The notes beneath the pieces were generated by a model. The model made no database searches, was not told the DNA's origin, and worked only from the letters and a program-made list of their open reading frames with translations. This document shows, one piece after another, positions 1 to 64,000 of a stretch of DNA of 64,000 nucleotides. The position numbers and the translations under genes are program-made. This stretch comes from Oceanospirillum beijerinckii DSM 7166. GTDB lineage: Bacteria > Pseudomonadota > Gammaproteobacteria > Pseudomonadales > Halomonadaceae. The stretch spans positions 1-64,000 of the forward strand of contig NZ_AULT01000009.1 in assembly GCF_000422425.1 (NCBI RefSeq), written 5' to 3'. Position 1 is the first letter of the stretch. Each line of letters begins with the position of its first letter.

Positions 1-1
1 G

Positions 2-238
2 CAATGGAAAGGAAGAAGCCGTTTAAGTAAGCAGGGGCCAGCCAAAATAAGAGCAAAGCTCTATATGGCAGCAGTCAGTTGTTTACAACATAACCCAGAT
101 ATTCGACATCAATTTAAGCGTTTAGTAGAGAAGGGTAAAAGTAAAGTGCAGGCCCTGTGCGCAGGTATGCGCAAGCTTGTTCAAATTTGTTTTGGTGTTG
201 TAAAGCATCAAAGCGAATATCACCCTCAATCAGCCTAA
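2..238 (+). CDS. IS110-family transposase, C-terminal end (cut by the window edge)
   Basis: An open frame enters from the left edge and ends at TAA 236-238, giving 78 residues. The translation contains GPAKIRAKLYMAAVSCLQHN followed by a basic stretch with a KVQALCAGMRKL-like helix. This is the usual C-terminal pattern of IS110/IS116/IS902 transposases (a small basic residue cluster, then LYMAA and HNP). The family uses a RuvC-like DEDD domain at the N-terminus, which lies outside the window, so completeness and activity cannot be judged. It sits directly upstream of the presumed oriC and mnmG, where Pseudomonas-like genomes carry mnmE, so it probably marks an insertion between these genes. 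The family call is fairly sure; the exact IS is not. Confidence 0.72.
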   Translation, partial: QWKGRSRLSKQGPAKIRAKLYMAAVSCLQHNPDIRHQFKRLVEKGKSKVQALCAGMRKLVQICFGVVKHQSEYHPQSA

Positions 239-429
239 AAGAGCTGTTGAAGGTGATTTGGAGAGATGGTATCTACGATTACTGCTCTCCCACCGTTCTA
301 GCAAAACAACACAAGCCTCACTTCGTTTGATCTTGGCTCAAATGCAATGCTCTCGGTCCTCTTACCCTTCTAGCTGCTTCGTTCAGCCTTAAGCCTCCAG
401 CTTTCCAGCCCTAAAAACCTAACTTTCCT

Positions 430-735
430 GTTCTGTATAACCCCAAGTATAATGATGGCTGAGCTATTGGGAAAAACTCAGGATAAATCTCCCTGTGTAT
501 AACTAGCTGCTTTATGCACACCCTACCCCCCGCTTCCTACCATGTTGCTGATAGCTAATACCTATGGTTAATCACATTACGCAAGCCCTCTATAATCTAG
601 CTTTAAATGAGTTATCCACAAAATTTATCCACACAATAACAATCACTATATTTATCTTCTTTTAAAATAAGTTAATTGATTATTGTGATTAACTTTCTGG
701 AAAAATCTTCACGTTATACACACCCCTGCTACTTC
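430..735. other. oriC: Candidate chromosomal replication origin (oriC) upstream of mnmG
   Basis: The gene-free stretch between the transposase end and mnmG (239-802) holds a cluster of DnaA boxes. Two are perfect TTATCCACA (612-620 and 625-633, + strand). Others fit TTATNCACA: 512-520 (TTATGCACA), 714-722 (TTATACACA) and 494-502 on the minus strand (TTATACACA). A weaker one-mismatch copy lies on the minus strand at 432-440. Positions 634-712 are strongly AT-rich with TTTTAAAATAA-like runs, suitable as an unwinding element. The region adjoins mnmG-rsmG-parAB, the classic origin neighbourhood. A TATAAT at 591-596 with a weak -35 (568-573) may serve mnmG. Only about one GATC was seen, so an E. 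coli-like Dam/SeqA arrangement is not evident. Positions 239-430 show nothing I recognise beyond a short CCTTAAGCCTCCAG motif near 387-400. Confidence 0.68.
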
Positions 736-802
736 TCATTTCTCTGGCTAGGTATATACTTGTGTCCCTTTTGCACGAACAGTCATAAATAGAGGTGAAA
801 TA

Positions 803-2737
803 GTGGATTATCCAACCCGCTTTGATGTCATTGTGATCGGTGGAGGTCACGCGGGAACAGAGGCCGCTCTGGCTTCGGCACGGATGGGCTGCTCTACCCT
901 GCTACTAACCCATAACATCGAAACTCTGGGACAGATGTCCTGTAACCCAGCCATTGGTGGTATCGGTAAAAGCCATTTGGTGAAGGAGATTGATGCCTTA
1001 GGTGGTGCTATGGCATTGGCTACTGACAAAGGTGGTATTCAGTTTCGTACCCTGAATAGCCGTAAAGGCCCGGCTGTTCGTGCCACCCGCGCACAGGCAG
1101 ATCGTATTCTGTATAAGGCGGCGATTCGCACTATCCTGGAAAACCAGCCTAATCTGACCATCTTTCAGCAATCTGCTGATGATCTGATTATGGATGGCGA
1201 TAAGGTGGCTGGAGCCGTCACGCAATCAGGGCTGCGTTTCCACTCTGAAACCGTGGTACTGACAGCAGGAACCTTCCTGGGCGGTATTATCCACATAGGC
1301 CTGGAGCAGCATTCCGGCGGTCGTGCCGGTGATCCACCATCGATTGCGTTGGCGAATCGTCTGCGTGAGATGCCGTTTCGTGTAGCACGTCTGAAAACCG
1401 GTACTCCACCTCGTATTGATGCCAAAACAGTAGACTTCTCAGTGATGACAGAACAGCCCGGTGATACACCGACGCCAGTGATGTCTTTCCTGGGTAAGCA
1501 ATCCGATCATCCTGAGCAGATCAGCTGCTACATCACCCATACCAATGAGCGTACCCACGATATTATCCGTGCGGGGCTGGATCGCTCACCCATGTATACC
1601 GGGGTGATTGAAGGGGTTGGGCCAAGATACTGCCCATCCATCGAAGATAAGATTCACCGCTTTGCCGATAAAGACAGCCATCAGGTGTTTATCGAGCCGG
1701 AAGGCTTGACCACCCATGAGTTGTACCCGAACGGGATTTCCACCAGTCTGCCGTTTGATGTTCAGCTGGAGCTGGTGCGTTCTATGCGCGGTATGGAAAA
1801 CGCTCATATCATGCGTCCGGGTTATGCCATCGAATACGATTTCTTTAATCCACAGGACCTGAAACACACTCTGGAAACCAAATTTGTCCACAACCTGTTT
1901 TTTGCCGGTCAGATCAACGGTACGACAGGTTATGAGGAGGCCGGTGCTCAAGGCCTGTTAGCGGGTCTGAATGCGGGTTTGCGTGCTCAGGGCAAAGAGG
2001 GCTGGTACCCCCGTCGCGATGAAGCCTATATCGGCGTTATGGTGGATGATCTGATTACGCTGGGAACCAATGAGCCGTACCGTATGTTTACCAGCCGGGC
2101 GGAGTATCGTCTGATTCTGCGTGAAGATAACGCCGATCTGCGTCTGACAGAAAAAGGCCGTGAGCTGGGGCTGGTGGATGATTTGCGTTGGGCTGCGTTC
2201 AGTGCCAAAAAAGAGGGCATTGAGCAGGAGACAGAGCGTCTGGCCAGCAGCTGGATTCAGCCAAAAACCGAACAAGCGGAAAAGATCCAGGAGAAGACCG
2301 GCCAGCCAATGGCACGGGAATACAATCTGTTGGATCTGCTGAAACGTCCCGAACTGGAATACGATGACGTCGCCAATCTGCGCGGCGAAGCGGTTGAAGA
2401 TCCTCAAGTAGCCGAGCAGGTGCAGATTCAGGTGAAGTACGCCGGTTATATCGCCCGCCAGCAGGAAGAGATCGAAAAACTGCGTCGCCATGAAAATACG
2501 CCGTTACCGGCCGATATGGACTACAGCGGTATCGATGGTATGTCCAATGAGATTCGTCAGAAACTGAGTGAAGCCAAACCTCAGACGCTGGCTGCGGCCA
2601 GTCGTATTCCGGGGGTGACGCCAGCTGCGGTTTCATTGCTGCTGATTCATTTGAAAAAGCGTTCCATGCTGCAAAAAAGCACCCAGAGCGTAGACGGCAC
2701 TCAACAGAACAACCAAGTACAGCAGGCAGAGGCATAA
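803..2737 (+). CDS. mnmG: tRNA uridine-34 5-carboxymethylaminomethyl modification enzyme MnmG (GidA)
   Basis: FAD-dependent partner of MnmE that builds the cmnm5 group on U34 of certain tRNAs in the cytoplasm. The N-terminus carries the Rossmann FAD motif [12 protein letters not shown] (about residues 10-22). Family motifs [14 protein letters not shown] and [18 protein letters not shown] follow, and a helical C-terminal domain completes 644 residues, close to the usual 620-635. The start is GTG at 803, preceded by AGAGGTG at 791-797. rsmG follows after only 6 bases, so the two are co-transcribed. mnmE is not in the window; an IS110 transposase end lies upstream instead. Identification is secure. 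Confidence 0.97.
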
Positions 2738-2743
2738 ACGAGC

Positions 2744-3370
2744 ATGACACTGGAGCAACAACTGGCACAAGGCATCAGCCAAATGGGGCTGGATATCAGT
2801 GCAGAACAGCAGAGCAAACTGATGGATTACCTCAATCTGCTGGCCAAGTGGAACAAGGCGTTTAACCTGACCGCTGTGCGTGATCCTGCAGAGATGGTGT
2901 CCCGTCATCTGTTGGACAGTTTAAGTATTCTGCCCTATGTCAAAGGCCCACGTTGTATCGATGTGGGTTCTGGCGGCGGCTTACCGGGTATCCCGCTGGC
3001 AATTATTCGTCCTGACCTGGATATTACCTTGTTGGACAGTAATGGTAAAAAAAGCCGTTTTCAGTTTCAGGCCGTCACCACGCTGCAACTGAACAATGTT
3101 CAGGTAGAAAATAAACGGGTGGAAGCCTTCCAGCCGGAGCAGGGCTACGATCAAATTATCAGTCGGGCTTTCAGCTCGATGGAAGATATGGTCAACTGGA
3201 CCCTGCATTTTGCCGATGAGAATACACAATGGCTGGCGATGAAGGGGGTTTATCCTCATGATGAGCTGGCGGCATTACCCGATAATATTCTTTGTCAGAC
3301 TGTACATACCCTGCATGTACCAGGCACCGAGGGGGAGCGGCACCTGGTAGAGCTGAAGCGGGTGTCTTAA
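2744..3370 (+). CDS. rsmG: 16S rRNA (guanine-527-N7)-methyltransferase RsmG (GidB)
   Basis: SAM-dependent methyltransferase that modifies G527 of 16S rRNA in the 530 loop. The 208 residues match the family length. Motifs visible are KWNKAFNLTAVRDP near residue 35, the SAM-binding DVGSGGGLPGIPLAI (about residues 74-88), and the later SRAFSSMEDM segment. The gene begins 6 bases after mnmG stops, as in most gammaproteobacteria, and 18 bases separate its stop from the parA ATG, suggesting an mnmG-rsmG-parA transcript. Confidence 0.96.
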   Translation: MTLEQQLAQGISQMGLDISAEQQSKLMDYLNLLAKWNKAFNLTAVRDPAEMVSRHLLDSLSILPYVKGPRCIDVGSGGGLPGIPLAIIRPDLDITLLDSNGKKSRFQFQAVTTLQLNNVQVENKRVEAFQPEQGYDQIISRAFSSMEDMVNWTLHFADENTQWLAMKGVYPHDELAALPDNILCQTVHTLHVPGTEGERHLVELKRVS

Positions 3371-3388
3371 TCCGTAAGGAAGAAAGTG

Positions 3389-4171
3389 ATGGCCAATATT
3401 TTTGCAGTGACCAATCAGAAAGGCGGTGTGGGTAAAACCACTACTTGCGTCAACTTGGCGGCGTCTTTGGTGGCGACCAAGCGTAAGGTGCTGCTGATTG
3501 ATCTGGATCCCCAGGGAAATGCCACTATGGGCAGTGGCGTGGATAAATACAGCTGTGAAGTATCCGTATGCGACCTCTTGCTGGGCGAAGCCAGCTTTGA
3601 TGAAGTGGTCCGGAAAACTGATCCGGCGGGCTATGATATTCTGCCCGCTAATGCGGAACTGACCTCTGCGGAGGTGCATCTGCTACAGCAGGGTAACGGT
3701 GGCCTGAGTCTGAAAACAGCCCTGTCAGAGAATCAGTCCAAATATGATTTTATTCTGATCGACTGTCCGCCATCGCTGAATATGCTGACGGTGAATGCGC
3801 TAACGGCTGCTCGGGGTGTGATTATTCCGGTGCAGTGTGAGTACTATGCGCTGGAGGGACTCTCTTCGCTGATTCAGACCATCGAGCAGATCAGTGAAAG
3901 TATCAACCCGGATCTGCAGGTAGAAGGCCTGTTACGTACCATGTTTGATCCTCGCAATAGCCTGACCCGTGATGTGTCAGCTCAGCTGACGGAACACTTT
4001 GGTGATAAGGTTTACAACACCGTGATTCCACGCAATGTACGTCTGGCAGAAGCCCCTAGTCATGGTTTACCTGTATTGGCTTACGATGAGAAGTCCAAAG
4101 GCAGTCTGGCTTATCTGGCCCTGGCCGGAGAGCTGACCCGCAAAAACAAGAAAAAGAAAGTAACCGCCTGA
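3389..4171 (+). CDS. parA: Chromosome partitioning ATPase ParA (Soj)
   Basis: Walker-type ATPase that binds DNA non-specifically and moves ParB-parS origin complexes apart. It begins MANIFAVTNQKGGVGKTTT, containing the deviant Walker A motif KGGVGKTT, with DLDPQGNAT and the Walker B-like FILIDCPPSLN further on; 260 residues is normal for chromosomal ParA. A GTG at 3386 is in frame, but ATG 3389 lies about six bases after the TAAGGAAG ribosome binding site, so I chose it. parB follows after a 170-base gap that shows no obvious terminator. Confidence 0.96.
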   Translation: MANIFAVTNQKGGVGKTTTCVNLAASLVATKRKVLLIDLDPQGNATMGSGVDKYSCEVSVCDLLLGEASFDEVVRKTDPAGYDILPANAELTSAEVHLLQQGNGGLSLKTALSENQSKYDFILIDCPPSLNMLTVNALTAARGVIIPVQCEYYALEGLSSLIQTIEQISESINPDLQVEGLLRTMFDPRNSLTRDVSAQLTEHFGDKVYNTVIPRNVRLAEAPSHGLPVLAYDEKSKGSLAYLALAGELTRKNKKKKVTA

Positions 4172-4341
4172 TCGCTGTAATCCCTATGTCATTTTAAAAC
4201 CCATGTTGAACCGGACAGAGAGATGTCTGGTCAAGATGCGTTGTCATGGATACCAGGAAAGGTCAAATAAGGGCATGTTCAATCGTGTCCTGATGCTTTA
4301 ACGCTTTAGGTGTTCATCATTTAACGGAGTTTGAAGTAACA

Positions 4342-5265
4342 ATGTCGGCAAAAAAACGTGGTTTAGGACGTGGGCTTGATGCCCTGCTTGGCTCAGGTAT
4401 GGCAAAGGCTAGTGAGCCCCGTGATGTGCCTGTTACTCCTCCTGTTGCAGAAAAAAATACTCCTGCCCAGGAAACTTCAGAGATTAAAGATGGTCAGATG
4501 AGGCACCTGCCGGTAGAGTTTCTGCGTCGTGGCCGTTATCAGCCCCGGCGTGATATGAATCCGGACTCCCTGGAAGATCTGGCGAGCTCTATTCGTGCCC
4601 AGGGTATTATGCAGCCTATTGTGGTACGTCCGCTGGCAGGTAAAGACGAGTTTGAAATTATTGCCGGTGAGCGCCGTTGGCGTGCCGCTCAGTTAGCAGA
4701 GCTGGATCAGGTGCCTGTTATCGTGCGCTATGTCAGTGACGATGCTGCGGTCGCGATGGCGTTGATTGAGAATATCCAGCGCGAAAATCTAAATCCGGTT
4801 GAAGAAGCCTTTGCTTTGCAGCGTCTGCAACAGGAATTTGAGCTAACTCAGCAGCAGGTAGCTGATGCTGTGGGTAAGTCACGCTCAGCCGTCACAAACC
4901 TGTTACGACTGTTGGCGTTGCCTGATGATGTGAAAAAGATGCTGGAATATGGTGATCTGGAGATGGGACATGCCCGTGCGCTGCTAGGTCTGGACCAGGA
5001 ACAGCAGAGTCATGCCGCTCGCCAAGTGGTGGCTAAGGGCATGTCGGTGCGTCAGACCGAAGCGCTGGTGCGCAAGATGCAGCAGCCGCCTGCAGAGAAA
5101 GCGAAGCCAATGCATAGTGCTGATGTAGAGCGACTGGAGCGCACACTGGGTGAACGCCTGGGAACAGGGGTTCAAATTCGTCACAATCAGAAGGGTAAAG
5201 GCAAGCTGGTGATCAGCTATGGCAGTCTGGATGAGTTGGACGGGATTCTTGGTCACATTAAATAA
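4342..5265 (+). CDS. parB: Chromosome partitioning protein ParB (Spo0J), CTP-dependent clamp
   Basis: Binds parS and spreads on origin DNA as partner of ParA. The protein starts SAKKRGLGRGLDALLGSG, the ParA-stimulating N-terminal peptide. The conserved QPRRDMNPDSLEDLASSI and the nucleotide-binding motif AGERRWRAAQLA (about residue 110) follow, then ENIQRENLNPVEEA, an HTH (VADAVGKSRSAVTNLLRLL) and a C-terminal dimerisation domain; 307 residues. ATG 4342 is preceded by ACGGAG. It has its own upstream gap after parA. I found no perfect parS palindrome near it. Confidence 0.96.
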   Translation: MSAKKRGLGRGLDALLGSGMAKASEPRDVPVTPPVAEKNTPAQETSEIKDGQMRHLPVEFLRRGRYQPRRDMNPDSLEDLASSIRAQGIMQPIVVRPLAGKDEFEIIAGERRWRAAQLAELDQVPVIVRYVSDDAAVAMALIENIQRENLNPVEEAFALQRLQQEFELTQQQVADAVGKSRSAVTNLLRLLALPDDVKKMLEYGDLEMGHARALLGLDQEQQSHAARQVVAKGMSVRQTEALVRKMQQPPAEKAKPMHSADVERLERTLGERLGTGVQIRHNQKGKGKLVISYGSLDELDGILGHIK

Positions 5266-5280
5266 GTGGCCGCGAATAAG

Positions 5281-5374
5281 TTATCCACATGGGGAAGAAA
5301 ACTCATCTATTGGTCTTATTAAACGGTTTTCTGTGGGTAATTATGTTGAATGGCATTGGCAATGCCCCTATAAT
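5281..5374 (+). promoter_or_regulatory. Promoter of the ATP synthase operon with an overlapping DnaA box
   Basis: TTGAAT at 5346-5351 and TATAAT at 5369-5374 are separated by exactly 17 bases, a near-consensus sigma-70 promoter 80 bases before atpI. A perfect DnaA box TTATCCACA lies at 5281-5289, and a one-mismatch reverse copy (TGTGGGTAA) lies near 5333-5341, just upstream of the -35. The promoter is read directly from the sequence; control by DnaA is inference. Confidence 0.6.
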
Positions 5375-5454
5375 CCTGTGCCGTCACAATCGGACAGTAG
5401 TGTGAATTTCAACTTGCGAAGCATCGGTTAAGCCGGTGTTTTTTAGGAGAGGCG

Positions 5455-5838
5455 ATGGGCGCCAAAAGCGCACAGTTACGACGACCGAAGGTTCTACGTG
5501 TTGTCGCTTTACAGGTTGTCGTAACCCTCCTGGTAACACTAGGCAGTTTTCTAGCCAAGGGTTCTGTTGAAGCGTATTCCGCACTGTTAGGTGGTGTCGT
5601 CTGTTTTTTACCCAACCTGTATTTTGCCTGGGCAGCTTTCCGCTATCAGGGCGCGCAGGCGGCAAAACAGATCGTCCGCTCGTTTTATAAAGCGGAAGCA
5701 GTGAAGTTTGGTTTAACGGCCGTATTATTTGCTTTGGTTTTTGCCTTAGTACGTCCCTTAAACCCAATTTATTTCTTTTTAACTTACGCTGTGGTTCAAG
5801 TAGTGCATTGGCTATCTCCTTTGGTGATAAAACGCTGA
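5455..5838 (+). CDS. atpI: ATP synthase assembly protein AtpI
   Basis: Small membrane protein that assists c-ring assembly or Mg2+ supply for the Fo sector. The 127 residues hold four hydrophobic segments; ALLGGVVCFLPNLYFAW is typical of the gammaproteobacterial AtpI family. ATG 5455 follows a good AGGAGAGG site. It is the first gene of the atp operon, 39 bases ahead of atpB, its usual position. The sequence is poorly conserved in general, so position carries part of the call. Confidence 0.9.
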   Translation: MGAKSAQLRRPKVLRVVALQVVVTLLVTLGSFLAKGSVEAYSALLGGVVCFLPNLYFAWAAFRYQGAQAAKQIVRSFYKAEAVKFGLTAVLFALVFALVRPLNPIYFFLTYAVVQVVHWLSPLVIKR

Positions 5839-6699
<861 letters not shown>

Positions 6700-6744
6700 G
6701 ATTTTGTTTTATCGCTTTAACTTTAACCTTTAACTGAAATTTAA

Positions 6745-7041
<297 letters not shown>

Positions 7042-7101
7042 TCATTAAGCTGGTTTTTTTAACCCTTAATCGATCAACACTGGAAAGCAAGGGGTGATGG
7101 C

Positions 7102-7572
7102 GTGAATCTGAACTTAACACTGGTAGGCCAAGCCATCTCGTTTGCGATTTTTGTCTGGTTCTGCATGAAGTACGTATGGCCTCCTGTAATGGAAGCCATG
7201 CATGCTCGCCAGAAAAAAATTGCAGATGGTTTGGATGCTGCAAGTCGTGCCGCACGTGACCTTGAACTGGCTCAAGAAAAAGCCGGTCAACAGTTACGTG
7301 AAGGTAAAGAACAAGCAGCCCTGATTATTGAGCAAGCGAATAAGCGAGCTAACCAAATCGTTGAAGAAGCAAAAGACAATGCACGCTCTGAAGGCGAACG
7401 TTTACTGGCTGCCGCTCAAGCTGAGATTGAGCAGGAAGTAAACCGCGCTAAAGAAGAGCTGCGCAAGCAAGTGTCTACACTGGCACTGAAAGGCGCTGAG
7501 CAAGTTCTGAACGCTTCTATTGACGAAAAAGCCCACGCTGAGCTTGTCGAGAAACTCGCAGCTGAGCTATAA
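7102..7572 (+). CDS. atpF: F1Fo ATP synthase subunit b
   Basis: Peripheral stalk subunit that links subunit a to F1. The 156 residues comprise one N-terminal membrane helix (about residues 5-27, with [11 protein letters not shown]) and a long charged, alanine-rich coiled coil. The start is GTG at 7102, preceded by AAGGGGTG. atpH follows after 12 bases. Length and order match E. coli AtpF. Confidence 0.96.
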
Positions 7573-7584
7573 GCGAGGTGACCG

Positions 7585-8118
7585 ATGGCTGAATTAAGCA
7601 CTGTTGCCCGGCCATATGCAAAAGCTGCCTTTGAGTATGCTTTGAGCCAGGGCAAATTGGCTGAATGGTCTAATATGCTGGCAGCCGCAGCAAATGCTGT
7701 ATCTGACCCAGCTGTTCAGAATGTACTGAGCAACCCAGCCGTATCTCACGATCAGAAAGCAGGTGTCATCAATGATATCTGTCCTGACTTGGATGAGAAT
7801 GGCAGAAACTTTGTACAAACTCTGAGCGAAGTAAGCCGTTTGTCTCTGTTCCCTCAAATTGCTGAGCAATTTGAAACGCTGAAGGCGGAACAGGAAAAAA
7901 TGGTTGAGGTGGAAATTACTTCTGCCTATGAGCTGACAAATGAACAGCAGACCAAGTTGGCACAAGCTCTGCAAAAACGTTTGAATCGTGAAATTAAAAT
8001 CCAGACTCAGGTCGACAAGAGCCTCATAGGCGGCGTTTTGATCCATGCTGGCGATACTGTTATTGACGGTTCAGTACGTGGAAAGCTTGCGAAATTGGCC
8101 GAGGCAATGAATTCCTGA
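7585..8118 (+). CDS. atpH: F1Fo ATP synthase subunit delta
   Basis: Connects the tip of F1 to the b-subunit stalk. The 177 residues start with [18 protein letters not shown], the family hallmark, and end with a [19 protein letters not shown] motif characteristic of AtpH. A GAGGTG ribosome binding site lies just before ATG 7585; 16 bases separate it from atpA. Confidence 0.96.
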
Positions 8119-8134
8119 GTTTGAGGGACATGGC

Positions 8135-9679
8135 ATGCAGCAACTGAATCCATCTGAGATCAGCGAAATTATCAAGAAGCGCATCGAAAATACCGATGTG
8201 ACTTCTGAAGCCCGTACACAGGGCACAATTGTAAGCGTATCCGACGGTATCGTAACCATTCATGGTCTGGCTGACGTAATGTACGGGGAGATGATTGAAT
8301 TCCCTGGCGGCGTGTACGGCATGGCGATGAACCTGGAGCGTGACTCTGTTGGTGCTGTAGTGTTAGGTGATTACCTATCACTGCAGGAAGGCATGACTGC
8401 TAAATGTACTGGTCGTATTCTGGAAGCTCCAGTTGGTCCAGAACTGAAAGGTCGTGTTGTAGACGCACTGGGTAACCCAATCGATGGTAAAGGCCCGATC
8501 GACGCGAAAGAAACTGACGCGGTTGAGAAGGTAGCACCAGGCGTACTGTGGCGTAAGTCGGTAGATCAACCAGTTCAAACTGGTTATAAAGCGGTCGACG
8601 CCATGGTACCGGTAGGTCGTGGTCAGCGTGAGCTGATCATTGGCGACCGTCAGATTGGTAAGACTGCGATCGCGATTGACGCAATCATCAACCAGAAAGA
8701 TTCAGGTATTACCTGTATCTATGTGGCGATTGGTCAGAAGCAGTCTACTATTGCTAACGTAGTACGTAAGCTGGAAGAGCACGGTGCTATGGATCACACC
8801 ATCGTTGTAAACGCTGGTGCATCCGATCCTGCTTCCATGCAGTTCCTGGCGCCGTACGCCGGTTGCTCCATGGGTGAATACTTCCGTGACCGTGGTGAAG
8901 ACGCTCTGATCATCTACGATGATCTGACTAAACAAGCATGGGCATATCGTCAGATTTCCCTGCTTCTGCGTCGTCCACCTGGTCGTGAAGCATACCCAGG
9001 TGACGTTTTCTACCTCCACTCCCGTCTGCTGGAACGTGCTTCTCGTGTAAGTGAAGAGTACGTTGAGAAGTTCACCAATGGTGAAGTGAAAGGCCAGACT
9101 GGTTCTCTGACGGCTCTGCCGATCATTGAAACTCAAGGTGGTGACGTATCTGCATTCGTACCGACCAACGTAATTTCCATTACCGATGGTCAGATCTTCG
9201 TAGAAACCAGCATGTTTAACGCGGGTATTCGTCCTGCAATGAACGCCGGTATCTCGGTATCTCGTGTAGGTGGTGCAGCACAGACTAAGCTGATTTCCAA
9301 ACTGGGCGGTGGTATTCGTCTGGCACTGGCTCAGTATCGTGAACTGGCAGCATTCTCCCAGTTTGCATCTGACCTGGATGAAGCGACTCGTAAGCAGCTG
9401 GAGCACGGTCAGCGTGTAACTGAGCTGATGAAGCAGAAACAGTACTCTCCTCTGTCTATCGCAGAAATGGGTGTTGTACTGTACGCCGCTAACGAAGGTT
9501 TCCTGGACGATGTTCCAGTAAACAAAATTGGTGATTTTGAAGCCGGCCTGCTGTCTTTCATGAACAGTGAAAAAGCAGACTTTATGGCAGCGACTAACCA
9601 ATCTGGCGCTTACAACGACGATATCAAAGCTGGCTTTAAAGCTGGTATTGAGCAATTCAAAGCAACTCAAACCTGGTAA
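8135..9679 (+). CDS. atpA: F1Fo ATP synthase subunit alpha
   Basis: Non-catalytic nucleotide-binding subunit of the F1 hexamer, 514 residues. The Walker A motif [11 protein letters not shown] lies near residues 169-179, the [17 protein letters not shown] segment contains the Walker B region, and the [20 protein letters not shown] motif is typical of alpha. It starts [17 protein letters not shown], as in other gammaproteobacteria. ATG 8135 follows GAGGGACATGGC. Gene order is fully conserved. Confidence 0.98.
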
Positions 9680-9755
9680 GTTGTTTGCCCACAGTGTCTA
9701 GCTGTGGGCACCCATTACTGAGTTTAAGTTTGTTTTTTGAATAAGGCGAGATGCT

Positions 9756-10613
9756 ATGGCAGTCGGAAAAGAGATTAAAAACCAGATCGCGAGCATCGGT
9801 AACACGCGTAAGATTACAAGCGCGATGGAGATGGTTGCCGCGAGTAAGATGCGCCGTGCACAAGATCGCATGGCCGCCAGCCAGCCTTATGCTAAGCAGA
9901 TTCGTAAAGTTGTAGGTCATATTGCTAACGCAACACCTGAGTATCGCCACCAGTATATGGAAGAGCGAGATGTAAAACGTGTGGGTTACATCGTTGTTTC
10001 TTCTGATCGTGGTCTTTGTGGTGGTCTGAACGTGAATATGTTCAAGGCCATGCTGAAGAACATGAAGGAATGGCATGCTAAGGGCGTAGAACAACAGTTC
10101 TGTGCAGTTGGTAATAAAGCCGTAGCTTTCTTCCGCTCCAATGGTGGCAAAGTATTGGCCACTAAAACCGGACTGGGTGACGCTCCGGTTGCGAGCGATC
10201 TGATTGGTAGTGTCAAGGTAGTACTTGATGCCTATGATGCAGGTGAACTGGATCGTGTTTATCTGGTGTACAACCAGTTTGTAAACACGATGACCCAGAA
10301 GCCGGTTGTAGAGCAGTTACTGCCTTTGCAGGCTGAAGAAGAAACCGCCGCTGATCACTGGGACTACCTGTATGAACCGGATGCTAAAGAGCTTCTGGAT
10401 AAGGTACTGGTACGTTACGTTGAGTCTCAAACGTATCAGGCAGTGGTCGAGAACAATGCTTGTGAGCAGTCCGCGCGTATGTTGGCGATGAAAAACGCCA
10501 CCGATAACGCCGGTGACCTGATCAACAGCCTTCAGTTGGTATACAACAAGGCGCGTCAGGCAGCGATTACACAGGAAATTTCCGAAATCGTGGGCGGTGC
10601 TGCAGCGGTATAA
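9756..10613 (+). CDS. atpG: F1Fo ATP synthase subunit gamma
   Basis: Central rotor shaft that couples c-ring rotation to the catalytic sites. The 285 residues start [20 protein letters not shown] and end with [20 protein letters not shown]; both terminal helices carry the conserved rotor residues. The middle contains [12 protein letters not shown] 76-base spacer after atpA contains a GTGCCCACAG-like inverted repeat (near 9687-9710), a possible RNA processing or attenuation hairpin. Confidence 0.97.
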
Positions 10614-10619
10614 CGCTGA

Positions 10620-12496
<1,877 letters not shown>

Positions 12497-12510
12497 TCAG
12501 CACCGCTCGA

Positions 12511-12542
12511 AAAAAGGCGGCCTTTGGGCCGCCTTTTTTTTT
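12511..12542 (+). terminator. Rho-independent terminator of the atp operon
   Basis: A GC-rich stem GGCGGCC (12516-12522) pairs with GGCCGCC (12527-12533) around a 4-base loop, with A-run and T-run flanks. The T-run of about nine bases makes it a strong terminator, 15 bases after atpC. Confidence 0.93.
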
Positions 12543-12663
12543 GTCTGAAATTTGCGCTATTTTTGCCCTTTCCGATAAGGCTTTATTGCTACGCTGACAA
12601 GGCATTATCGGTAAGGATTTATTAGTATGACACTCTGCATCTGATCAATTGGGTAAAGAAAGT

Positions 12664-14010
12664 ATGATCACTGATATCGTCATTCTGGCTGCGGGCCAGG
12701 GCACGCGTATGCGTTCAGCAAAACCTAAGGTACTGCACACCATTGCTGGTAAGCCTATGGTGGAACATGTGATTAATCAGGCGCAGAGCATTCCTGATAG
12801 CCGTATCCACCTGGTGGTGGGGCATGGTGCTGAGCAGGTTAAAGCTGCGTTAAGTGATTACTCTGTAAATTTTGTGACTCAATCAGAGCAGTTGGGCACC
12901 GGTCATGCGGTAGCCCAGGCCCTACCCTCTTTGACCGAAGGCAGTCGGGTACTGATACTTTACGGTGATGTACCACTGACACCGGCCGATGTAATGACCG
13001 CGATGCTCAGTCAGGTCACCGCTAATAGCATGAGTCTGTTAACGGTTGAACTGGCCAATCCTCAGGGTTATGGTCGCATTGTGCGTCAGTCAGGTGCCAT
13101 TACTGCGATTGTTGAGCATAAGGACGCATCGGATGATCAACGCCAGATCCGTGAAATCAATACTGGCATTATGGCGGTCAGCCAATCGCATCTGGCGAAA
13201 TGGTTACCGACCCTTTCCAGTGATAATGCCCAGAGTGAATATTATCTGACAGATATTATTGCCATGGCCGCGAGTGAACAGGTTGCTGTGGTGGGTAGCC
13301 AACCTGCTTTTGAGCAGTTAGTACAAGGGGTTAATAACCGTCAACAGCAGGCGGAACTGGAGCGTTGGTATCAGCGTCAGTTAGCCGAGCAGCTGATGGC
13401 TGAAGGTGCGACGCTGGCTGATCCGGCGCGTATTGATATTCGTGGCGAGCTGAGCACAGGTAGTGATTGTTTTATCGATATTAATACCCTGTTCGAAGGC
13501 AAAGTTGAGCTGGGAAACAATGTTACCGTGGGTGCGAACTGCATCCTGAAAAATTGCACTGTTGCTGATGGCTCTGTGATTGAACCTAATAGCATAATTG
13601 ACCAATCCACGGTGGCAGAAAACTGTACCGTTGGCCCTTATGCCCGACTTCGCCCCGGCACTGAATTAGCCATTGGCGCTAAGATTGGTAACTTTGTGGA
13701 GACTAAGAAAAGCCTCATTGGTGAAGGGGCGAAAGTCAACCACCTGACCTATATTGGTGATGCTGAAATTGGTGCCAAAGTGAATGTGGGAGCCGGCACA
13801 ATTACTTGTAACTATGATGGTGTGAATAAATTTAAAACAGTGGTAGGCTCGGGGGCTTTTATTGGTTCCAACACCTCTCTGGTGGCCCCTGTCTCTGTGG
13901 GTGAGAATGCAGTGATTGGAGCCGGTTCGACCATTACTAAGGACGTTGAAGATAATGCATTATCCGTCGCCCGTGGTCGTCAGCTGACAAAATCAAACTG
14001 GAAGAAATAA
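12664..14010 (+). CDS. glmU: Bifunctional GlmU: GlcN-1-P acetyltransferase / GlcNAc-1-P uridyltransferase
   Basis: Makes UDP-N-acetylglucosamine for peptidoglycan and lipopolysaccharide. The N-terminal pyrophosphorylase domain shows LAAGQGTRMRSAKPKVLH; the C-terminal left-handed beta-helix shows hexapeptide repeats and the acetyltransferase segment HLTYIGDAEIGAKVNVGAGT. The frame can be extended to TTG 12649, but ATG 12664 gives the usual MITDIVILAAG start, so 448 residues are expected. The 121-base upstream gap holds an inverted repeat CCGATAA / TTATCGG (12572-12578, 12605-12611) of unknown role. glmS follows after 18 bases. Confidence 0.97.
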   Translation: MITDIVILAAGQGTRMRSAKPKVLHTIAGKPMVEHVINQAQSIPDSRIHLVVGHGAEQVKAALSDYSVNFVTQSEQLGTGHAVAQALPSLTEGSRVLILYGDVPLTPADVMTAMLSQVTANSMSLLTVELANPQGYGRIVRQSGAITAIVEHKDASDDQRQIREINTGIMAVSQSHLAKWLPTLSSDNAQSEYYLTDIIAMAASEQVAVVGSQPAFEQLVQGVNNRQQQAELERWYQRQLAEQLMAEGATLADPARIDIRGELSTGSDCFIDINTLFEGKVELGNNVTVGANCILKNCTVADGSVIEPNSIIDQSTVAENCTVGPYARLRPGTELAIGAKIGNFVETKKSLIGEGAKVNHLTYIGDAEIGAKVNVGAGTITCNYDGVNKFKTVVGSGAFIGSNTSLVAPVSVGENAVIGAGSTITKDVEDNALSVARGRQLTKSNWKK

Positions 14011-14028
14011 TTACAGGAGCATCCCTCG

Positions 14029-15852
14029 ATGTGTGGCATTGTTGGTGCAATTGCAGCCAGGCCGGTAACTGCTATTTTGCTGGAAGGTCTGAGGCGACTT
14101 GAATACCGCGGTTATGACTCAGCAGGTTTAGCGGTATTTGATGGTGAAGAGATTCAGCGTTTGCGCCGAACCGGTAAGGTTCAAATGCTGGTGGATGCCG
14201 AGCTGCAAGCACCTCTGTCTGGGAGCTTGGGCATTGCCCATACCCGTTGGGCAACTCATGGTAAGCCGACCGAAAACAATGCTCATCCTCATATGTCCGG
14301 TGAGCAACTGGCTATTGTGCATAACGGTATTATTGAGAACTTCGAGCCGTTAAAAGAGGAATTGGTTGCTGAGGGGTATCATTTCAGTTCAGAAACGGAT
14401 ACCGAGGTGATTGCCCACCTGATTGATCGTGCCATTCACTCCGGTGCTGATTTGCAGCAGGCATTTTTAAGCACGGTATCTCAGCTGGAGGGCGCTTTTG
14501 CCCTGGGCGTTATGCACAAGGCTTTCCCTGATCAGATATTGGCTTCCCGAAAAGGTAGCCCTCTGGTGGTGGGTGTCGGCTTGGGTGAAAACTTTATCGC
14601 CTCCGACCAAATGGCTCTGCTACAGGTGACAGATCGCTTTATCTATCTGGAAGAGGGCGATTTTGTTCAGCTGGAAAAAGACAAGATTACTATCTGGGAT
14701 AAAAATCAACAGCTTGTTGAGCGCCCGATTAAGGTGTTCGAGCATAATTTGTCGGTGGCGGATAAAGGTGAATTCCGTCACTTTATGATGAAAGAGATCT
14801 ACGAGCAGCCGGAAGTTGTAAAGGCCACATTACAAGGCCGTATTACCGAAGATCGTCTATTGGAGCAGGCCTTTGGCAATGGGGCTTCTGAACTTTTTGA
14901 TCAGGTAAGACAAGTGCAAATCATTGCATGCGGTACCAGTTATCATGCTGGCCTGGTGGCAAAATATTGGCTGGAAGATATTGCGGGTATGCCTTGTGCC
15001 GTGGAAGTGGCCAGTGAGTTCCGTTATCGCAAGACTGTAATTGCAGACAATACCCTGTTCCTGACCATCTCTCAGTCTGGTGAAACTGCGGATACTCTGG
15101 CGGCACTGCGCGCGGTCAAAGATCAGGTCTTAGCCAGTTTGACGATCTGTAATGTGCCAGGCAGTTCGCTTGTACGGGAATCGGATCTGTCGCTGATGAC
15201 TAACGCCGGTCCTGAAATTGGTGTGGCATCAACCAAAGCTTTTACCACTCAGTTGGTTGCCCTGCTGCTGCTGACCATTGCTTTGGGCCGCCGTAATGGC
15301 CTGAGTGAGCAACAGGAAGCAGAGATTATAGGACACCTGCATCAGCTTCCGGCTTTACTGTTGGCCAGTGTGCGCCTGGACAAAAATGTTGAGCTGTTGG
15401 CTCAGGATTTTGCCGAGAAAAATCACGCACTTTTCCTGGGTCGGGGCGCACTGTATCCAGTGGCGATGGAAGGTGCTCTGAAGCTGAAAGAGATCTCTTA
15501 TATTCATGCCGAAGCTTACCCCGCTGGAGAACTCAAGCATGGTCCACTGGCTCTGGTTGATAAGGAGATGCCGGTAGTCACTGTTGCTCCTAACAATGCT
15601 TTGCTGGATAAGCTAAAAGCCAATCTGCAGGAAGTGAAGGCTCGTGGTGGGGAGTTGTTTGTCTTTGCGGGTATCGACCGAATCCAGTCAGAGGAAGGCT
15701 TAAAGGTTGAGCAAATGCCGGATGTGCCGGAGATTCTGGCTCCGATAGTGTATACGATACCTCTACAGCTGCTAAGCTACCATGCGGCTGTACTGAAAGG
15801 CACCGATGTAGATCAGCCAAGAAACCTGGCTAAGTCGGTGACCGTCGAATAA
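14029..15852 (+). CDS. glmS: Glutamine--fructose-6-phosphate aminotransferase (isomerising) GlmS
   Basis: Produces glucosamine-6-phosphate, the first committed step of amino-sugar synthesis. The catalytic cysteine is residue 2 (MCGIVGAIAAR), exposed after Met removal. The Ntn amidotransferase domain (HTRWATHGKPTENNAHPH) is followed by two SIS sugar-phosphate domains (CGTSYHAGLVAKYWLE; SQSGETADTLAALR) and the terminal PRNLAKSVTVE. The 607 residues match E. coli (609). A clean ACAGGAG site precedes ATG 14029. It forms an operon with glmU. Confidence 0.98.
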   Translation: MCGIVGAIAARPVTAILLEGLRRLEYRGYDSAGLAVFDGEEIQRLRRTGKVQMLVDAELQAPLSGSLGIAHTRWATHGKPTENNAHPHMSGEQLAIVHNGIIENFEPLKEELVAEGYHFSSETDTEVIAHLIDRAIHSGADLQQAFLSTVSQLEGAFALGVMHKAFPDQILASRKGSPLVVGVGLGENFIASDQMALLQVTDRFIYLEEGDFVQLEKDKITIWDKNQQLVERPIKVFEHNLSVADKGEFRHFMMKEIYEQPEVVKATLQGRITEDRLLEQAFGNGASELFDQVRQVQIIACGTSYHAGLVAKYWLEDIAGMPCAVEVASEFRYRKTVIADNTLFLTISQSGETADTLAALRAVKDQVLASLTICNVPGSSLVRESDLSLMTNAGPEIGVASTKAFTTQLVALLLLTIALGRRNGLSEQQEAEIIGHLHQLPALLLASVRLDKNVELLAQDFAEKNHALFLGRGALYPVAMEGALKLKEISYIHAEAYPAGELKHGPLALVDKEMPVVTVAPNNALLDKLKANLQEVKARGGELFVFAGIDRIQSEEGLKVEQMPDVPEILAPIVYTIPLQLLSYHAAVLKGTDVDQPRNLAKSVTVE

Positions 15853-15861
15853 GGCCATCAC

Positions 15862-15905
15862 CGGGCGTTGAATCTAGAATTTTTAACCTAGTACTTCAGC
15901 GCCCG
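15862..15905 (+). terminator. Stem-loop after glmS, possible terminator or RNA element
   Basis: CGGGCGTTGAA (15862-15872) can pair with TTCAGCGCCCG (15895-15905) with one G-U pair around a 22-base loop. No T-run follows, so intrinsic termination is uncertain; it could equally be a 3' RNA stabiliser between the convergent glmS and the small gene on the other strand. Confidence 0.4.
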
Positions 15906-15952
15906 AAGCCCTACGGTTGTATGATCAGAAAAAAATTAAAAGAAGATAGTCG

Positions 15953-16168
15953 TCAATGTCCGTCAACATCGTCCTCGTCGTCGAAGCGGTAATCATCGAT
16001 CTCTTCAACTAACTTTTTCTTTTCAAAATGTTTTTCAATGCCGCGCCGGGCTTCCAGCTGTTTCAGCGCTTCATTTTTCTTACGTTGTTCGTGCTCTTCT
16101 ACTTCCATCGACATGAAAATATCAAAGATCTGGTTTTTTACTTGGTCCAGACTCTGGTTGTTTCTCAT
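15953..16168 (-). CDS. Small acidic protein, possibly PA3496-like
   Basis: A 71-residue, highly charged protein. The central EARRGIEKHFEKKKLVEEID resembles the short motif of small gammaproteobacterial proteins annotated as the PA3496 family (putative envelope integrity), as far as I recall. The tail is aspartate/glutamate-rich (DDEDDVDG). No membrane segment or signal peptide is seen. ATG 16168 is preceded on the minus strand by GAGGAGGATGC, a strong ribosome binding site, which supports a real gene. It is divergent from the HexR-like regulator, with a shared upstream region of 173 bases. The function is unknown. Confidence 0.6.
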   Translation of the reverse strand: MRNNQSLDQVKNQIFDIFMSMEVEEHEQRKKNEALKQLEARRGIEKHFEKKKLVEEIDDYRFDDEDDVDGH

Positions 16169-16341
16169 ATCAGCATCCTCCTCTATGGTTTGAGAGGTTA
16201 GGTCGAGATTAAGGTTGACAACCCATGCACTGTAATATAACGCTTATTAAAAAGTAGTGACAAGTCTGTTATGAATTTACGACAACAATAAAATATGACG
16301 GTTCGTAAAAGTTACAGGTAGAATAAGAAGAGTATTCGACT

Positions 16342-17214
16342 TTGGTAACCAGTGGTAAGCCGGTGAAAGATAACATTCTGGAAAAGATCAAAAATTCACA
16401 AACCCAGTTCCGTCGCTCTGAACAGAAAGTGGCGGATTATGTGTTGAGTTATGCCAATGAAGTGATTCATATGCGCATTGTTGACCTGGCCACTGAAGCC
16501 AATGTCAGTGAGCCGACGGTGGTGCGCTTCTGTCGTGCATTGGACTGCGATGGCTTCCAGGACTTTAAACTGCGACTGGCTCAGGTCTTAGCCAAAGAGA
16601 CCCGTTTCGCCCAGTTCTCCATGAAGGAGGATGATTCGGTTGATGATTTTACCAACAGTATTTTTGATACTACGGCCAGTGCTTTGCTGTCGGTAAAAAA
16701 CCGGATTGATGTGAAGATGGTGCAGAAGGCGATCAGTCTGCTGACGAGCTCCAAACGGGTGGAGTTTTTTGGTTTTGGCGCTTCAGGTGCCGTAGCCACT
16801 GATGCGCAACATAAATTCTTCCGTTTGCAGATGTCGACAGCGGCTTACTCGGACCCTCATATGCAGAATATGTCAGCGGTGACACTGACCGATACTGATG
16901 TGGTTGTTGCCATCTCTCAGACAGGCCGGACTAAAGCGCTGTTGCAAAGCATTCAACTGGTGCGTGAAGCCGGTGCCAATGTGATTGCACTATGCCCGAG
17001 TGGCTCTCCTCTGGCGGAGCTGGCCACGATCCCGCTGTATATTGATGTACCGGAAGATACTGAGATCTATACCCCGATGACTTCCCGTATTGCTCATCTG
17101 GTAGTGATTGATGTATTAGCGGTAGGTGTAGCTAAGATGCGTGATCCTAGGCTGGCAGAGCATTTAAAGGCGGTTAAGCGCAGTTTGCATTCATTGCGTA
17201 TGCAGGAAGGTTAG
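16342..17214 (+). CDS. hexR: HexR-like RpiR-family transcriptional regulator
   Basis: DNA-binding regulator of central carbon metabolism; HexR proteins respond to KDPG. The N-terminal HTH_6 domain shows SEQKVADYVLSYANEVIHMR and ANVSEPTVVRFCRALDCDGF. The SIS sugar-phosphate domain (about residues 130-260) shows FGFGASGAVATDAQHKFFRL and ISQTGRTKALLQSI. It is 290 residues if started at TTG 16342, which has AAGAAGAG eight bases upstream; GTG 16363 is an alternative start. In other gammaproteobacteria hexR often sits beside zwf/pgl or edd, which are absent here. Family assignment is firm; the HexR name is likely. Confidence 0.85.
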   Translation: MVTSGKPVKDNILEKIKNSQTQFRRSEQKVADYVLSYANEVIHMRIVDLATEANVSEPTVVRFCRALDCDGFQDFKLRLAQVLAKETRFAQFSMKEDDSVDDFTNSIFDTTASALLSVKNRIDVKMVQKAISLLTSSKRVEFFGFGASGAVATDAQHKFFRLQMSTAAYSDPHMQNMSAVTLTDTDVVVAISQTGRTKALLQSIQLVREAGANVIALCPSGSPLAELATIPLYIDVPEDTEIYTPMTSRIAHLVVIDVLAVGVAKMRDPRLAEHLKAVKRSLHSLRMQEG

Positions 17215-17249
17215 ATTTGTCAGGTTTGAAGCTAGAATGAAAGACAAAT

Positions 17250-17280
17250 ACAACAGGCTGCCTTATGGGTAGCCTGTTGT
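17250..17280 (+). terminator. Stem-loop between hexR and the GGDEF/EAL gene, probable terminator
   Basis: ACAACAGGCT (17250-17259) pairs perfectly with AGCCTGTTGT (17271-17280). The following T-content is modest (GTTTG), so strength is uncertain. It lies 35 bases after hexR, on the hexR side of the heptamer repeat that trails the convergent gene. Confidence 0.55.
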
Positions 17281-17312
17281 GTTTGAAAACTAAACATCAC
17301 AACGTTGTCCAG

Positions 17313-17396
17313 CCTCCAGCCTCCAGCCTCCAGCCTCCAGCCTCCAGCCTCCAGCCTCCAGCCTCCAGCCTCCAGCCTCCAGCATCCAGCATCCAG
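17313..17396. repeat. Tandem heptamer repeat, 12 units
   Basis: Ten perfect CCTCCAG units (17313-17382) are followed by two CATCCAG variants (17383-17396), ending two bases before the stop codon of the converging GGDEF/EAL gene. On the minus strand it reads as CTGGAGG units directly 3' of that gene. The edge CAGCCTTAAG resembles the isolated motif CAGCCTTAAGCCTCCAG near 384-400, so a dispersed family is possible. The function is unknown. Confidence 0.95.
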
Positions 17397-17398
17397 CC

Positions 17399-20353
17399 TT
17401 AAGCGTTAAAATTCTCCACCAGCTCAAAGAAGGTCTGTGCCGGTACAGGTGGGCTGATATAGAACCCCTGAGCATAGTCGCAGTTCTGACTGGTCAGAAA
17501 CTCCAGTTGTGCCCTTGTTTCCACCCCTTCGGCAACAATCTTCATATCCAGATTATGGCCCAGGGCGATAATCGCCTTGGTGAGAGTTGCTTGCTGCGGG
17601 TCTGAGCTATGGATATCTTTCAGGAAGCTACGATCGACTTTAAGAATATCCAGCGGGAAGCGCTGAAGATAGCTTAGGGAAGAGTAACCGGTACCAAAAT
17701 CATCAATGGCCAGGGTCACGCCCAGTGCTTTGATCTTTTCCAGCGTTTTTATGGTGTGCTCAGGGTCTTCAATTAACGAACTTTCGGTCAACTCCAGTTC
17801 GATCAGCTCCGGTGGGATATTGGCATCCTGAATACTTTGCCGCACAAAGCCAACCAGATCACCATGCAGCAGCTGTTGGGCCGCGAGATTGACCGAAAGC
17901 TTTATATGCATGCCTTTATCCAACCATTCACGGATCTGCTGGCAGGATTTGATAAAGACTTGCTCGCCAATGGGGGAGATCAGGCCGGTCTCTTCAGCGA
18001 TCGGAATAAAAGAACCCGGTGATATCAGACCTGACTCCGGGTGATTCCAGCGCACCAAAGCTTCGGCTTCTGTAATACGGTTTTCTTTCAGGCAGACTTT
18101 AGGCTGGTAATAGACACAGAGTTCATCTCTTTGCAGGGCTTTGCGCAGGTCATTTTCCATCTTCAGCCGCTCCAGAGAGCCGGTCTGTAACTCTTCGGTA
18201 TAAAACTCGATCCCTGAGCCGCCCAGCTGTTTGACCTTATTACGGGCCAGATCCGCCTGATTGACCAGAATATTGAGCCCGCGGGTATGTTTTGGGAACA
18301 GGCTAATGCCAATGCTGCTGGAAACGATCAGCTCATGCTCATCGATCATATAAGGGGTATGGACCAGCTCTGAGACCTGCTGTGCCAGTTTTACCACCTC
18401 GTCCTGACTGTTATATTGATCCAGAATCAGGGCAAATTCATCGGCACCCAAACGGGCGATAGTATCCACCTGATGCACATGGGTCGTTAAGCGATTGGCG
18501 AGCTCTTGCAGCAACTGATCGCCGACATCATGACCCAATGTATTGTTAATTGCCTTAAAGCGGTCGATATCAAGCAGTAGCAGTGCCACCTTGGAACGAT
18601 TCGGGCGGGCATGATTGATCGCCATATGCAGACGATCTTTAAACAGATTACGGTTGGCCACACCGGTCAGGTCATCATAATTTGCCAGATAACTGAGCTT
18701 CTCTTCCGCTTTTTTACGCTGGGTCAGGTCGGAGAACATGCCTACATAGTGGGATTTCTCACCCTGCTGGGAAGTGACCCGGTAAACCTTTAGCCATTCC
18801 GGGAAGACATCACCATTTTTCCGTTGTTCAACTAATTCGCCTTCCCAGGCTCCAAGCTGCAACAGCTGCTGTTTAATTCGTTCCGTAAGTGCGGTATCCA
18901 TCTGCCAGAGCGGGCTGCTATCAAAAGCTTGTCCCTGCAACTCTTTACTGTTGTAGCCTGTGATTTGCTGGAAAGCCTGGTTGATGGTGGTGATCTGGAA
19001 GTGCTCATCCAGAATAAAGACGGCTTCGCTGGAGCTTTCAAATGCCTGCCAGGCTAATCTCAGCTTTTCATCGGTTTTAACCTGATCGGTAATGTCCCGT
19101 CGAGTACCGATCATCTTCAGGGCTTTACCCGTGCTGTCGCGTTCTATCACCCGGCCACTGTCTTCCAGCCAGCGCCATTCGCCGGACTTATGTTCAATAC
19201 GGAACTGGGATTTAAATTGTTCGGTCGTGCCCTTTAGATTAGCAATCAGTGCCCGGCGCATGGAGGGGTAATCATCGGGATGTACCAGAGGCTTAAGGTG
19301 CCCCATAAAATGCGGGACCTCCCGGTCTGAATAGCCAAACAGTTGCTCAAAGTGGGAGTGAAAGATCTCATCGGTACTCAGATCCCACTCCCATAAGCCC
19401 AGTTGGCTGGCTTCTACGGCTTTACTGTAACGTTGGCGGCTTTTCTCCAGTTCGAGACTGGTTTGCCGTTGTTGCTCTATGGCGGATTGGAGCTTCTGAT
19501 TACTTTGCGACAGCGCCAGGGTACGATCTTCGACTTGTTGCTCCAGCGTCAGCTGTGCCTGTTGCAGTTGATGTTCTGTTTGGCGGCGATACTGAATCTC
19601 CTGTTCCAGTTGCTGGTTTAACGCTTCGGTGCGGGCCTGCTCTTTCGCCATCGTTTCCAATAACTGTTGGTTATGTACTTTTGCGGATAAAGAATCTTTT
19701 AAAAACAGGTGATTACGCCATGATGCATACAGCAGAAAGGCCAGGAAAATAGTCAGTATATAGGGTGAAATTAAAGGATTTGGGCTGATAAACTCGGTAA
19801 TAATCAAGGGCAAAAAAGCAGGTAGCACAAAGCCCAGATAGGTCATCAGAATGGCCGAGAAGATGGCACTGGCATAAAGGGCCAAACCCGTCATACAAAT
19901 GGCTACGGCAGATTGATGAAATAAACTGTCTTCAGGAGTAAGAAAGGTGATCAATATGCCCCAACAGCTGCCCACGAGTACGCCGCCTAAGGTAAAGAGC
20001 TTTTTCCAGTGTTGCAGTGACTTAGGAGCATTATCACATTGGCGGTTAAACTTTTTATTCAGCTGAATGCCGCCAAAGGTGAGCAGGGCATAACACACCA
20101 ACCAGGTGATCAGAATAGGGTGCGCTTGATAACTCCAGAGTAAAGTACAGCAGACCAGAGCGCAGCCCATGCCGAGTTGATAATAGGTATTGGAGTCCCG
20201 GTACAGCAGAGACGCTTGCTCTTTCAGCAAGGATGGATTTGCTGCAGATACAGACGAACTCGCCTGCTCCTGAGAAGATCTGGCTTGAGTCATATCGGTT
20301 TGGGGTCTTGGTGTTGTTGTTATTTTGAGTACTTCCCTGATGGGCATAACCAT
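17399..20353 (-). CDS. Membrane-bound PAS-GGDEF-EAL protein (cyclic di-GMP phosphodiesterase, degenerate cyclase)
   Basis: Predicted c-di-GMP turnover enzyme in the inner membrane. The N-terminus has about six hydrophobic segments, then a glutamine-rich coiled coil and two PAS domains (about residues 320-440 and 450-570). A GGDEF domain carries RLGADEFALIL, so the signature is GADEF rather than GGDEF. A C-terminal EAL domain has intact EALVRW, ELTESSL, IDDFGTGYSSLSYL and KVDRSF. EAL activity is likely; diguanylate cyclase activity is doubtful and the domain may be a GTP sensor. The frame could open at 20404, but ATG 20353 has AGAGGGA at suitable spacing, giving 984 residues and a 101-base divergent spacer to uvrD. 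Confidence 0.9.
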   Translation of the reverse strand: MVMPIREVLKITTTPRPQTDMTQARSSQEQASSSVSAANPSLLKEQASLLYRDSNTYYQLGMGCALVCCTLLWSYQAHPILITWLVCYALLTFGGIQLNKKFNRQCDNAPKSLQHWKKLFTLGGVLVGSCWGILITFLTPEDSLFHQSAVAICMTGLALYASAIFSAILMTYLGFVLPAFLPLIITEFISPNPLISPYILTIFLAFLLYASWRNHLFLKDSLSAKVHNQQLLETMAKEQARTEALNQQLEQEIQYRRQTEHQLQQAQLTLEQQVEDRTLALSQSNQKLQSAIEQQRQTSLELEKSRQRYSKAVEASQLGLWEWDLSTDEIFHSHFEQLFGYSDREVPHFMGHLKPLVHPDDYPSMRRALIANLKGTTEQFKSQFRIEHKSGEWRWLEDSGRVIERDSTGKALKMIGTRRDITDQVKTDEKLRLAWQAFESSSEAVFILDEHFQITTINQAFQQITGYNSKELQGQAFDSSPLWQMDTALTERIKQQLLQLGAWEGELVEQRKNGDVFPEWLKVYRVTSQQGEKSHYVGMFSDLTQRKKAEEKLSYLANYDDLTGVANRNLFKDRLHMAINHARPNRSKVALLLLDIDRFKAINNTLGHDVGDQLLQELANRLTTHVHQVDTIARLGADEFALILDQYNSQDEVVKLAQQVSELVHTPYMIDEHELIVSSSIGISLFPKHTRGLNILVNQADLARNKVKQLGGSGIEFYTEELQTGSLERLKMENDLRKALQRDELCVYYQPKVCLKENRITEAEALVRWNHPESGLISPGSFIPIAEETGLISPIGEQVFIKSCQQIREWLDKGMHIKLSVNLAAQQLLHGDLVGFVRQSIQDANIPPELIELELTESSLIEDPEHTIKTLEKIKALGVTLAIDDFGTGYSSLSYLQRFPLDILKVDRSFLKDIHSSDPQQATLTKAIIALGHNLDMKIVAEGVETRAQLEFLTSQNCDYAQGFYISPPVPAQTFFELVENFNA

Positions 20354-20454
20354 AACAGATCCCTCTGATAGGAAGAACTGCTGCATAAAGGTTTTCGGTA
20401 ACATATTGTGATAGAGTTTGGCTTTATTTCAGCGGCTATCAATACTGGAAAGCA

Positions 20455-22668
20455 ATGGACGTTACACATCTGATCGATGCATTAAATGATGCACAACGGG
20501 AAGCGGTGACCGCTCCCAGTCAACCCATGTTAGTACTGGCAGGTGCCGGTAGTGGTAAAACCCGGGTACTGGTTCACCGTATCGGTTGGTTGATCCAGGT
20601 GGAACAGATGTCGCCCCATAGCATTATGGCGGTTACCTTTACCAACAAAGCGGCCGCTGAGATGCGCATCCGTTTGGAGGCGCTGTTAGGGCTGAACATG
20701 CGTCATTTCTGGGTGGGCACCTTTCACGGTATCGCCCATCGCTTACTGCGCACCCATTGGCAGGATGCCAAGCTGCCGGAGAATTTCCAGATCCTGGACT
20801 CCGATGATCAGTTGCGTCTGATCAAGCGTCTGATGAAAGATCATGGTATCGATGATGAGCGCTGGGCACCCCGTCAGGTTCAGGGTTATATCAATGGTCA
20901 GAAAGATGATGGCCGCCGTGCGGGTTATTTTATCGATACCGGTGACCATTACTCCCGCACCATGAATCAGGTCTACAGCCTGTATGAAGAGCATTGCCAA
21001 CGTACCGGTTTGGTGGACTTCGGTGAGCTGCTGCTACGGGCTCATGAGCTGTTAAGGGACAATCCTTTATTACTGAAACATTATCAGGAGCGCTTCCGCC
21101 ATGTGCTGGTGGATGAATTTCAGGATACCAATACCATTCAATATGCCTGGTTGCGCCTGCTGACCGGTGGCGGTCAGAATATTCTGACCGTGGTGGGTGA
21201 TGATGATCAGTCGATCTACGGCTGGCGTGGTGCCAAGGTGGAGAATATCCATCAGTTCAGTAAAGATTTTAATGACAGTAAGGTGGTACGTCTGGAGCAG
21301 AACTATCGCTCCACGGGTACTATTTTGGAAGCAGCCAATAGTCTGATCGCCAATAACCATGATCGTCTGGGCAAAGAGCTATGGACCGAGGGTAATAAGG
21401 GCGATGCCATCTCCCTGTATGCCGGTTTTAATGAGCAGGATGAAGCCCGTTTTATTGTCGATACCATTGATAAATGGCAGCAAGCTGGCGGCACCCGCTC
21501 CGAAGCAGCGATCCTGTATCGTTCCAATGCTCAGTCCCGTGTCCTGGAAGAAGCCCTGATTCGTGCCGGTATGCCGTATCGTATCTATGGCGGTCAGCGT
21601 TTCTATGAGCGTCTGGAGATTAAAAATGCCTTGGCCTATCTGCGCTTATTACTGAATCGTAACGACGATGCGGCGGTTGAGCGGGTGATCAACACCCCAA
21701 CCCGGGGCATTGGTGCCAAAACCCTGGATACTCTGCGTGAGCTGGCCCGTAATGAGGGCTGTTCTTTATGGGAAGCGGCGGGTCACTGTATCAGCAATAA
21801 ACTGCTGCCGGGCCGGGCCATCTCTGCTCTGGCGGGTTTTATGGCCTTGTTAGATGAGCTGGAAGATGAGTGCCAGGAGTTGCCCCTGCACGAACTGGTG
21901 GATCATATTATCGCCCGTTCAGGTCTGGTGGAGTTCCACCGCCAGGAGAAAGGTGAAAAAGGCCAGGCACGAGTCGAGAACCTGGAAGAGCTGGTGACTG
22001 CCGCCCGTGGTTTTGATCCTGAAGACGACCCTATTGGTGATGATGAAGGCACGGATACCATCACGCTGCTGCAGGCGTTTCTGGCAGAAGCCGCACTGGA
22101 TGCCGGTGAGCAGCAGGCGGATGAGCATGAAGAAGCGGTACAGTTGATGACGCTGCACTCGGCCAAGGGTCTGGAATTTCCTCTGGTGTTCCTGGCCGGT
22201 GTTGAAGAAGGCCTGTTCCCACATAAGATGTCCATGGAAGACCCGGATCGTCTGCAGGAAGAGCGCCGTCTGTGTTACGTCGGTATCACCCGGGCGATGA
22301 AGAAACTCTATATCACCTATGCAGAGATGCGCCGCCTTCACGGTCGTGAGACCTATAATAGTCCGTCCCGTTTTGTACGTGAGATTCCAGACCCTCTGAT
22401 TGAAGAGGTACGGATGCGTGGTCAGGTATCACGCCCGATGAGCAGCAACCGGGATAAACCATCACGCTGGAGCCAGCAGCAAGACCCAATGGATGCCGGT
22501 GATGGCCAGGTACTGATGGTGGGTCAAAGAGTCAGTCATGCTGTTTTTGGTGAAGGGGTTGTACTAAATTACGAAGGTCAGGGCCCCAAGGCCCGTATTC
22601 AGGTCAATTTCGATAGCGAAGGTGAAAAGTGGCTGATGGCGGGCTTTGCTAAGTTGGAAGCCCTATAG
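20455..22668 (+). CDS. uvrD: DNA helicase II UvrD
   Basis: 3'-5' superfamily 1 helicase of nucleotide excision and mismatch repair. It starts MDVTHLIDALNDAQREAV, closely like E. coli UvrD. Walker A is LAGAGSGKTRVLVHR (about residues 28-42), Walker B is VLVDEFQDTN, with the GDDDQSIYGWRGA and TLHSAKGLEFPLVF motifs. The C-terminal Tudor-like domain (HAVFGEGVVLNYEGQG) that binds UvrB or RNA polymerase is present. The 737 residues fit (E. coli 720). It is transcribed divergently from the GGDEF/EAL gene. Confidence 0.97.
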   Translation: MDVTHLIDALNDAQREAVTAPSQPMLVLAGAGSGKTRVLVHRIGWLIQVEQMSPHSIMAVTFTNKAAAEMRIRLEALLGLNMRHFWVGTFHGIAHRLLRTHWQDAKLPENFQILDSDDQLRLIKRLMKDHGIDDERWAPRQVQGYINGQKDDGRRAGYFIDTGDHYSRTMNQVYSLYEEHCQRTGLVDFGELLLRAHELLRDNPLLLKHYQERFRHVLVDEFQDTNTIQYAWLRLLTGGGQNILTVVGDDDQSIYGWRGAKVENIHQFSKDFNDSKVVRLEQNYRSTGTILEAANSLIANNHDRLGKELWTEGNKGDAISLYAGFNEQDEARFIVDTIDKWQQAGGTRSEAAILYRSNAQSRVLEEALIRAGMPYRIYGGQRFYERLEIKNALAYLRLLLNRNDDAAVERVINTPTRGIGAKTLDTLRELARNEGCSLWEAAGHCISNKLLPGRAISALAGFMALLDELEDECQELPLHELVDHIIARSGLVEFHRQEKGEKGQARVENLEELVTAARGFDPEDDPIGDDEGTDTITLLQAFLAEAALDAGEQQADEHEEAVQLMTLHSAKGLEFPLVFLAGVEEGLFPHKMSMEDPDRLQEERRLCYVGITRAMKKLYITYAEMRRLHGRETYNSPSRFVREIPDPLIEEVRMRGQVSRPMSSNRDKPSRWSQQQDPMDAGDGQVLMVGQRVSHAVFGEGVVLNYEGQGPKARIQVNFDSEGEKWLMAGFAKLEAL

Positions 22669-22904
22669 TTTTTTCTTTACTGAGCTGTACCTTTGTCGCT
22701 AGGTTTAAAACTTAATTGGCTGTAACTTTTTTCCGAAAAAACAGTCAGTAAAGGGTTAATATAGGATGGATGATACATCCTGTGGTCGTCGGGTTGAGGT
22801 AGTGTATCTACTCTGGAAATTCTGGTAATGTCTTGATGGATAGATTATCAAAGCGACTTGCAATCTAATTAAGCTAAAACAATAAATAATAGGAGCTACC
22901 AAGC

Positions 22905-24023
22905 ATGAAGCGTCGCGAGTTTGTTACCGCACTGGGTGTGGGCGCAGCGGGTGCTGTTCTGGCAGGTTGTAATACCGGTTCTGAATCAGGCAGCGAGCAG
23001 AAAAAAGCGGTTGAGAAAAAAGAAGTTATCAAATGGAAAATGGTAACAACCTGGCCTAAGAACTTCCCAGGTCTGGGTACCGCAGCCAATGCTCTGGCAG
23101 AGAAGATCACCAAAATGAGTGGTGGTCGTTTAGAAGTTAAAGTATTCGGTGCCGGTGAGCTGGTGCCAGCGTTTGGTGTATTTGATGCTGTATCCAGTGG
23201 TACAGCACAAATGGGTCACAGCGCATCCTACTACTGGAAGGGTAAAGCGGCAGCGGCTCAGTTCTTTGCTGCAGTACCTTTTGGTCTGAATGCACAGGAG
23301 ATTTCCAGCTGGATCCACTACGGTGGCGGTATGGAACTGTGGAAAGAGGTCTATGAGCCATTCGGTCTGATCCCTGCAGCCGTGGGTAACACGGGTGTTC
23401 AGATGGCCGGTTGGTTTAATAAAGAGATCAACTCCGTGCAGGACCTGAAAGGTCTGAAGATGCGTATTCCGGGTCTGGGTGGCGAAGTGATCAACCGCGC
23501 TGGTGGTACTGCGGTCAGTCTGCCAGGTTCAGAGCTGTTTACCTCCCTGCAGACCGGTGCCATTGATGCAACGGAATGGGTGGGTCCATACAACGATAAG
23601 GCGTTTGGCCTGTATAAAGCGGCCAAGTACTACTACTACCCAGGTTGGCACGAGCCAGGTACCGTGCTGGAAGGCATGATCAACAAGAAAGCCTTCGAAG
23701 CTCTGCCAGCTGATCTGCAGGAAATTGTACTGCAGGCGGGTCGTGCGGCGAATCAGGAGATGATGGACGAGCTGACCTACCGTAACTCTCTGGCTCTGAA
23801 AGAGCTGGTGAATGATCACGGTACTGAGCTGCGTGAGCTGCCTTCGGATGTCTTTAAAGAGCTGCGTACCCTCTCTGATGAAGTGGTATTTGAGGAAGCG
23901 AAGAAAGATGATCTGAGTCGTCGTATCTACGACTCCTTTATGAACTTCCGTAATCTGTCTGAAGAGTATCAGAAGATTTCTGAATACGGTTATCTGCACG
24001 GTCGTAACCAGACCAGCAGTTAA
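22905..24023 (+). CDS. TRAP transporter substrate-binding lipoprotein (DctP/TakP type, Tat exported)
   Basis: Periplasmic binding protein that delivers a carboxylate or related substrate to a TRAP transporter. The N-terminus MKRREFVTALGVGAAG is a twin-arginine signal, followed by a lipobox LAGC, so a Tat-exported lipoprotein is predicted. The mature protein shows DctP features: DLKGLKMRIPGLGGEV, and a WVGPYNDKAFG and YYYPGWHEPG region like the 2-oxo-acid binder TakP. The 372 residues are normal. No dctQ or dctM membrane subunit lies nearby, so the partner must be elsewhere. Substrate is not determinable from sequence alone. A 236-base upstream gap has no recognised gene; an AGGATG/CATCCT dyad lies near 22763-22781. 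Confidence 0.9.
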   Translation: MKRREFVTALGVGAAGAVLAGCNTGSESGSEQKKAVEKKEVIKWKMVTTWPKNFPGLGTAANALAEKITKMSGGRLEVKVFGAGELVPAFGVFDAVSSGTAQMGHSASYYWKGKAAAAQFFAAVPFGLNAQEISSWIHYGGGMELWKEVYEPFGLIPAAVGNTGVQMAGWFNKEINSVQDLKGLKMRIPGLGGEVINRAGGTAVSLPGSELFTSLQTGAIDATEWVGPYNDKAFGLYKAAKYYYYPGWHEPGTVLEGMINKKAFEALPADLQEIVLQAGRAANQEMMDELTYRNSLALKELVNDHGTELRELPSDVFKELRTLSDEVVFEEAKKDDLSRRIYDSFMNFRNLSEEYQKISEYGYLHGRNQTSS

Positions 24024-24101
24024 CCTTGTTTATCTGTCAGGTTGCTGGCTGATGTCGGTAACCTGATCGATAACATTTAAGGTTTATTGTTTTAATCGCA
24101 C

Positions 24102-24135
24102 AAAAAAGCCGACGTATCAAGCGTCGGCTTTTTTG
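24102..24135. terminator. Bidirectional terminator between the TRAP gene and yciA
   Basis: AAAAAAGCCGACG pairs with CGTCGGCTTTTTT around a short loop; A-run on one side and T-run on the other make it active in both directions between convergent genes. Confidence 0.92.
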
Positions 24136-24253
24136 TTTCTGGGTTAAGAAAACAGCGTGTTAGCGACATAATTAGTCCCGTCGCTAATTATTTTTGCGAG
24201 CTTTTTTATGTCTCCACTATTTCAATTCAAACCCCAGTTATATGAACCCTGCT

Positions 24254-24673
24254 TTACGCGTCAGGAACGGCACGAATTCGGCCATTTTCATCGATGGCGA
24301 CCATAACAAATAGGGCTTCAGAGACCTTGTACATCTCCTGCTCATCGTTTTCAAACGGTGGCAAAATCCAGGCTTCTACCCGGATATTCATAGAGCTGTG
24401 GCCTACTTCTTCCACCTGAGTATGGATATGTACCGTCGAGCCGATACGGATGGGGCAAAGAAAATCCATTTCGCTGATGGCGACTGTGGCAGTGCGGCCT
24501 TTCGCCAATTTACCGGCACAGATCTCTGCTGCCAGATCCATTTGAGACACCAGCCAACCTCCGGCGATATCGCCGTAAATATTGGTATCCTGAGGTGTTG
24601 CAGCGATTTTTAACGTGAGGTCACCATTCGGAGATGGGATATCCTCTAATGAATTGCTATCCACGTTGCTCAT
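24254..24673 (-). CDS. yciA: YciA-like acyl-CoA thioesterase
   Basis: Hotdog-fold hydrolase of acyl-CoA thioesters in the cytoplasm. The 139 residues carry GDLTLKIAATPQDTNIYGDI and AGGWLVSQMDLAAE, close to YciA, with the conserved TN-GDI-GGW motif; the catalytic aspartate lies in this segment. A 15-residue N-terminal extension precedes the hotdog domain. It is convergent with the TRAP gene and divergent from pstS. YciA proteins prefer a range of acyl-CoAs; the specificity here is unknown. Confidence 0.88.
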   Translation of the reverse strand: MSNVDSNSLEDIPSPNGDLTLKIAATPQDTNIYGDIAGGWLVSQMDLAAEICAGKLAKGRTATVAISEMDFLCPIRIGSTVHIHTQVEEVGHSSMNIRVEAWILPPFENDEQEMYKVSEALFVMVAIDENGRIRAVPDA

Positions 24674-24791
24674 AGATTTTTTCTTATTAAGTTGGTCTTG
24701 TTAAAGTTTGAAACTTGCCTTGCTGCTTATTGTAGGGATATTGGCATCGGATAGGCAGTAAAAAAAGTTTCGTCACACAGCAAAATCGTCA

Positions 24792-24809
24792 CGTTCATAT
24801 AACTGTAAT
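24792..24809 (+). promoter_or_regulatory. Pho box upstream of pstS
   Basis: CGTTCAT (24792-24798), four bases ATAA, then CTGTAAT (24803-24809) give two PhoB-type heptamers at the required 11-base period (consensus CTGTCAT). It lies 101 bases upstream of the pstS ATG. PhoB and PhoR are encoded 11 kb downstream. Confidence 0.7.
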
Positions 24810-24909
24810 AAAGCATGCCTATAGTACGTCTCATCACATGACACAAACGGCTTATCGCCAAACTAACAGATGGCCTAAAGGCCACACTCGTTAAGTTTCA
24901 GGAGACGAC

Positions 24910-25893
24910 ATGAAAATGAAGAAGATGATTGCCGCGATCTCTGTTGTCGCTGCAAGCGCTGTTACCGCCACTGTTGCTAATGCAGCAGCTGAACTGGATC
25001 CAAACCTGCCAACTTACCAAAAGGCAAGTGGTGTATCCGGTAACCTGTCTTCCGTAGGTTCCGATACTCTGGCTAACCTAATGACTCTGTGGGCAGAAGA
25101 GTATAAGCGTGCTTATCCTAACGTGAATATCCAGATTCAGGCGGCAGGTTCTTCTACTGCGCCTCCTGCTCTGACCGAAGGTACTGCTAACCTGGGTCCG
25201 ATGAGCCGCAAGATGAAGGACAAAGAGCTGGAAGCTTTTGAAAACAAGCACGGCTATAAGCCTGTTGCTGTTCCTGTAGCGATTGACGCTCTGGCAGTAT
25301 TTGTACACAAAGATAACCCAATCAAAGGCATGAGCATCCAGGATGTTGATGCTGTGTTCTCTTCCACCCGTAAGTGTGGCGGTGCGCAGGATGCAACTAA
25401 GTGGGGTGACCTGGGTCTGACGGGTTCTTGGGAAAACCGTACTATTCAGCTGTTCGGTCGTAACTCAGTATCCGGTACTTACGGTTACTACAAGAAGAAA
25501 GCCCTGTGTAAAGGTGACTTCAAGAACAGTGTAAACGAGCAACCAGGTTCTGCATCGGTAGTACAGTCTGTCAGTACTTCTATCAATGCGATCGGTTACT
25601 CTGGTATCGGTTACAAAACTTCCAGTGTACGTGCTGTTGCTCTGTCTAAGAAGCCAGGTCAGCCATTCATTGACGCATCTCCTGAGAATGCAGTGACTGG
25701 TAAATACCCATTGTCCCGTTTCCTGTACGTATACGTAAACAAGAAGCCTAACCAGCCCCTGCAGCCTCTGGAGCGTGAATTCGTGAAGATGGTGATGTCT
25801 AAGACGGGTCAGGAAGTTGTCGTGAAGGATGGTTACATCCCTCTGCCAGCGAGCGTTGTTGCTAAAACTCTGAAAGCTCTGGACATCCAATAA
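24910..25893 (+). CDS. pstS: Phosphate ABC transporter substrate-binding protein PstS
   Basis: Periplasmic high-affinity phosphate binder. It starts with a Sec signal ([20 protein letters not shown], cleavage near ANAAA). The mature protein shows [34 protein letters not shown] and [16 protein letters not shown], the phosphate-contacting loops of the PstS-like family; the SSVGSDT form is that of the Pseudomonas-type rather than the E. coli-type protein. The 327 residues are typical. A strong CAGGAGAC site precedes the ATG. A terminator follows before pstC, so pstS can be transcribed alone. Confidence 0.95.
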
Positions 25894-25935
25894 TCCGGGC
25901 CGGATACGCGAACAGGGATGTTCGGCATGATTTGC

Positions 25936-25973
25936 TAAAAAGGGTGAGTGGTCAAACCGCTTACCCTTTTTTT
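25936..25973 (+). terminator. Intra-operon terminator between pstS and pstC
   Basis: AAAAGGGTGAGTGG pairs with CCGCTTACCCTTTT (G-U pairs allowed), followed by a T-run, 43 bases after pstS. It probably limits read-through from the abundant pstS message into pstC. Confidence 0.8.
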
Positions 25974-25997
25974 CTGCCTCCCTCGTACGCCTGTCTG

Positions 25998-26015
25998 GTG
26001 TCATACAACTGTCAT
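25998..26015 (+). promoter_or_regulatory. Pho box immediately upstream of pstC
   Basis: GTGTCAT (25998-26004), ACAA, CTGTCAT (26009-26015) form two near-perfect PhoB heptamers 11 bases apart; a weak third lies at 26020-26026. The pstC ATG is only 23 bases downstream of the last strong heptamer. If the -10 lies at the usual distance (around 26026-26035), transcription would start at or very near the ATG. Confidence 0.82.
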
Positions 26016-26038
26016 AAAAGTGCAGTACTTTTTTCGCT

Positions 26039-28321
26039 ATGAAAGAGAATAGCCAAGTCCCCGTAATCGATTTTGATACTCCACAGCTGCGTATGCACCG
26101 GAAGATCAGATCGTATAAAGATAAAGTTGCCGAAGTCGGTGTGGGTGTCGGCGGAATCAGTGTGATTATCGCGATTCTGTTGATCTTCCTGTACCTGTTG
26201 TATGAGGTATTTCCTCTACTGAAGTCGGCGAGTGTTGAACCTGTTGCTGAATACACGGTACCGGCGACCTCAGTTCTGCCTGGCGCAGCCAAGACTCTCC
26301 ATCTGGCGATGGAAGAGCAGGGCGAAGTTGCTATGCGTCTGACCAGCGTTGGTGAAGCGGTATTCTTTAACGTTGCCGATGGTGAGGTGGTAAAGCGTGT
26401 TCAGCTGCCGGTACCACAAGGTGCTGAGCTGACTTCTGTGGCCAATGAAGGTCCTGCGTCTCATTTCTTCGCTCTGGGTTACTCAGACGGTACGGCGCTG
26501 GTGATTAAAGAGCGTTACCGTATCACCTATCCAAATGATAAGCGTCTGATCACGCCATTAATCGAATATCCTTTTGGTCAGGAGCCGCTGACTATCGATG
26601 ATAACGGCAGTGCGTTAACCAATATCACTTTGCACAACGGCGAAGAGAACCTGATGATCTCGGCCATCTCTGCCGACAAAAAGGTTCATCTGAGTAAGTT
26701 TGCTAAAGAAGAGTCCATGTTCGGTGATGAGATCTCGCTGGAGCGTACCGCTCACCAACTGCCAGTTGATGGCAGTCGGGTGAAGAAGGTTCTGGTGTCC
26801 TCTGATCAACGCTGGGTTTATCTGGCGGGTAACCAGGGCCAGATCGATGTGATCGATATGAGCACCGGTGAACCGGCACTGAACGCACGCTTGAAAGTGA
26901 CCGAGCAGAACAGCGCGGTGGCTGAAGTGAAAATGCAGCTGGGTGGTCTCTCGCTGTTAATCGCGGATGCAACGGGTCATTTGTCCCAGTGGTTCCTAGT
27001 ACGAGATGCACAGAATGAGTGGGCGCTGACCAAGATCCGTTCTTTTGAGCATGATGCTACGCCAGTGGCGTTAATGATCCCTGAGCATCGCCGCAAAGGC
27101 TTCCTGACCGTTGACGAAAAAGGCCAGCTGAGTATTTATAGCACCACGGCTGAAACCGTTCTGCTGAATGAGCAGATTATGGATCAGAAAGCGATCGCCG
27201 GAGCTATCGATCCTCGTGCCAAGACGTTGATGATTGAGCGCGCTGATGGAACGATTCAGACCTTTAAGGTGGAAAATGAACACCCTGAAGTGTCCTGGAG
27301 CTCGCTGTGGGGCAAAGTCTGGTACGAAAGTTATCAGGAGCCGGAATACACTTGGCAGTCCTCGGCATCGTCCAATGACTTTGAGCCTAAGTTCAGTTTG
27401 ATGCCTCTGGCGTTCGGTACTCTGAAGGCCGCGTTCTATGCCATGATTATCGCAACACCACTGGCCATTGCCGGTGCGGTTTACACCGCTTACTTCATGG
27501 CTCCGGCGATGCGCCGTAAGGTGAAGCCGGTGATCGAGCTGATGGAAGCACTGCCTACGGTTATTCTGGGTTTCCTGGCGGGTCTGTTCCTGGCACCTTA
27601 TGTGGAAGCCAATCTGCCGGGTATCTTTGCTCTGCTGATTCTGATGCCACTGGGTATCGTTGGTTTTGCTTTTGCTTGGGCGCAGATGCCAAGCAAAGTA
27701 CGCCATGCTGTACCTGACGGTTGGGATGCGGCGCTGTTGATCCCCGTAGTGCTGATTGTCGGTTGGTTTGCACTGAGTCTGAGTCAGCCGCTGGAAACGG
27801 TACTGTTTGATGGTGATATGCGTACCTGGCTGAGCACGGACCTGGGTATTCCTTTCGATCAGCGTAATGCGTTGGTTGTCGGTCTGGCGATGGGCTTTGC
27901 GGTTATTCCAACTATTTTCTCCATCACGGAAGATGCCATCTTTGCGGTACCTAAGCACCTGAGCTATGGCTCTTTGGCGCTGGGTGCGACGCCATGGCAA
28001 ACCCTGACCCGTGTAGTACTACCAACGGCCAGTCCTGGTATCTTCTCTGCGGTAATGATCGGTATGGGTCGTGCGGTGGGTGAAACCATGATCGTACTGA
28101 TGGCCACCGGTAATACGCCGATTATGGACGCCAATATCTTTGAGGGTATGCGTACTCTGGCGGCGAATATTGCGGTAGAGGTACCTGAGTCTGAAGTAGG
28201 TAGTTCACACTATCGAATCCTGTTCCTGGCGGCCTTTGTGCTCTTTATGTTCACCTTTGTGGTGAATACTGCCGCGGAAATGATTCGTCAGCGTCTGCGT
28301 AAGAAATATGGTGCGCTATAA
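26039..28321 (+). CDS. pstC: Phosphate ABC transporter permease PstC (long form)
   Basis: Inner-membrane permease of the Pst phosphate importer. The 760 residues are far longer than E. coli PstC (319). After a cytoplasmic N-terminus with DFDTPQLR and a membrane helix (about residues 40-62), roughly 400 residues of predicted periplasmic, beta-propeller-like sequence follow. The permease domain begins near residue 460 (LMPLAFGTLKAAFYAMIIAT) and contains the ABC-contact loop LGATPWQTLTRVVLPTASPG. Long PstC proteins of this kind occur in Pseudomonas-like bacteria. No Shine-Dalgarno sequence precedes ATG 26039, and TAA at 26015 blocks any upstream start. Confidence 0.93.
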   Translation: MKENSQVPVIDFDTPQLRMHRKIRSYKDKVAEVGVGVGGISVIIAILLIFLYLLYEVFPLLKSASVEPVAEYTVPATSVLPGAAKTLHLAMEEQGEVAMRLTSVGEAVFFNVADGEVVKRVQLPVPQGAELTSVANEGPASHFFALGYSDGTALVIKERYRITYPNDKRLITPLIEYPFGQEPLTIDDNGSALTNITLHNGEENLMISAISADKKVHLSKFAKEESMFGDEISLERTAHQLPVDGSRVKKVLVSSDQRWVYLAGNQGQIDVIDMSTGEPALNARLKVTEQNSAVAEVKMQLGGLSLLIADATGHLSQWFLVRDAQNEWALTKIRSFEHDATPVALMIPEHRRKGFLTVDEKGQLSIYSTTAETVLLNEQIMDQKAIAGAIDPRAKTLMIERADGTIQTFKVENEHPEVSWSSLWGKVWYESYQEPEYTWQSSASSNDFEPKFSLMPLAFGTLKAAFYAMIIATPLAIAGAVYTAYFMAPAMRRKVKPVIELMEALPTVILGFLAGLFLAPYVEANLPGIFALLILMPLGIVGFAFAWAQMPSKVRHAVPDGWDAALLIPVVLIVGWFALSLSQPLETVLFDGDMRTWLSTDLGIPFDQRNALVVGLAMGFAVIPTIFSITEDAIFAVPKHLSYGSLALGATPWQTLTRVVLPTASPGIFSAVMIGMGRAVGETMIVLMATGNTPIMDANIFEGMRTLAANIAVEVPESEVGSSHYRILFLAAFVLFMFTFVVNTAAEMIRQRLRKKYGAL

Positions 28322-28347
28322 CAAGCCGGGAGTTAAAGGAAAGAGTT

Positions 28348-30024
28348 ATGCGTGAATCATTTGGTAGTTGGACCCGCAGTGGTGCCCCTTGGGTATGGCT
28401 GAATGCGGGTGCCGTAGCAATTAGTGTAGTGATGGTAATCGGCTTGTTAATGCTGATTGCCTTCCGTGGCCTGGGTCACTTCTGGCCCGCCTCCATCATT
28501 GAAGCCGATGTGCGATCCCCGGATGGCAGTCGCTATCACATGGTGGGTGAGAAAGTTGAAGCGATCACGGTGCCCGCTGAACAGATCCGTGCCGCGGGTA
28601 TCGAGGTGCCGGCAGGTCAGGAAACAGTGGATCGTTACCTGATTAAAATCGGTAACCGTGATGTTTACGGTGCTGACTTCCGTTGGGTGATTGCCGATCA
28701 CATTGAAGGTATCTCCTACCCGGAAGCACTGATGGCGGTTGAACGTCGTGAGCGGGGTAACTATTACGGTTATCTGCTGGCGATTAAAGAAAACGGTCAA
28801 ACCGTGGCACAGCAGGGCGTGGGTGAAAACACCATCTGGCCTGAGCTGGAGCAACGTATTGAGCGTGCGCTGAATATTCATGAAGAGATCTACCAGATCG
28901 AAAAACATGAAATCGGCCGTATCAACTATGCGATTGAACGTCTGCGTCTGAAGCAGCGCAGCCTGGAACTGAAAGGTAAAGATACCGCGCAGAATCTGTC
29001 CGAGATCGATGCCGAGCGTGCCCAGCTGAATGCTGAGTACAAGGCTCTGCAGGCGAAACTGGCGGATCTGTACGTTGAGTCTAACCGTGACAGCTTTGTC
29101 GCTCAGGCGATGAATGGTACCAAAACTGAAGTGTCTCTGAGCAAGGTTGTCCGTGCTTATCAGCCAAACATGATGAGTATGGGTGACAAGATCGGTTTCT
29201 ACGGTTCTAAACTGTGGGAGTTTATGTCAGATGAGCCACGTGAAGCGAATACTGAAGGGGGTATTTTCCCGGCGATCTTCGGTACCGTGATGATGGTTAT
29301 CCTGATGTCGATCCTGGTTACTCCATTTGGTGTTGTCGCTGCGGTTTATCTGCGTGAATACGCCAAGCAGGGTTTTGTCACCCGTATGATTCGTATCGCG
29401 GTGAACAACCTGGCCGGTGTACCGTCTATCGTATACGGCGTCTTTGGTCTGGGCTTCTTTGTTTACTTCCTGGGTGGTCATATTGATGACCTGTTCTTCC
29501 CGGAAGCACTGCCTGCACCAACCTTTGGTACGCCTGGTCTGATGTGGGCCTCTCTGACACTGGCTCTGCTGACCGTACCGGTTGTGATTGTAGCAACCGA
29601 AGAGGGTCTGGCCCGTATCCCACGTTCCGTACGTGAAGGCTCTCTGGCGCTGGGTGCGACCAAAGCAGAAACCCTGTGGCGTGTGGTACTGCCGATGGCG
29701 AGCCCTGCGATGATGACCGGTGTGATTCTGGCGGTAGCCCGTGCGGCGGGTGAGGTTGCGCCTCTGATGCTGGTGGGTGTGGTAAAACTGGCACCAAGTC
29801 TGCCGTTGGACGGTAACTACCCGTTCCTGCACCTGGATCAGAAGTTTATGCACCTGGGTTTCCATATCTACGATGTGGGTTTCCAGAGTCCTAATGTTGA
29901 AGCGGCCCGTCCGTTGGTTTACGCCACAGCCCTGCTGCTGGTTGTTGTAATTGCCCTCTTGAACCTGAGTGCCATTGCGATTCGTAACCACCTGCGTGAG
30001 AAGTATAAGTCTCTGGAAATGTAA
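28348..30024 (+). CDS. pstA: Phosphate ABC transporter permease PstA (long form)
   Basis: Second permease subunit, 558 residues against about 300 in E. coli. One N-terminal helix (about residues 18-42) is followed by some 250 residues of predicted periplasmic sequence including a helical stretch (IERLRLKQRSLELKGKD), then the permease domain from residue 305 with LGATKAETLWRVVLPMASPA as the ATPase-contact loop. AAAGGAAAGAG precedes ATG 28348, 26 bases after pstC. The matching enlargement of PstC and PstA suggests that the two periplasmic inserts interact. Confidence 0.93.
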   Translation: MRESFGSWTRSGAPWVWLNAGAVAISVVMVIGLLMLIAFRGLGHFWPASIIEADVRSPDGSRYHMVGEKVEAITVPAEQIRAAGIEVPAGQETVDRYLIKIGNRDVYGADFRWVIADHIEGISYPEALMAVERRERGNYYGYLLAIKENGQTVAQQGVGENTIWPELEQRIERALNIHEEIYQIEKHEIGRINYAIERLRLKQRSLELKGKDTAQNLSEIDAERAQLNAEYKALQAKLADLYVESNRDSFVAQAMNGTKTEVSLSKVVRAYQPNMMSMGDKIGFYGSKLWEFMSDEPREANTEGGIFPAIFGTVMMVILMSILVTPFGVVAAVYLREYAKQGFVTRMIRIAVNNLAGVPSIVYGVFGLGFFVYFLGGHIDDLFFPEALPAPTFGTPGLMWASLTLALLTVPVVIVATEEGLARIPRSVREGSLALGATKAETLWRVVLPMASPAMMTGVILAVARAAGEVAPLMLVGVVKLAPSLPLDGNYPFLHLDQKFMHLGFHIYDVGFQSPNVEAARPLVYATALLLVVVIALLNLSAIAIRNHLREKYKSLEM

Positions 30025-30041
30025 GTCTTTGAAAAGACCGG

Positions 30042-30059
30042 AGCATTCGGCCCGAATGC
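30042..30059 (+). other. Stem-loop between pstA and pstB
   Basis: GCATTCGG and CCGAATGC form an 8-base perfect stem with a one-base centre, 20 bases after pstA. There is no T-run, so it looks like an RNA processing or stability element that could separate permease and ATPase expression. This is inference. Confidence 0.35.
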
Positions 30060-30156
30060 CTCAATCGTAAAATGGATTGAACGGTGTTTGGGTCGATACG
30101 CAGAGTGTAATAAAGCGTAGATAAACTGAATTAAACGAATTTAAGAGAGTATTCCC

Positions 30157-31026
30157 ATGGAAGCTCAAGCAGAAATGAATAATACTGATGCGCAAACTCA
30201 AGACGCTAAAACCCATAGCATCGATATAAGCGCAATGAATCGAAATAATGAAGAACTGTCTCTGGACAAAGAGACCACCTGCATGGACGTTAAAAACATG
30301 GACCTGTTCTACGGTGAGAAACAGGCTCTGTTTGACGTTAATATGACCATTCCAAAGCAACGTGTGACCGCGTTTATCGGTCCATCCGGTTGTGGTAAGT
30401 CTACCTTGTTGCGGAGCTTTAACCGCATGAATGACTTGGTTGATGGTTGCCAGATTAAAGGCGAAATCAACCTGGAAGGTCAGAATATTTATGACAAGAA
30501 CGTTGATGTAGCTGAGCTGCGTCGTCGTGTGGGCATGGTATTCCAGAAACCCAACCCTTTCCCTAAGTCGATCTATGAAAACGTGGCTTATGGCCTGCGT
30601 ATTCAGGGCATCAACAACAAGCGCGTATTGGATGAAGCGGTAGAGTGGTCGCTGAAGTCTGCCGCTCTGTGGGATGAGGTAAAAGACCGTCTGCATGAGA
30701 GCGCACTGGGTATGTCCGGTGGTCAGCAGCAGCGTCTGGTGATTGCCCGTACCATCGCGGTTAAGCCTGAAGTACTGCTGCTGGACGAACCCGCTTCGGC
30801 ACTGGACCCTATCTCTACGCTGAAGATTGAAGAGCTGATCTACGAACTGAAAGATCGTTTTACCATCGTGATTGTAACCCACAACATGCAACAGGCGGCC
30901 CGTGTATCCGATTACACCGCTTTTATGTATATGGGTAATCTGATCGAGTTTGGTAATACCGATACTCTGTTTACCAATCCGAAGGAGAAGAAAACCGAAG
31001 ACTATATCACTGGTCGCTACGGTTAA
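30157..31026 (+). CDS. pstB: Phosphate ABC transporter ATP-binding protein PstB
   Basis: ATPase of the Pst importer. Walker [10 protein letters not shown], signature [15 protein letters not shown], Walker [14 protein letters not shown] and the switch histidine in [14 protein letters not shown] are intact. The 289 residues include an N-terminal polar extension of about 45 residues before the ABC domain (starting near [11 protein letters not shown]), longer than E. coli PstB (257). ATG 30157 follows AAGAGAG. A 132-base gap with a hairpin separates it from pstA; phoU follows after 49 bases. Confidence 0.96.
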
Positions 31027-31075
31027 TTTGTCCGGTTTACTGAGTTAGGTTTTCTAAATTCGAGAGAGAATACAC

Positions 31076-31801
31076 ATGGAAATGACGACAGATATACACA
31101 GCCATCATATCTCCCAGCAGTTCAATAATGAGCTGGAAGATCTGAAAACTCACCTACTGGCTATGGGTGGCCTGGTAGAGAAACAGGTTCAGGATGCCAT
31201 CTATGCCCTGACCGAAGGTGATACGGCGATTGCCGAAGAAGTACGCCTGAATGACCGTTCTATCAACGATATGCAGATCCGCATTGATGAAGAGTGTACG
31301 CGCATTCTGGCCCGTCGCCAGCCTGCGGCCAGTGACCTGCGTCTGGTGATGGCGGTCACTCGTGCCACGTCTGATCTGGAGCGTATCGGTGATGAAGCGT
31401 CCAAGATTGCCCGTCATGCGATCAAGCTGGCGGAAGAGGGTGAGCCACCGCGCGGCTATATCGAAACCCGCCATATTGGCAATCACGTGCGCAATATGAT
31501 CAAAGACTCCCTGACCTCTTTTGCCCGTTTCGATACGGATCTTGCACTGCAAGTGGCACAGGAAGATAAGTCGGTGGATCTTGAATACCGTTCCGCGATG
31601 CGTGCTCTGGTCACCTTTATGATGGAAGATCCACGCTCCATCAGCCGTGTACTGAACGTTATCTGGGTTCTGCGGTCTCTGGAACGTATCGGAGATCACG
31701 CCAATAACATCGCTGAGTACGTGATCTATCTGGTGAAAGGCATGGATGTGCGCCACTCAACTCCAGAAAATATTGAAGAGCGCCTGAATGACATGGAGTG
31801 A
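31076..31801 (+). CDS. phoU: Phosphate signalling complex protein PhoU
   Basis: Negative regulator that links the Pst transporter to PhoR. The 241 residues form two three-helix bundles, each with the metal-cluster motif: DLERIGDEASKIARHA and SLERIGDHANNIAEY. ATG 31076 is preceded by GAGAGAA. It is the last gene of the pst operon and is followed by a good terminator. Confidence 0.96.
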   Translation: MEMTTDIHSHHISQQFNNELEDLKTHLLAMGGLVEKQVQDAIYALTEGDTAIAEEVRLNDRSINDMQIRIDEECTRILARRQPAASDLRLVMAVTRATSDLERIGDEASKIARHAIKLAEEGEPPRGYIETRHIGNHVRNMIKDSLTSFARFDTDLALQVAQEDKSVDLEYRSAMRALVTFMMEDPRSISRVLNVIWVLRSLERIGDHANNIAEYVIYLVKGMDVRHSTPENIEERLNDME

Positions 31802-31828
31802 TAGACTCTGTTAGCATAACCGGTGTCA

Positions 31829-31864
31829 AAAGAGGGGGCGTCTGAAAAGATGCCCCTTTTTTAT
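31829..31864 (+). terminator. Terminator of the pst-phoU operon
   Basis: GGGGCGTCT pairs with AGATGCCCC around GAAA, followed by TTTTTTATT, 28 bases after phoU. Confidence 0.9.
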
Positions 31865-31956
31865 TGCTGTTTTTTAATGGAGCTTTGGCGGTGAAGTGCC
31901 GTAAAATAATTGCCCGATGATTGTATGGGCGGTCATTAAACAGGAAGAGGTTGTAC

Positions 31957-32718
31957 ATGAAAGATGCAGTTGCAGGCCCTGGTGCTATGCTGGCGGGGTT
32001 ACGTTTGATCTTTACCCCCGGACTGAAACGCTTTGTCCTGGTGCCCTTGCTGAGTAATATAGTGCTTTTATTCAGTTTTATCTGGTTTGGCTTTAAACTG
32101 TTCGATAGTTGGTTGGGTGGTTTTATTCAGAGTCTGCCGGAATGGCTCAGTTTTATTGAGTGGCTGATCTGGCCTTTAGCTATCATAGGCACCTTAGGTT
32201 TTATCGTTTATGGTTTTAATGCCACGACGTCACTGATTGCAGCCCCGTTTAATGGTTTGTTAGCGGAAAAGGTGGAGCAGCATCTGAGACCGGGCATCAG
32301 CTTTCCCGATGAAAGTATGTCTGAGATGGTCAAACGTTCATTGATGCGTGAATTGCAAAAGCAATGGTTCTTTTTAAAACGTGTCTTGCTATTGTTGATT
32401 ATCAGTTTCATTCCGGGGTTAAATCTGATTAGCCCAATACTCTGGTTGCTGTTTTCGGTATGGATGTTATCGGTTCAGTATCTGGATTATCCCATGGATA
32501 ACCATAAGATTGGCTTTCATGCGATGCAGAGGGAGTTAAAACAACGCTGGTGGCACACCTTTAGCTTTGGTTTTGCCGCTTATGGATGCATGTTTATCCC
32601 TCTGATTAACTTGTTATTAATGCCTGCTGCAGTTGCAGGTGCGACCTGGTTGTGGGTGCAGCAATATTCCCATGACTGGAACGATGTAGACAGTAAAAAT
32701 ATTTCAGGTCCTGTATGA
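31957..32718 (+). CDS. cysZ: CysZ-like sulfate permease (EI24/CysZ family)
   Basis: Inner-membrane sulfate uptake protein feeding cysteine synthesis. It starts GPGAMLAGLRLIFTPGLKRF, typical of CysZ, with several hydrophobic segments, GFNATTSLIAAPFNGLLAEK and the conserved QYLDYPMDNHKIGF loop. The frame is open from 31921, but ATG 31957 lies six bases after AGGAAGAGG, giving 253 residues, the CysZ size. Its stop overlaps the start of the response regulator by four bases (ATGA), so the two are coupled, which is unusual for cysZ. Confidence 0.9.
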   Translation: MKDAVAGPGAMLAGLRLIFTPGLKRFVLVPLLSNIVLLFSFIWFGFKLFDSWLGGFIQSLPEWLSFIEWLIWPLAIIGTLGFIVYGFNATTSLIAAPFNGLLAEKVEQHLRPGISFPDESMSEMVKRSLMRELQKQWFFLKRVLLLLIISFIPGLNLISPILWLLFSVWMLSVQYLDYPMDNHKIGFHAMQRELKQRWWHTFSFGFAAYGCMFIPLINLLLMPAAVAGATWLWVQQYSHDWNDVDSKNISGPV

Positions 32719-33560
32719 GATCGGCACGTTTATTAGTTGTAGATGACGCAAAATTTACCCGCGATCTGATGGTGAAAGCGGTAAAGTCGGAGTACCGCCA
32801 GCTTGAAGTGGATGTGGCTCAGGATGGCCGTAAAGCTCAGGCACTGTTAAATCGTTCACGCTATGATCTGGTGCTGTGTGACTGGGAGATGCCGGAGATG
32901 TCTGGCATTGAGCTATTGACCTGGCTAAGGGAACAGGAAGACTGCAGGAACCGTGACGTGGCCTTTATTATGGTCACCAGCCTGGGTGATAAAGAATATG
33001 TCATTGAAGCTGCTGAACATGGTGTGACCGATTATGTCACTAAACCCTTTAATAACGATCAACTGCTGAATAAAGTAACTAAGCAGTTTATTAAACAGGG
33101 GATTGTGAGCCGCGAAGAATTCAATGAGGTGATGAAAAAGCGGGATCGTATGCTCGGCGGTGGCGGGGCGGCTAATGTACTGACCCGTAAGCAGGGGATG
33201 AGCTCTGCAGCCGTACCTACGGCGAATAATGGTCCGCGTAAGATTCGTGGTAAAGCGATGTTACTGCATGGAGAACATAAGTTCCCGGTTATGCTGAGGG
33301 ATTTGAATGCGCAGGAAGCAGTTCTGACCCTGAAAAGTGATCAGCCATTACCAGGCTTATTTGAAAGTGTGAGTGTGGGCCTGATTGGCGGTCATGGTGA
33401 TAATCAGTTGCGTATGACAGCTAAGGGTAAGGTCTATATGTTGCAGGCTCAGGAAAAGCGTATTGATGCCGAGGTGGTATATCTGGGCGTGCGTTTACTG
33501 GAGCAGGATGAGAAGAGCCAGCAGCTGTTATCCAGGATTATTGGTTTACTTCGCAGTTAG
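32715..33560 (+). CDS. Response regulator with C-terminal PilZ-like domain
   Basis: A receiver domain (about residues 1-125) with DD at 10-11, phospho-acceptor D56 in LCDWEMPEMSG, a conserved Thr/Ser (MVTS) and K near residue 109 (VTKPF). A linker of about 55 residues leads to a C-terminal beta-rich region (about 175-281) beginning RKIRGKAMLLHGEHKFPVML. This looks like a divergent PilZ domain, where an RxxxR and a D/NxSxxG motif would bind c-di-GMP. I see only a partial match (RDLNAQEAVLTL), so ligand binding is uncertain. ATG 32715 overlaps the cysZ stop. The partner kinase is not adjacent; PhoR is convergent downstream. Confidence 0.75.
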   Translation: MRSARLLVVDDAKFTRDLMVKAVKSEYRQLEVDVAQDGRKAQALLNRSRYDLVLCDWEMPEMSGIELLTWLREQEDCRNRDVAFIMVTSLGDKEYVIEAAEHGVTDYVTKPFNNDQLLNKVTKQFIKQGIVSREEFNEVMKKRDRMLGGGGAANVLTRKQGMSSAAVPTANNGPRKIRGKAMLLHGEHKFPVMLRDLNAQEAVLTLKSDQPLPGLFESVSVGLIGGHGDNQLRMTAKGKVYMLQAQEKRIDAEVVYLGVRLLEQDEKSQQLLSRIIGLLRS

Positions 33561-33611
33561 TGCCAATCTGTTTTGTCGGCTGAAAATACTCTGGCAGATA
33601 TGATCAGTATA

Positions 33612-33640
33612 AAAAAGCTCACGTGTCAGCGTGAGCTTTC
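33612..33640. terminator. Bidirectional terminator between the REC-PilZ gene and phoR
   Basis: AAAAAGCTCACG pairs with CGTGAGCTTT around a six-base loop. It serves two convergent genes. Confidence 0.85.
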
Positions 33641-33686
33641 CTGTTTTGTAGTAAGAGAAATGAGGCTGAAAGTGAGCGATAGCTGA

Positions 33687-35060
33687 TCAGTACTTCTCTT
33701 TTGTGCTGTTCTCATTGGCCAGGTCCGCCAGCGCAGGGCTGGTGTGCTTGGTGTTTTGAGTCTCTTGTTGCTGCCAGACCAGACGGGCAATTGGAAACTG
33801 ACACATAAAGCGGGAGCCTTGATTCAGTTCACTCTTGATCTCCAGTTTAGCGTTATGGCGGATCAATACGTGTTTTACAATAGCCAGACCCAGACCTGTT
33901 CCTCCGGTTTCTGCAGAGCGTCCCTTGTCTACCCGATAGAAACGCTCGGTTAAGCGGGGCAGGTGGCGAGGGTCGATACCTGGACCACTATCTTCCACAC
34001 ACAGTGTCGCACCGTGACTGTTTTCAAACCAGCGGATATGGATTGTTGAACCTTCAGATGTGTACTTCACGGCGTTAAAGACCAGATTGGAAATGGCACT
34101 TCTCAGTTCATTTTCTGAGCCGATAATCTGAATATCTGTTTGCAGATCCAGATGAATATGGTGGCCTTTATCACCGCTGAGTAACAGGGCGTCCTGGCGA
34201 ATACACTGAGTCATCTGTGCAATATCAATATGCTGCTGCTGGCCTTCTATATCTGTCGTTTCCAAACGGGATAACAGCAGCAAGTCATTGATAATGTTCT
34301 GCATGCGGCGGGACTGCTGCTGCATCTGCTGGGTGGCACGACTCCAGCGGGGCGGTAACTGGTCACTGAAATCAACAAAGGTTTCCAGATAGCCGTTAAT
34401 CACCGTCAGAGGCGTACGCAGCTCATGGGAAACATTGGCGACAAAGTCTTTACGCATCTGTTCCAGGCGATACAGACGGGTCACGTTTCGGGCCAGAATC
34501 AGGCGTTCATTACGGCCAAAGATGGTGATCTGATACTCCAGCATCAGGTTGTCATCCATGGGGGAGTTCAGCACCAGAGGCTCATGATAATCCTGGGCAT
34601 CATAGTAAGCGATAAAACGGGGATCACGCAGCAGGTTGGTCAGTCCCTGGCCTTTATCTGCCGGAGAACGGAAGCCCAGCATGGTTTCAGCGGCGTTATT
34701 CCACCATTCCAGGTTGCCATGGGAATCGACCATCACAACCGCATCTCTTAGAGCACTACTGGAACGCTGTACTTTATCAATGACTTCCATCAGACGGCGC
34801 TGACTGGCTTGTTGACGCTTCTGATGATGGTAGATCTTATCAAACAGATAGCCCCAGATGCCCCAACTTTCCGGTGGAGGCTCATTGGGGTTCGTTTCCA
34901 ACCAATGATCCAGCTGGCGCAGAAAGCGGTAAGTCAGCCACAGATAAACGGCGAAAGCGGTCACAAGTGCCCAAGCTGCTGAACCGGATAACCATCCAAT
35001 AATAACAGCCAGAGCCAAAATATAGAGAAATCGGGAGATCTCTTTATTCCATATCGTCAC
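33687..35060 (-). CDS. phoR: Phosphate regulon sensor histidine kinase PhoR
   Basis: Senses phosphate status through PstSCAB-PhoU and phosphorylates PhoB. The 457 residues have two membrane helices near residues 10-45, a PAS domain (about 100-190), the phospho-acceptor H212 in FVANVSHELRTPL, and an ATPase domain with NLVFNAVKYT, CVEDSGPGIDP and TGGTGLGLAIVKH. Two bases separate it from phoB upstream (operon phoBR). A 40-residue C-terminal tail after the kinase core is polar and unremarkable. Confidence 0.95.
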   Translation of the reverse strand: MTIWNKEISRFLYILALAVIIGWLSGSAAWALVTAFAVYLWLTYRFLRQLDHWLETNPNEPPPESWGIWGYLFDKIYHHQKRQQASQRRLMEVIDKVQRSSSALRDAVVMVDSHGNLEWWNNAAETMLGFRSPADKGQGLTNLLRDPRFIAYYDAQDYHEPLVLNSPMDDNLMLEYQITIFGRNERLILARNVTRLYRLEQMRKDFVANVSHELRTPLTVINGYLETFVDFSDQLPPRWSRATQQMQQQSRRMQNIINDLLLLSRLETTDIEGQQQHIDIAQMTQCIRQDALLLSGDKGHHIHLDLQTDIQIIGSENELRSAISNLVFNAVKYTSEGSTIHIRWFENSHGATLCVEDSGPGIDPRHLPRLTERFYRVDKGRSAETGGTGLGLAIVKHVLIRHNAKLEIKSELNQGSRFMCQFPIARLVWQQQETQNTKHTSPALADLANENSTKEKY

Positions 35061-35062
35061 GG

Positions 35063-35752
35063 TTAAACCTTAGTGGAGAAGCGGTAACCTGTTCCACGAA
35101 CAGTTTGTACCAGGTGTTCGTGTTTTTCACCAAGGGCTTTACGTAAACGACGGATATGCACGTCTACCGTGCGCTCCTCCACGTAAACATTACCGCCCCA
35201 GACCTGGTCCAGTAATTGGTTACGGGTGTAGGCACGTTCCTGGTGCGTCATAAAGAATTGCAGCAAACGGAATTCGGTTGGGCCAATCTCCAGGGGTTCA
35301 CCGTGAGAAGTCACCCGGTGACTGGCAGGGTCCAGTTGCAGACCATCCACTTCAACAGGGTCTTCAATGCCCTTAGGCGTGGTACGACGCAGGACCGCTT
35401 TTAAGCGTGCGACCAGCTCACGGGGGGAGAACGGCTTGGTGATATAATCATCTGCACCGGCTTCCAGACCCTGTACCTTGTTATCTTCTTCGCCTTTGGC
35501 CGTTAGCATAATCACCGGCGTTTCAGCGGTCAGAGGGTCACGTTTTAAGCGGCGGGCCAGTTCAACACCGCTGGTGCCTGGCATCATCCAGTCCAGTAGA
35601 ATCAAGTCCGGGCGTTGGTCAATGACCAGTGCATGGGCCTGCTGGGCATTTTCTGCTTCCAGGCAGGTGTAGTCGGCCATTTCGAGAGCCACAGCAATCA
35701 TTTCCCGGATTGGAGCCTCATCATCTACAATCAGGACGGTTTTTCCTGTCAT
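35063..35752 (-). CDS. phoB: Phosphate regulon response regulator PhoB
   Basis: OmpR-type activator that binds Pho boxes. Receiver domain with phospho-acceptor D54 in [11 protein letters not shown] and K of [10 protein letters not shown]. The winged-helix DNA-binding domain (about residues 130-229) has [35 protein letters not shown] and [10 protein letters not shown]. The 229 residues match E. coli. Its own promoter carries a Pho box (35812-35829, minus strand), so positive autoregulation is expected. Confidence 0.97.
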
Positions 35753-35811
35753 TGCGTTATCCCGTCATATCGGTTGTGTCATAAATAATGCATACATTAC
35801 AGCGAGTAAAT

Positions 35812-35829
35812 ATGACAATAAGATGACAC
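35812..35829 (-). promoter_or_regulatory. Pho box upstream of phoB
   Basis: On the minus strand GTGTCAT, CTTA, TTGTCAT give two PhoB heptamers at the 11-base period. A TGTAAT -10 candidate (plus positions 35796-35801) follows about ten bases downstream, as expected for a PhoB-dependent promoter. The phoB ATG is 60 bases from the box. Confidence 0.82.
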
Positions 35830-35855
35830 AGGGCTTAGGATATCTTGACTTCGCA

Positions 35856-36761
35856 TTAGCCAGACGTGATTAAACCATTCTCTACAGTATAGTGCGCAAT
35901 GATTCCGATAAGAATAATCAGCCCGGCCCAGTGGTTATTCAGGAAAGCTTTAAAGCAGGCTTCCCGCTCTCTCTGCCAGGTTAAACGGGCCTGATAGATG
36001 AATAATCCAACGGCAATAGCCAGCCCGATAAAGAAGAGCAGGCCCAAGGATTTTTTGCCCGCCACGATGATCAGAGCCACTACGGCCAGTGCCTGCAATA
36101 ATAAAATAATATGCCGATCCAGCTCGCCAAACAGAATGGCAGTGGATTTGACACCGATCTTCAGGTCATCGTTACGATCGACCATGGCGTATTGAGTATC
36201 ATAAGCCACCGTCCACAGCAGATTGGCACAGAATAGCAGCCAGGCTTCCACAGGCACGGTGTTTGTTTGGGCGGCATAGGCCATAGGAATGGCCCAGGAG
36301 AAAGCGGCACCCAGTACCACCTGTGGTAAGTGAGTGTAACGCTTCATAAAGGGGTACATGGCTGCCAGAATCACGCCGCCCACCGAGAGCATAATCGTCA
36401 GTGTGTTGGTCATTAACACCAGGCCAAAAGCGACCAGGCAGAGAAACAGAAACAGGTAGATCGCTTCTTTGGCTGAGACATCACCTGTAGCTAACGGTCG
36501 GGATTTGGTGCGTTCAACATGACCATCAATTTTGCGATCGGCAAAGTCATTAATCACGCAACCTGCAGCCCGCATGACATAGACACCCAAGACAAAAATC
36601 ACCAGCACAGGCCAGTCCGGTATACCCTCTGCGGCAACCCAAAGTGCCCACAATGTTGGCCACAGTAACAAATAGGTGCCTATAGGTCGGTCCACCCGCA
36701 TCAGTTTCAGGTAATGAGGAATCTGTTTTCCGAGTGCAAAGGTGTTCTGGCTCATGGGCAT
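35856..36761 (-). CDS. ubiA: 4-hydroxybenzoate polyprenyltransferase UbiA
   Basis: Membrane prenyltransferase of ubiquinone synthesis. The aspartate-rich motifs [15 protein letters not shown] and [13 protein letters not shown] bind the polyprenyl diphosphate-Mg2+; [20 protein letters not shown] is the family N-terminus, with about eight to nine helices. The open frame starts at 36797, but ATG 36761 overlaps the ubiC stop by one base (TAATG), so I take it as the coupled start, giving 301 residues. Confidence 0.95.
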
Positions 36762-37345
36762 TACTTGGCTAGTGGTTTCAACTGCTGGGATTGGCAAAAA
36801 TTATCTAAAAACAGCTCAGTTACCAGCAAGGGAGATTGGTGGATTTCAAAAATCGAACGGCGTCCCCAGACAAAGTCGGTAAAAAAACCGTTACCGGGGT
36901 CAGCATGACAGATCTCAATAGGGGCGCGTCGAATATGGGGATATTTAAACAGAACACTGCCTAAAGAGCGATTACCCAGTTTGAGTAGATGTCGGTTACC
37001 GGCATTCAGAGTGGTGAATGGGACCACTGTACGGGCAAAGATCCAGGGCTGATCACCGCCGTAAAGCAGTACCTGGCGCACAAGAGCATATTGCTGGCTG
37101 TGCATTTTCAGCAGAGAGGCTTCATTCAGGGCCGGTTTCACCACCTGTTGGCTCAGTTGCTCTACCCGAAAGCGATTATGACTGGCCTGCTGTAAACGAC
37201 GTGTCAGGGATGAAGGATTCATCAGCCAATCGTGCCATTGGGTGTCGGGTTGCTGGGTTCCCGGGCTGTTAGGTGAAAACCAGCGTAGCCGGTCCCATGA
37301 CGTTCGTTGTACCGCTTGCCTGGAAACCAAAGTGTGGCGATTCAA
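36761..37345 (-). CDS. ubiC: Chorismate--pyruvate lyase UbiC
   Basis: Converts chorismate to 4-hydroxybenzoate, the first step of ubiquinone synthesis; its product is the substrate of UbiA next door. The 194 residues contain [14 protein letters not shown]-like [20 protein letters not shown] and the C-terminal [19 protein letters not shown], the usual UbiC features. ATG 37345 is divergent from hupB across 142 bases. Sequence conservation in UbiC is low, but context settles the call. Confidence 0.93.
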
Positions 37346-37487
37346 ATCCTACCTCTGAAATACTTGAAAAATAAGGCTTAAGATTCTAACACAGAGCTGA
37401 AAAAACCTTTGCATCCGTAGGTGCGGGCTGCTTAAATAACCTGCGATTACACGGATCCAAATAAAGAAATAATAAAGAGGAAAGCGC

Positions 37488-37763
37488 ATGCGTAAGCCAG
37501 ACCTGGCAGCAGCTATCGCGGCAAAAGCGGAGTTGTCCAAAGATAAAGCGAATGATGTACTGAATGCTGTCCTTGATGAGATTACAGGTGCAGTAGCAAA
37601 AGGTGATTCTGTTTCTCTGATCGGTTTTGGTACCTTCTCTGTGCGTGAGAGAAGCGCGCGTATGGGTAAAAACCCACAAACCGGCGAGCCGATGGAGATT
37701 CCTGCGAGCAAAACGGTTGGTTTTAAAGTGGGTAAAAAACTGAAAGATGCCGTGGATAACTGA
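37488..37763 (+). CDS. hupB: DNA-binding protein HU
   Basis: Nucleoid-associated DNA-bending protein. The 91 residues carry the KPDLAAAIAAKAELSKDKA start, GFGTFSVRERSARMGKNPQT (beta arm with the conserved GKNP), and end VGKKLKDAV. It could be IHF-like by fold, but KKPDLA and the Arg/Met arm fit HU. The AAAGAGGAAAGCGC leader is a good ribosome binding site. A very strong perfect-stem terminator follows. Confidence 0.96.
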   Translation: MRKPDLAAAIAAKAELSKDKANDVLNAVLDEITGAVAKGDSVSLIGFGTFSVRERSARMGKNPQTGEPMEIPASKTVGFKVGKKLKDAVDN

Positions 37764-37801
37764 TCTTGCGGTTTCAATTCTTCAGGGCTAAGGCCTTGAT
37801 G

Positions 37802-37840
37802 GATATAAAAAAAGCCGGCTGATCCGGCTTTTTTTATATC
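37802..37840. terminator. Bidirectional terminator between hupB and the HDOD gene
   Basis: A 17-base perfect stem (37802-37818 with 37824-37840) around a five-base loop, with the core AGCCGG/CCGGCT and A/T runs on both sides. Confidence 0.95.
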
Positions 37841-37921
37841 TTCACTTTTTATATCTTCACTTTGCGATGCTGTTTTTTTATCCCTGTACCTGTTTTATGT
37901 TCTCTGTCGCATTGGCCAGGC

Positions 37922-39320
37922 TTAACCCTTGCTTGCCTTCTCCAGCATAATCGCCAGGCTACCCAGTTCTTCATTAAAGTCAGAGATATTTTCTACCGCT
38001 TCCTGAATTGTTGCGCGATCCAGCCCCAGGCGCTCCAGCAGAGGCTCAGGCAGTTTTCCAACCCTGAGTTCGCCATCCGATTGTACCAACTGGTTGACCA
38101 TAAACAGCAGGTTGGCGTAGTTGTGATGGAGACCTTCATAAGACGCATTGTGCAGGTGCCTTACCGCACTGCATACTTCTTCCGGTATACCCCAGGAGTG
38201 GAACAGGAAGCTGGCGATCTGCTCACGGGTGATGCCAAACAGAAAACGCTCGATATACAGTGCAGGTACATGCGGGTTGGCTTCCTGGTAGCGGCAATAG
38301 AGTGAGAAGTAAGGTGGAAATACTTCTGCAATCACCAGATAACCGAAGTTATGCACCAGACCGGACAGATAACACAAACCGGCAAAGGGGCGTTTATCTG
38401 CTGGAATCTTCTTAACCAGCTTTTCCATCAGCAGAGCTTTAAGTACCGCTTCGCGCCAGTAGGTGTTATAACCAAACACGCCATCGCTGGGCATTTTCAG
38501 GTTTTTACCCAAAGACAGTCCCAATGACAGATTCATGGTCAGGTCAAAACCTAATACCCGGATTACAGCATCTTCGATGGAGCGAATCTGCCCAGGCAGA
38601 CCGTAGTAAGGGGAGTTAGCCCAGCTAATCACCTGGGAGGCCAGGCTGGGATCAGATTCCACAATATGTGCCAACTCATCGGAATCCGGGTGCTCCTTAT
38701 TACGCAATTCAATAATGCTATGAGCGCTTAAGGGCAGCGGTGGAATCTCGATATTCTCAGACAGGCGGGTACGAATACGCCTGGAGGTAATGGTTTCAAT
38801 CGCAGAGCGAATCTCCAACTCATCCTGATCCACTGCCGTCATATTAGGACGGATAGAAACCAGAGGAATACTGAATTGAGCACGGGATACACTGTCCTGT
38901 TCGATCAGTTCACTGAACTCCTCTTTACTGAACTCCAGTAGCCACTGAGGGTCGCCGGATTCGGTATAAAGGAAGTCGTTATCAAAGCAGCGTTCATCGA
39001 CGACCAGATCATAATCCAGAATATCCGGCAAGGCAGGCACCGAACGAATCTTTTTACGTTTTAACAGTGCCTGTTTCGCATCAGGAGAGATAGCACGTTG
39101 ACCTTCATACTGTTTCATATCCAGCAGACAGTGGGCCGGAAAAGCAAACACACGACGCACTCCATCATTATCTTCCAGGATAGTGGAGCGAACCAGCTGC
39201 TTGGCAGTAGCACGGTTGCGGGGCACCAGGCGACTTTTCAGGGGGGGCAGGGAAAGCTTCTGGCTTGACGGCCTGTTGGATGCAATCCGCTAATATGGTG
39301 ATGATTCCCTGGGTCGACAT
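37922..39320 (-). pseudogene. YbaK-like/HDOD signalling protein, reading frame split in a G7 tract
   Basis: The main open frame (GTG 39226 to 37922, 434 residues) lacks a convincing start. Upstream in another frame, ATG 39320 has GGAG at good spacing and encodes STQGIITILADCIQQAVKPE. The two frames join if one base is removed from the seven-G run at 39241-39247, giving 465 residues. The joined N-terminal 150 residues resemble a degenerate YbaK/aminoacyl-tRNA deacylase-like domain (VFAFPAHCLLD). An HDOD domain follows (IPPLPLSAHSIIELRNKEHP to LGFDLTMNLS) with a long helical C-terminus. Possible causes are sequencing error, slipped-strand switching, or +1 ribosomal frameshifting on CCC codons. 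It follows recG on the same strand. HDOD proteins act in bacterial signalling; no partner is evident. Confidence 0.8.
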
Positions 39321-39492
39321 GGTGATCTCCGAACAAAAAACTACAGCAAAGTATACCTGACTCAGTGTGATTGTTTGACAGCTGGCCGGTTTTTGGAAGA
39401 TGTATTTTTTAGATTTTTCCTGAAAATGTAAATTTTTTTTGCTATTCAGCTGCTTATCAATGTTTTTTACGAAAAATACTAGCGCAATCTGA

Positions 39493-41574
39493 CTACACCT
39501 GAGCGTACTGTTCCGCGCCACTTAACCAGCGTTGTACGATGGGCTCGATATGATCCGGGTGCTGTTGCAGTAGCTGTTTAGCGGCCTGATTAACAGTATC
39601 CAGCAGGTACTGATCCCTCGCCAGATCGGCAATCTTCATCTGAGCCAGACCGGTTTGACGTGTTCCCAGCACTTCACCGGGACCGCGCAGCTCCAGATCC
39701 TTTTCGGCGATCTTAAAACCGTCCTGAGTGTCGCGCATGACCGCTATTCTGGCTTTACCATTATAGGACAGAGGTGTGTGATACATCAGCACGCAATAGC
39801 TTTGCTGGCTACCCCGGCCCACGCGCCCACGCAGCTGGTGCAATTGCGACAGGCCCAGACGCTCCGGGTTTTCGATCACCATCAGGGTGGCGTTGGGTAC
39901 ATCGACACCCACTTCAATGACTGTGGTGGCGACTAACAGTTGCAGCTCATTGGCTTTAAAGCGCGCCATGATCTCGGCTTTTTCCTGAGGTTTCATGCGA
40001 CCATGGACAAGACCGATATTCAGTCCTTGTAACTGTTCCTGCAGTTCGGCAAAGGTGGTTTCTGCCGCCTGACACTGCAGGGCTTCGGAATCCTCGATCA
40101 GGGTACACACCCAGTAGGCCTGTTTACCTTCGCGACAGGCGGCGGCGATACGGGCAACCACCTGCTCACGGCGACTGTCCGCCAGGGCGATGGTTTCAAT
40201 GGGTGTACGACCGGGCGGCAGTTCATCAATAATTGAGGTATCCAGGTCCGCATAGGCACTCATGGCCAGGGTTCTGGGTATTGGAGTCGCGGTCATGATC
40301 AACTGATGGGGATAGGTATCCCCCTGACGGCCTTTTTCCCGTAGGCTCAGGCGCTGATGCACACCAAAGCGGTGTTGTTCATCAACAATAATCAGTCCGA
40401 GTTTCTGGAATTGCACCTGTTCCTGGAACAGCGCGTGGGTTCCCACCACCAGAGGAGCGCCTTCGGCAATCTTATCCAGCTGCTGCTGACGGGCTTTGCC
40501 CTTCACCTTACCGGCCAGCCAGGCAACCTCCAGCCCCATCGGTTCTAACCACTGTCGGAAGTTATTGAAGTGCTGCTCGGCCAGAATTTCTGTCGGTGCC
40601 ATGACGGCGACCTGATAACCTGAACCGATCGCTTTCAGGGCGGTCATGGCGGCAACCAGGGTTTTACCGGCACCCACATCGCCCTGAACCAGACGCAGCA
40701 TAGGGCTGTTTGTGGTCATATCCTGATGGATCTCGTGCACCACCCTGTTTTGTGCTCCGGTGAGCGGGAAAGGCAGTTGAGCAAGCGGTTGTTCACACAG
40801 ATGCTGGCCGTTATCCATCACGGGTGCCTGATGATGTTTATGCTGCTGGCGCAGTTTTAACAGGCTGAGTTGTTGTGCCAGTAGTTCTTCGATAATCAAG
40901 CGGTGCTGACTGGGGTGTTTATATTCCAGCAGCTGTTCTACCTCGGCTTCAGGTGGCGGCTCGTGTAGCAGTTCAAGGGACTGTTTTAACGAGGGCAGAT
41001 TAGGAAACAGGCTTTGAGGCAGCCAGTCCACAACCTCGGTTCTTTTCAGCTCAGCCAGTGCCAGATTGATTAACTGACGCAGACGGTTCTGTGTCAGGCC
41101 CTCTGTGAGCGGGTAGATAGGTGTTAGATGATCATCCAGTTCCGGTGGTTGCTCGGCACTGACCAGTTTGTATTCCGGGTGATACAGCTCCAGACCACTG
41201 GCTCCGGGGCGTGCCTCGCCATAGCAGCGCACCAGAGTGCCTTTTTTAAACTGCTTTTGCTGAGCGGCATTAAAGTGAAAAAAGCGTAGTGTGATGCTGC
41301 CGGTGCCATCTTGCAGGCGCACAATCAGTGCCCGGCGCTTGCCTTTTACCACGTCGGATAAGGCCACCTGACCGACAAGCACTACTTCATCGCCGCGACG
41401 GGCCGCGCCCATAGGGGTGACCCGGGTACGGTCCTGGTAACGTAAAGGCAGATGAAAGAGCAGATCTTCAATGGTAAAGATACGTAATTTGGCCAGTTTT
41501 TCGGCCAGTGCTGCGCCGACGCCTTTCAGTTCTGTCACCGGTTTTTGTAAACGATCCGAGGTCAGTGCTGGCAT
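39493..41574 (-). CDS. recG: ATP-dependent DNA helicase RecG
   Basis: Remodels stalled replication forks and Holliday junctions. The N-terminal wedge/OB domain (KGVGAALAEKLAKLRI; FHLPLRYQDRT) is followed by the helicase core with Walker A GDVGAGKT, box DEQHRFGVHQR, TATPIPRTLAMSAYADLD and the TRG-like C-terminal HQLRGRVGRGSQQSYCVL. The 693 residues match E. coli RecG. It is transcribed divergently from the epimerase-like gene. Confidence 0.97.
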   Translation of the reverse strand: MPALTSDRLQKPVTELKGVGAALAEKLAKLRIFTIEDLLFHLPLRYQDRTRVTPMGAARRGDEVVLVGQVALSDVVKGKRRALIVRLQDGTGSITLRFFHFNAAQQKQFKKGTLVRCYGEARPGASGLELYHPEYKLVSAEQPPELDDHLTPIYPLTEGLTQNRLRQLINLALAELKRTEVVDWLPQSLFPNLPSLKQSLELLHEPPPEAEVEQLLEYKHPSQHRLIIEELLAQQLSLLKLRQQHKHHQAPVMDNGQHLCEQPLAQLPFPLTGAQNRVVHEIHQDMTTNSPMLRLVQGDVGAGKTLVAAMTALKAIGSGYQVAVMAPTEILAEQHFNNFRQWLEPMGLEVAWLAGKVKGKARQQQLDKIAEGAPLVVGTHALFQEQVQFQKLGLIIVDEQHRFGVHQRLSLREKGRQGDTYPHQLIMTATPIPRTLAMSAYADLDTSIIDELPPGRTPIETIALADSRREQVVARIAAACREGKQAYWVCTLIEDSEALQCQAAETTFAELQEQLQGLNIGLVHGRMKPQEKAEIMARFKANELQLLVATTVIEVGVDVPNATLMVIENPERLGLSQLHQLRGRVGRGSQQSYCVLMYHTPLSYNGKARIAVMRDTQDGFKIAEKDLELRGPGEVLGTRQTGLAQMKIADLARDQYLLDTVNQAAKQLLQQHPDHIEPIVQRWLSGAEQYAQV

Positions 41575-41732
41575 AAAGTATCCGTAGCTTTTGCGTGTCC
41601 GTTGTGGTTAATTGATATTCAACATATTGAGGGTGTCAGTCCAATCAACGTGCTGATTCAATTGTGCATTTTTCGATCTGAATAAGTATACAGTGATTTT
41701 AGATAATAGAGATTACCGGGGAGAGAGGAAAG

Positions 41733-42635
41733 ATGGAGGCTCAGGAGATTTTAATTGTCGGCTGTGGTGATATCGGCAGCCGAACCGCTCAGGGATTGTT
41801 GGCAAAAGGGCATACGGTTTACGGTGCCCGGCGTAATGTGGGTGAGCTCCCTGACGGTATTAAGCCTGTGGTGTTGGATGTGGCTGATGCAGAATCCTGG
41901 CAATCATTGACGCTGAAACCGGACTTTATTGTTTACTCTGTCGCTGCCGGTGGTTTTGATGAGGCCGCGTATCAGGCTGCGTACGCCGAAGGCGTGGCCA
42001 ATATGCTCACCTGGCTGAAAAATACCAAACAGGCACCCAAGCACATTCTGTTTGTGTCCAGCACCAGTGTCTATGGTCAGGGTGAAGGGGAAGAGGTTGA
42101 CGAAAGTACAGAACCAAAACCCTCGGGTTTTGCCGGTCGTGTCATGCTACAGGCCGAGCAACGCCTGCAAAAAAGCAAGCTGCCAACGACGGCTGTGCGT
42201 TTCTCCGGTATCTATGGTCCGGGCCGGGATATGTTGATCCGTCAGGTACGTCAGGGACGTATGGCACCGGAAATTCCGGTGATGTACTCCAATCGTATCC
42301 ACAGTGACGATTGCGCCGGTGTATTAAATCACCTGATTCAGTATGCTCTGGAGGGGCATATTTTGGACGAGGTGTATCTGGCCACGGATCAGGCATCTGA
42401 GCCCATTTATGAAGTGATGAGCTGGATGGCGGATATTCTGCAGGTGGAAGCAACCGAAACGGTTGAGGCCCCTACCCGCCGTCGTGCTTCCAGTAAGCGT
42501 TGCGTCAATAAGCGTCTGCTGGATACCGGTTACACCTTTATCTACCCCAGTTATAAAGAGGGTTATATCGAGGCGCTGAAACGGGTGAAACAAGAGATTG
42601 CAGAAGAGAGAGCCCGCGCTAAAATCTATGATTAG
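41733..42635 (+). CDS. NAD(P)-dependent epimerase/reductase-like protein (YeeZ-type)
   Basis: A Rossmann-fold protein with ILIVGCGDIGSRTAQGLLAK at the N-terminus and FVSSTSVYGQGEGE plus VRFSGIYGPGRDML typical of the extended short-chain dehydrogenase family. The active-site Y of the YxxxK motif is not clear, as in several YeeZ-like proteins, so the reaction is uncertain. 300 residues. It stands alone, with a GGGGAGAGAGG ribosome binding site. The substrate is unknown. Confidence 0.8.
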   Translation: MEAQEILIVGCGDIGSRTAQGLLAKGHTVYGARRNVGELPDGIKPVVLDVADAESWQSLTLKPDFIVYSVAAGGFDEAAYQAAYAEGVANMLTWLKNTKQAPKHILFVSSTSVYGQGEGEEVDESTEPKPSGFAGRVMLQAEQRLQKSKLPTTAVRFSGIYGPGRDMLIRQVRQGRMAPEIPVMYSNRIHSDDCAGVLNHLIQYALEGHILDEVYLATDQASEPIYEVMSWMADILQVEATETVEAPTRRRASSKRCVNKRLLDTGYTFIYPSYKEGYIEALKRVKQEIAEERARAKIYD

Positions 42636-42990
42636 CCGCAATATCCCCAGCATTTCATGGGGCCTTAATTGAGCACTAAGGGGCAGATGACTAATTTATT
42701 GTTGTCTGCCCTTCCCCTTGTGCCCCCCTTCTTTAGGCTATAATCATCCCTCGCTAATCAAGCGACTTGTTGCTGCAGATATTCAGTCCTTTGTTGTGAA
42801 TAGATAGGTATGGAAGACCTGTTCAAGCAGAAGAGCCGGGTTAGGTTTACTGTTTTATTCTTCTGAAAACTCTTTCCTGTGTATTGATCTGACTTGAGAT
42901 TGACCTTGTTGATCCACGGCACAAGTGTCCGTTTAACAGACGGCCCCCACCCGATCCGATAAACGAAAAATTATACAACAGGAATACAAG
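42636..42990. other. Intergenic region with a stem-loop
   Basis: A 355-base stretch without a gene. GGGCAGA (42681-42687) can pair with TCTGCCC (42705-42711), a possible terminator for the epimerase-like gene though without a T-run. The rest holds the leader of the chemoreceptor gene; no other structure was recognised. Confidence 0.45.
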
Positions 42991-44307
42991 ATGCTGTTTC
43001 CTAATCAAAAACTTCAGGCAAAAATCAAGGCTCTGAAAGAAGAGCTGGCCGTATTCAGAGAGGTTCAGCAGGATCTTCAGGAAGAGATGCTGTGCTTTTC
43101 CCTTGATAAGAGCGGTCAGTTTCTGAGCGCCAATGAGCGCTTTCTGCAATCATCCGGTTATCGTGATCATGAGCTGGTCGGGCGTCGTTTACGGGATTTT
43201 GTCGATACTCAGTCTCTGAATAAAGCCCATTGTCAGAAGATGTTTGATGCGATAAAGGCCGGTCGTCACTGGCATGGTGCGCTGCAATTGGTGACCAAGG
43301 CCGGTAAAGAGGCCTGGTATCGTATTATTATTCAGCGCATGAAGTCTGTTGAGCAGGAGCATGAGACACTGATGGTCTATTGCGCCGAGTTGACGCGTAC
43401 GATCACTCAGTCCCGTGAGCAGCAGGATATGATGGCTGCGTTAAATCGCTCCTCTGCTGTCATCGAGTTTAGTCTGGAAGGGGTCATCCTCAATGCCAAC
43501 GATAACTTCCAGAAAGGCACGGGTTATAGCCTGAGTCAGATTGTTGGGCAGCATCACCGTATGTTCTGTGATCCGCAGGAAGTGCAATCCCAGCAATATC
43601 GTGACTTCTGGCAACGTCTGGCGTCTGGTGAATTCGTATCAGGTCGCTTTAAGCGTTTTGATCGCTCAGGAGATGCGATCTGGCTGGAAGCAAGCTATAA
43701 CCCCATTCATGATGACACGGGTAAGCTATACAAGGTCGTGAAGTTTGCCACCGTGATCACCGAGCAGATGAACCGGGAAGAGGCGATTTCAAACACTTCA
43801 GATATCGCGTATGAGATTTCCCAAAAAACCGATGCTGAGGCGACCACTGGGATGCAGGTGCTGGGTTCTACCATTCAGACCATGAATGAACTGTCAGAGC
43901 AGATGCAGGCCGCCAGTAAGGGGGTCTTTGCGTTGGATACGCAATCGATGAAGGTTTCTGATCTGGTCGAAAGTATTCGTGGTATTGCTGATCAGACCAA
44001 TCTGCTGGCATTAAACGCGGCCATTGAAGCGGCCTGGGCCGGTGAGCAGGGGCGGGGATTTGCAGTGGTTGCTGATGAAGTTCGTCTGTTGGCTTCCAGA
44101 ACCAGTTCGGCTACCGAGCAGATTATCAATGTGGTAGCGGAAAACAAACAGCTGACGGAGAAGGCGGTGCAACTGATCGAGCAGAGTCTGCTAAAGGTCA
44201 ATAAGGCACTGGAGCTGTCCAATGAAGCAGGCCAGGTGGTGAATGAGATTCAGGATGGTGCACGGCAGGTGGTGGATGCGATCGGTCAGTTTAAACACAG
44301 CCTGTAG
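42991..44307 (+). CDS. Soluble methyl-accepting chemotaxis protein with two PAS domains (BdlA/Aer2-like)
   Basis: A cytoplasmic chemoreceptor. A short coiled coil (residues 1-35) and two PAS domains (about 30-145 and 150-262) precede an MCP signalling domain. The first PAS motif is [19 protein letters not shown] and the second [20 protein letters not shown]. No membrane segment is seen. The hairpin tip [20 protein letters not shown] is intact except that the conserved Arg of [12 protein letters not shown] is Trp (W349, codon TGG at 44035). At 438 residues the helical arms are short. The design resembles BdlA, a biofilm dispersal sensor in Pseudomonas; that role is only an analogy. Confidence 0.88.
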
Positions 44308-44379
44308 CCTGCAATAACCGTTATAGGTCTGGCGTAGCCTACCCCAGAAGCCTTTGTGTTGATGTGATGCAAGGGCAAT

Positions 44380-44410
44380 AAAAAAGGCACCTTTAATCGG
44401 TGCCTTTTTT
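44380..44410. terminator. Bidirectional terminator between the chemoreceptor gene and ridA
   Basis: AAAAAGGCACC pairs with GGTGCCTTTTTT around a short loop, between convergent genes. Confidence 0.92.
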
Positions 44411-44446
44411 GATCCGTTGGACCAGGTGTGAAATGAGAGAGCAGTC

Positions 44447-44833
44447 TTAAGACAGCACCACCACACCTTCGATCTCAACCAGAGAGCCTTTCGGCAGTTC
44501 GCTGATACCCACCGCAGCGCGGGCCGGGTATGGCTGCTGGAAGTAACGGCTCATCACTTCGTTGATGATTGGAAAGTTGGACAGATCTGTCAGGTAGATG
44601 TTCAGCTTCACAATATCAGACAGCTCAGCACCTGACGCTTCTACCACTGCAGAGATATTTTTAAACACCTGATCTGCCTGGGCTTCAAAGCCTCCTTCAA
44701 CCAGTTCCATGGTTTCTGGAATCAGAGGGATCTGGCCAGACAGGTAAACGGTGTTACCGGCTTTAACGGCTTGTGAGTAAGTACCAATTGCAGCGGGTGC
44801 TTTATCCGTATGAATAACAGCTTTATTGCTCAT
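44447..44833 (-). CDS. ridA: RidA, 2-iminobutanoate/2-iminopropanoate deaminase
   Basis: Hydrolyses reactive enamine/imine intermediates of PLP enzymes. The 128 residues carry [20 protein letters not shown] and the catalytic arginine R105 in [21 protein letters not shown] clear GGAGAGCAAC leader precedes the ATG. It lies downstream of spoT, as I recall for Pseudomonas. Confidence 0.96.
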
Positions 44834-44897
44834 GTTGCTCTCCTACCTATTATTGGGGCCATTACAGTGCGCTAAGACGATTATTTTTGCTTTGACG

Positions 44898-47030
44898 TTA
44901 GCGTCGGGCCCGAACAATACGGTTTACATTATTAAGGGTTTTAATCCGGCGCATCACTTTCGCAAGATGCACACGGTTAGTGATGCCCAGCTCGATATTG
45001 ACCAGGCTGATACGGGCATCTTTCTCTTCTGTCGTGATCTTTTCAATACTGCCGTCGGCCTCGGTAATCAACGCGGCCAGTGACGCAATAAAGCCTTTTT
45101 CATGCTCTGCCTCGACACGCAGTACAACGGTGAAATCTCCGGTGACGCTATCTGTCCAGTCCATCGGGATACAGCGGTTACTGTCATCACGGATATTGGC
45201 GATATTGCGGCAGTTTTCCATATGGATAACGATACCGCGACCGCTGCTGATATGGCCGACAACCGGATCACCAGGAATGGGGTGACAACAGCGGGCGTAA
45301 GAGGTGACCATGCCTTCGGTGCCACTGATCGCCAGTTTGCTGGTGGACGCGCTTTGTTCTGCATGTGCTGCGCTTTCCTCATGGCCGATTAAGGCACGGG
45401 CAACACCAAATGCCATGCGGTTACCCAGGCCGATATCTTCCAGCAGATCGTGTTCGCTTTCGTACTGGAACTCTTTCAACAGCTCCCGTATCTGATGCTT
45501 ATCAATACTGTCAAACTGCTTGTTGAAGGCATCCAGGGCTTTATTCAGCAGGCGTTTACCCAAGGAGACGGACTCTTCACGCTGCTGATTTTTCAAATAG
45601 TGGCGGATGGCACTACGGGCTTTTGCCGTGGCAACAAAGCTCATCCAGGCCAGATTGGGCCGGGCGCTGGGCGAGGTAATAATTTCAACGGACTGACCGC
45701 TTTCCAGGTGGGCGCTCAGCGGTGACAGGCGGCGGTTGATACGCGCAGCAACACAGGAGTTGCCCACATCGGTATGTACGGCATAAGCAAAGTCGACGGC
45801 AGTCGCGCCTGATGGCAGCTCCATGATGTCGCCTTTTGGTGTGAAGACATAGACCTCATCCGGGAACAGGTCCATCTTCACATGTTCGATAAACTCCAGG
45901 GAGTTACCGGCTCTTTGCTGCATCTCCAGCAGGCCCTTCACCCACTGACGGGCGCGGGCATGGCTGGCGCCGGTCATTCCCTGAGCGGCTTCTTTCTGTT
46001 CGGATTTGTAGACCCAGTGGGCAGCAATACCATTATTGGCCATCGCTTCCATCTCACGGGTACGGATCTGTACCTCGATAGGAATACCGTTCATACCGAT
46101 CAAAGAGGTATGCAGAGACTGGTAGCCGTTGGCTTTGGGAATCGCAATATAGTCTTTGAAGCGACCGGGAACCGGCTTATACAGGTTATGAATGGCACCT
46201 AAGATGCGGTAACAGGTATCGACCTTATCGGTGATAATACGGAAACCGTACACGTCCATAATTTCAGAGAAGGATTTACGGCGCTCCTTCATCTTGCGGT
46301 ACAGGCTGAGCAGGTGTTTTTCCCGTCCAATTACCTTACCGTGCAGTTCGTCTGTATCGAGACAGTCCTGCAGTGCGGTCTGAATTTCACGAATCACCTG
46401 GCGACGGTTGCCTTTAACACTTTGTACAGCACGTTTCAGGCGCTCGTGGCGCATGGGGTGCATGCCTTCAAAACCCAGCTCTTCCAGCTCAGTGCGTATG
46501 GTATTCAGACCTAAACGACTGGCAATCGGGGAGTAGATATCCAGGGTTTCACGGGCGATGCGGCGCTTTTTATCCGGGCGCAGGGCACCCAGGGTGCGCA
46601 TATTGTGCAGGCGGTCGGCCAGCTTCACCAGAATCACACGGATATCCTTCGCCATGGCCAGGGCCATTTTCTGGAAGTTTTCCGCCTGGGCGAGGGCTTT
46701 GTCTTCGAAATGAATCTGTGTCAGTTTGGATACACCGTCGACCAGGTCGGCCACGGTTTCACCAAACTGTTTGGCCAGGGCTTCCTTGCTGACCGGAGTA
46801 TCTTCAATCACATCATGCAACATGGCTGCCATTAAGCTCTCGGCATCCATGTGCATATTCGCCAAAATAGTGGCGACCGCCAGTGGGTGAGTCACATAGT
46901 GCTCACCACTGCGGCGGCGTTGGCCGTCGTGGGCCTGCTCGGCGAAATAGTACGCCCGGCGTACCTGCTGAATCTCTTCAGGTTTCAGATAGCCACGCAG
47001 GCGATCGACCAGATCTTCAATCGTCGACAC
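44898..47030 (-). CDS. spoT: Bifunctional (p)ppGpp synthetase/hydrolase SpoT
   Basis: Makes and degrades the alarmone (p)ppGpp. The N-terminal HD hydrolase domain has H72-D73 in MLHDVIEDTPV and KLADRLHNMRTL. The synthetase domain has GRFKDYIAIPKANGYQSLHT (about residue 290). TGS (DEVYVFTPKGDIMELPSGAT), a zinc-finger-like segment (YARCCHPIPGDP) and ACT domains follow. The intact hydrolase site marks SpoT rather than RelA. 710 residues. It is downstream of rpoZ (70 bases), the common gmk-rpoZ-spoT arrangement. Confidence 0.97.
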   Translation of the reverse strand: MSTIEDLVDRLRGYLKPEEIQQVRRAYYFAEQAHDGQRRRSGEHYVTHPLAVATILANMHMDAESLMAAMLHDVIEDTPVSKEALAKQFGETVADLVDGVSKLTQIHFEDKALAQAENFQKMALAMAKDIRVILVKLADRLHNMRTLGALRPDKKRRIARETLDIYSPIASRLGLNTIRTELEELGFEGMHPMRHERLKRAVQSVKGNRRQVIREIQTALQDCLDTDELHGKVIGREKHLLSLYRKMKERRKSFSEIMDVYGFRIITDKVDTCYRILGAIHNLYKPVPGRFKDYIAIPKANGYQSLHTSLIGMNGIPIEVQIRTREMEAMANNGIAAHWVYKSEQKEAAQGMTGASHARARQWVKGLLEMQQRAGNSLEFIEHVKMDLFPDEVYVFTPKGDIMELPSGATAVDFAYAVHTDVGNSCVAARINRRLSPLSAHLESGQSVEIITSPSARPNLAWMSFVATAKARSAIRHYLKNQQREESVSLGKRLLNKALDAFNKQFDSIDKHQIRELLKEFQYESEHDLLEDIGLGNRMAFGVARALIGHEESAAHAEQSASTSKLAISGTEGMVTSYARCCHPIPGDPVVGHISSGRGIVIHMENCRNIANIRDDSNRCIPMDWTDSVTGDFTVVLRVEAEHEKGFIASLAALITEADGSIEKITTEEKDARISLVNIELGITNRVHLAKVMRRIKTLNNVNRIVRARR

Positions 47031-47100
47031 GCTTTACTTACTCCTTTCAGCATGGTGAGTGGAATCAGACCATGAGTTAAACAGTGTCGACATAGGCGAA

Positions 47101-47346
47101 TTACTCCTCTTCGTATCCGCCTTGGTTTTCACGACCGATCGCATTCGAGTCTTTCAGCAGTCTACCTGTGATATGGCCTTCAGCGATTTCACGCAGTGCC
47201 ATAACCGTTGGCTTATCGTTTTCCCAAGCCAGCAGAGGGTCCTTACCACCCGTGCTCAGTTGATGTGCACGCTTACTGGCGACCATCACCAGTTCAAAGC
47301 GGTTTTCTACGTTTTCCAGACAATCTTCTACAGTAACGCGAGCCAT
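47101..47346 (-). CDS. rpoZ: RNA polymerase omega subunit RpoZ
   Basis: Stabilises the beta-prime subunit. The 81 residues begin [20 protein letters not shown] and contain [13 protein letters not shown] and [13 protein letters not shown], diagnostic for omega. It is placed between gmk and spoT, as usual. Confidence 0.97.
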
Positions 47347-47400
47347 TTAGTATCCCCAGATAAATTACAAACCAGCAGAGAATCGTGCAGTTTACTGAAT

Positions 47401-48027
<627 letters not shown>

Positions 48028-48209
48028 TCAGATCCTGATCCTGAAATAAGCGGTTAATTGGCTCCAATTTTATCGACAATTATAGCCTGAGGCGAATTTT
48101 GCCCAGGATTTAGCGTATAAAAGCACCGATGAACGCTGTGATAGCGCACTTAATCGCAGAATTGGGTAGAGTAAGCGCTTTAAATCGCCCGCATGCACAG
48201 GAGTGTCTC

Positions 48210-49094
48210 ATGCTTCAGTCTCAACCTCCCGCTTTATTAGCCGCCTTCTGGATGTTGGGAGCGCTGGTTTCCTTCGCCACCATGGCCGTGGCCGGGCGAG
48301 AGCTATCGGCGGAATACACCACCTTTCAGATCCTGTTTTTCCGCAGTGTCATCGGTGTCTTGATTATTGGTGCTCTGGTCAGTCGCAGCGGTTTTGCCCA
48401 GCTGAAAACCCAGCGCCTGAAATCCCATCTGGTACGTAACCTGGCCCACTTTGGCGGTCAATATGGTTGGTTTTACGGTTTGGCTTTTATCTCTCTGGCG
48501 GAAGTGATCGCCATCGAATTTACCACCCCGGTTTGGACCGCCTTGTTTGCCTTCTTTCTGTTAGGAGAACGATTGACTAAGGCCCGCATTACCGCGCTGG
48601 TGCTGGGCATCTTTGGCTTACTGCTGATTCTACGTCCCGGTGCTGGCGTATTAGAACCGGCGGCCTTAGCGGTACTGGCGGGAGCTGTAGGTTACGCCCT
48701 GACCTATATCCAAACCAAATCCCTGACCAGCACAGAAACACCCCTGTGTATTTTGTTCTATATGACCCTGATGCAGATGCCGTTAGGTATGGTGCCTGCA
48801 TTAATGGATTGGAAAAGCCCCAGCCTGGAGATGATGCCGATGATCATTCTGGTGGGTACCACCGCGCTCAGCGCTCATTACTGTATGACCCGCGCCTTTA
48901 AACTGGCGGATGCCACCGTGGTCGTTCCTATGGATTTCCTGCGTTTACCGCTGATTATGGTGGTGGGTTATCTGTTCTATCAAGAAAGTGTGGATTGGTT
49001 TGTTCTGGCCGGAGCCCTACTCATGTTGAGCGGTAATCTGGTCAATATCCGCGCCGAGCAGAACAAGCTAAAAGCCATACAGAAAGGTGAATAG
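48210..49094 (+). CDS. EamA/DMT-family transporter
   Basis: Drug/metabolite superfamily membrane protein with about ten hydrophobic helices in two EamA repeats (WMLGALVSFATMAVAGREL at the first; LAGAVGYALTYIQTKSLT at the second). The frame is open from 48129, but ATG 48210 has AGGAGTG at good spacing, so 294 residues are expected, the normal EamA size. The substrate cannot be predicted. No regulatory partner adjoins it. Confidence 0.88.
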   Translation: MLQSQPPALLAAFWMLGALVSFATMAVAGRELSAEYTTFQILFFRSVIGVLIIGALVSRSGFAQLKTQRLKSHLVRNLAHFGGQYGWFYGLAFISLAEVIAIEFTTPVWTALFAFFLLGERLTKARITALVLGIFGLLLILRPGAGVLEPAALAVLAGAVGYALTYIQTKSLTSTETPLCILFYMTLMQMPLGMVPALMDWKSPSLEMMPMIILVGTTALSAHYCMTRAFKLADATVVVPMDFLRLPLIMVVGYLFYQESVDWFVLAGALLMLSGNLVNIRAEQNKLKAIQKGE

Positions 49095-49246
49095 TTGGGC
49101 TCATTATTTGATCATTACAACTCAATAACCCCTATCGTGTTGTAATAACCGTTCCAGATATGTTGTAGCGACTGTAATGGTCGGTAATATTTTATTTGCT
49201 CTTACGGCGCTATATTTGAACCATAGCCAACTGAGAGAGCAAGATT

Positions 49247-49534
49247 ATGAGTATTGCATACAGCCAATTTCTGGAAGATCAGAATCTAGTCAGCCGTCGT
49301 GAAGCGGTTCCCTTCCTTTCCTACAAAGGCCAGAAGCATCTGATCGAACAAGTGGCCTTTACTGGCAGAGATTACAAGGTGTATGAGCTGGAAACAGCGA
49401 TTGAACTCAATGGTCAGCAAGAGCAGTACCTTGCGGTTACCGAGAACTTTGAACTGTTCAGCATTGATGTTTATGCCAATGAAAAAGATTTTCTGACAAC
49501 CAGCCATGGCCAAGCTTGGGTGGTACTGGGTTAA
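49247..49534 (+). CDS. Small uncharacterised protein
   Basis: A 95-residue protein with no signal peptide, membrane segment or cysteine. It contains SYKGQKHLIEQVAFTGRDYK and mixed charged and hydrophobic positions suggesting an alpha/beta fold. GAGAGAGC precedes ATG 49247 at good distance. I do not recognise the family. It sits between the core genome (gmk/EamA) and the Wadjet genes, 141 bases ahead of jetA, and could belong to either; coding quality looks genuine. Confidence 0.6.
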   Translation: MSIAYSQFLEDQNLVSRREAVPFLSYKGQKHLIEQVAFTGRDYKVYELETAIELNGQQEQYLAVTENFELFSIDVYANEKDFLTTSHGQAWVVLG

Positions 49535-49675
49535 ACCAAAACTCTTATTCTGTTCCAGCGCAGTTCAGTTGGCTGCTGTGTTAGGATATTTCGACGAGCA
49601 TATTAACAAAACACATCGTGTTTATTATCAAGATGATATGATAGCCACCGACTGTTGCTATCATAGATCCTGATT

Positions 49676-51145
49676 ATGTCCCTTGATTATCAAACCCTGG
49701 AATATCTGCGTCAGCATAATCCCGCCTGGCGTTTATTAACCAGCCCTCACGCCCCCTTAATGATCAGCTTTTTCCAGAAGGTGTTTATTGCCAAAAACGC
49801 CAGGATCTTGCCGCAGTCCGATCTGGTAGAAACCCTGGAAGATGAGCTGTTTCACCTCAGGGATCTGCTTGGTGATGATAAACTCCCCAAAAGTGCCTTA
49901 GAGTACCTCAACGACTGGTCGGCCACAGAGAAAGGTTGGCTGCGCAAGTTCTATCGTCAAGGTACGGATGAGCCGCAATTTGACCTCACGCCTGCGACCG
50001 AAAAAGCCATTGCCTGGTTGGAAACCCTGAGTCAAAAAAGCTTTGTCGGTACGGAATCCCGCTTATTGATGCTGTTTGATCTGTTACGCCAGCTGAGTGA
50101 GGGTAGCGATGAAGATCCAGAAGTGCGCTTGCAGGAACTGAAAAAGCGCCGTGATGCCATTGATGCCGAGATTGCTCAGGTGTCGATGGGCAATGTGACT
50201 CTGCTGGATGATACGGCGATTAAGGATCGTTTTATGCAGTTTAATCAACAGGCGCGGGAACTGCTGTTTGATTTTCGTGAGGTGGAGCAAAACTTTCGTC
50301 AGCTGGACCGCAGGGTGCGTGAGCGTATTGCCACCTGGGAGGGCAATAAAGGTCAGCTATTAGTGGAAATTATGGGCGAGCGGGATGCTATTGCGGATTC
50401 TGATCAGGGGGCGAGTTTTCGTGCGTTTTGGGACTTTCTGATGTCGCCACAACGGCAGGAGGAGTTTGGTGAGCATCTGGCCAAGGTTTTGGAGTTGCCT
50501 GCTATTGATGAACTCAGGCCCGATAAGCGTATCCGCAGAATCCATTACGATTGGCTGGAAGCGGGGGAGTATACCCAGCGCACCGTCGCACAGCTGTCGC
50601 AACAGTTACGCCGCTTTCTCGATGATCAGGCCTGGCTGGAGAACCGGCGTATCATGGATATTCTGCACGGTATCGAAGGCAAAACCCTGAAACTGCGGGA
50701 GTCTCTGTTCAGCAGTGCCGGACAGGATTTTATGTCGCTGGATGATACCTCGGCCAGTATTGAGTTGCCGATGGAAAGGCCACTGTATCAACCGCCTGTT
50801 AAGCCTGTGATCGACAATATTAAGCTGGATGACGGTGATGAAAGCCTGGACTCCAGAGCGCTGTTTGCACAGACCATTGTGGATAAAGCCGCTATCGCAC
50901 AACATATCCGCCAATCCCTGCAGCAGGAATCCCAGGTTTCTTTGCAGGCCCTGTGCTTGTCCCGGCCACTCAGTCAGGGGCTGGCGGAGCTATTGGCCTA
51001 TTTAGAACTGGGCGAAGAGGGGCAATCCAGTGAGCGTTTTACTATCCTGATCGATGAAGAGATCGAAGATAGCATCACCTGGCAGCTGGACGGCGAACAG
51101 CGTCAGGTGCGCATGCCCAGAGTGCTTTATCTGCGCGGACGCTGA
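49676..51145 (+). CDS. jetA: Wadjet anti-plasmid system protein JetA (DUF3375)
   Basis: Kleisin-like (MksF-type) subunit of the type I Wadjet SMC complex that recognises and cleaves small circular plasmids. The 489 residues start SLDYQTLEYLRQHNPAWRLL and contain NARILPQSDLVETLEDELFH and RFLDDQAWLENRRIMDILHG, the characteristic DUF3375 sequence. No Shine-Dalgarno sequence is clear. It is followed by jetB after 135 bases, a wider gap than in many Wadjet operons. The call rests on family recognition plus the jetB, jetC and jetD neighbours. Confidence 0.9.
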   Translation: MSLDYQTLEYLRQHNPAWRLLTSPHAPLMISFFQKVFIAKNARILPQSDLVETLEDELFHLRDLLGDDKLPKSALEYLNDWSATEKGWLRKFYRQGTDEPQFDLTPATEKAIAWLETLSQKSFVGTESRLLMLFDLLRQLSEGSDEDPEVRLQELKKRRDAIDAEIAQVSMGNVTLLDDTAIKDRFMQFNQQARELLFDFREVEQNFRQLDRRVRERIATWEGNKGQLLVEIMGERDAIADSDQGASFRAFWDFLMSPQRQEEFGEHLAKVLELPAIDELRPDKRIRRIHYDWLEAGEYTQRTVAQLSQQLRRFLDDQAWLENRRIMDILHGIEGKTLKLRESLFSSAGQDFMSLDDTSASIELPMERPLYQPPVKPVIDNIKLDDGDESLDSRALFAQTIVDKAAIAQHIRQSLQQESQVSLQALCLSRPLSQGLAELLAYLELGEEGQSSERFTILIDEEIEDSITWQLDGEQRQVRMPRVLYLRGR

Positions 51146-51280
51146 TTGGCTGATAACCATTTGATAGCAAACCTTTTTAGTGCTAAACCGGTTCGACGAG
51201 CCCTGGGCTTGTTCAATCACCGACAGCCTGGAAACACTGAGTAGCACAATACGTTTTGTCTGGTATATGACACAGCATTT

Positions 51281-51955
51281 ATGGATACCGATAGTCCTAT
51301 GAATACCGATTCTTCAGCTATATCCCCCTCTTCACAGCCGGTGGCTGATACTCAAGCGGAGTTGAGTGCGCTCTTGGTTCCCCTGTTAAAAGGCATTATC
51401 TATCAGGATGCAGCCCCGCAACGTTGGGCTGATCTGCTGAAACTGCAAAACCGGGTACGGGATTATGTTGCGGTACTGGGGTTGGAGCTGGTACTGGATG
51501 AGGCGGAAGGGTATGCCTTTTTGCACAGCCGCAGGGAAGAGGCGGATGACACAGAGATGGACGCCAGTGCCAGTCAGGAGGTTCCGAGGCTGATTACCCG
51601 GCGTCAGCTCTCTTTCCCTGTCAGCCTGTTACTGGCTCTGTTAAGGAAAAAACTGGCGGAGCTTGACGCCAGCGGTGGTGAAACCCGTTTAATGCTCAGC
51701 CGGGATGAGATTGTGGATCTGATGCGCTTATTTATGCCCGACAGCAGCAACGAAGCCAAGTTGGTCGATCAAGTGGATCGCCATATCAATAAAGTGGTGG
51801 AGCTGGGCTTTTTGCGCAAACTGAAAACCAGCACCGGCAAACAAATGGATTATGAAGTGCGCCGCATTATTAAAGCCTTTGTCGATGCCCAGTGGTTATC
51901 TGAACTGGACCAGAAGTTAGAGCAGTATCGTCAGCAATTACAGGAGAAAAAATAG
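51281..51955 (+). CDS. jetB: Wadjet anti-plasmid system protein JetB (DUF4194)
   Basis: Winged-helix KITE subunit (MksE-type) that holds JetA to the ATPase. The 224 residues carry [31 protein letters not shown] and [21 protein letters not shown], matching DUF4194. The start is uncertain: ATG 51281 and ATG 51299 lie in a near-perfect 18-base tandem duplication (encoding MDTDSP then MNTDSS), neither with a strong ribosome binding site. The stop overlaps the GTG start of the next gene by one base. Confidence 0.88.
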
Positions 51956-52848
51956 TGTTTAGTAATCCTAAGATTGAGGCATTAGCTCAGTTAGGCGATG
52001 AGTTTATCGTTGCATTTAATATACAGCCCTGGCCTGATTATCTGGAACGCTTCCAGTTTGATCAATCTGACCTACCAGCCTTAACTAGCGTCTTTCTGCA
52101 GAGGCTGCAGGAAGATAGTGTGACATATGATTTTGATGACGACGATCCGACGATTTGGTTGCCTAACCATATCTGGCGGGTACTGGGCCAGTTAAAATCC
52201 CCAAAAGCCATTGCCCCCTTGATTCAGAGCCTGCCTCTGCTTACTGAGAACGATGATGCCTATGACGAAATACAGGAAGTATTCTGCTTGATAGGCACGG
52301 AAGCGATTGCGCCATTAGCCGACTACTTACAAAGCCCCGTTGATTTAGAGGATGAATCTTGTCATGTTTTGGCGGCGCAGGCCTTAAGGGCTCTTGCAGA
52401 AAAATATCCTGATACCAGGAATCGTATTCTACTGATTTTTAAACAATATATGGGGTCACCCTGCAATGAAGCCTATATGCTGAATGGCAATATTATTGCC
52501 TTCTTATTAGACCTGAAAGCAGTTGAATTAATTGATGATATTCGACAATTTTATCAACGGGGATGTGTTGACTGGAATATCTGCGGTGATTTGGAAGGTG
52601 TTGAAATAGACTTGGGACTTAGATCCAAGCGCTCAACACCTAAGCCACGTTATAACCAGTTTATAGCTGGTTTTGAAGATTCTGATCAGGATGATGCGAC
52701 GTTAGATAAGTTGGATATGCTGATGCAATCCATCGCAGAACCACCTGAACCAGAGGTGCCTTTTGTCAGGGAGCTGACTAAGGTTGGACGTAATGATCCC
52801 TGTCCTTGTGGTAGCGGTAAAAAATACAAGAAGTGTTGCGGTAAGTAA
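51955..52848 (+). CDS. HEAT-like repeat protein with C-terminal SEC-C zinc motif, inserted in the Wadjet operon
   Basis: 297 residues from GTG 51955, one base overlapping jetB and preceded by AGGAG. Residues about 70-200 look like helical HEAT or armadillo repeats ([46 protein letters not shown]). The end [19 protein letters not shown] is a SEC-C motif with C283, C285, C294 and C295 as zinc ligands. Similar HEAT plus SEC-C proteins are annotated near DUF1186. Base composition appears somewhat more AT-rich than jetB and jetC. It is not part of the known JetABCD set. It may be a regulator, adaptor or cargo gene; the function is unknown. Confidence 0.8.
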
Positions 52849-52877
52849 CCCATAAAGTAATTAAGAGAGTATATCTG

Positions 52878-55800
52878 GTGTCAGCACAACAGGATCTGGT
52901 CGAAAATAACGCCTTTGATTTTACCAATGGCAACAGCCTGAGCGGTTTTCGTTTGAAGCGTCTGGAAGTGCTGAACTGGGGCACCTTCAGTGATCAGGTC
53001 TGGTCGTTAAATCTGGATGGCCAAAACGGTCTGTTAACCGGTGATATCGGCTCGGGTAAGTCTACACTGGTGGATGCGGTCACGACTCTGCTGGTGCCTG
53101 CCAATAAAGTGGCTTATAACAAGGCGGCAGGTGCTGAGCAGAAAGAACGCTCACTGCGCTCCTATGTGTTGGGGTATTACAAATCTGAACGTAACGATAC
53201 CAGTGGTAAATCCAAGCCGGTGGCGTTGCGTGATCAAAACAGCTATTCGGTGATTCTGGGCGTCTTCTATAACGAAGGTTACGATCAAACCGTTACCCTG
53301 GCCCAGGTGTTCTGGATGAAAGATCTACAGGGGCAGCCGGATCGCTTTTTTGTTGGCGCAGAAAAAACGCTCAGCATTAAAGAGGATTTTGCTCAGTTTG
53401 GCAGTGATATCGGTAATCTGCGTAAACGACTGAGAAAGTCCGGTTGTGAGGTGATGGAGCATTTCCCCCAATACGGTGCTTGGTTTCGCCGCCGTTTTGG
53501 CATTGAAAATGATCAGGCGATGGATCTGTTCCACCAGACCGTATCCATGAAGTCCGTGGGCAATCTGACGGAGTTTGTCCGGGGACATATGCTGGAGCCT
53601 TTCCAGGTTCAACCCCGTATACAGGCGTTGATTGCTCATTTTGATGATCTGAACCGCGCCCATGAATCGGTCTTAAAGGCCCGCCAACAGATCGAATACC
53701 TGACGCCGTTAATTGCAGATTGTGATCAGCATCAGTTGAATCATCAGCAGGTAGTGGAGTTGCGCCAGTGTCGGGAGGCGCTGGCCAGTTATTTCTCCGA
53801 ACAGAAACTGGCGCTGCTGGATGAACGTCTGGGCAGGCTGCAACAGGAACTTATCCGTCAGCAGAACCGTGTGCAACGGTTGAGTGAAGAGAGTGAGCAG
53901 CAAAGCTTCCAGCAACAGGAGCTAAAACAGCAGATCGCTGATAATGGCGGTGACCGCATCGAACGCCTGCGCCATGAGATCCAACAGTTGCAGGTCGAGC
54001 GTGAACGGCGCTTCGATAAAGCGGAACGTTATCAGAAGCTGTTAACGCCTCTGGATATGGTGGCGGTGGATAACCCTGATGATTTTCTTCAGCAGCAACA
54101 AGCGGTGCAACAGCTACAACAAGCGCTGGAAGATCAACAGGCGGAGCAGAGTGATCGACTCAGGGAAAGTGAGTTTGATTTCCTGCGCCGTAAAGAGGAG
54201 CACCAGGCGTTAGAGCAAACCCTGTCAGAGCTGAAATCCCGGCAGAGTAATATTGAGCAGCCCCAGATCAGAATCCGCCAGCAACTGTGTCAGGCCCTGG
54301 AGTTAGACGAAACTGAGCTGCCGTTTATCGGAGAGCTGCTACAGGTGCGCGAAGAGGATAAAGCCTGGGAAGGGGCGATTCAGCGGCTGATGCGTAACTT
54401 TGGTCTGTCGTTGCTGGTACCGGATCAGTATTACGCTCAGGTGGCTCAATGGGTGGATCAAACCCAGCTGAAAGGGCGTTTGGTCTATTACCGGGTACGG
54501 GAGCTGCGTCAGCAGGAGATGTCTAACTTACACCCGGATTCTCTGGTGCATAAGCTGGCCATTAAGCCCGACTCGGAGTTCTATGCCTGGCTGGAGCAAG
54601 AGCTGGCCCGCCGTTTTGATATCGCCTGCTGTGCCGATCAGGAGCAGTTCCGCCGGGAAAAACGCGCCATGACCCGGCAAGGGCAGCTGAAATCCCCCGG
54701 TGGGCGTCACGAAAAAGATGACCGCTTTGCTCTTAATGATCGCAGCCGCTTTGTTTTAGGCTGGAGCAACAAAGACAAAATCGATGCTCTCGCCAGTCAG
54801 GTGCGTCAGCTGGAAAGTGCCATGGCAGAACTGGCTCTGGCTATTAGCGCCCTGAAAAAGCAGCAGACAACCCTAAACCAAACCCTGAATGCCATCAGCA
54901 GGTTGGAAGAGTATCGCGACTTTCAGGAGCTGAACTGGCAACCTCTGGCTCAGGAAGTGAGTAAGCTGCAAGATGAGTTACAGCAGCTGGAATCCGCTTC
55001 CGATCTGCTGCAAACCTTAACCGATCGACTGAAACAGTTAGCCCAGGAGCAGAAGGAAACTGCGGACAAGCTGGACAGTGCTAAATCCGAGCAGGCTAAA
55101 ACGGAACAGAAGATAGAAGACAGCCAATGGCTGGTGCAGGATATCCAAAGTCAGCTAACCGATGACACGTTACAACTGAGTCAGCCACTGTATCCCCGTT
55201 TGGCGGAATTGCAGCAACAGGCGCTGCCGGAACTGAAAGTCAGTGTCGAAAGCTGTGATAAGCGCCAGCAGGAGATGCGGCGTTGGTTGCAGGAGCGGAT
55301 TGACGAAAAAGATCGGAAAAGCAGCCGCCTGCAGGAGCGTATCGTGCGCAATATGACCGACTATAACAACCGCTATCCTCTGGATACCCAGGAAGTGGAT
55401 GCAGCGGTTGAAGCGGCGGACGATTACCGTCAGATGCTGGATGCTCTGCAAGCGGATGATCTGCCACGCTTTGAGGCCCGTTTTAAAGCGTTGCTGAATG
55501 AAAATACCATCCGTGAGGTGGCTAACTTCCAGTCGCAACTGCACCGGGAACGGGAAACCATCAAGGAACGTATCGCTCAGATTAACGAGTCCCTGATTCA
55601 GATCGATTACAACCCCGGCCGGTATATCAAGCTGGAGGCGCAACCGAGCCAGGATGCGGATATTCGTGACTTCCAGACTGAGCTAAAAAGTTGTTTAAGT
55701 GGGGTCTACGATAGCGATCAGGACGAACAGTACTCAGAAGCTAAATTCCTGCAGGTCAAACAGATTATTGAGCGTTTCCGGGGCCGGGAAGGTTTAACCG

Positions 55801-56273
55801 AACAGGACAAACGCTGGACCAATAAAGTCACCGACGTGCGCAGTTGGTTTACCTTTGCCGCCTCGGAACGTTGGAGTGAGGATCATAGCGAACATGAACA
55901 TTACTCCGACTCCGGCGGTAAGTCCGGTGGTCAAAAAGAGAAGCTCGCCTACACCATTCTGGCGGCGAGTCTGGCGTATCAGTTTGGTCTGGAATGGGGT
56001 GAGGTGCGTTCGCGCTCGTTCCGTTTTGTGGTGATTGATGAAGCCTTTGGCCGTGGTTCTGATGAATCCGCCCGTTATGGCTTAAAACTGTTTGAACAGC
56101 TTAATCTGCAGCTATTGATCGTTACACCGTTGCAGAAGATCCATATTATCGAACCCCATGTGTCCAGCGTGGGCTTTGTCCATAACGAAGCGGGGCGCGC
56201 GTCTCGGGTACGCAACTTAACCATAGAAGCCTATCAGCAGGAAAAAGCTGATTTTGCTGACTCAAATATCTAG
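52878..56273 (+). CDS. jetC: Wadjet anti-plasmid system SMC-like ATPase JetC
   Basis: Motor ATPase of the Wadjet complex, predicted to extrude DNA loops. The 1131 residues have an N-terminal Walker [10 protein letters not shown] (residues 55-63), a very long central coiled coil rich in glutamine and charged residues, a hinge-like zone around residues 480-600, a C-terminal ABC signature [13 protein letters not shown] (from about 1012) and Walker B VVIDEAF (D1054, E1055). GTG 52878 follows AAGAGAG. All catalytic motifs are intact. It starts 29 bases after the SEC-C gene and jetD follows after 22 bases. Confidence 0.92.
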
Positions 56274-56295
56274 ACACGTATCATTAAGATAAGTC

Positions 56296-57540
56296 ATGGG
56301 CAAGAAAACATCACAGGCCTCCCGCTGGGGCGATAAACAAAGCCTACTGATTCAGGTACAGAAGCTTTGGGATAAAGGGTGTTTATTACAGGAAACACTC
56401 GCAAGCAGTGAACTGTTTCCCAAACGGCTCATCTTCAAAACCCCAAGCAGTCAGGCATTGGTGGAGGAGTTTGATCTGGTGCGGGATTGGCTGGCTCAGA
56501 TCAAACAACTGACCGGCTTTCGGGTGGAATATAAAACTATTCAACACCGGGTGATGGGGCAGCATAACCTGCCCTGCGAGGTGTGGCTGGATGATCTCGA
56601 CACGGCGATTAAGCTGTTAGGCGAGCAGAAAAACCAAGCACGCTTTATCCGTCAGTATCGACAGACTCAAGCACAGTTGCCTGAGCTGGAGCCCTGGCTC
56701 TATCAGCATGCTATTAAAGCACTCTCTTACGCTGATGTGTGGCCTCAGCTACTGGATTTTATCCTATGGCGACAGCAGCACCCGGATTCGGCGATCTACC
56801 TGCGTCAGGTCAGCTTACCCGGCATCGACACCAAGCTTATCGAACAGCATAAAGGCATACTGACCACACTGTTGGACCTGGTGTTGCCCGAAACTCAGGT
56901 GAATACAGCGCTCTCCTCCAGTAAGCGTTTTGCCGAACGTTACGGCTTTCAGAGCAAACCTGAGATGATCCGTTTTCGACTGTTGGATCAGCACAGCTCG
57001 ATCCTTCCGGGTATTAACGGCGATATCACTTTAACCGCTGCTGACTTTAATGCCCTGCAACATCAGCCCGGCTTTTTCCAACAACTGCAGCATATCTTTA
57101 TCACGGAAAATGAGATCAATTTTCTGACTTTCCCCGCCTATCCTAACGCCTTAGTGATTTTTGGTGCAGGTTATGGCTTTAGTGCCTTTGATCAGGTGAA
57201 CTGGTTAGCTCAGATGCAGATTTTTTACTGGGGGGATATCGATGTTGATGGTTTTGCTATTTTAAATCAGCTGCGTCACAAACTGCCCCAGGTGCACAGT
57301 CTGATGATGGATGAAGGCACGCTGCTAGCTCATCAGACTTTTTGGGGAACGGATGAAAAGGCTCGACATAAAAGCCAGCCCCAACTATTGGATCGTCTGA
57401 CAGACCGTGAACAGAGTCTGTATCAGGCTTTATTGGATCAACGCTACCAGGAAGCACTCCGCTTGGAGCAGGAACGCATTCAGTTTGATTATGTTAATCA
57501 TGTCTTACAACGGCTTGCCGTACCCGAGAGTCCCCTATGA
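56296..57540 (+). CDS. jetD: Wadjet anti-plasmid system nuclease subunit JetD (DUF3322/DUF2220)
   Basis: Topoisomerase-VI/Toprim-like subunit that cuts DNA in the Wadjet complex. Of 414 residues, the N-terminal DUF3322 part spans about 1-190 (VSLPGIDTKLIEQHKG). The DUF2220 Toprim-like part has E271 and E273 in FITENEINFL and D314, D316 and D318 in YWGDIDVDGFAIL, the expected metal-binding acidic residues. The stop TGA overlaps the next gene's ATG by four bases, so the downstream gene is translationally coupled to jetD. Confidence 0.92.
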   Translation: MGKKTSQASRWGDKQSLLIQVQKLWDKGCLLQETLASSELFPKRLIFKTPSSQALVEEFDLVRDWLAQIKQLTGFRVEYKTIQHRVMGQHNLPCEVWLDDLDTAIKLLGEQKNQARFIRQYRQTQAQLPELEPWLYQHAIKALSYADVWPQLLDFILWRQQHPDSAIYLRQVSLPGIDTKLIEQHKGILTTLLDLVLPETQVNTALSSSKRFAERYGFQSKPEMIRFRLLDQHSSILPGINGDITLTAADFNALQHQPGFFQQLQHIFITENEINFLTFPAYPNALVIFGAGYGFSAFDQVNWLAQMQIFYWGDIDVDGFAILNQLRHKLPQVHSLMMDEGTLLAHQTFWGTDEKARHKSQPQLLDRLTDREQSLYQALLDQRYQEALRLEQERIQFDYVNHVLQRLAVPESPL

Positions 57541-58688
57541 GTGAATATCAGTATTATCGTTTTGTTAGCCTGGATAACCCTCTGTCATCTGCCCAGCAGA
57601 ATAAGCTAAGGGAGATATCCAGCCGGGCCAGTATCAGCGCAAACGCTTTTCAGGTTTATTACAACTACAGTGACTTAAAAGCCGACCCTGATAAGTTAAT
57701 GAAGGATTATTTTGATATCGGCTTCTATTACGCCAATTGGGGTGACGTTACTATCTGGCTGAAGTTACCGCCATCCACTCTGCCCAAAGAGTTTCTGGTT
57801 ATTGATGATGGTTATGAGGCCGTTGTTTGGAATAGCAAAAAATACCAACTGCTGCGTCTGAGTCTGGAAGGTGATGATAATTACCGTGATGACGAGGATG
57901 CAGAGGCTTTCTTTATCTATCTGCATACCCTTAGAGAAGAGTTGATCAATGGTGACTACAGATTACTCTATCTGTGCTGGCTGAATCAGCTTGATCAAGA
58001 GAGCCAGCCATCCGAGTTACCTCGAATCCGTTTCGATTTTAATCAATTAACTGCAGGGCAGCAGGCTTTTGCCGATCTGTTTTCACTATCAGAGGTGTCA
58101 GTTAACGCGTTAATCAAGCTGCTCAATGAAACAGGCTCCCATCAGCCTTCTGGCTCTGGGGCATTATCGGCTCAGCAACAACTTGAGCAGTTATCCACAG
58201 AAGATAAAGATCGCCTGTTATACGCTTTGTTTGAACAGGGGCAGTTATCCAGGCATCAGGCTTTGGCTGTGCTCAATCAGACTCAGGCTCAAAAGGAGTG
58301 GCGCTACTGGTTAAGTGCCGATGATCTTGCCCCTTATTGTCAGCAGATCAAGGATGAAATGCGACAACAATATTTGGCCGCAGAAGCGAAGCGTAAGGAA
58401 GAGGAACGCATTCGCCGGGAGTGGCATCTCACGGCTGTTTATGAGGCACGGGATAGGTATTGGCAAGCTATAGTGGCTGGGGCAGAAAAGCGTAATGCCA
58501 GCGGTTATAGTGAGGCTGAAAGAATATTGCAGGATCTTTATGACGCTTATCAGCTGAAAGGTGTTTTGGCTGACTTTGTACCGCCCTTCCAGGATTTCAT
58601 ATCGGCATATAGTAGACGTAGTGCCTTGATGAAGCGATTGGAGCCCCTGAAACAATCCGTGGCAAAAGCTTTGTCTATAGATGAGTGA
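57537..58688 (+). CDS. Uncharacterised protein coupled to jetD (MSEYQYY family)
   Basis: A 383-residue soluble protein starting MSEYQYYRFVSLDNPLSS, a start I associate with an uncharacterised family found next to SWIM zinc-finger and DUF6880 proteins. The N-terminal 140 residues look globular (FDIGFYYANWGDVTIWLKLP). A middle region and a strongly charged helix (about 275-300, AAEAKRKEEERIRREWH) follow, then a helical end (AERILQDLYDAYQLKGVLADF). The catalytic function is unknown. ATG 57537 overlaps the jetD stop (ATGA), which ties it to the Wadjet transcript; the next gene starts 30 bases after its stop. Confidence 0.8.
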   Translation: MSEYQYYRFVSLDNPLSSAQQNKLREISSRASISANAFQVYYNYSDLKADPDKLMKDYFDIGFYYANWGDVTIWLKLPPSTLPKEFLVIDDGYEAVVWNSKKYQLLRLSLEGDDNYRDDEDAEAFFIYLHTLREELINGDYRLLYLCWLNQLDQESQPSELPRIRFDFNQLTAGQQAFADLFSLSEVSVNALIKLLNETGSHQPSGSGALSAQQQLEQLSTEDKDRLLYALFEQGQLSRHQALAVLNQTQAQKEWRYWLSADDLAPYCQQIKDEMRQQYLAAEAKRKEEERIRREWHLTAVYEARDRYWQAIVAGAEKRNASGYSEAERILQDLYDAYQLKGVLADFVPPFQDFISAYSRRSALMKRLEPLKQSVAKALSIDE

Positions 58689-58718
58689 TGGTTTTAAGTG
58701 TTGAAAGGAGCACTGATT

Positions 58719-60086
58719 GTGGATGAAAAATTAATTCAGTGCCTGAATCAGGTATCCGCAGAGCAGCTGGCCGATATCATCAAGACGATTTACGGCATGG
58801 ACGATAACGTCGACCATAAAATTGAAGCTGCATTATTTCCGGCAGGTTCAGGATATATTGTTGAACAGTTGGAGGCGCGTATTGCGTCAATAGAACAAGA
58901 CGACGATTTCATTAGCTACCGCGACGTTTCTACTTACAGTATGCAACTGGATTATCTCGTTGACGATATTGCCAGTCTGGTAGATACAAACCCTGAAAAG
59001 GCTTTTCATTTGATCAACCGCTTTATCAATACTCATGAGGATACGTTCAATAGATCAGATGATTCTGGTGAGATGGGTGACAGCTATTCAAGAGCGGTTG
59101 ATATCTGGCTATTGGCAGCCCAAGCTTGGCAAAGTAACGGAAGTTGCTCATTGGTTTGGGCTGAGGAATTAAAACAGCGTCATTACAGTGATGATTATGG
59201 GGTATGGTATGGCCGGATTGCGGATAGCAAAGCTCTGTTGGGTGATGTTGTACTGAGAACTTTGGCGAAAGAGTTTGAAGATGATTACTGTCAGCTGTCT
59301 AAACAAGAATCTAAGAGCAACCAGTATAGAGCCAGCTGCGCCAGGTACGGAATAGAGCAGGTTGCCAGGGCATTAGGGGATATTGAGTTATACGAGCATG
59401 CATTTCTCATTGAACCGTCAGCACTTAATGATGCCCAGAAAGAAAAAATAGTGAGGTTCTGTTTACAACAACAAGATGGGCAAGCGGCGTTGAAATGGCT
59501 GACAGGCTCTTGGGATGATGGGTTACGGAGCTACACCAGAAAGGAATTGTTAGAAGAAGCCTACCAGCTGACAGGGCAGACCGAAGAGTTAATCCGGATA
59601 CGTTCGGAAGCGTATCGGCAAGATCCCTGCTACAGAAATCTGCAGGCCTTACTTGAAGTATTGCCTGAGCAGGATAGAACACCTGTTTTGCAGGGGGCTG
59701 CCGAACAGGCCTTAAAAATAAAGTATTTCAGCTCAAGAATAGACACTCTGATAGATCTTGGAGAGATAGAGCAAGCTGTAGAACAGCTACTTCAGTATGG
59801 TTTTCAAGAAGGGGTAATCGCCTACGGCAATTTACTGCGCTGGACTGAAGTGTTTGCTAATGCTGAATATTACTTGGCCGAAGTTGCTTGTTACCGTTTG
59901 CTTTTGTTGGATATTTTGAATGAAGGTCGGAGTAAGGCTTATGGGTATGCTGCAGATTACTATCAAAACTTAGCGCGCTTGGATACAAGGGTTGATGATT
60001 ACCAGCCTCTGGCCAGTTGGCAGGAATTCCAGGCTGAGCTCAAAAACAGGCATGGGCGTAAATACTCTTTTTGGAATCGTCTCTAA
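58719..60086 (+). CDS. DUF6880-like helical repeat protein
   Basis: A 455-residue soluble protein rich in helical hairpins, probably TPR or solenoid-like (YSRAVDIWLLAAQAWQ; LGDIELYEHAFLIEPSALND). The C-terminus YGYAADYYQNLARLDTRVDD followed by a basic HGRKYSFWNRL resembles the ending of DUF6880 proteins, to my memory. The open frame extends to GTG 58698, but AAAGGAG at 58704-58710 favours GTG 58719. With the preceding gene it forms a pair I know from other genomes outside Wadjet. No catalytic motif is evident. The name is tentative. Confidence 0.68.
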   Translation: MDEKLIQCLNQVSAEQLADIIKTIYGMDDNVDHKIEAALFPAGSGYIVEQLEARIASIEQDDDFISYRDVSTYSMQLDYLVDDIASLVDTNPEKAFHLINRFINTHEDTFNRSDDSGEMGDSYSRAVDIWLLAAQAWQSNGSCSLVWAEELKQRHYSDDYGVWYGRIADSKALLGDVVLRTLAKEFEDDYCQLSKQESKSNQYRASCARYGIEQVARALGDIELYEHAFLIEPSALNDAQKEKIVRFCLQQQDGQAALKWLTGSWDDGLRSYTRKELLEEAYQLTGQTEELIRIRSEAYRQDPCYRNLQALLEVLPEQDRTPVLQGAAEQALKIKYFSSRIDTLIDLGEIEQAVEQLLQYGFQEGVIAYGNLLRWTEVFANAEYYLAEVACYRLLLLDILNEGRSKAYGYAADYYQNLARLDTRVDDYQPLASWQEFQAELKNRHGRKYSFWNRL

Positions 60087-60157
60087 AAAATACTGAGTCG
60101 AAGCCCCCCTTGCCTCGATGGTTAGGGAAAATATGAACGCTGTCGTATGGGTAAGTT

Positions 60158-61081
60158 ATGAAGTCTCAGAAAGAAGTGTTAGATGCGATTCAGCAAGCAG
60201 TGGATATGAATCCTAATCTGACACTGGATGAAATCCAAGCGCTGGCACAGCAGAAAATCCAGCAGCATAACCACAGCCCTAATGCTGATTTATGCGGTCT
60301 TTCTCCGGCTCAAATGGCCAATTGGCTGTATGACCCTTTTGATGAATTGGCTGGTGTTAAGATCTGTACGCCGGATGACTTATCGGCAAGTCCTGTGATG
60401 CGTTATCTAACGTTGATTTTAGATGAGGCGATGCAACAGGGCGGTTCGTTTAAAGCGACCACTAAAGGCAACTTACCCACAAGCTTGGTAAAACAAGCCT
60501 GTAATCTATTGCCTGAGTTTGCTGTCTCTCAATATGAGACACATATCAGTATCAGTGAGTTTGCTGGTAGTAATGAAGATAAATGTAATGCATTACATTA
60601 CACGCGGGTTTTGGCAGAAATGTCGGGTATTATCTACCGCAGAAGCGGGCGTTACCATGTGAAGAAAACGGCACAGAAACAGTACCAACATGATGGTATT
60701 AATGCTTTTTTCCTGCCTATGCTGAAAACCGTCATTACAGAATACAATTGGGGATATCTGGATGGTTGGGAGGAGGATATCGATTTACGGACTTTCTGGG
60801 TCTTTATGCTTTGGCGACTGCAGCATCATCACTCGATTGATCAATTGATTGAAGAGATGGCGACTGCATTTCCTAAGCTGTTGCATCAGTTTAAACCCAG
60901 AGAATACAGCTCACCTATTCAGTCTCTCAGTTCCTTGATTGAGGTTCGTTTTCTGAGCCGCTTTTTGCAGTATTGGGGTTTCATTACACTGGCCCCAGGA
61001 CGATTTCGGGCTGCTGACGAGCCAGAGAGAAAGGCAGATATCCAGCCACTGCTGGCCCAAACCTTCCGGTTTGAAATCTAG
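60158..61081 (+). CDS. Uncharacterised 307-residue protein
   Basis: A soluble protein with GLSPAQMANWLYDPFDELAG near residues 46-65 and a tryptophan-rich centre (YNWGYLDGWEEDIDLRTFW). The end LQYWGFITLAPGRF hints at a winged-helix-like or alpha-helical fold. I recall similar starts (LSPAQM..LLY.PFD) in hypothetical proteins found with SEC-C proteins, but cannot name the family. It lies 71 bases after the DUF6880-like gene on the same strand, so it may still belong to the same transcript; the TAAGT leader is a weak ribosome binding site. No signal peptide or membrane segment. Confidence 0.7.
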   Translation: MKSQKEVLDAIQQAVDMNPNLTLDEIQALAQQKIQQHNHSPNADLCGLSPAQMANWLYDPFDELAGVKICTPDDLSASPVMRYLTLILDEAMQQGGSFKATTKGNLPTSLVKQACNLLPEFAVSQYETHISISEFAGSNEDKCNALHYTRVLAEMSGIIYRRSGRYHVKKTAQKQYQHDGINAFFLPMLKTVITEYNWGYLDGWEEDIDLRTFWVFMLWRLQHHHSIDQLIEEMATAFPKLLHQFKPREYSSPIQSLSSLIEVRFLSRFLQYWGFITLAPGRFRAADEPERKADIQPLLAQTFRFEI

Positions 61082-61539
61082 TGGATACAGGATATGCCCG
61101 TATTTTGTCTTAGCCCGGTCTATAGTGTAGTAAAGAGGCACTGTGAAATAGTCTGCTGTCAAACGATATGCTTGTAGAATCCGTATGTAGGCAGAAGTAA
61201 GGCCTGAAATACACCTTAGGATTCTGGCCTTGCCGGAATAATCACATTATCATTGTGGCCGGTGGGGTTTCCTGTGGGTTGTGAATCTTGCCGGATCCTC
61301 TGGCGGGTATTATGCTGCCAGCCTTCCGTTATCATCACACCAGAAATAATCATATCCCGGATATAGAATCACCGAGTTTAGCCCAGATTCTGAACATGAA
61401 TCTCAAAATGAAATCATTGTCAGCCAAAGTGCAATGATCGCAAGTAATCCAGAATTTCAGAGAGATTAACAGGCGCTATTGAGGGCGAACTGGAATTGCT
61501 TAACAGTCTTGAAAAATACCAGCTAGAAGGGTGCTGAAA
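61082..61539 (+). other. Intergenic region with a probable decayed small ORF
   Basis: 458 bases without an intact gene. From 61350 one frame reads through SQSAMIASNPEFQRD and stops at 61467-61469. A second frame (61448-61537) continues LTGAIEGELELLNSLEKYQL and ends at TGA 61535-61537. Together they look like the C-terminal part of a small protein broken by a frameshift. Its end overlaps the alternative GTG 61531 of the next gene. The rest, 61082-61349, shows no recognisable feature. Confidence 0.3.
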
Positions 61540-62916
61540 GTGGACGATATTGTAAAGCAGATCGCAAAGGCTAATCTCTCACCGGATCTGCTCAAAAAAG
61601 TGGGTATGTCCGGTTTACTGGAAGCGTTTGCTCAGGAAGATAACCCCGAGTCGCTGCAATCTGACAAGCCAACGACCTCTGGCTGGTGGGGGGCAGATGA
61701 GCTTGACGGTCCTCTGGAGACTGCACAGCTACAGTCTCTTTTCACTAAGAAGCTTGACCAGTTAATGGTCATTGCAATCGCTCAATCACAGCTATTAAGC
61801 CAACAGCAGCATTCATTACAGCAGCAGCGAACGATTATCCGCAAACAAGTCAGTCAGCTTGAACAGGCCAATGCCTCTGTGGGCCAGCAGCAAAAGGCAC
61901 TGCATAGCCAGCAGGAAGGGCTACAGCAACTGACTGATCAGCATCAGGCATTAAAAACCTTCACTCAGGACAGTGCTAAGAAGCTGATTGAGACTATCGG
62001 CGAGGTGAAGTCGACACGCCAAGCGATGCAGGATGTGATTTTAGAGCATAATCAGGTGACCGCCGATTTACAGGCCTTTCAGGAAGAGGGGCTGGATCTG
62101 CTGGAAGATTCTTTGAGTCAACGAATTGATCTCATTGAAGAATCTATGAAATCCTCAATAGAGGATCAGGATCAGATTATTTCTGATCTCCAGTCATATC
62201 AGGAAAGTGAGCTGCGGGACTTTCGGGATGCGCTGGACCTGATTAAAAGTGAACTCAGTGATGAGTTGAATGAGACGAAGGATTTTACTGAATCCTGGGT
62301 CGAAAAACATTCACAGGATATTCAAGCGCTTGAAGACAAGTTGGAAGCGCTCCAAGGGGATATTCAGCAGGAGATCTCACAGCAGAGTGAGAGGCTGCAA
62401 AGCATTAATCAGACCTTGGCAGATGAGCTGGAAAGCCGTGCAGAACAGTTCAAAGCGGATTATGCAGAGCATGAAAAAAGTGCGCTGGAACGGGAAGAGG
62501 CTTTAAGCGATAAGATTAATACGCTTCAGCAAGAGAGTCAGGCGTCCACTGAAACCCACAAGCAGAATCTGCAACAGTTAAGCGAGCAACTGGAATCCAA
62601 AGCAAGTCAGTTGCGGGATCAGAGTACCAATCAAGGCAAACAGCTCTCAAAACTCGAGCAGGGCTTAAAAAGCTCGGTCTCCAAAATAGGCGATAAACTC
62701 AACGCTCATGCCGATTTTTCAAAGCAGCTGAAAGCGGCCCATAGTAAGGAGATCAAATCGCTGCATGGGCTGTCTGTTCAGCATGATCAGCGCTTGTCTG
62801 ATCTGGAAGAAACCTTCGAGCGTCGCATGAAGCTGATGACCTTACTGGCCTATGGCGGTATGGGCGTTGCGGCAATAGCGATAGCGGGCTTGGTCTGGGT
62901 GCTATTAGGTGTGTGA
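61540..62916 (+). CDS. Long coiled-coil protein with C-terminal membrane anchor
   Basis: 458 residues from GTG 61540, chosen because AGAAGG at 61525-61530 lies nine bases upstream (GTG 61531 would have no spacing). The N-terminus (about 1-70) is partly globular with GWWGADELDG. Residues about 75-425 are almost wholly charged and glutamine-rich coiled coil (QQQHSLQQQRTIIRKQV; KSELSDELNETKDF). One C-terminal hydrophobic helix (AYGGMGVAAIAIAGLVWVLL) ends three residues before the stop. It is a tail-anchored inner-membrane candidate with a cytoplasmic coiled coil. Composition resembles phage tape-measure or partition-like scaffolds, but no family is recognised. Its neighbours suggest a mobile or defence context. 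Confidence 0.7.
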   Translation: MDDIVKQIAKANLSPDLLKKVGMSGLLEAFAQEDNPESLQSDKPTTSGWWGADELDGPLETAQLQSLFTKKLDQLMVIAIAQSQLLSQQQHSLQQQRTIIRKQVSQLEQANASVGQQQKALHSQQEGLQQLTDQHQALKTFTQDSAKKLIETIGEVKSTRQAMQDVILEHNQVTADLQAFQEEGLDLLEDSLSQRIDLIEESMKSSIEDQDQIISDLQSYQESELRDFRDALDLIKSELSDELNETKDFTESWVEKHSQDIQALEDKLEALQGDIQQEISQQSERLQSINQTLADELESRAEQFKADYAEHEKSALEREEALSDKINTLQQESQASTETHKQNLQQLSEQLESKASQLRDQSTNQGKQLSKLEQGLKSSVSKIGDKLNAHADFSKQLKAAHSKEIKSLHGLSVQHDQRLSDLEETFERRMKLMTLLAYGGMGVAAIAIAGLVWVLLGV

Positions 62917-62948
62917 TTCACACCTAATAGGCTTTTTGAGGTAGCTGC

Positions 62949-63106
62949 CTAGACCCTAACAAACTCAATAAGTTATCGAAAAAAAACGGCTCAAAAATGT
63001 CTGTTTGCCCATCAAATTTCTCACTACGTGCCTATGTCTTTTACTAAACCTTAGTGGTTGGCAATAGAAAAAACAGTGCCGTTTGTATACTGCTGTTAGG
63101 GTCTAG
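62949..63106. mobile_element. MITE-like element with 13-base terminal inverted repeats
   Basis: CTAGACCCTAACA (62949-62961) and its perfect complement TGTTAGGGTCTAG (63094-63106) bracket 132 bases with no ORF. The outermost CTAG could be a target-site duplication or part of the repeat. Size and structure fit a miniature inverted-repeat element; family and mobility are unknown. Confidence 0.5.
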
Positions 63107-63318
63107 AAATAGCCGTTTTGAGAGGCTTTATCGGACACGATTTCTGCCAGCATAGCTTGGCCATTTTTTCGCTTGTTCTATGGAATAGTTATGAGCCAGC
63201 AGAAAATTCGCCTAAGCCAAGATGGGCACCATGGTGTTCATTTTCATAGAAATAAGCTCAATATGGATGCTATGGTATCCAATGTTGATAAGACTGAGTA
63301 TCGAATATCAGGCATCAA

Positions 63319-63359
63319 GGTCTACAAATTGTTACCTGTGAAGTCACTTTGTGTAGACC
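63319..63359. repeat. Inverted repeat GGTCTACA / TGTAGACC
   Basis: GGTCTACA (63319-63326) and TGTAGACC (63352-63359) are perfect complements with 25 bases between them. The TAGACC core also occurs in the ends of the MITE-like element just upstream, so a common mobile origin is possible. The stretch 63107-63452 otherwise holds no convincing gene; a 63-codon frame at 63173-63364 is unsupported. Confidence 0.4.
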
Positions 63360-63408
63360 TATAACTGCTGAATTTCGCCGTTCGGTAAAACGCATAGACG
63401 AGTACTCA

Positions 63409-63462
63409 ACTCGCATTGCACACTTTTATGCGCATAAAAGTGTTGCGGCGCTCTATGCGAGT
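63409..63462. repeat. Nested palindromes at the 3' end of the HipA-like gene
   Basis: A perfect 22-base palindrome CACTTTTATGCGCATAAAAG plus TG (63421-63442) lies inside an outer 8-base inverted repeat ACTCGCAT (63409-63416) / ATGCGAGT (63455-63462). A GAGTACTC palindrome is next to it (63400-63407). The outer right arm begins at the last base of the HipA-like gene's stop codon (63453-63455). It could be a terminator-like hairpin, an operator cluster or a recombination site. Confidence 0.55.
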
Positions 63463-64000
63463 ATAAAGCAGTCCCTCAATAGCTCTCTTTCTTCTTTGCT
63501 AATGCCCGCTTGTTGGGCAAGGCTTTCCCATTGTGAGACGGCTTTTAACAATCTTTGTTGGATGGCATTGGCTTTACTTTCAGTAACGTGAAAATACTCT
63601 GCAACGTCAAATGCTAAGTCAATCGAAAGCGCGTTGCTTACGTCATCAATATTAAGGTGTAGACCAGTGGCGTATAACATAGGATTGATATCGTAGGCAG
63701 GAGATAGCCGCCAACCAGTCGATTCCAGAATGAATCCATGATTTCTAAGATGATCATCACAATTAGATACCATGATATTAAACAGTATTCTGGTCCAAAG
63801 TTGTTCAAGATCTGCCTGAGTATTCGAGCCGTGTTGGATCAGAAACTCAGCCAGCTCTAAGTAACTTGCCCCTTCATCCTGGCCATCAAAGTACTCTAGT
63901 TGAGTCATCGCAGAGCTGAAGTGTAGCCGCTTCCCTGTTTCGGTACGGTCGAACCTTTTTGTTAAAAAAATATGATGTCTGCCAATGGCTTCAACTTTTG
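63453..64000 (-). CDS. HipA-like serine/threonine kinase, C-terminal part (cut by the window edge)
   Basis: The frame is open from 64000 to the stop at 63453; the 5' end lies outside. The translation begins KVEAIGRHHIFLTKRFDR, then LHFSSAMTQLEYFDGQDEG, NIMVSNCDDHLRNHGFILES and GWRLSPAYDINP, the HipA_C kinase domain with the catalytic aspartate of the NCDDHLRN motif and the metal-binding D of AYDINP. HipA toxins phosphorylate an aminoacyl-tRNA synthetase in E. coli; the target here is unknown. HipB and the N-terminal domain are not visible. There may be a short two-gene HipT/HipS arrangement. Confidence 0.85.
   Translation of the reverse strand, partial: KVEAIGRHHIFLTKRFDRTETGKRLHFSSAMTQLEYFDGQDEGASYLELAEFLIQHGSNTQADLEQLWTRILFNIMVSNCDDHLRNHGFILESTGWRLSPAYDINPMLYATGLHLNIDDVSNALSIDLAFDVAEYFHVTESKANAIQQRLLKAVSQWESLAQQAGISKEERELLRDCFILA

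Follow-up and report, generated by a model that had tools for sequence, protein, structure and literature searches.

Type I Wadjet, described as JetABCD, MksBEFG, or EptABCD, is recognized by four subunits, their gene order, and their catalytic motifs. By analogy with published relatives, JetABC would be the loop-extruding part and the JetD nuclease would cut small circular DNA. An IFDR motif near the JetB N-terminus, not itself a defining feature, is reported to contact JetD (PMC10586767), and HAWK proteins are established partners of SMC complexes (PMC10586767). Kleisins hold HEAT proteins in SMC complexes other than Wadjet. Genomic islands that target yicC carry defense cargo (PMC8409611 and PMC12016545). 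No mention of extra genes in Wadjet operons was found in the open-licence literature, including the accessible text of PMC10586767 and PMC12287153. Here, we describe a Wadjet locus of Oceanospirillum beijerinckii DSM 7166 within a 64,000-nt stretch (positions 1 to 64,000 of contig NZ_AULT01000009.1, hereafter the window) that carries four additional genes, designated X, Y, Z, and V. The locus is probably an ordinary type I Wadjet in a defense island, accompanied by independently travelling cargo genes that are not Wadjet subunits. The gene content, composition, neighborhoods, and tree on which this reading builds are direct observations.

An intact type I Wadjet (jetA-D) occupies positions 49676-57540, with the gene order kept on one strand and X interrupting it between jetB and jetC (Table 1). 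Pfam, PADLOC, and motif positions bear out the original prediction that all four genes are present with intact motifs. The set comprises a DUF3375 JetA, a DUF4194 JetB, a JetC with Walker A (10 residues, residue 55), signature (SGGKSGGQ, 1012), and Walker B (VVIDEAF, 1051) motifs, and a DUF3322/Toprim JetD with acidic residues 314, 316, and 318 in GDIDVDGF (at 313). JetC also matches SbcC_Walker_B (3e-24) and AAA_29 (1e-23) and aligns along its length with the solved JetC chains 8dk2 and 8as8, while JetD matches the structures of MksG (8b7f, 2e-19) and JetD (8q72/7til). A further JetD motif, ENEINF at 271, contains E271, which lines up with the substituted position of JetD(E248A) (chain 8q72), a correspondence taken from the alignment offset alone. 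The IFDR motif appears to be missing from the clade of the window JetB, as a loose pattern for it was absent from this protein and from all 73 JetB ORFs found in 80 JetC loci. The window thus has the four subunits, order, and catalytic motifs in common with described type I systems and differs in the gene between jetB and jetC, a 135-nt jetA-jetB spacer, and the cargo behind jetD.

The layout of the extra genes largely follows what had been predicted. X, anticipated as a HEAT-like/SEC-C gene overlapping jetB by one base, has a GTG start whose G is shared with the jetB TAG stop, with AGGAG just upstream, within jetB; its SEC-C match is over the Pfam cut-off (2e-10), and the HEAT-like part corresponds to a sub-threshold HEAT_PBS match (19.5 bits vs a cut-off of 20.9). 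Two large unknown proteins were expected to follow jetD closely; the genes are indeed close and on the same strand, but within positions 49676-61081 they number three (Y, Z, and V), and Z is a DUF6880 protein. The expected ATGA overlap and 30-base gap were both found, at jetD-Y and Y-Z, respectively. The Z ORF is listed from 58698, and its homologs fit the GTG at 58719, with AAGGAG upstream, which leaves the 30-base gap. Of the proposal that tight packing suggests one transcript, the close co-directional packing is real, which makes one transcript plausible, but the jetA-jetB spacer means that tight packing is not uniform across the operon. Composition separates the two sets of genes: GC3 is 0.41-0.47 in X, Y, Z, and V (0.413 in X) vs 0.54-0.59 in jetA-D, and the overall GC of X (0.437) compares with a lowest value of 0.484 in 197 X-length segments of jet coding sequence.

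Table 1. Features of the Wadjet locus and its surroundings (window positions, or contig positions where marked).
Feature	Position	Strand	Description
gmk	47401-48024	-	Left border of gmk-yicC hotspot
DMT transporter gene	48129-49094		Found after gmk in G294 as well
jetA	49676-51145	+	489 aa; kleisin-like, DUF3375, type I; PF11855 2.1e-151; PADLOC JetA1 7e-210
jetB	51281-51955	+	224 aa; KITE-like, DUF4194/MksE; PF13835 1.1e-45; PADLOC JetB1 3e-90
X	51955-52848	+	297 aa; helical DUF1186-like, SEC-C zinc motif at the C-terminus; lies between jetB and jetC
jetC	52878-56273	+	1131 aa; SMC-like ATPase; PADLOC JetC1 E=0; solved JetC 4e-66
jetD	56296-57540	+	414 aa; Toprim nuclease; JetD_C 6e-50, DUF3322 4e-45; best PADLOC model JetD1
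Y	57537-58688	+	383 aa; ATGA overlap with jetD; MSEYQYY family, no Pfam family over cut-off
Z	58719-60086	+	DUF6880 (PF21810 2.7e-36)
V	60158-61081	+	307 aa; no Pfam family over cut-off
Coiled-coil protein	61531-62916	+	C-terminal hydrophobic segment (by eye)
hipA	63453-64000, on to 64616 of contig	-	HipA_C 6e-48
hipB-like HTH gene	64704-65018 of contig
yicC	83952-84815 of contig		Same contig, outside window

Between gmk and yicC, the Wadjet cluster is followed, after a separating gap of 449 nt, by the coiled-coil gene, which has a 12-pair stem-loop at its end. The right part of the island encodes a DEAD/ResIII helicase, a HepT/nucleotidyltransferase pair, DarT with a macro-domain protein, type I restriction-modification, and Septu. 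Elsewhere in the genus, the gmk-yicC interval carries different cargo or little at all. V, Y, and hipBA recur at this hotspot without Wadjet at that site: hipBA-V is beside yicC in G193, as are V and hipBA in G153 and hipBA-Y in G225; in G071, V is 1.5 kb from yicC, and in G185, Y and gmk are 4 kb apart. The interval next to yicC and the defense cargo are shared with the yicC-targeting islands. The locus was not assigned to the class of yicC integrative elements; a search for att repeats at the yicC 3' end found no exact word of at least 12 nt common to the yicC end and the island, and no site-specific integrase was recognized among the island ORFs read by eye.

For X, SEC-C tails dominated searches with the whole protein (57 of 58 genomes), and the counts given here come from a search without the tail. 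Among the 194 genomes searched, the six others with X had no jet gene beside it in the sequence read, and four of the seven X genomes, the window's included, have DUF3375. In the alignment, X shares 46% identity with a G034 protein that combines DUF1186, UPF0149, and SEC-C. In both G034 and G100, neither of which has DUF3375, X adjoins Z in convergent orientation. Homologs in G007, G163, and G185 lie, as judged by eye, in surroundings like plain chromosome. In viral contigs, the best 80 of 311 matches fall nearly all on the SEC-C end, and this end is the only part of X that matches any PADLOC model. Nothing connecting DUF1186 with defense was found in the open-licence literature. The insertion disrupted neither neighbor and X has a good ribosome site, which would be expected if the gene is tolerated or useful.

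Y matched no Pfam or PADLOC model, and its family spans proteobacteria, cyanobacteria, and actinobacteria. Matches were obtained in 16 of 293 genomes; the 11 counted have matches that include the N-terminal part (copies in G139 and G185 are interrupted by a stop), and five with the C-terminal stretch only were dropped. A second search matched 12 of 349 genomes (5 long, 7 partial). Viral contigs contained one relative and phage records none. The predicted fold (mean pLDDT 64) had no match in the PDB at E 0.001 or better. A C-terminal module shared by Y and Z, suspected from the genome searches, was unsupported by profile comparison (probability 2). Y and a neighboring SWIM protein gave a weak C-terminal match (E 0.056).

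DUF6880, the family of Z, matched 13 of 293 genomes, eight over the cut-off, and in three of these eight, the window's included, no more than 6 kb separates it from a jet gene. Z also stands behind a DrmD-like helicase and a Schlafen/AlbA_2 protein (G270 and G023); it was absent from viral contigs, and no publication on DUF6880 was found in the open-licence literature. The search with V was swamped by SEC-C (183 of 194 genomes), and in the 15 genomes counted the match extends beyond SEC-C; only the window's has DUF3375. G225, outside the 194-genome sample, has two V-like ORFs behind jetD on the opposite strand. Viral contigs gave no pattern match for V, and PADLOC holds no model for Z or V. 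The closest described arrangement for V and Y is a hipBA–SEC-C protein–MSEYQYY module on Acinetobacter plasmids, where V and Y occur together in 9 of 9 records having either, and in G110, a genome without DUF3375 (order hipB-hipA-V-Y). Its proteins are 65% (V) and about 43-44% (Y) identical to those of the window, and the window likewise has hipA, 2.4 kb downstream of V. Departures from the module are a hipA encoded on the opposite strand and only distantly similar to the G110 copy (1e-13), a reversed order with Z between (Y-Z-V), and a V that lacks the N-terminal SEC-C. The window thus holds the genes of the module in rearranged form and not as an uninterrupted hipBA-V-Y series. In the tree, the window Y groups with hipBA-linked Y proteins (support 100/100), outside the clades of other Wadjet-adjacent Y proteins. 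X, Y, Z, and V represent two pairs, X-Z and V-Y behind hipBA, that also occur in other genomes lacking type I Wadjet; only in this locus were all four seen together.

The original prediction went on to propose a possible expanded complex with a regulatory or sensing arm, to be checked by neighbor conservation in other Wadjet loci; that check goes against X, supports recurrence for Y, and leaves the complex itself mostly unsupported. None of 97 other loci with both jetB and jetC called (ORF distances -196 to +230 nt) holds a gene of X's size at the junction, which rejects X as a regular subunit. X could still be a HAWK-like HEAT subunit or sensor particular to the window's Wadjet, held by the kleisin JetA, and its predicted all-helical fold (low-confidence model, mean pLDDT 50), its weak HEAT match, and its place inside the operon behind a good ribosome site would fit. 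We regard this as highly improbable given the empty junctions, relatives that do not neighbor jet genes in the sequence read, the differing composition, and the lack of any sign of a new docking part in JetA and JetB, which match ordinary PADLOC models over almost their full length. In 3 of the 111 other loci, a same-strand Y directly adjoins Wadjet (8 nt before jetA in L109, 72 nt before jetA in L036, and 105 nt after jetD in L131), and in G399 Y is 3.3 kb from jetD on the opposite strand. Such recurrence could reflect a part-time accessory, a small helper or regulator recruited to either side of jet operons on several occasions to modulate JetABCD. Under random placement (13 Y copies in 293 genomes, two slots in 4000 genes), the probability of at least three in 111 is 2e-9, but island clustering raises it to 0.002 at 100-fold and 0.13 at 500-fold. 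Among immediate same-strand neighbors, type III restriction enzymes alone match this frequency (4 of 111: L091, L105, L164, and L040); Y and Z are near Wadjet more often than randomly expected, but so are independent defense genes. Genomes with Y are enriched for DUF3375 (8 of 11, the window's included, vs 31 of 293; Fisher p 8.5e-7), but they are also enriched for BREX-type PglZ (6 of 11 vs 29 of 293; p 1.8e-4), a control that weakens this association as proof of a shared system. Moreover, among the 11 order genomes with a counted Y, only 2, the window's included, have it beside Wadjet, and Y also stands behind hipBA, a SWIM protein, and others. The 25 Y-bearing and 15 JetC-bearing plasmid records have none in common, a weak test, as Wadjet attacks circular plasmids. 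Together with the position of the window Y in the tree, this makes an accessory role unlikely. A compound alternative, in which Y is a recurrent, independently recruited JetABCD modulator and X, in this genome, a HEAT-like subunit taken up by a kleisin complex whose usual partners are KITE proteins alone, is quite unlikely.

X, Y, Z, and V could instead form an uncharacterized modular defense or toxin-antitoxin set spread around Wadjet by chance. The two recurrent pairs, the frequent location of V-Y on plasmids or in the hotspot beside yicC, the other neighbors of Z, and PADLOC's coverage of nothing beyond the SEC-C end of X are consistent with such a set; it is nevertheless a doubtful possibility, as all four were seen together in the window alone, X and Z face each other from opposite strands in both G034 and G100, and three X homologs sit in plain-looking chromosome. 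Under the preferred reading of an ordinary Wadjet with independent cargo, a type I Wadjet would have landed in the gmk-yicC defense hotspot, where jetABCD became interleaved with cargo of different origin. X would have slipped cleanly into the jetB-jetC junction, with Y, Z, and V settling behind jetD, and the extra genes may ride the jet transcript yet act on their own. Y and V are most likely part of a hipBA-linked mobile module.

Extra genes that proved to be Wadjet parts would offer a handle on the regulation of plasmid restriction. Y is a fair candidate for a defense-related gene in its own right, recurring by Wadjet, hipBA, and yicC. The mixing of genes in this defense island suggests that a four-gene machine can accept an unrelated gene amid those for its subunits and show no visible damage, so that tight packing and even a one-base overlap are poor evidence of a shared complex.

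ORF calls and profile searches place jetA, jetB, jetC and jetD together as a complete type I Wadjet, and the best-scoring model of each gene was that of its own Jet family. The expected motifs are in place, and in structure-database comparisons JetC resembles solved JetC chains over its length while JetD resembles MksG and JetD chains, bearing out the original prediction of an intact jetABCD. The gene order and packing it described also held. X, a 297-aa DUF1186-like protein with a C-terminal SEC-C motif, is encoded between jetB and jetC from a GTG that shares one base with the jetB stop and is preceded by AGGAG within jetB. Y, an MSEYQYY-family protein, overlaps jetD through ATGA; Z, a DUF6880 protein, follows Y by 30 nt if it starts at the GTG at 58719, a start favoured by homologues and an AAGGAG; and V starts 71 nt after Z. 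A promoter scan returned 8 sites versus 19 expected by chance and is therefore uninformative on transcripts, and the predicted structures of Y and X do not have the quality needed to argue from fold. The closest relatives of V carry an N-terminal SEC-C that V itself lacks, and X, upstream, ends in SEC-C.

Positions of the features discussed, in the window unless a locus (L) or genome (G) is named
Feature	Position	Strand	GC3	Content
jetA, jetB, jetC, jetD	49676-57540		0.586, 0.573, 0.585, 0.540	type I Wadjet
X	51955-52848	+	0.413	DUF1186-like, SEC-C
Y	57537-58688	+	0.469	MSEYQYY family
Z	58719-60086	+	0.443	DUF6880
Stretch before V	60087-60157			in-frame stops
V	60158-61081	+	0.458	
Coiled-coil protein	61531-62916			461 aa, C-terminal hydrophobic segment, 12-pair stem-loop at end
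Plasmid module	L063:6338-10119			hipB, hipA, SEC-C protein, MSEYQYY protein
SMC-like cluster	L241:8133-14677			DUF3584 protein and three partner genes
SMC-like cluster	L242:5457-12022			same, between gmk and yicC
DrmD-like run	L223:3666-9184			DrmD-like helicase, Schlafen/AlbA_2, DUF6880
DrmD-like run	L224:9439-14945			same
Second DUF3375 locus	L032 (G000:C52:9974-29973)			jetABC-like genes

The window's Wadjet was compared with 111 loci from collections holding one genome per species: 31 from matches to DUF3375 (the JetA family) in 293 genomes of the order, and 80 JetC loci, the best 80 of 529 relatives, among which nearer relatives may have been missed; the two sets may have species in common. 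Thirty of the 31 come from other genomes and one is a second DUF3375 locus of the window's own genome. This locus, L032, has a JetC1 call by PADLOC and no jetD was seen there; an EptA-like transferase gene follows after about 480 nt. The locus looks like an MksBEF-type complex without a nuclease.

Both jetB and jetC were called, from mechanical ORFs, in 97 of the 111 loci (JetC set, best 80 of 529). Across these 97, the two ORFs lie from -196 to +230 nt apart, and the single distance above 82 nt holds just a 78-aa ORF (same 80 of 529). None of these junctions holds an X-sized gene, so X is an insertion private to the window's locus within this sample (97 loci, one genome per species, JetC set the best 80 of 529), and its proposed role as a regular part between jetB and jetC found no counterpart in homologous loci.

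Recurrence beside Wadjet was seen for Y, in 3 of the 111 other loci, and failed for X, at 0 of 97 junctions (JetC set, best 80 of 529). Y is the sole family among the four to adjoin Wadjet directly on the same strand in these 111 loci (best 80 of 529), lying 72 nt before jetA in the distant Wadjet of L036, 8 nt before jetA in L109 and 105 nt after jetD in L131. When unrecognised JetB ORFs are set aside, only one other family stood on the same strand within 300 nt in three loci, a type III restriction enzyme (L091, L105, L164; JetC set, best 80 of 529); a fourth lies divergently 16 nt before jetA in L040. Behind jetD in L048 are two V-like ORFs on the opposite strand, and in G399 a Y and a jetD are on opposite strands, 3.3 kb apart. 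In a 24-row tree, the window's Y clusters with hipBA-linked Y proteins at 100/100, apart from other Wadjet-linked Y proteins; L109 and L131 pair, L036 stands alone, and the G399 protein groups with those of G389 and G491. Given this scatter, the Y-Wadjet adjacency probably arose more than once.

By our own count, Y occurs in 11 of 293 order genomes, and a search of 349 phylum genomes gave five long matches; both sets include the window's genome and G102. Its neighbours elsewhere include hipBA with V (G110, Acinetobacter plasmids), hipBA (G225), a SWIM protein (G389) and a below-cut-off DUF6933-like protein (G266, G085), and some Y genes have no recognisable neighbour. V and Y were together in all nine Acinetobacter records found. 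Y copies of one family, f8 (L214, L215, L216, L217, L219), are often preceded by a 260-aa DUF6933-like gene, below cut-off, and several are truncated or interrupted.

V, beyond its SEC-C motif, was found in 15 of 194 genomes, only the window's having DUF3375, and X in seven of 194, four with DUF3375 (the window's, G007, G070, G185); no jet gene lay beside X in the other six, in the sequence read (on a 7-kb contig in G070). X and Z relatives adjoin convergently in G100 and in G034, where mnmE (trmE) is about 5 kb away. Z exceeded the cut-off in eight of 293 genomes; in the window, G270 and G203 it is no more than 6 kb from a jet gene, the G203 copy being a SWIM-DUF6880 protein that is divergent from jetA and 1 kb away. 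In G270, Z is preceded by a DrmD-like helicase and a Schlafen/AlbA_2 protein, assigned by search; the same arrangement was read, by eye, in G023, a genome of a different family without DUF3375.

The window's contig runs from gmk through about 36 kb to yicC and rph. Downstream of V there is first a coiled-coil protein with weak similarity to ZorA coiled coils and to the PADLOC candidate PDC-M40C. It is followed by hipA and a hipB-like gene, a DEAD/ResIII helicase, a HepT/nucleotidyltransferase pair, DarT with a macro-domain protein, type I restriction-modification and Septu PtuAB; part of these ORFs were identified by eye. Within the genus, G296 has little in this interval, whereas G295 has SMC-like and hipA cargo there; G293 has SMC-like cargo behind gmk, its sequence read stopping short of yicC, G294 has a different neighbourhood and the G297 contig ends. 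The SMC-like (DUF3584) proteins behind gmk in two genus genomes have 1238-1254 aa, and the large protein of L241 had no match among PADLOC models at 1e-5. In other genomes of the order, hipBA-V (G193), V with hipBA (G153), V (G071) or hipBA-Y (G225) is found on the yicC side, and G185 has Y close to gmk; the first three genomes are without DUF3375, and the last two have it away from this site. yicC is a described island insertion site, some islands bearing defence cargo (PMC8409611, PMC12016545); no att-like repeat was found on the window's contig, where the yicC end and the island share no exact word of 12 nt or more.

The predicted expanded complex was set against a reading in which the extra genes are riders. 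The strongest point against riders is the recurrence of Y beside Wadjet, too frequent for random placement. DUF3375 is present in 8 of 11 Y genomes of the order versus 31 of 293 overall (p 8.5e-7). However, PglZ (BREX-type) also exceeds its cut-off in 6 of 11 versus 29 of 293 (p 1.8e-4), so the richness of Y genomes in defence genes is more general. Strong island clustering may explain the recurrence, since an independent system, the type III restriction enzyme, recurs as often or more. X was absent from 97 junctions (JetC set, best 80 of 529), and riding along was judged more likely than an expanded complex. In the model described in PMC10586767, JetABC extrudes loops of DNA and JetD cuts small circles, and nothing in the data points to another mechanism for the window's copy; X, Y, Z and V most likely ride along with it, perhaps on the same transcript, and would act separately.
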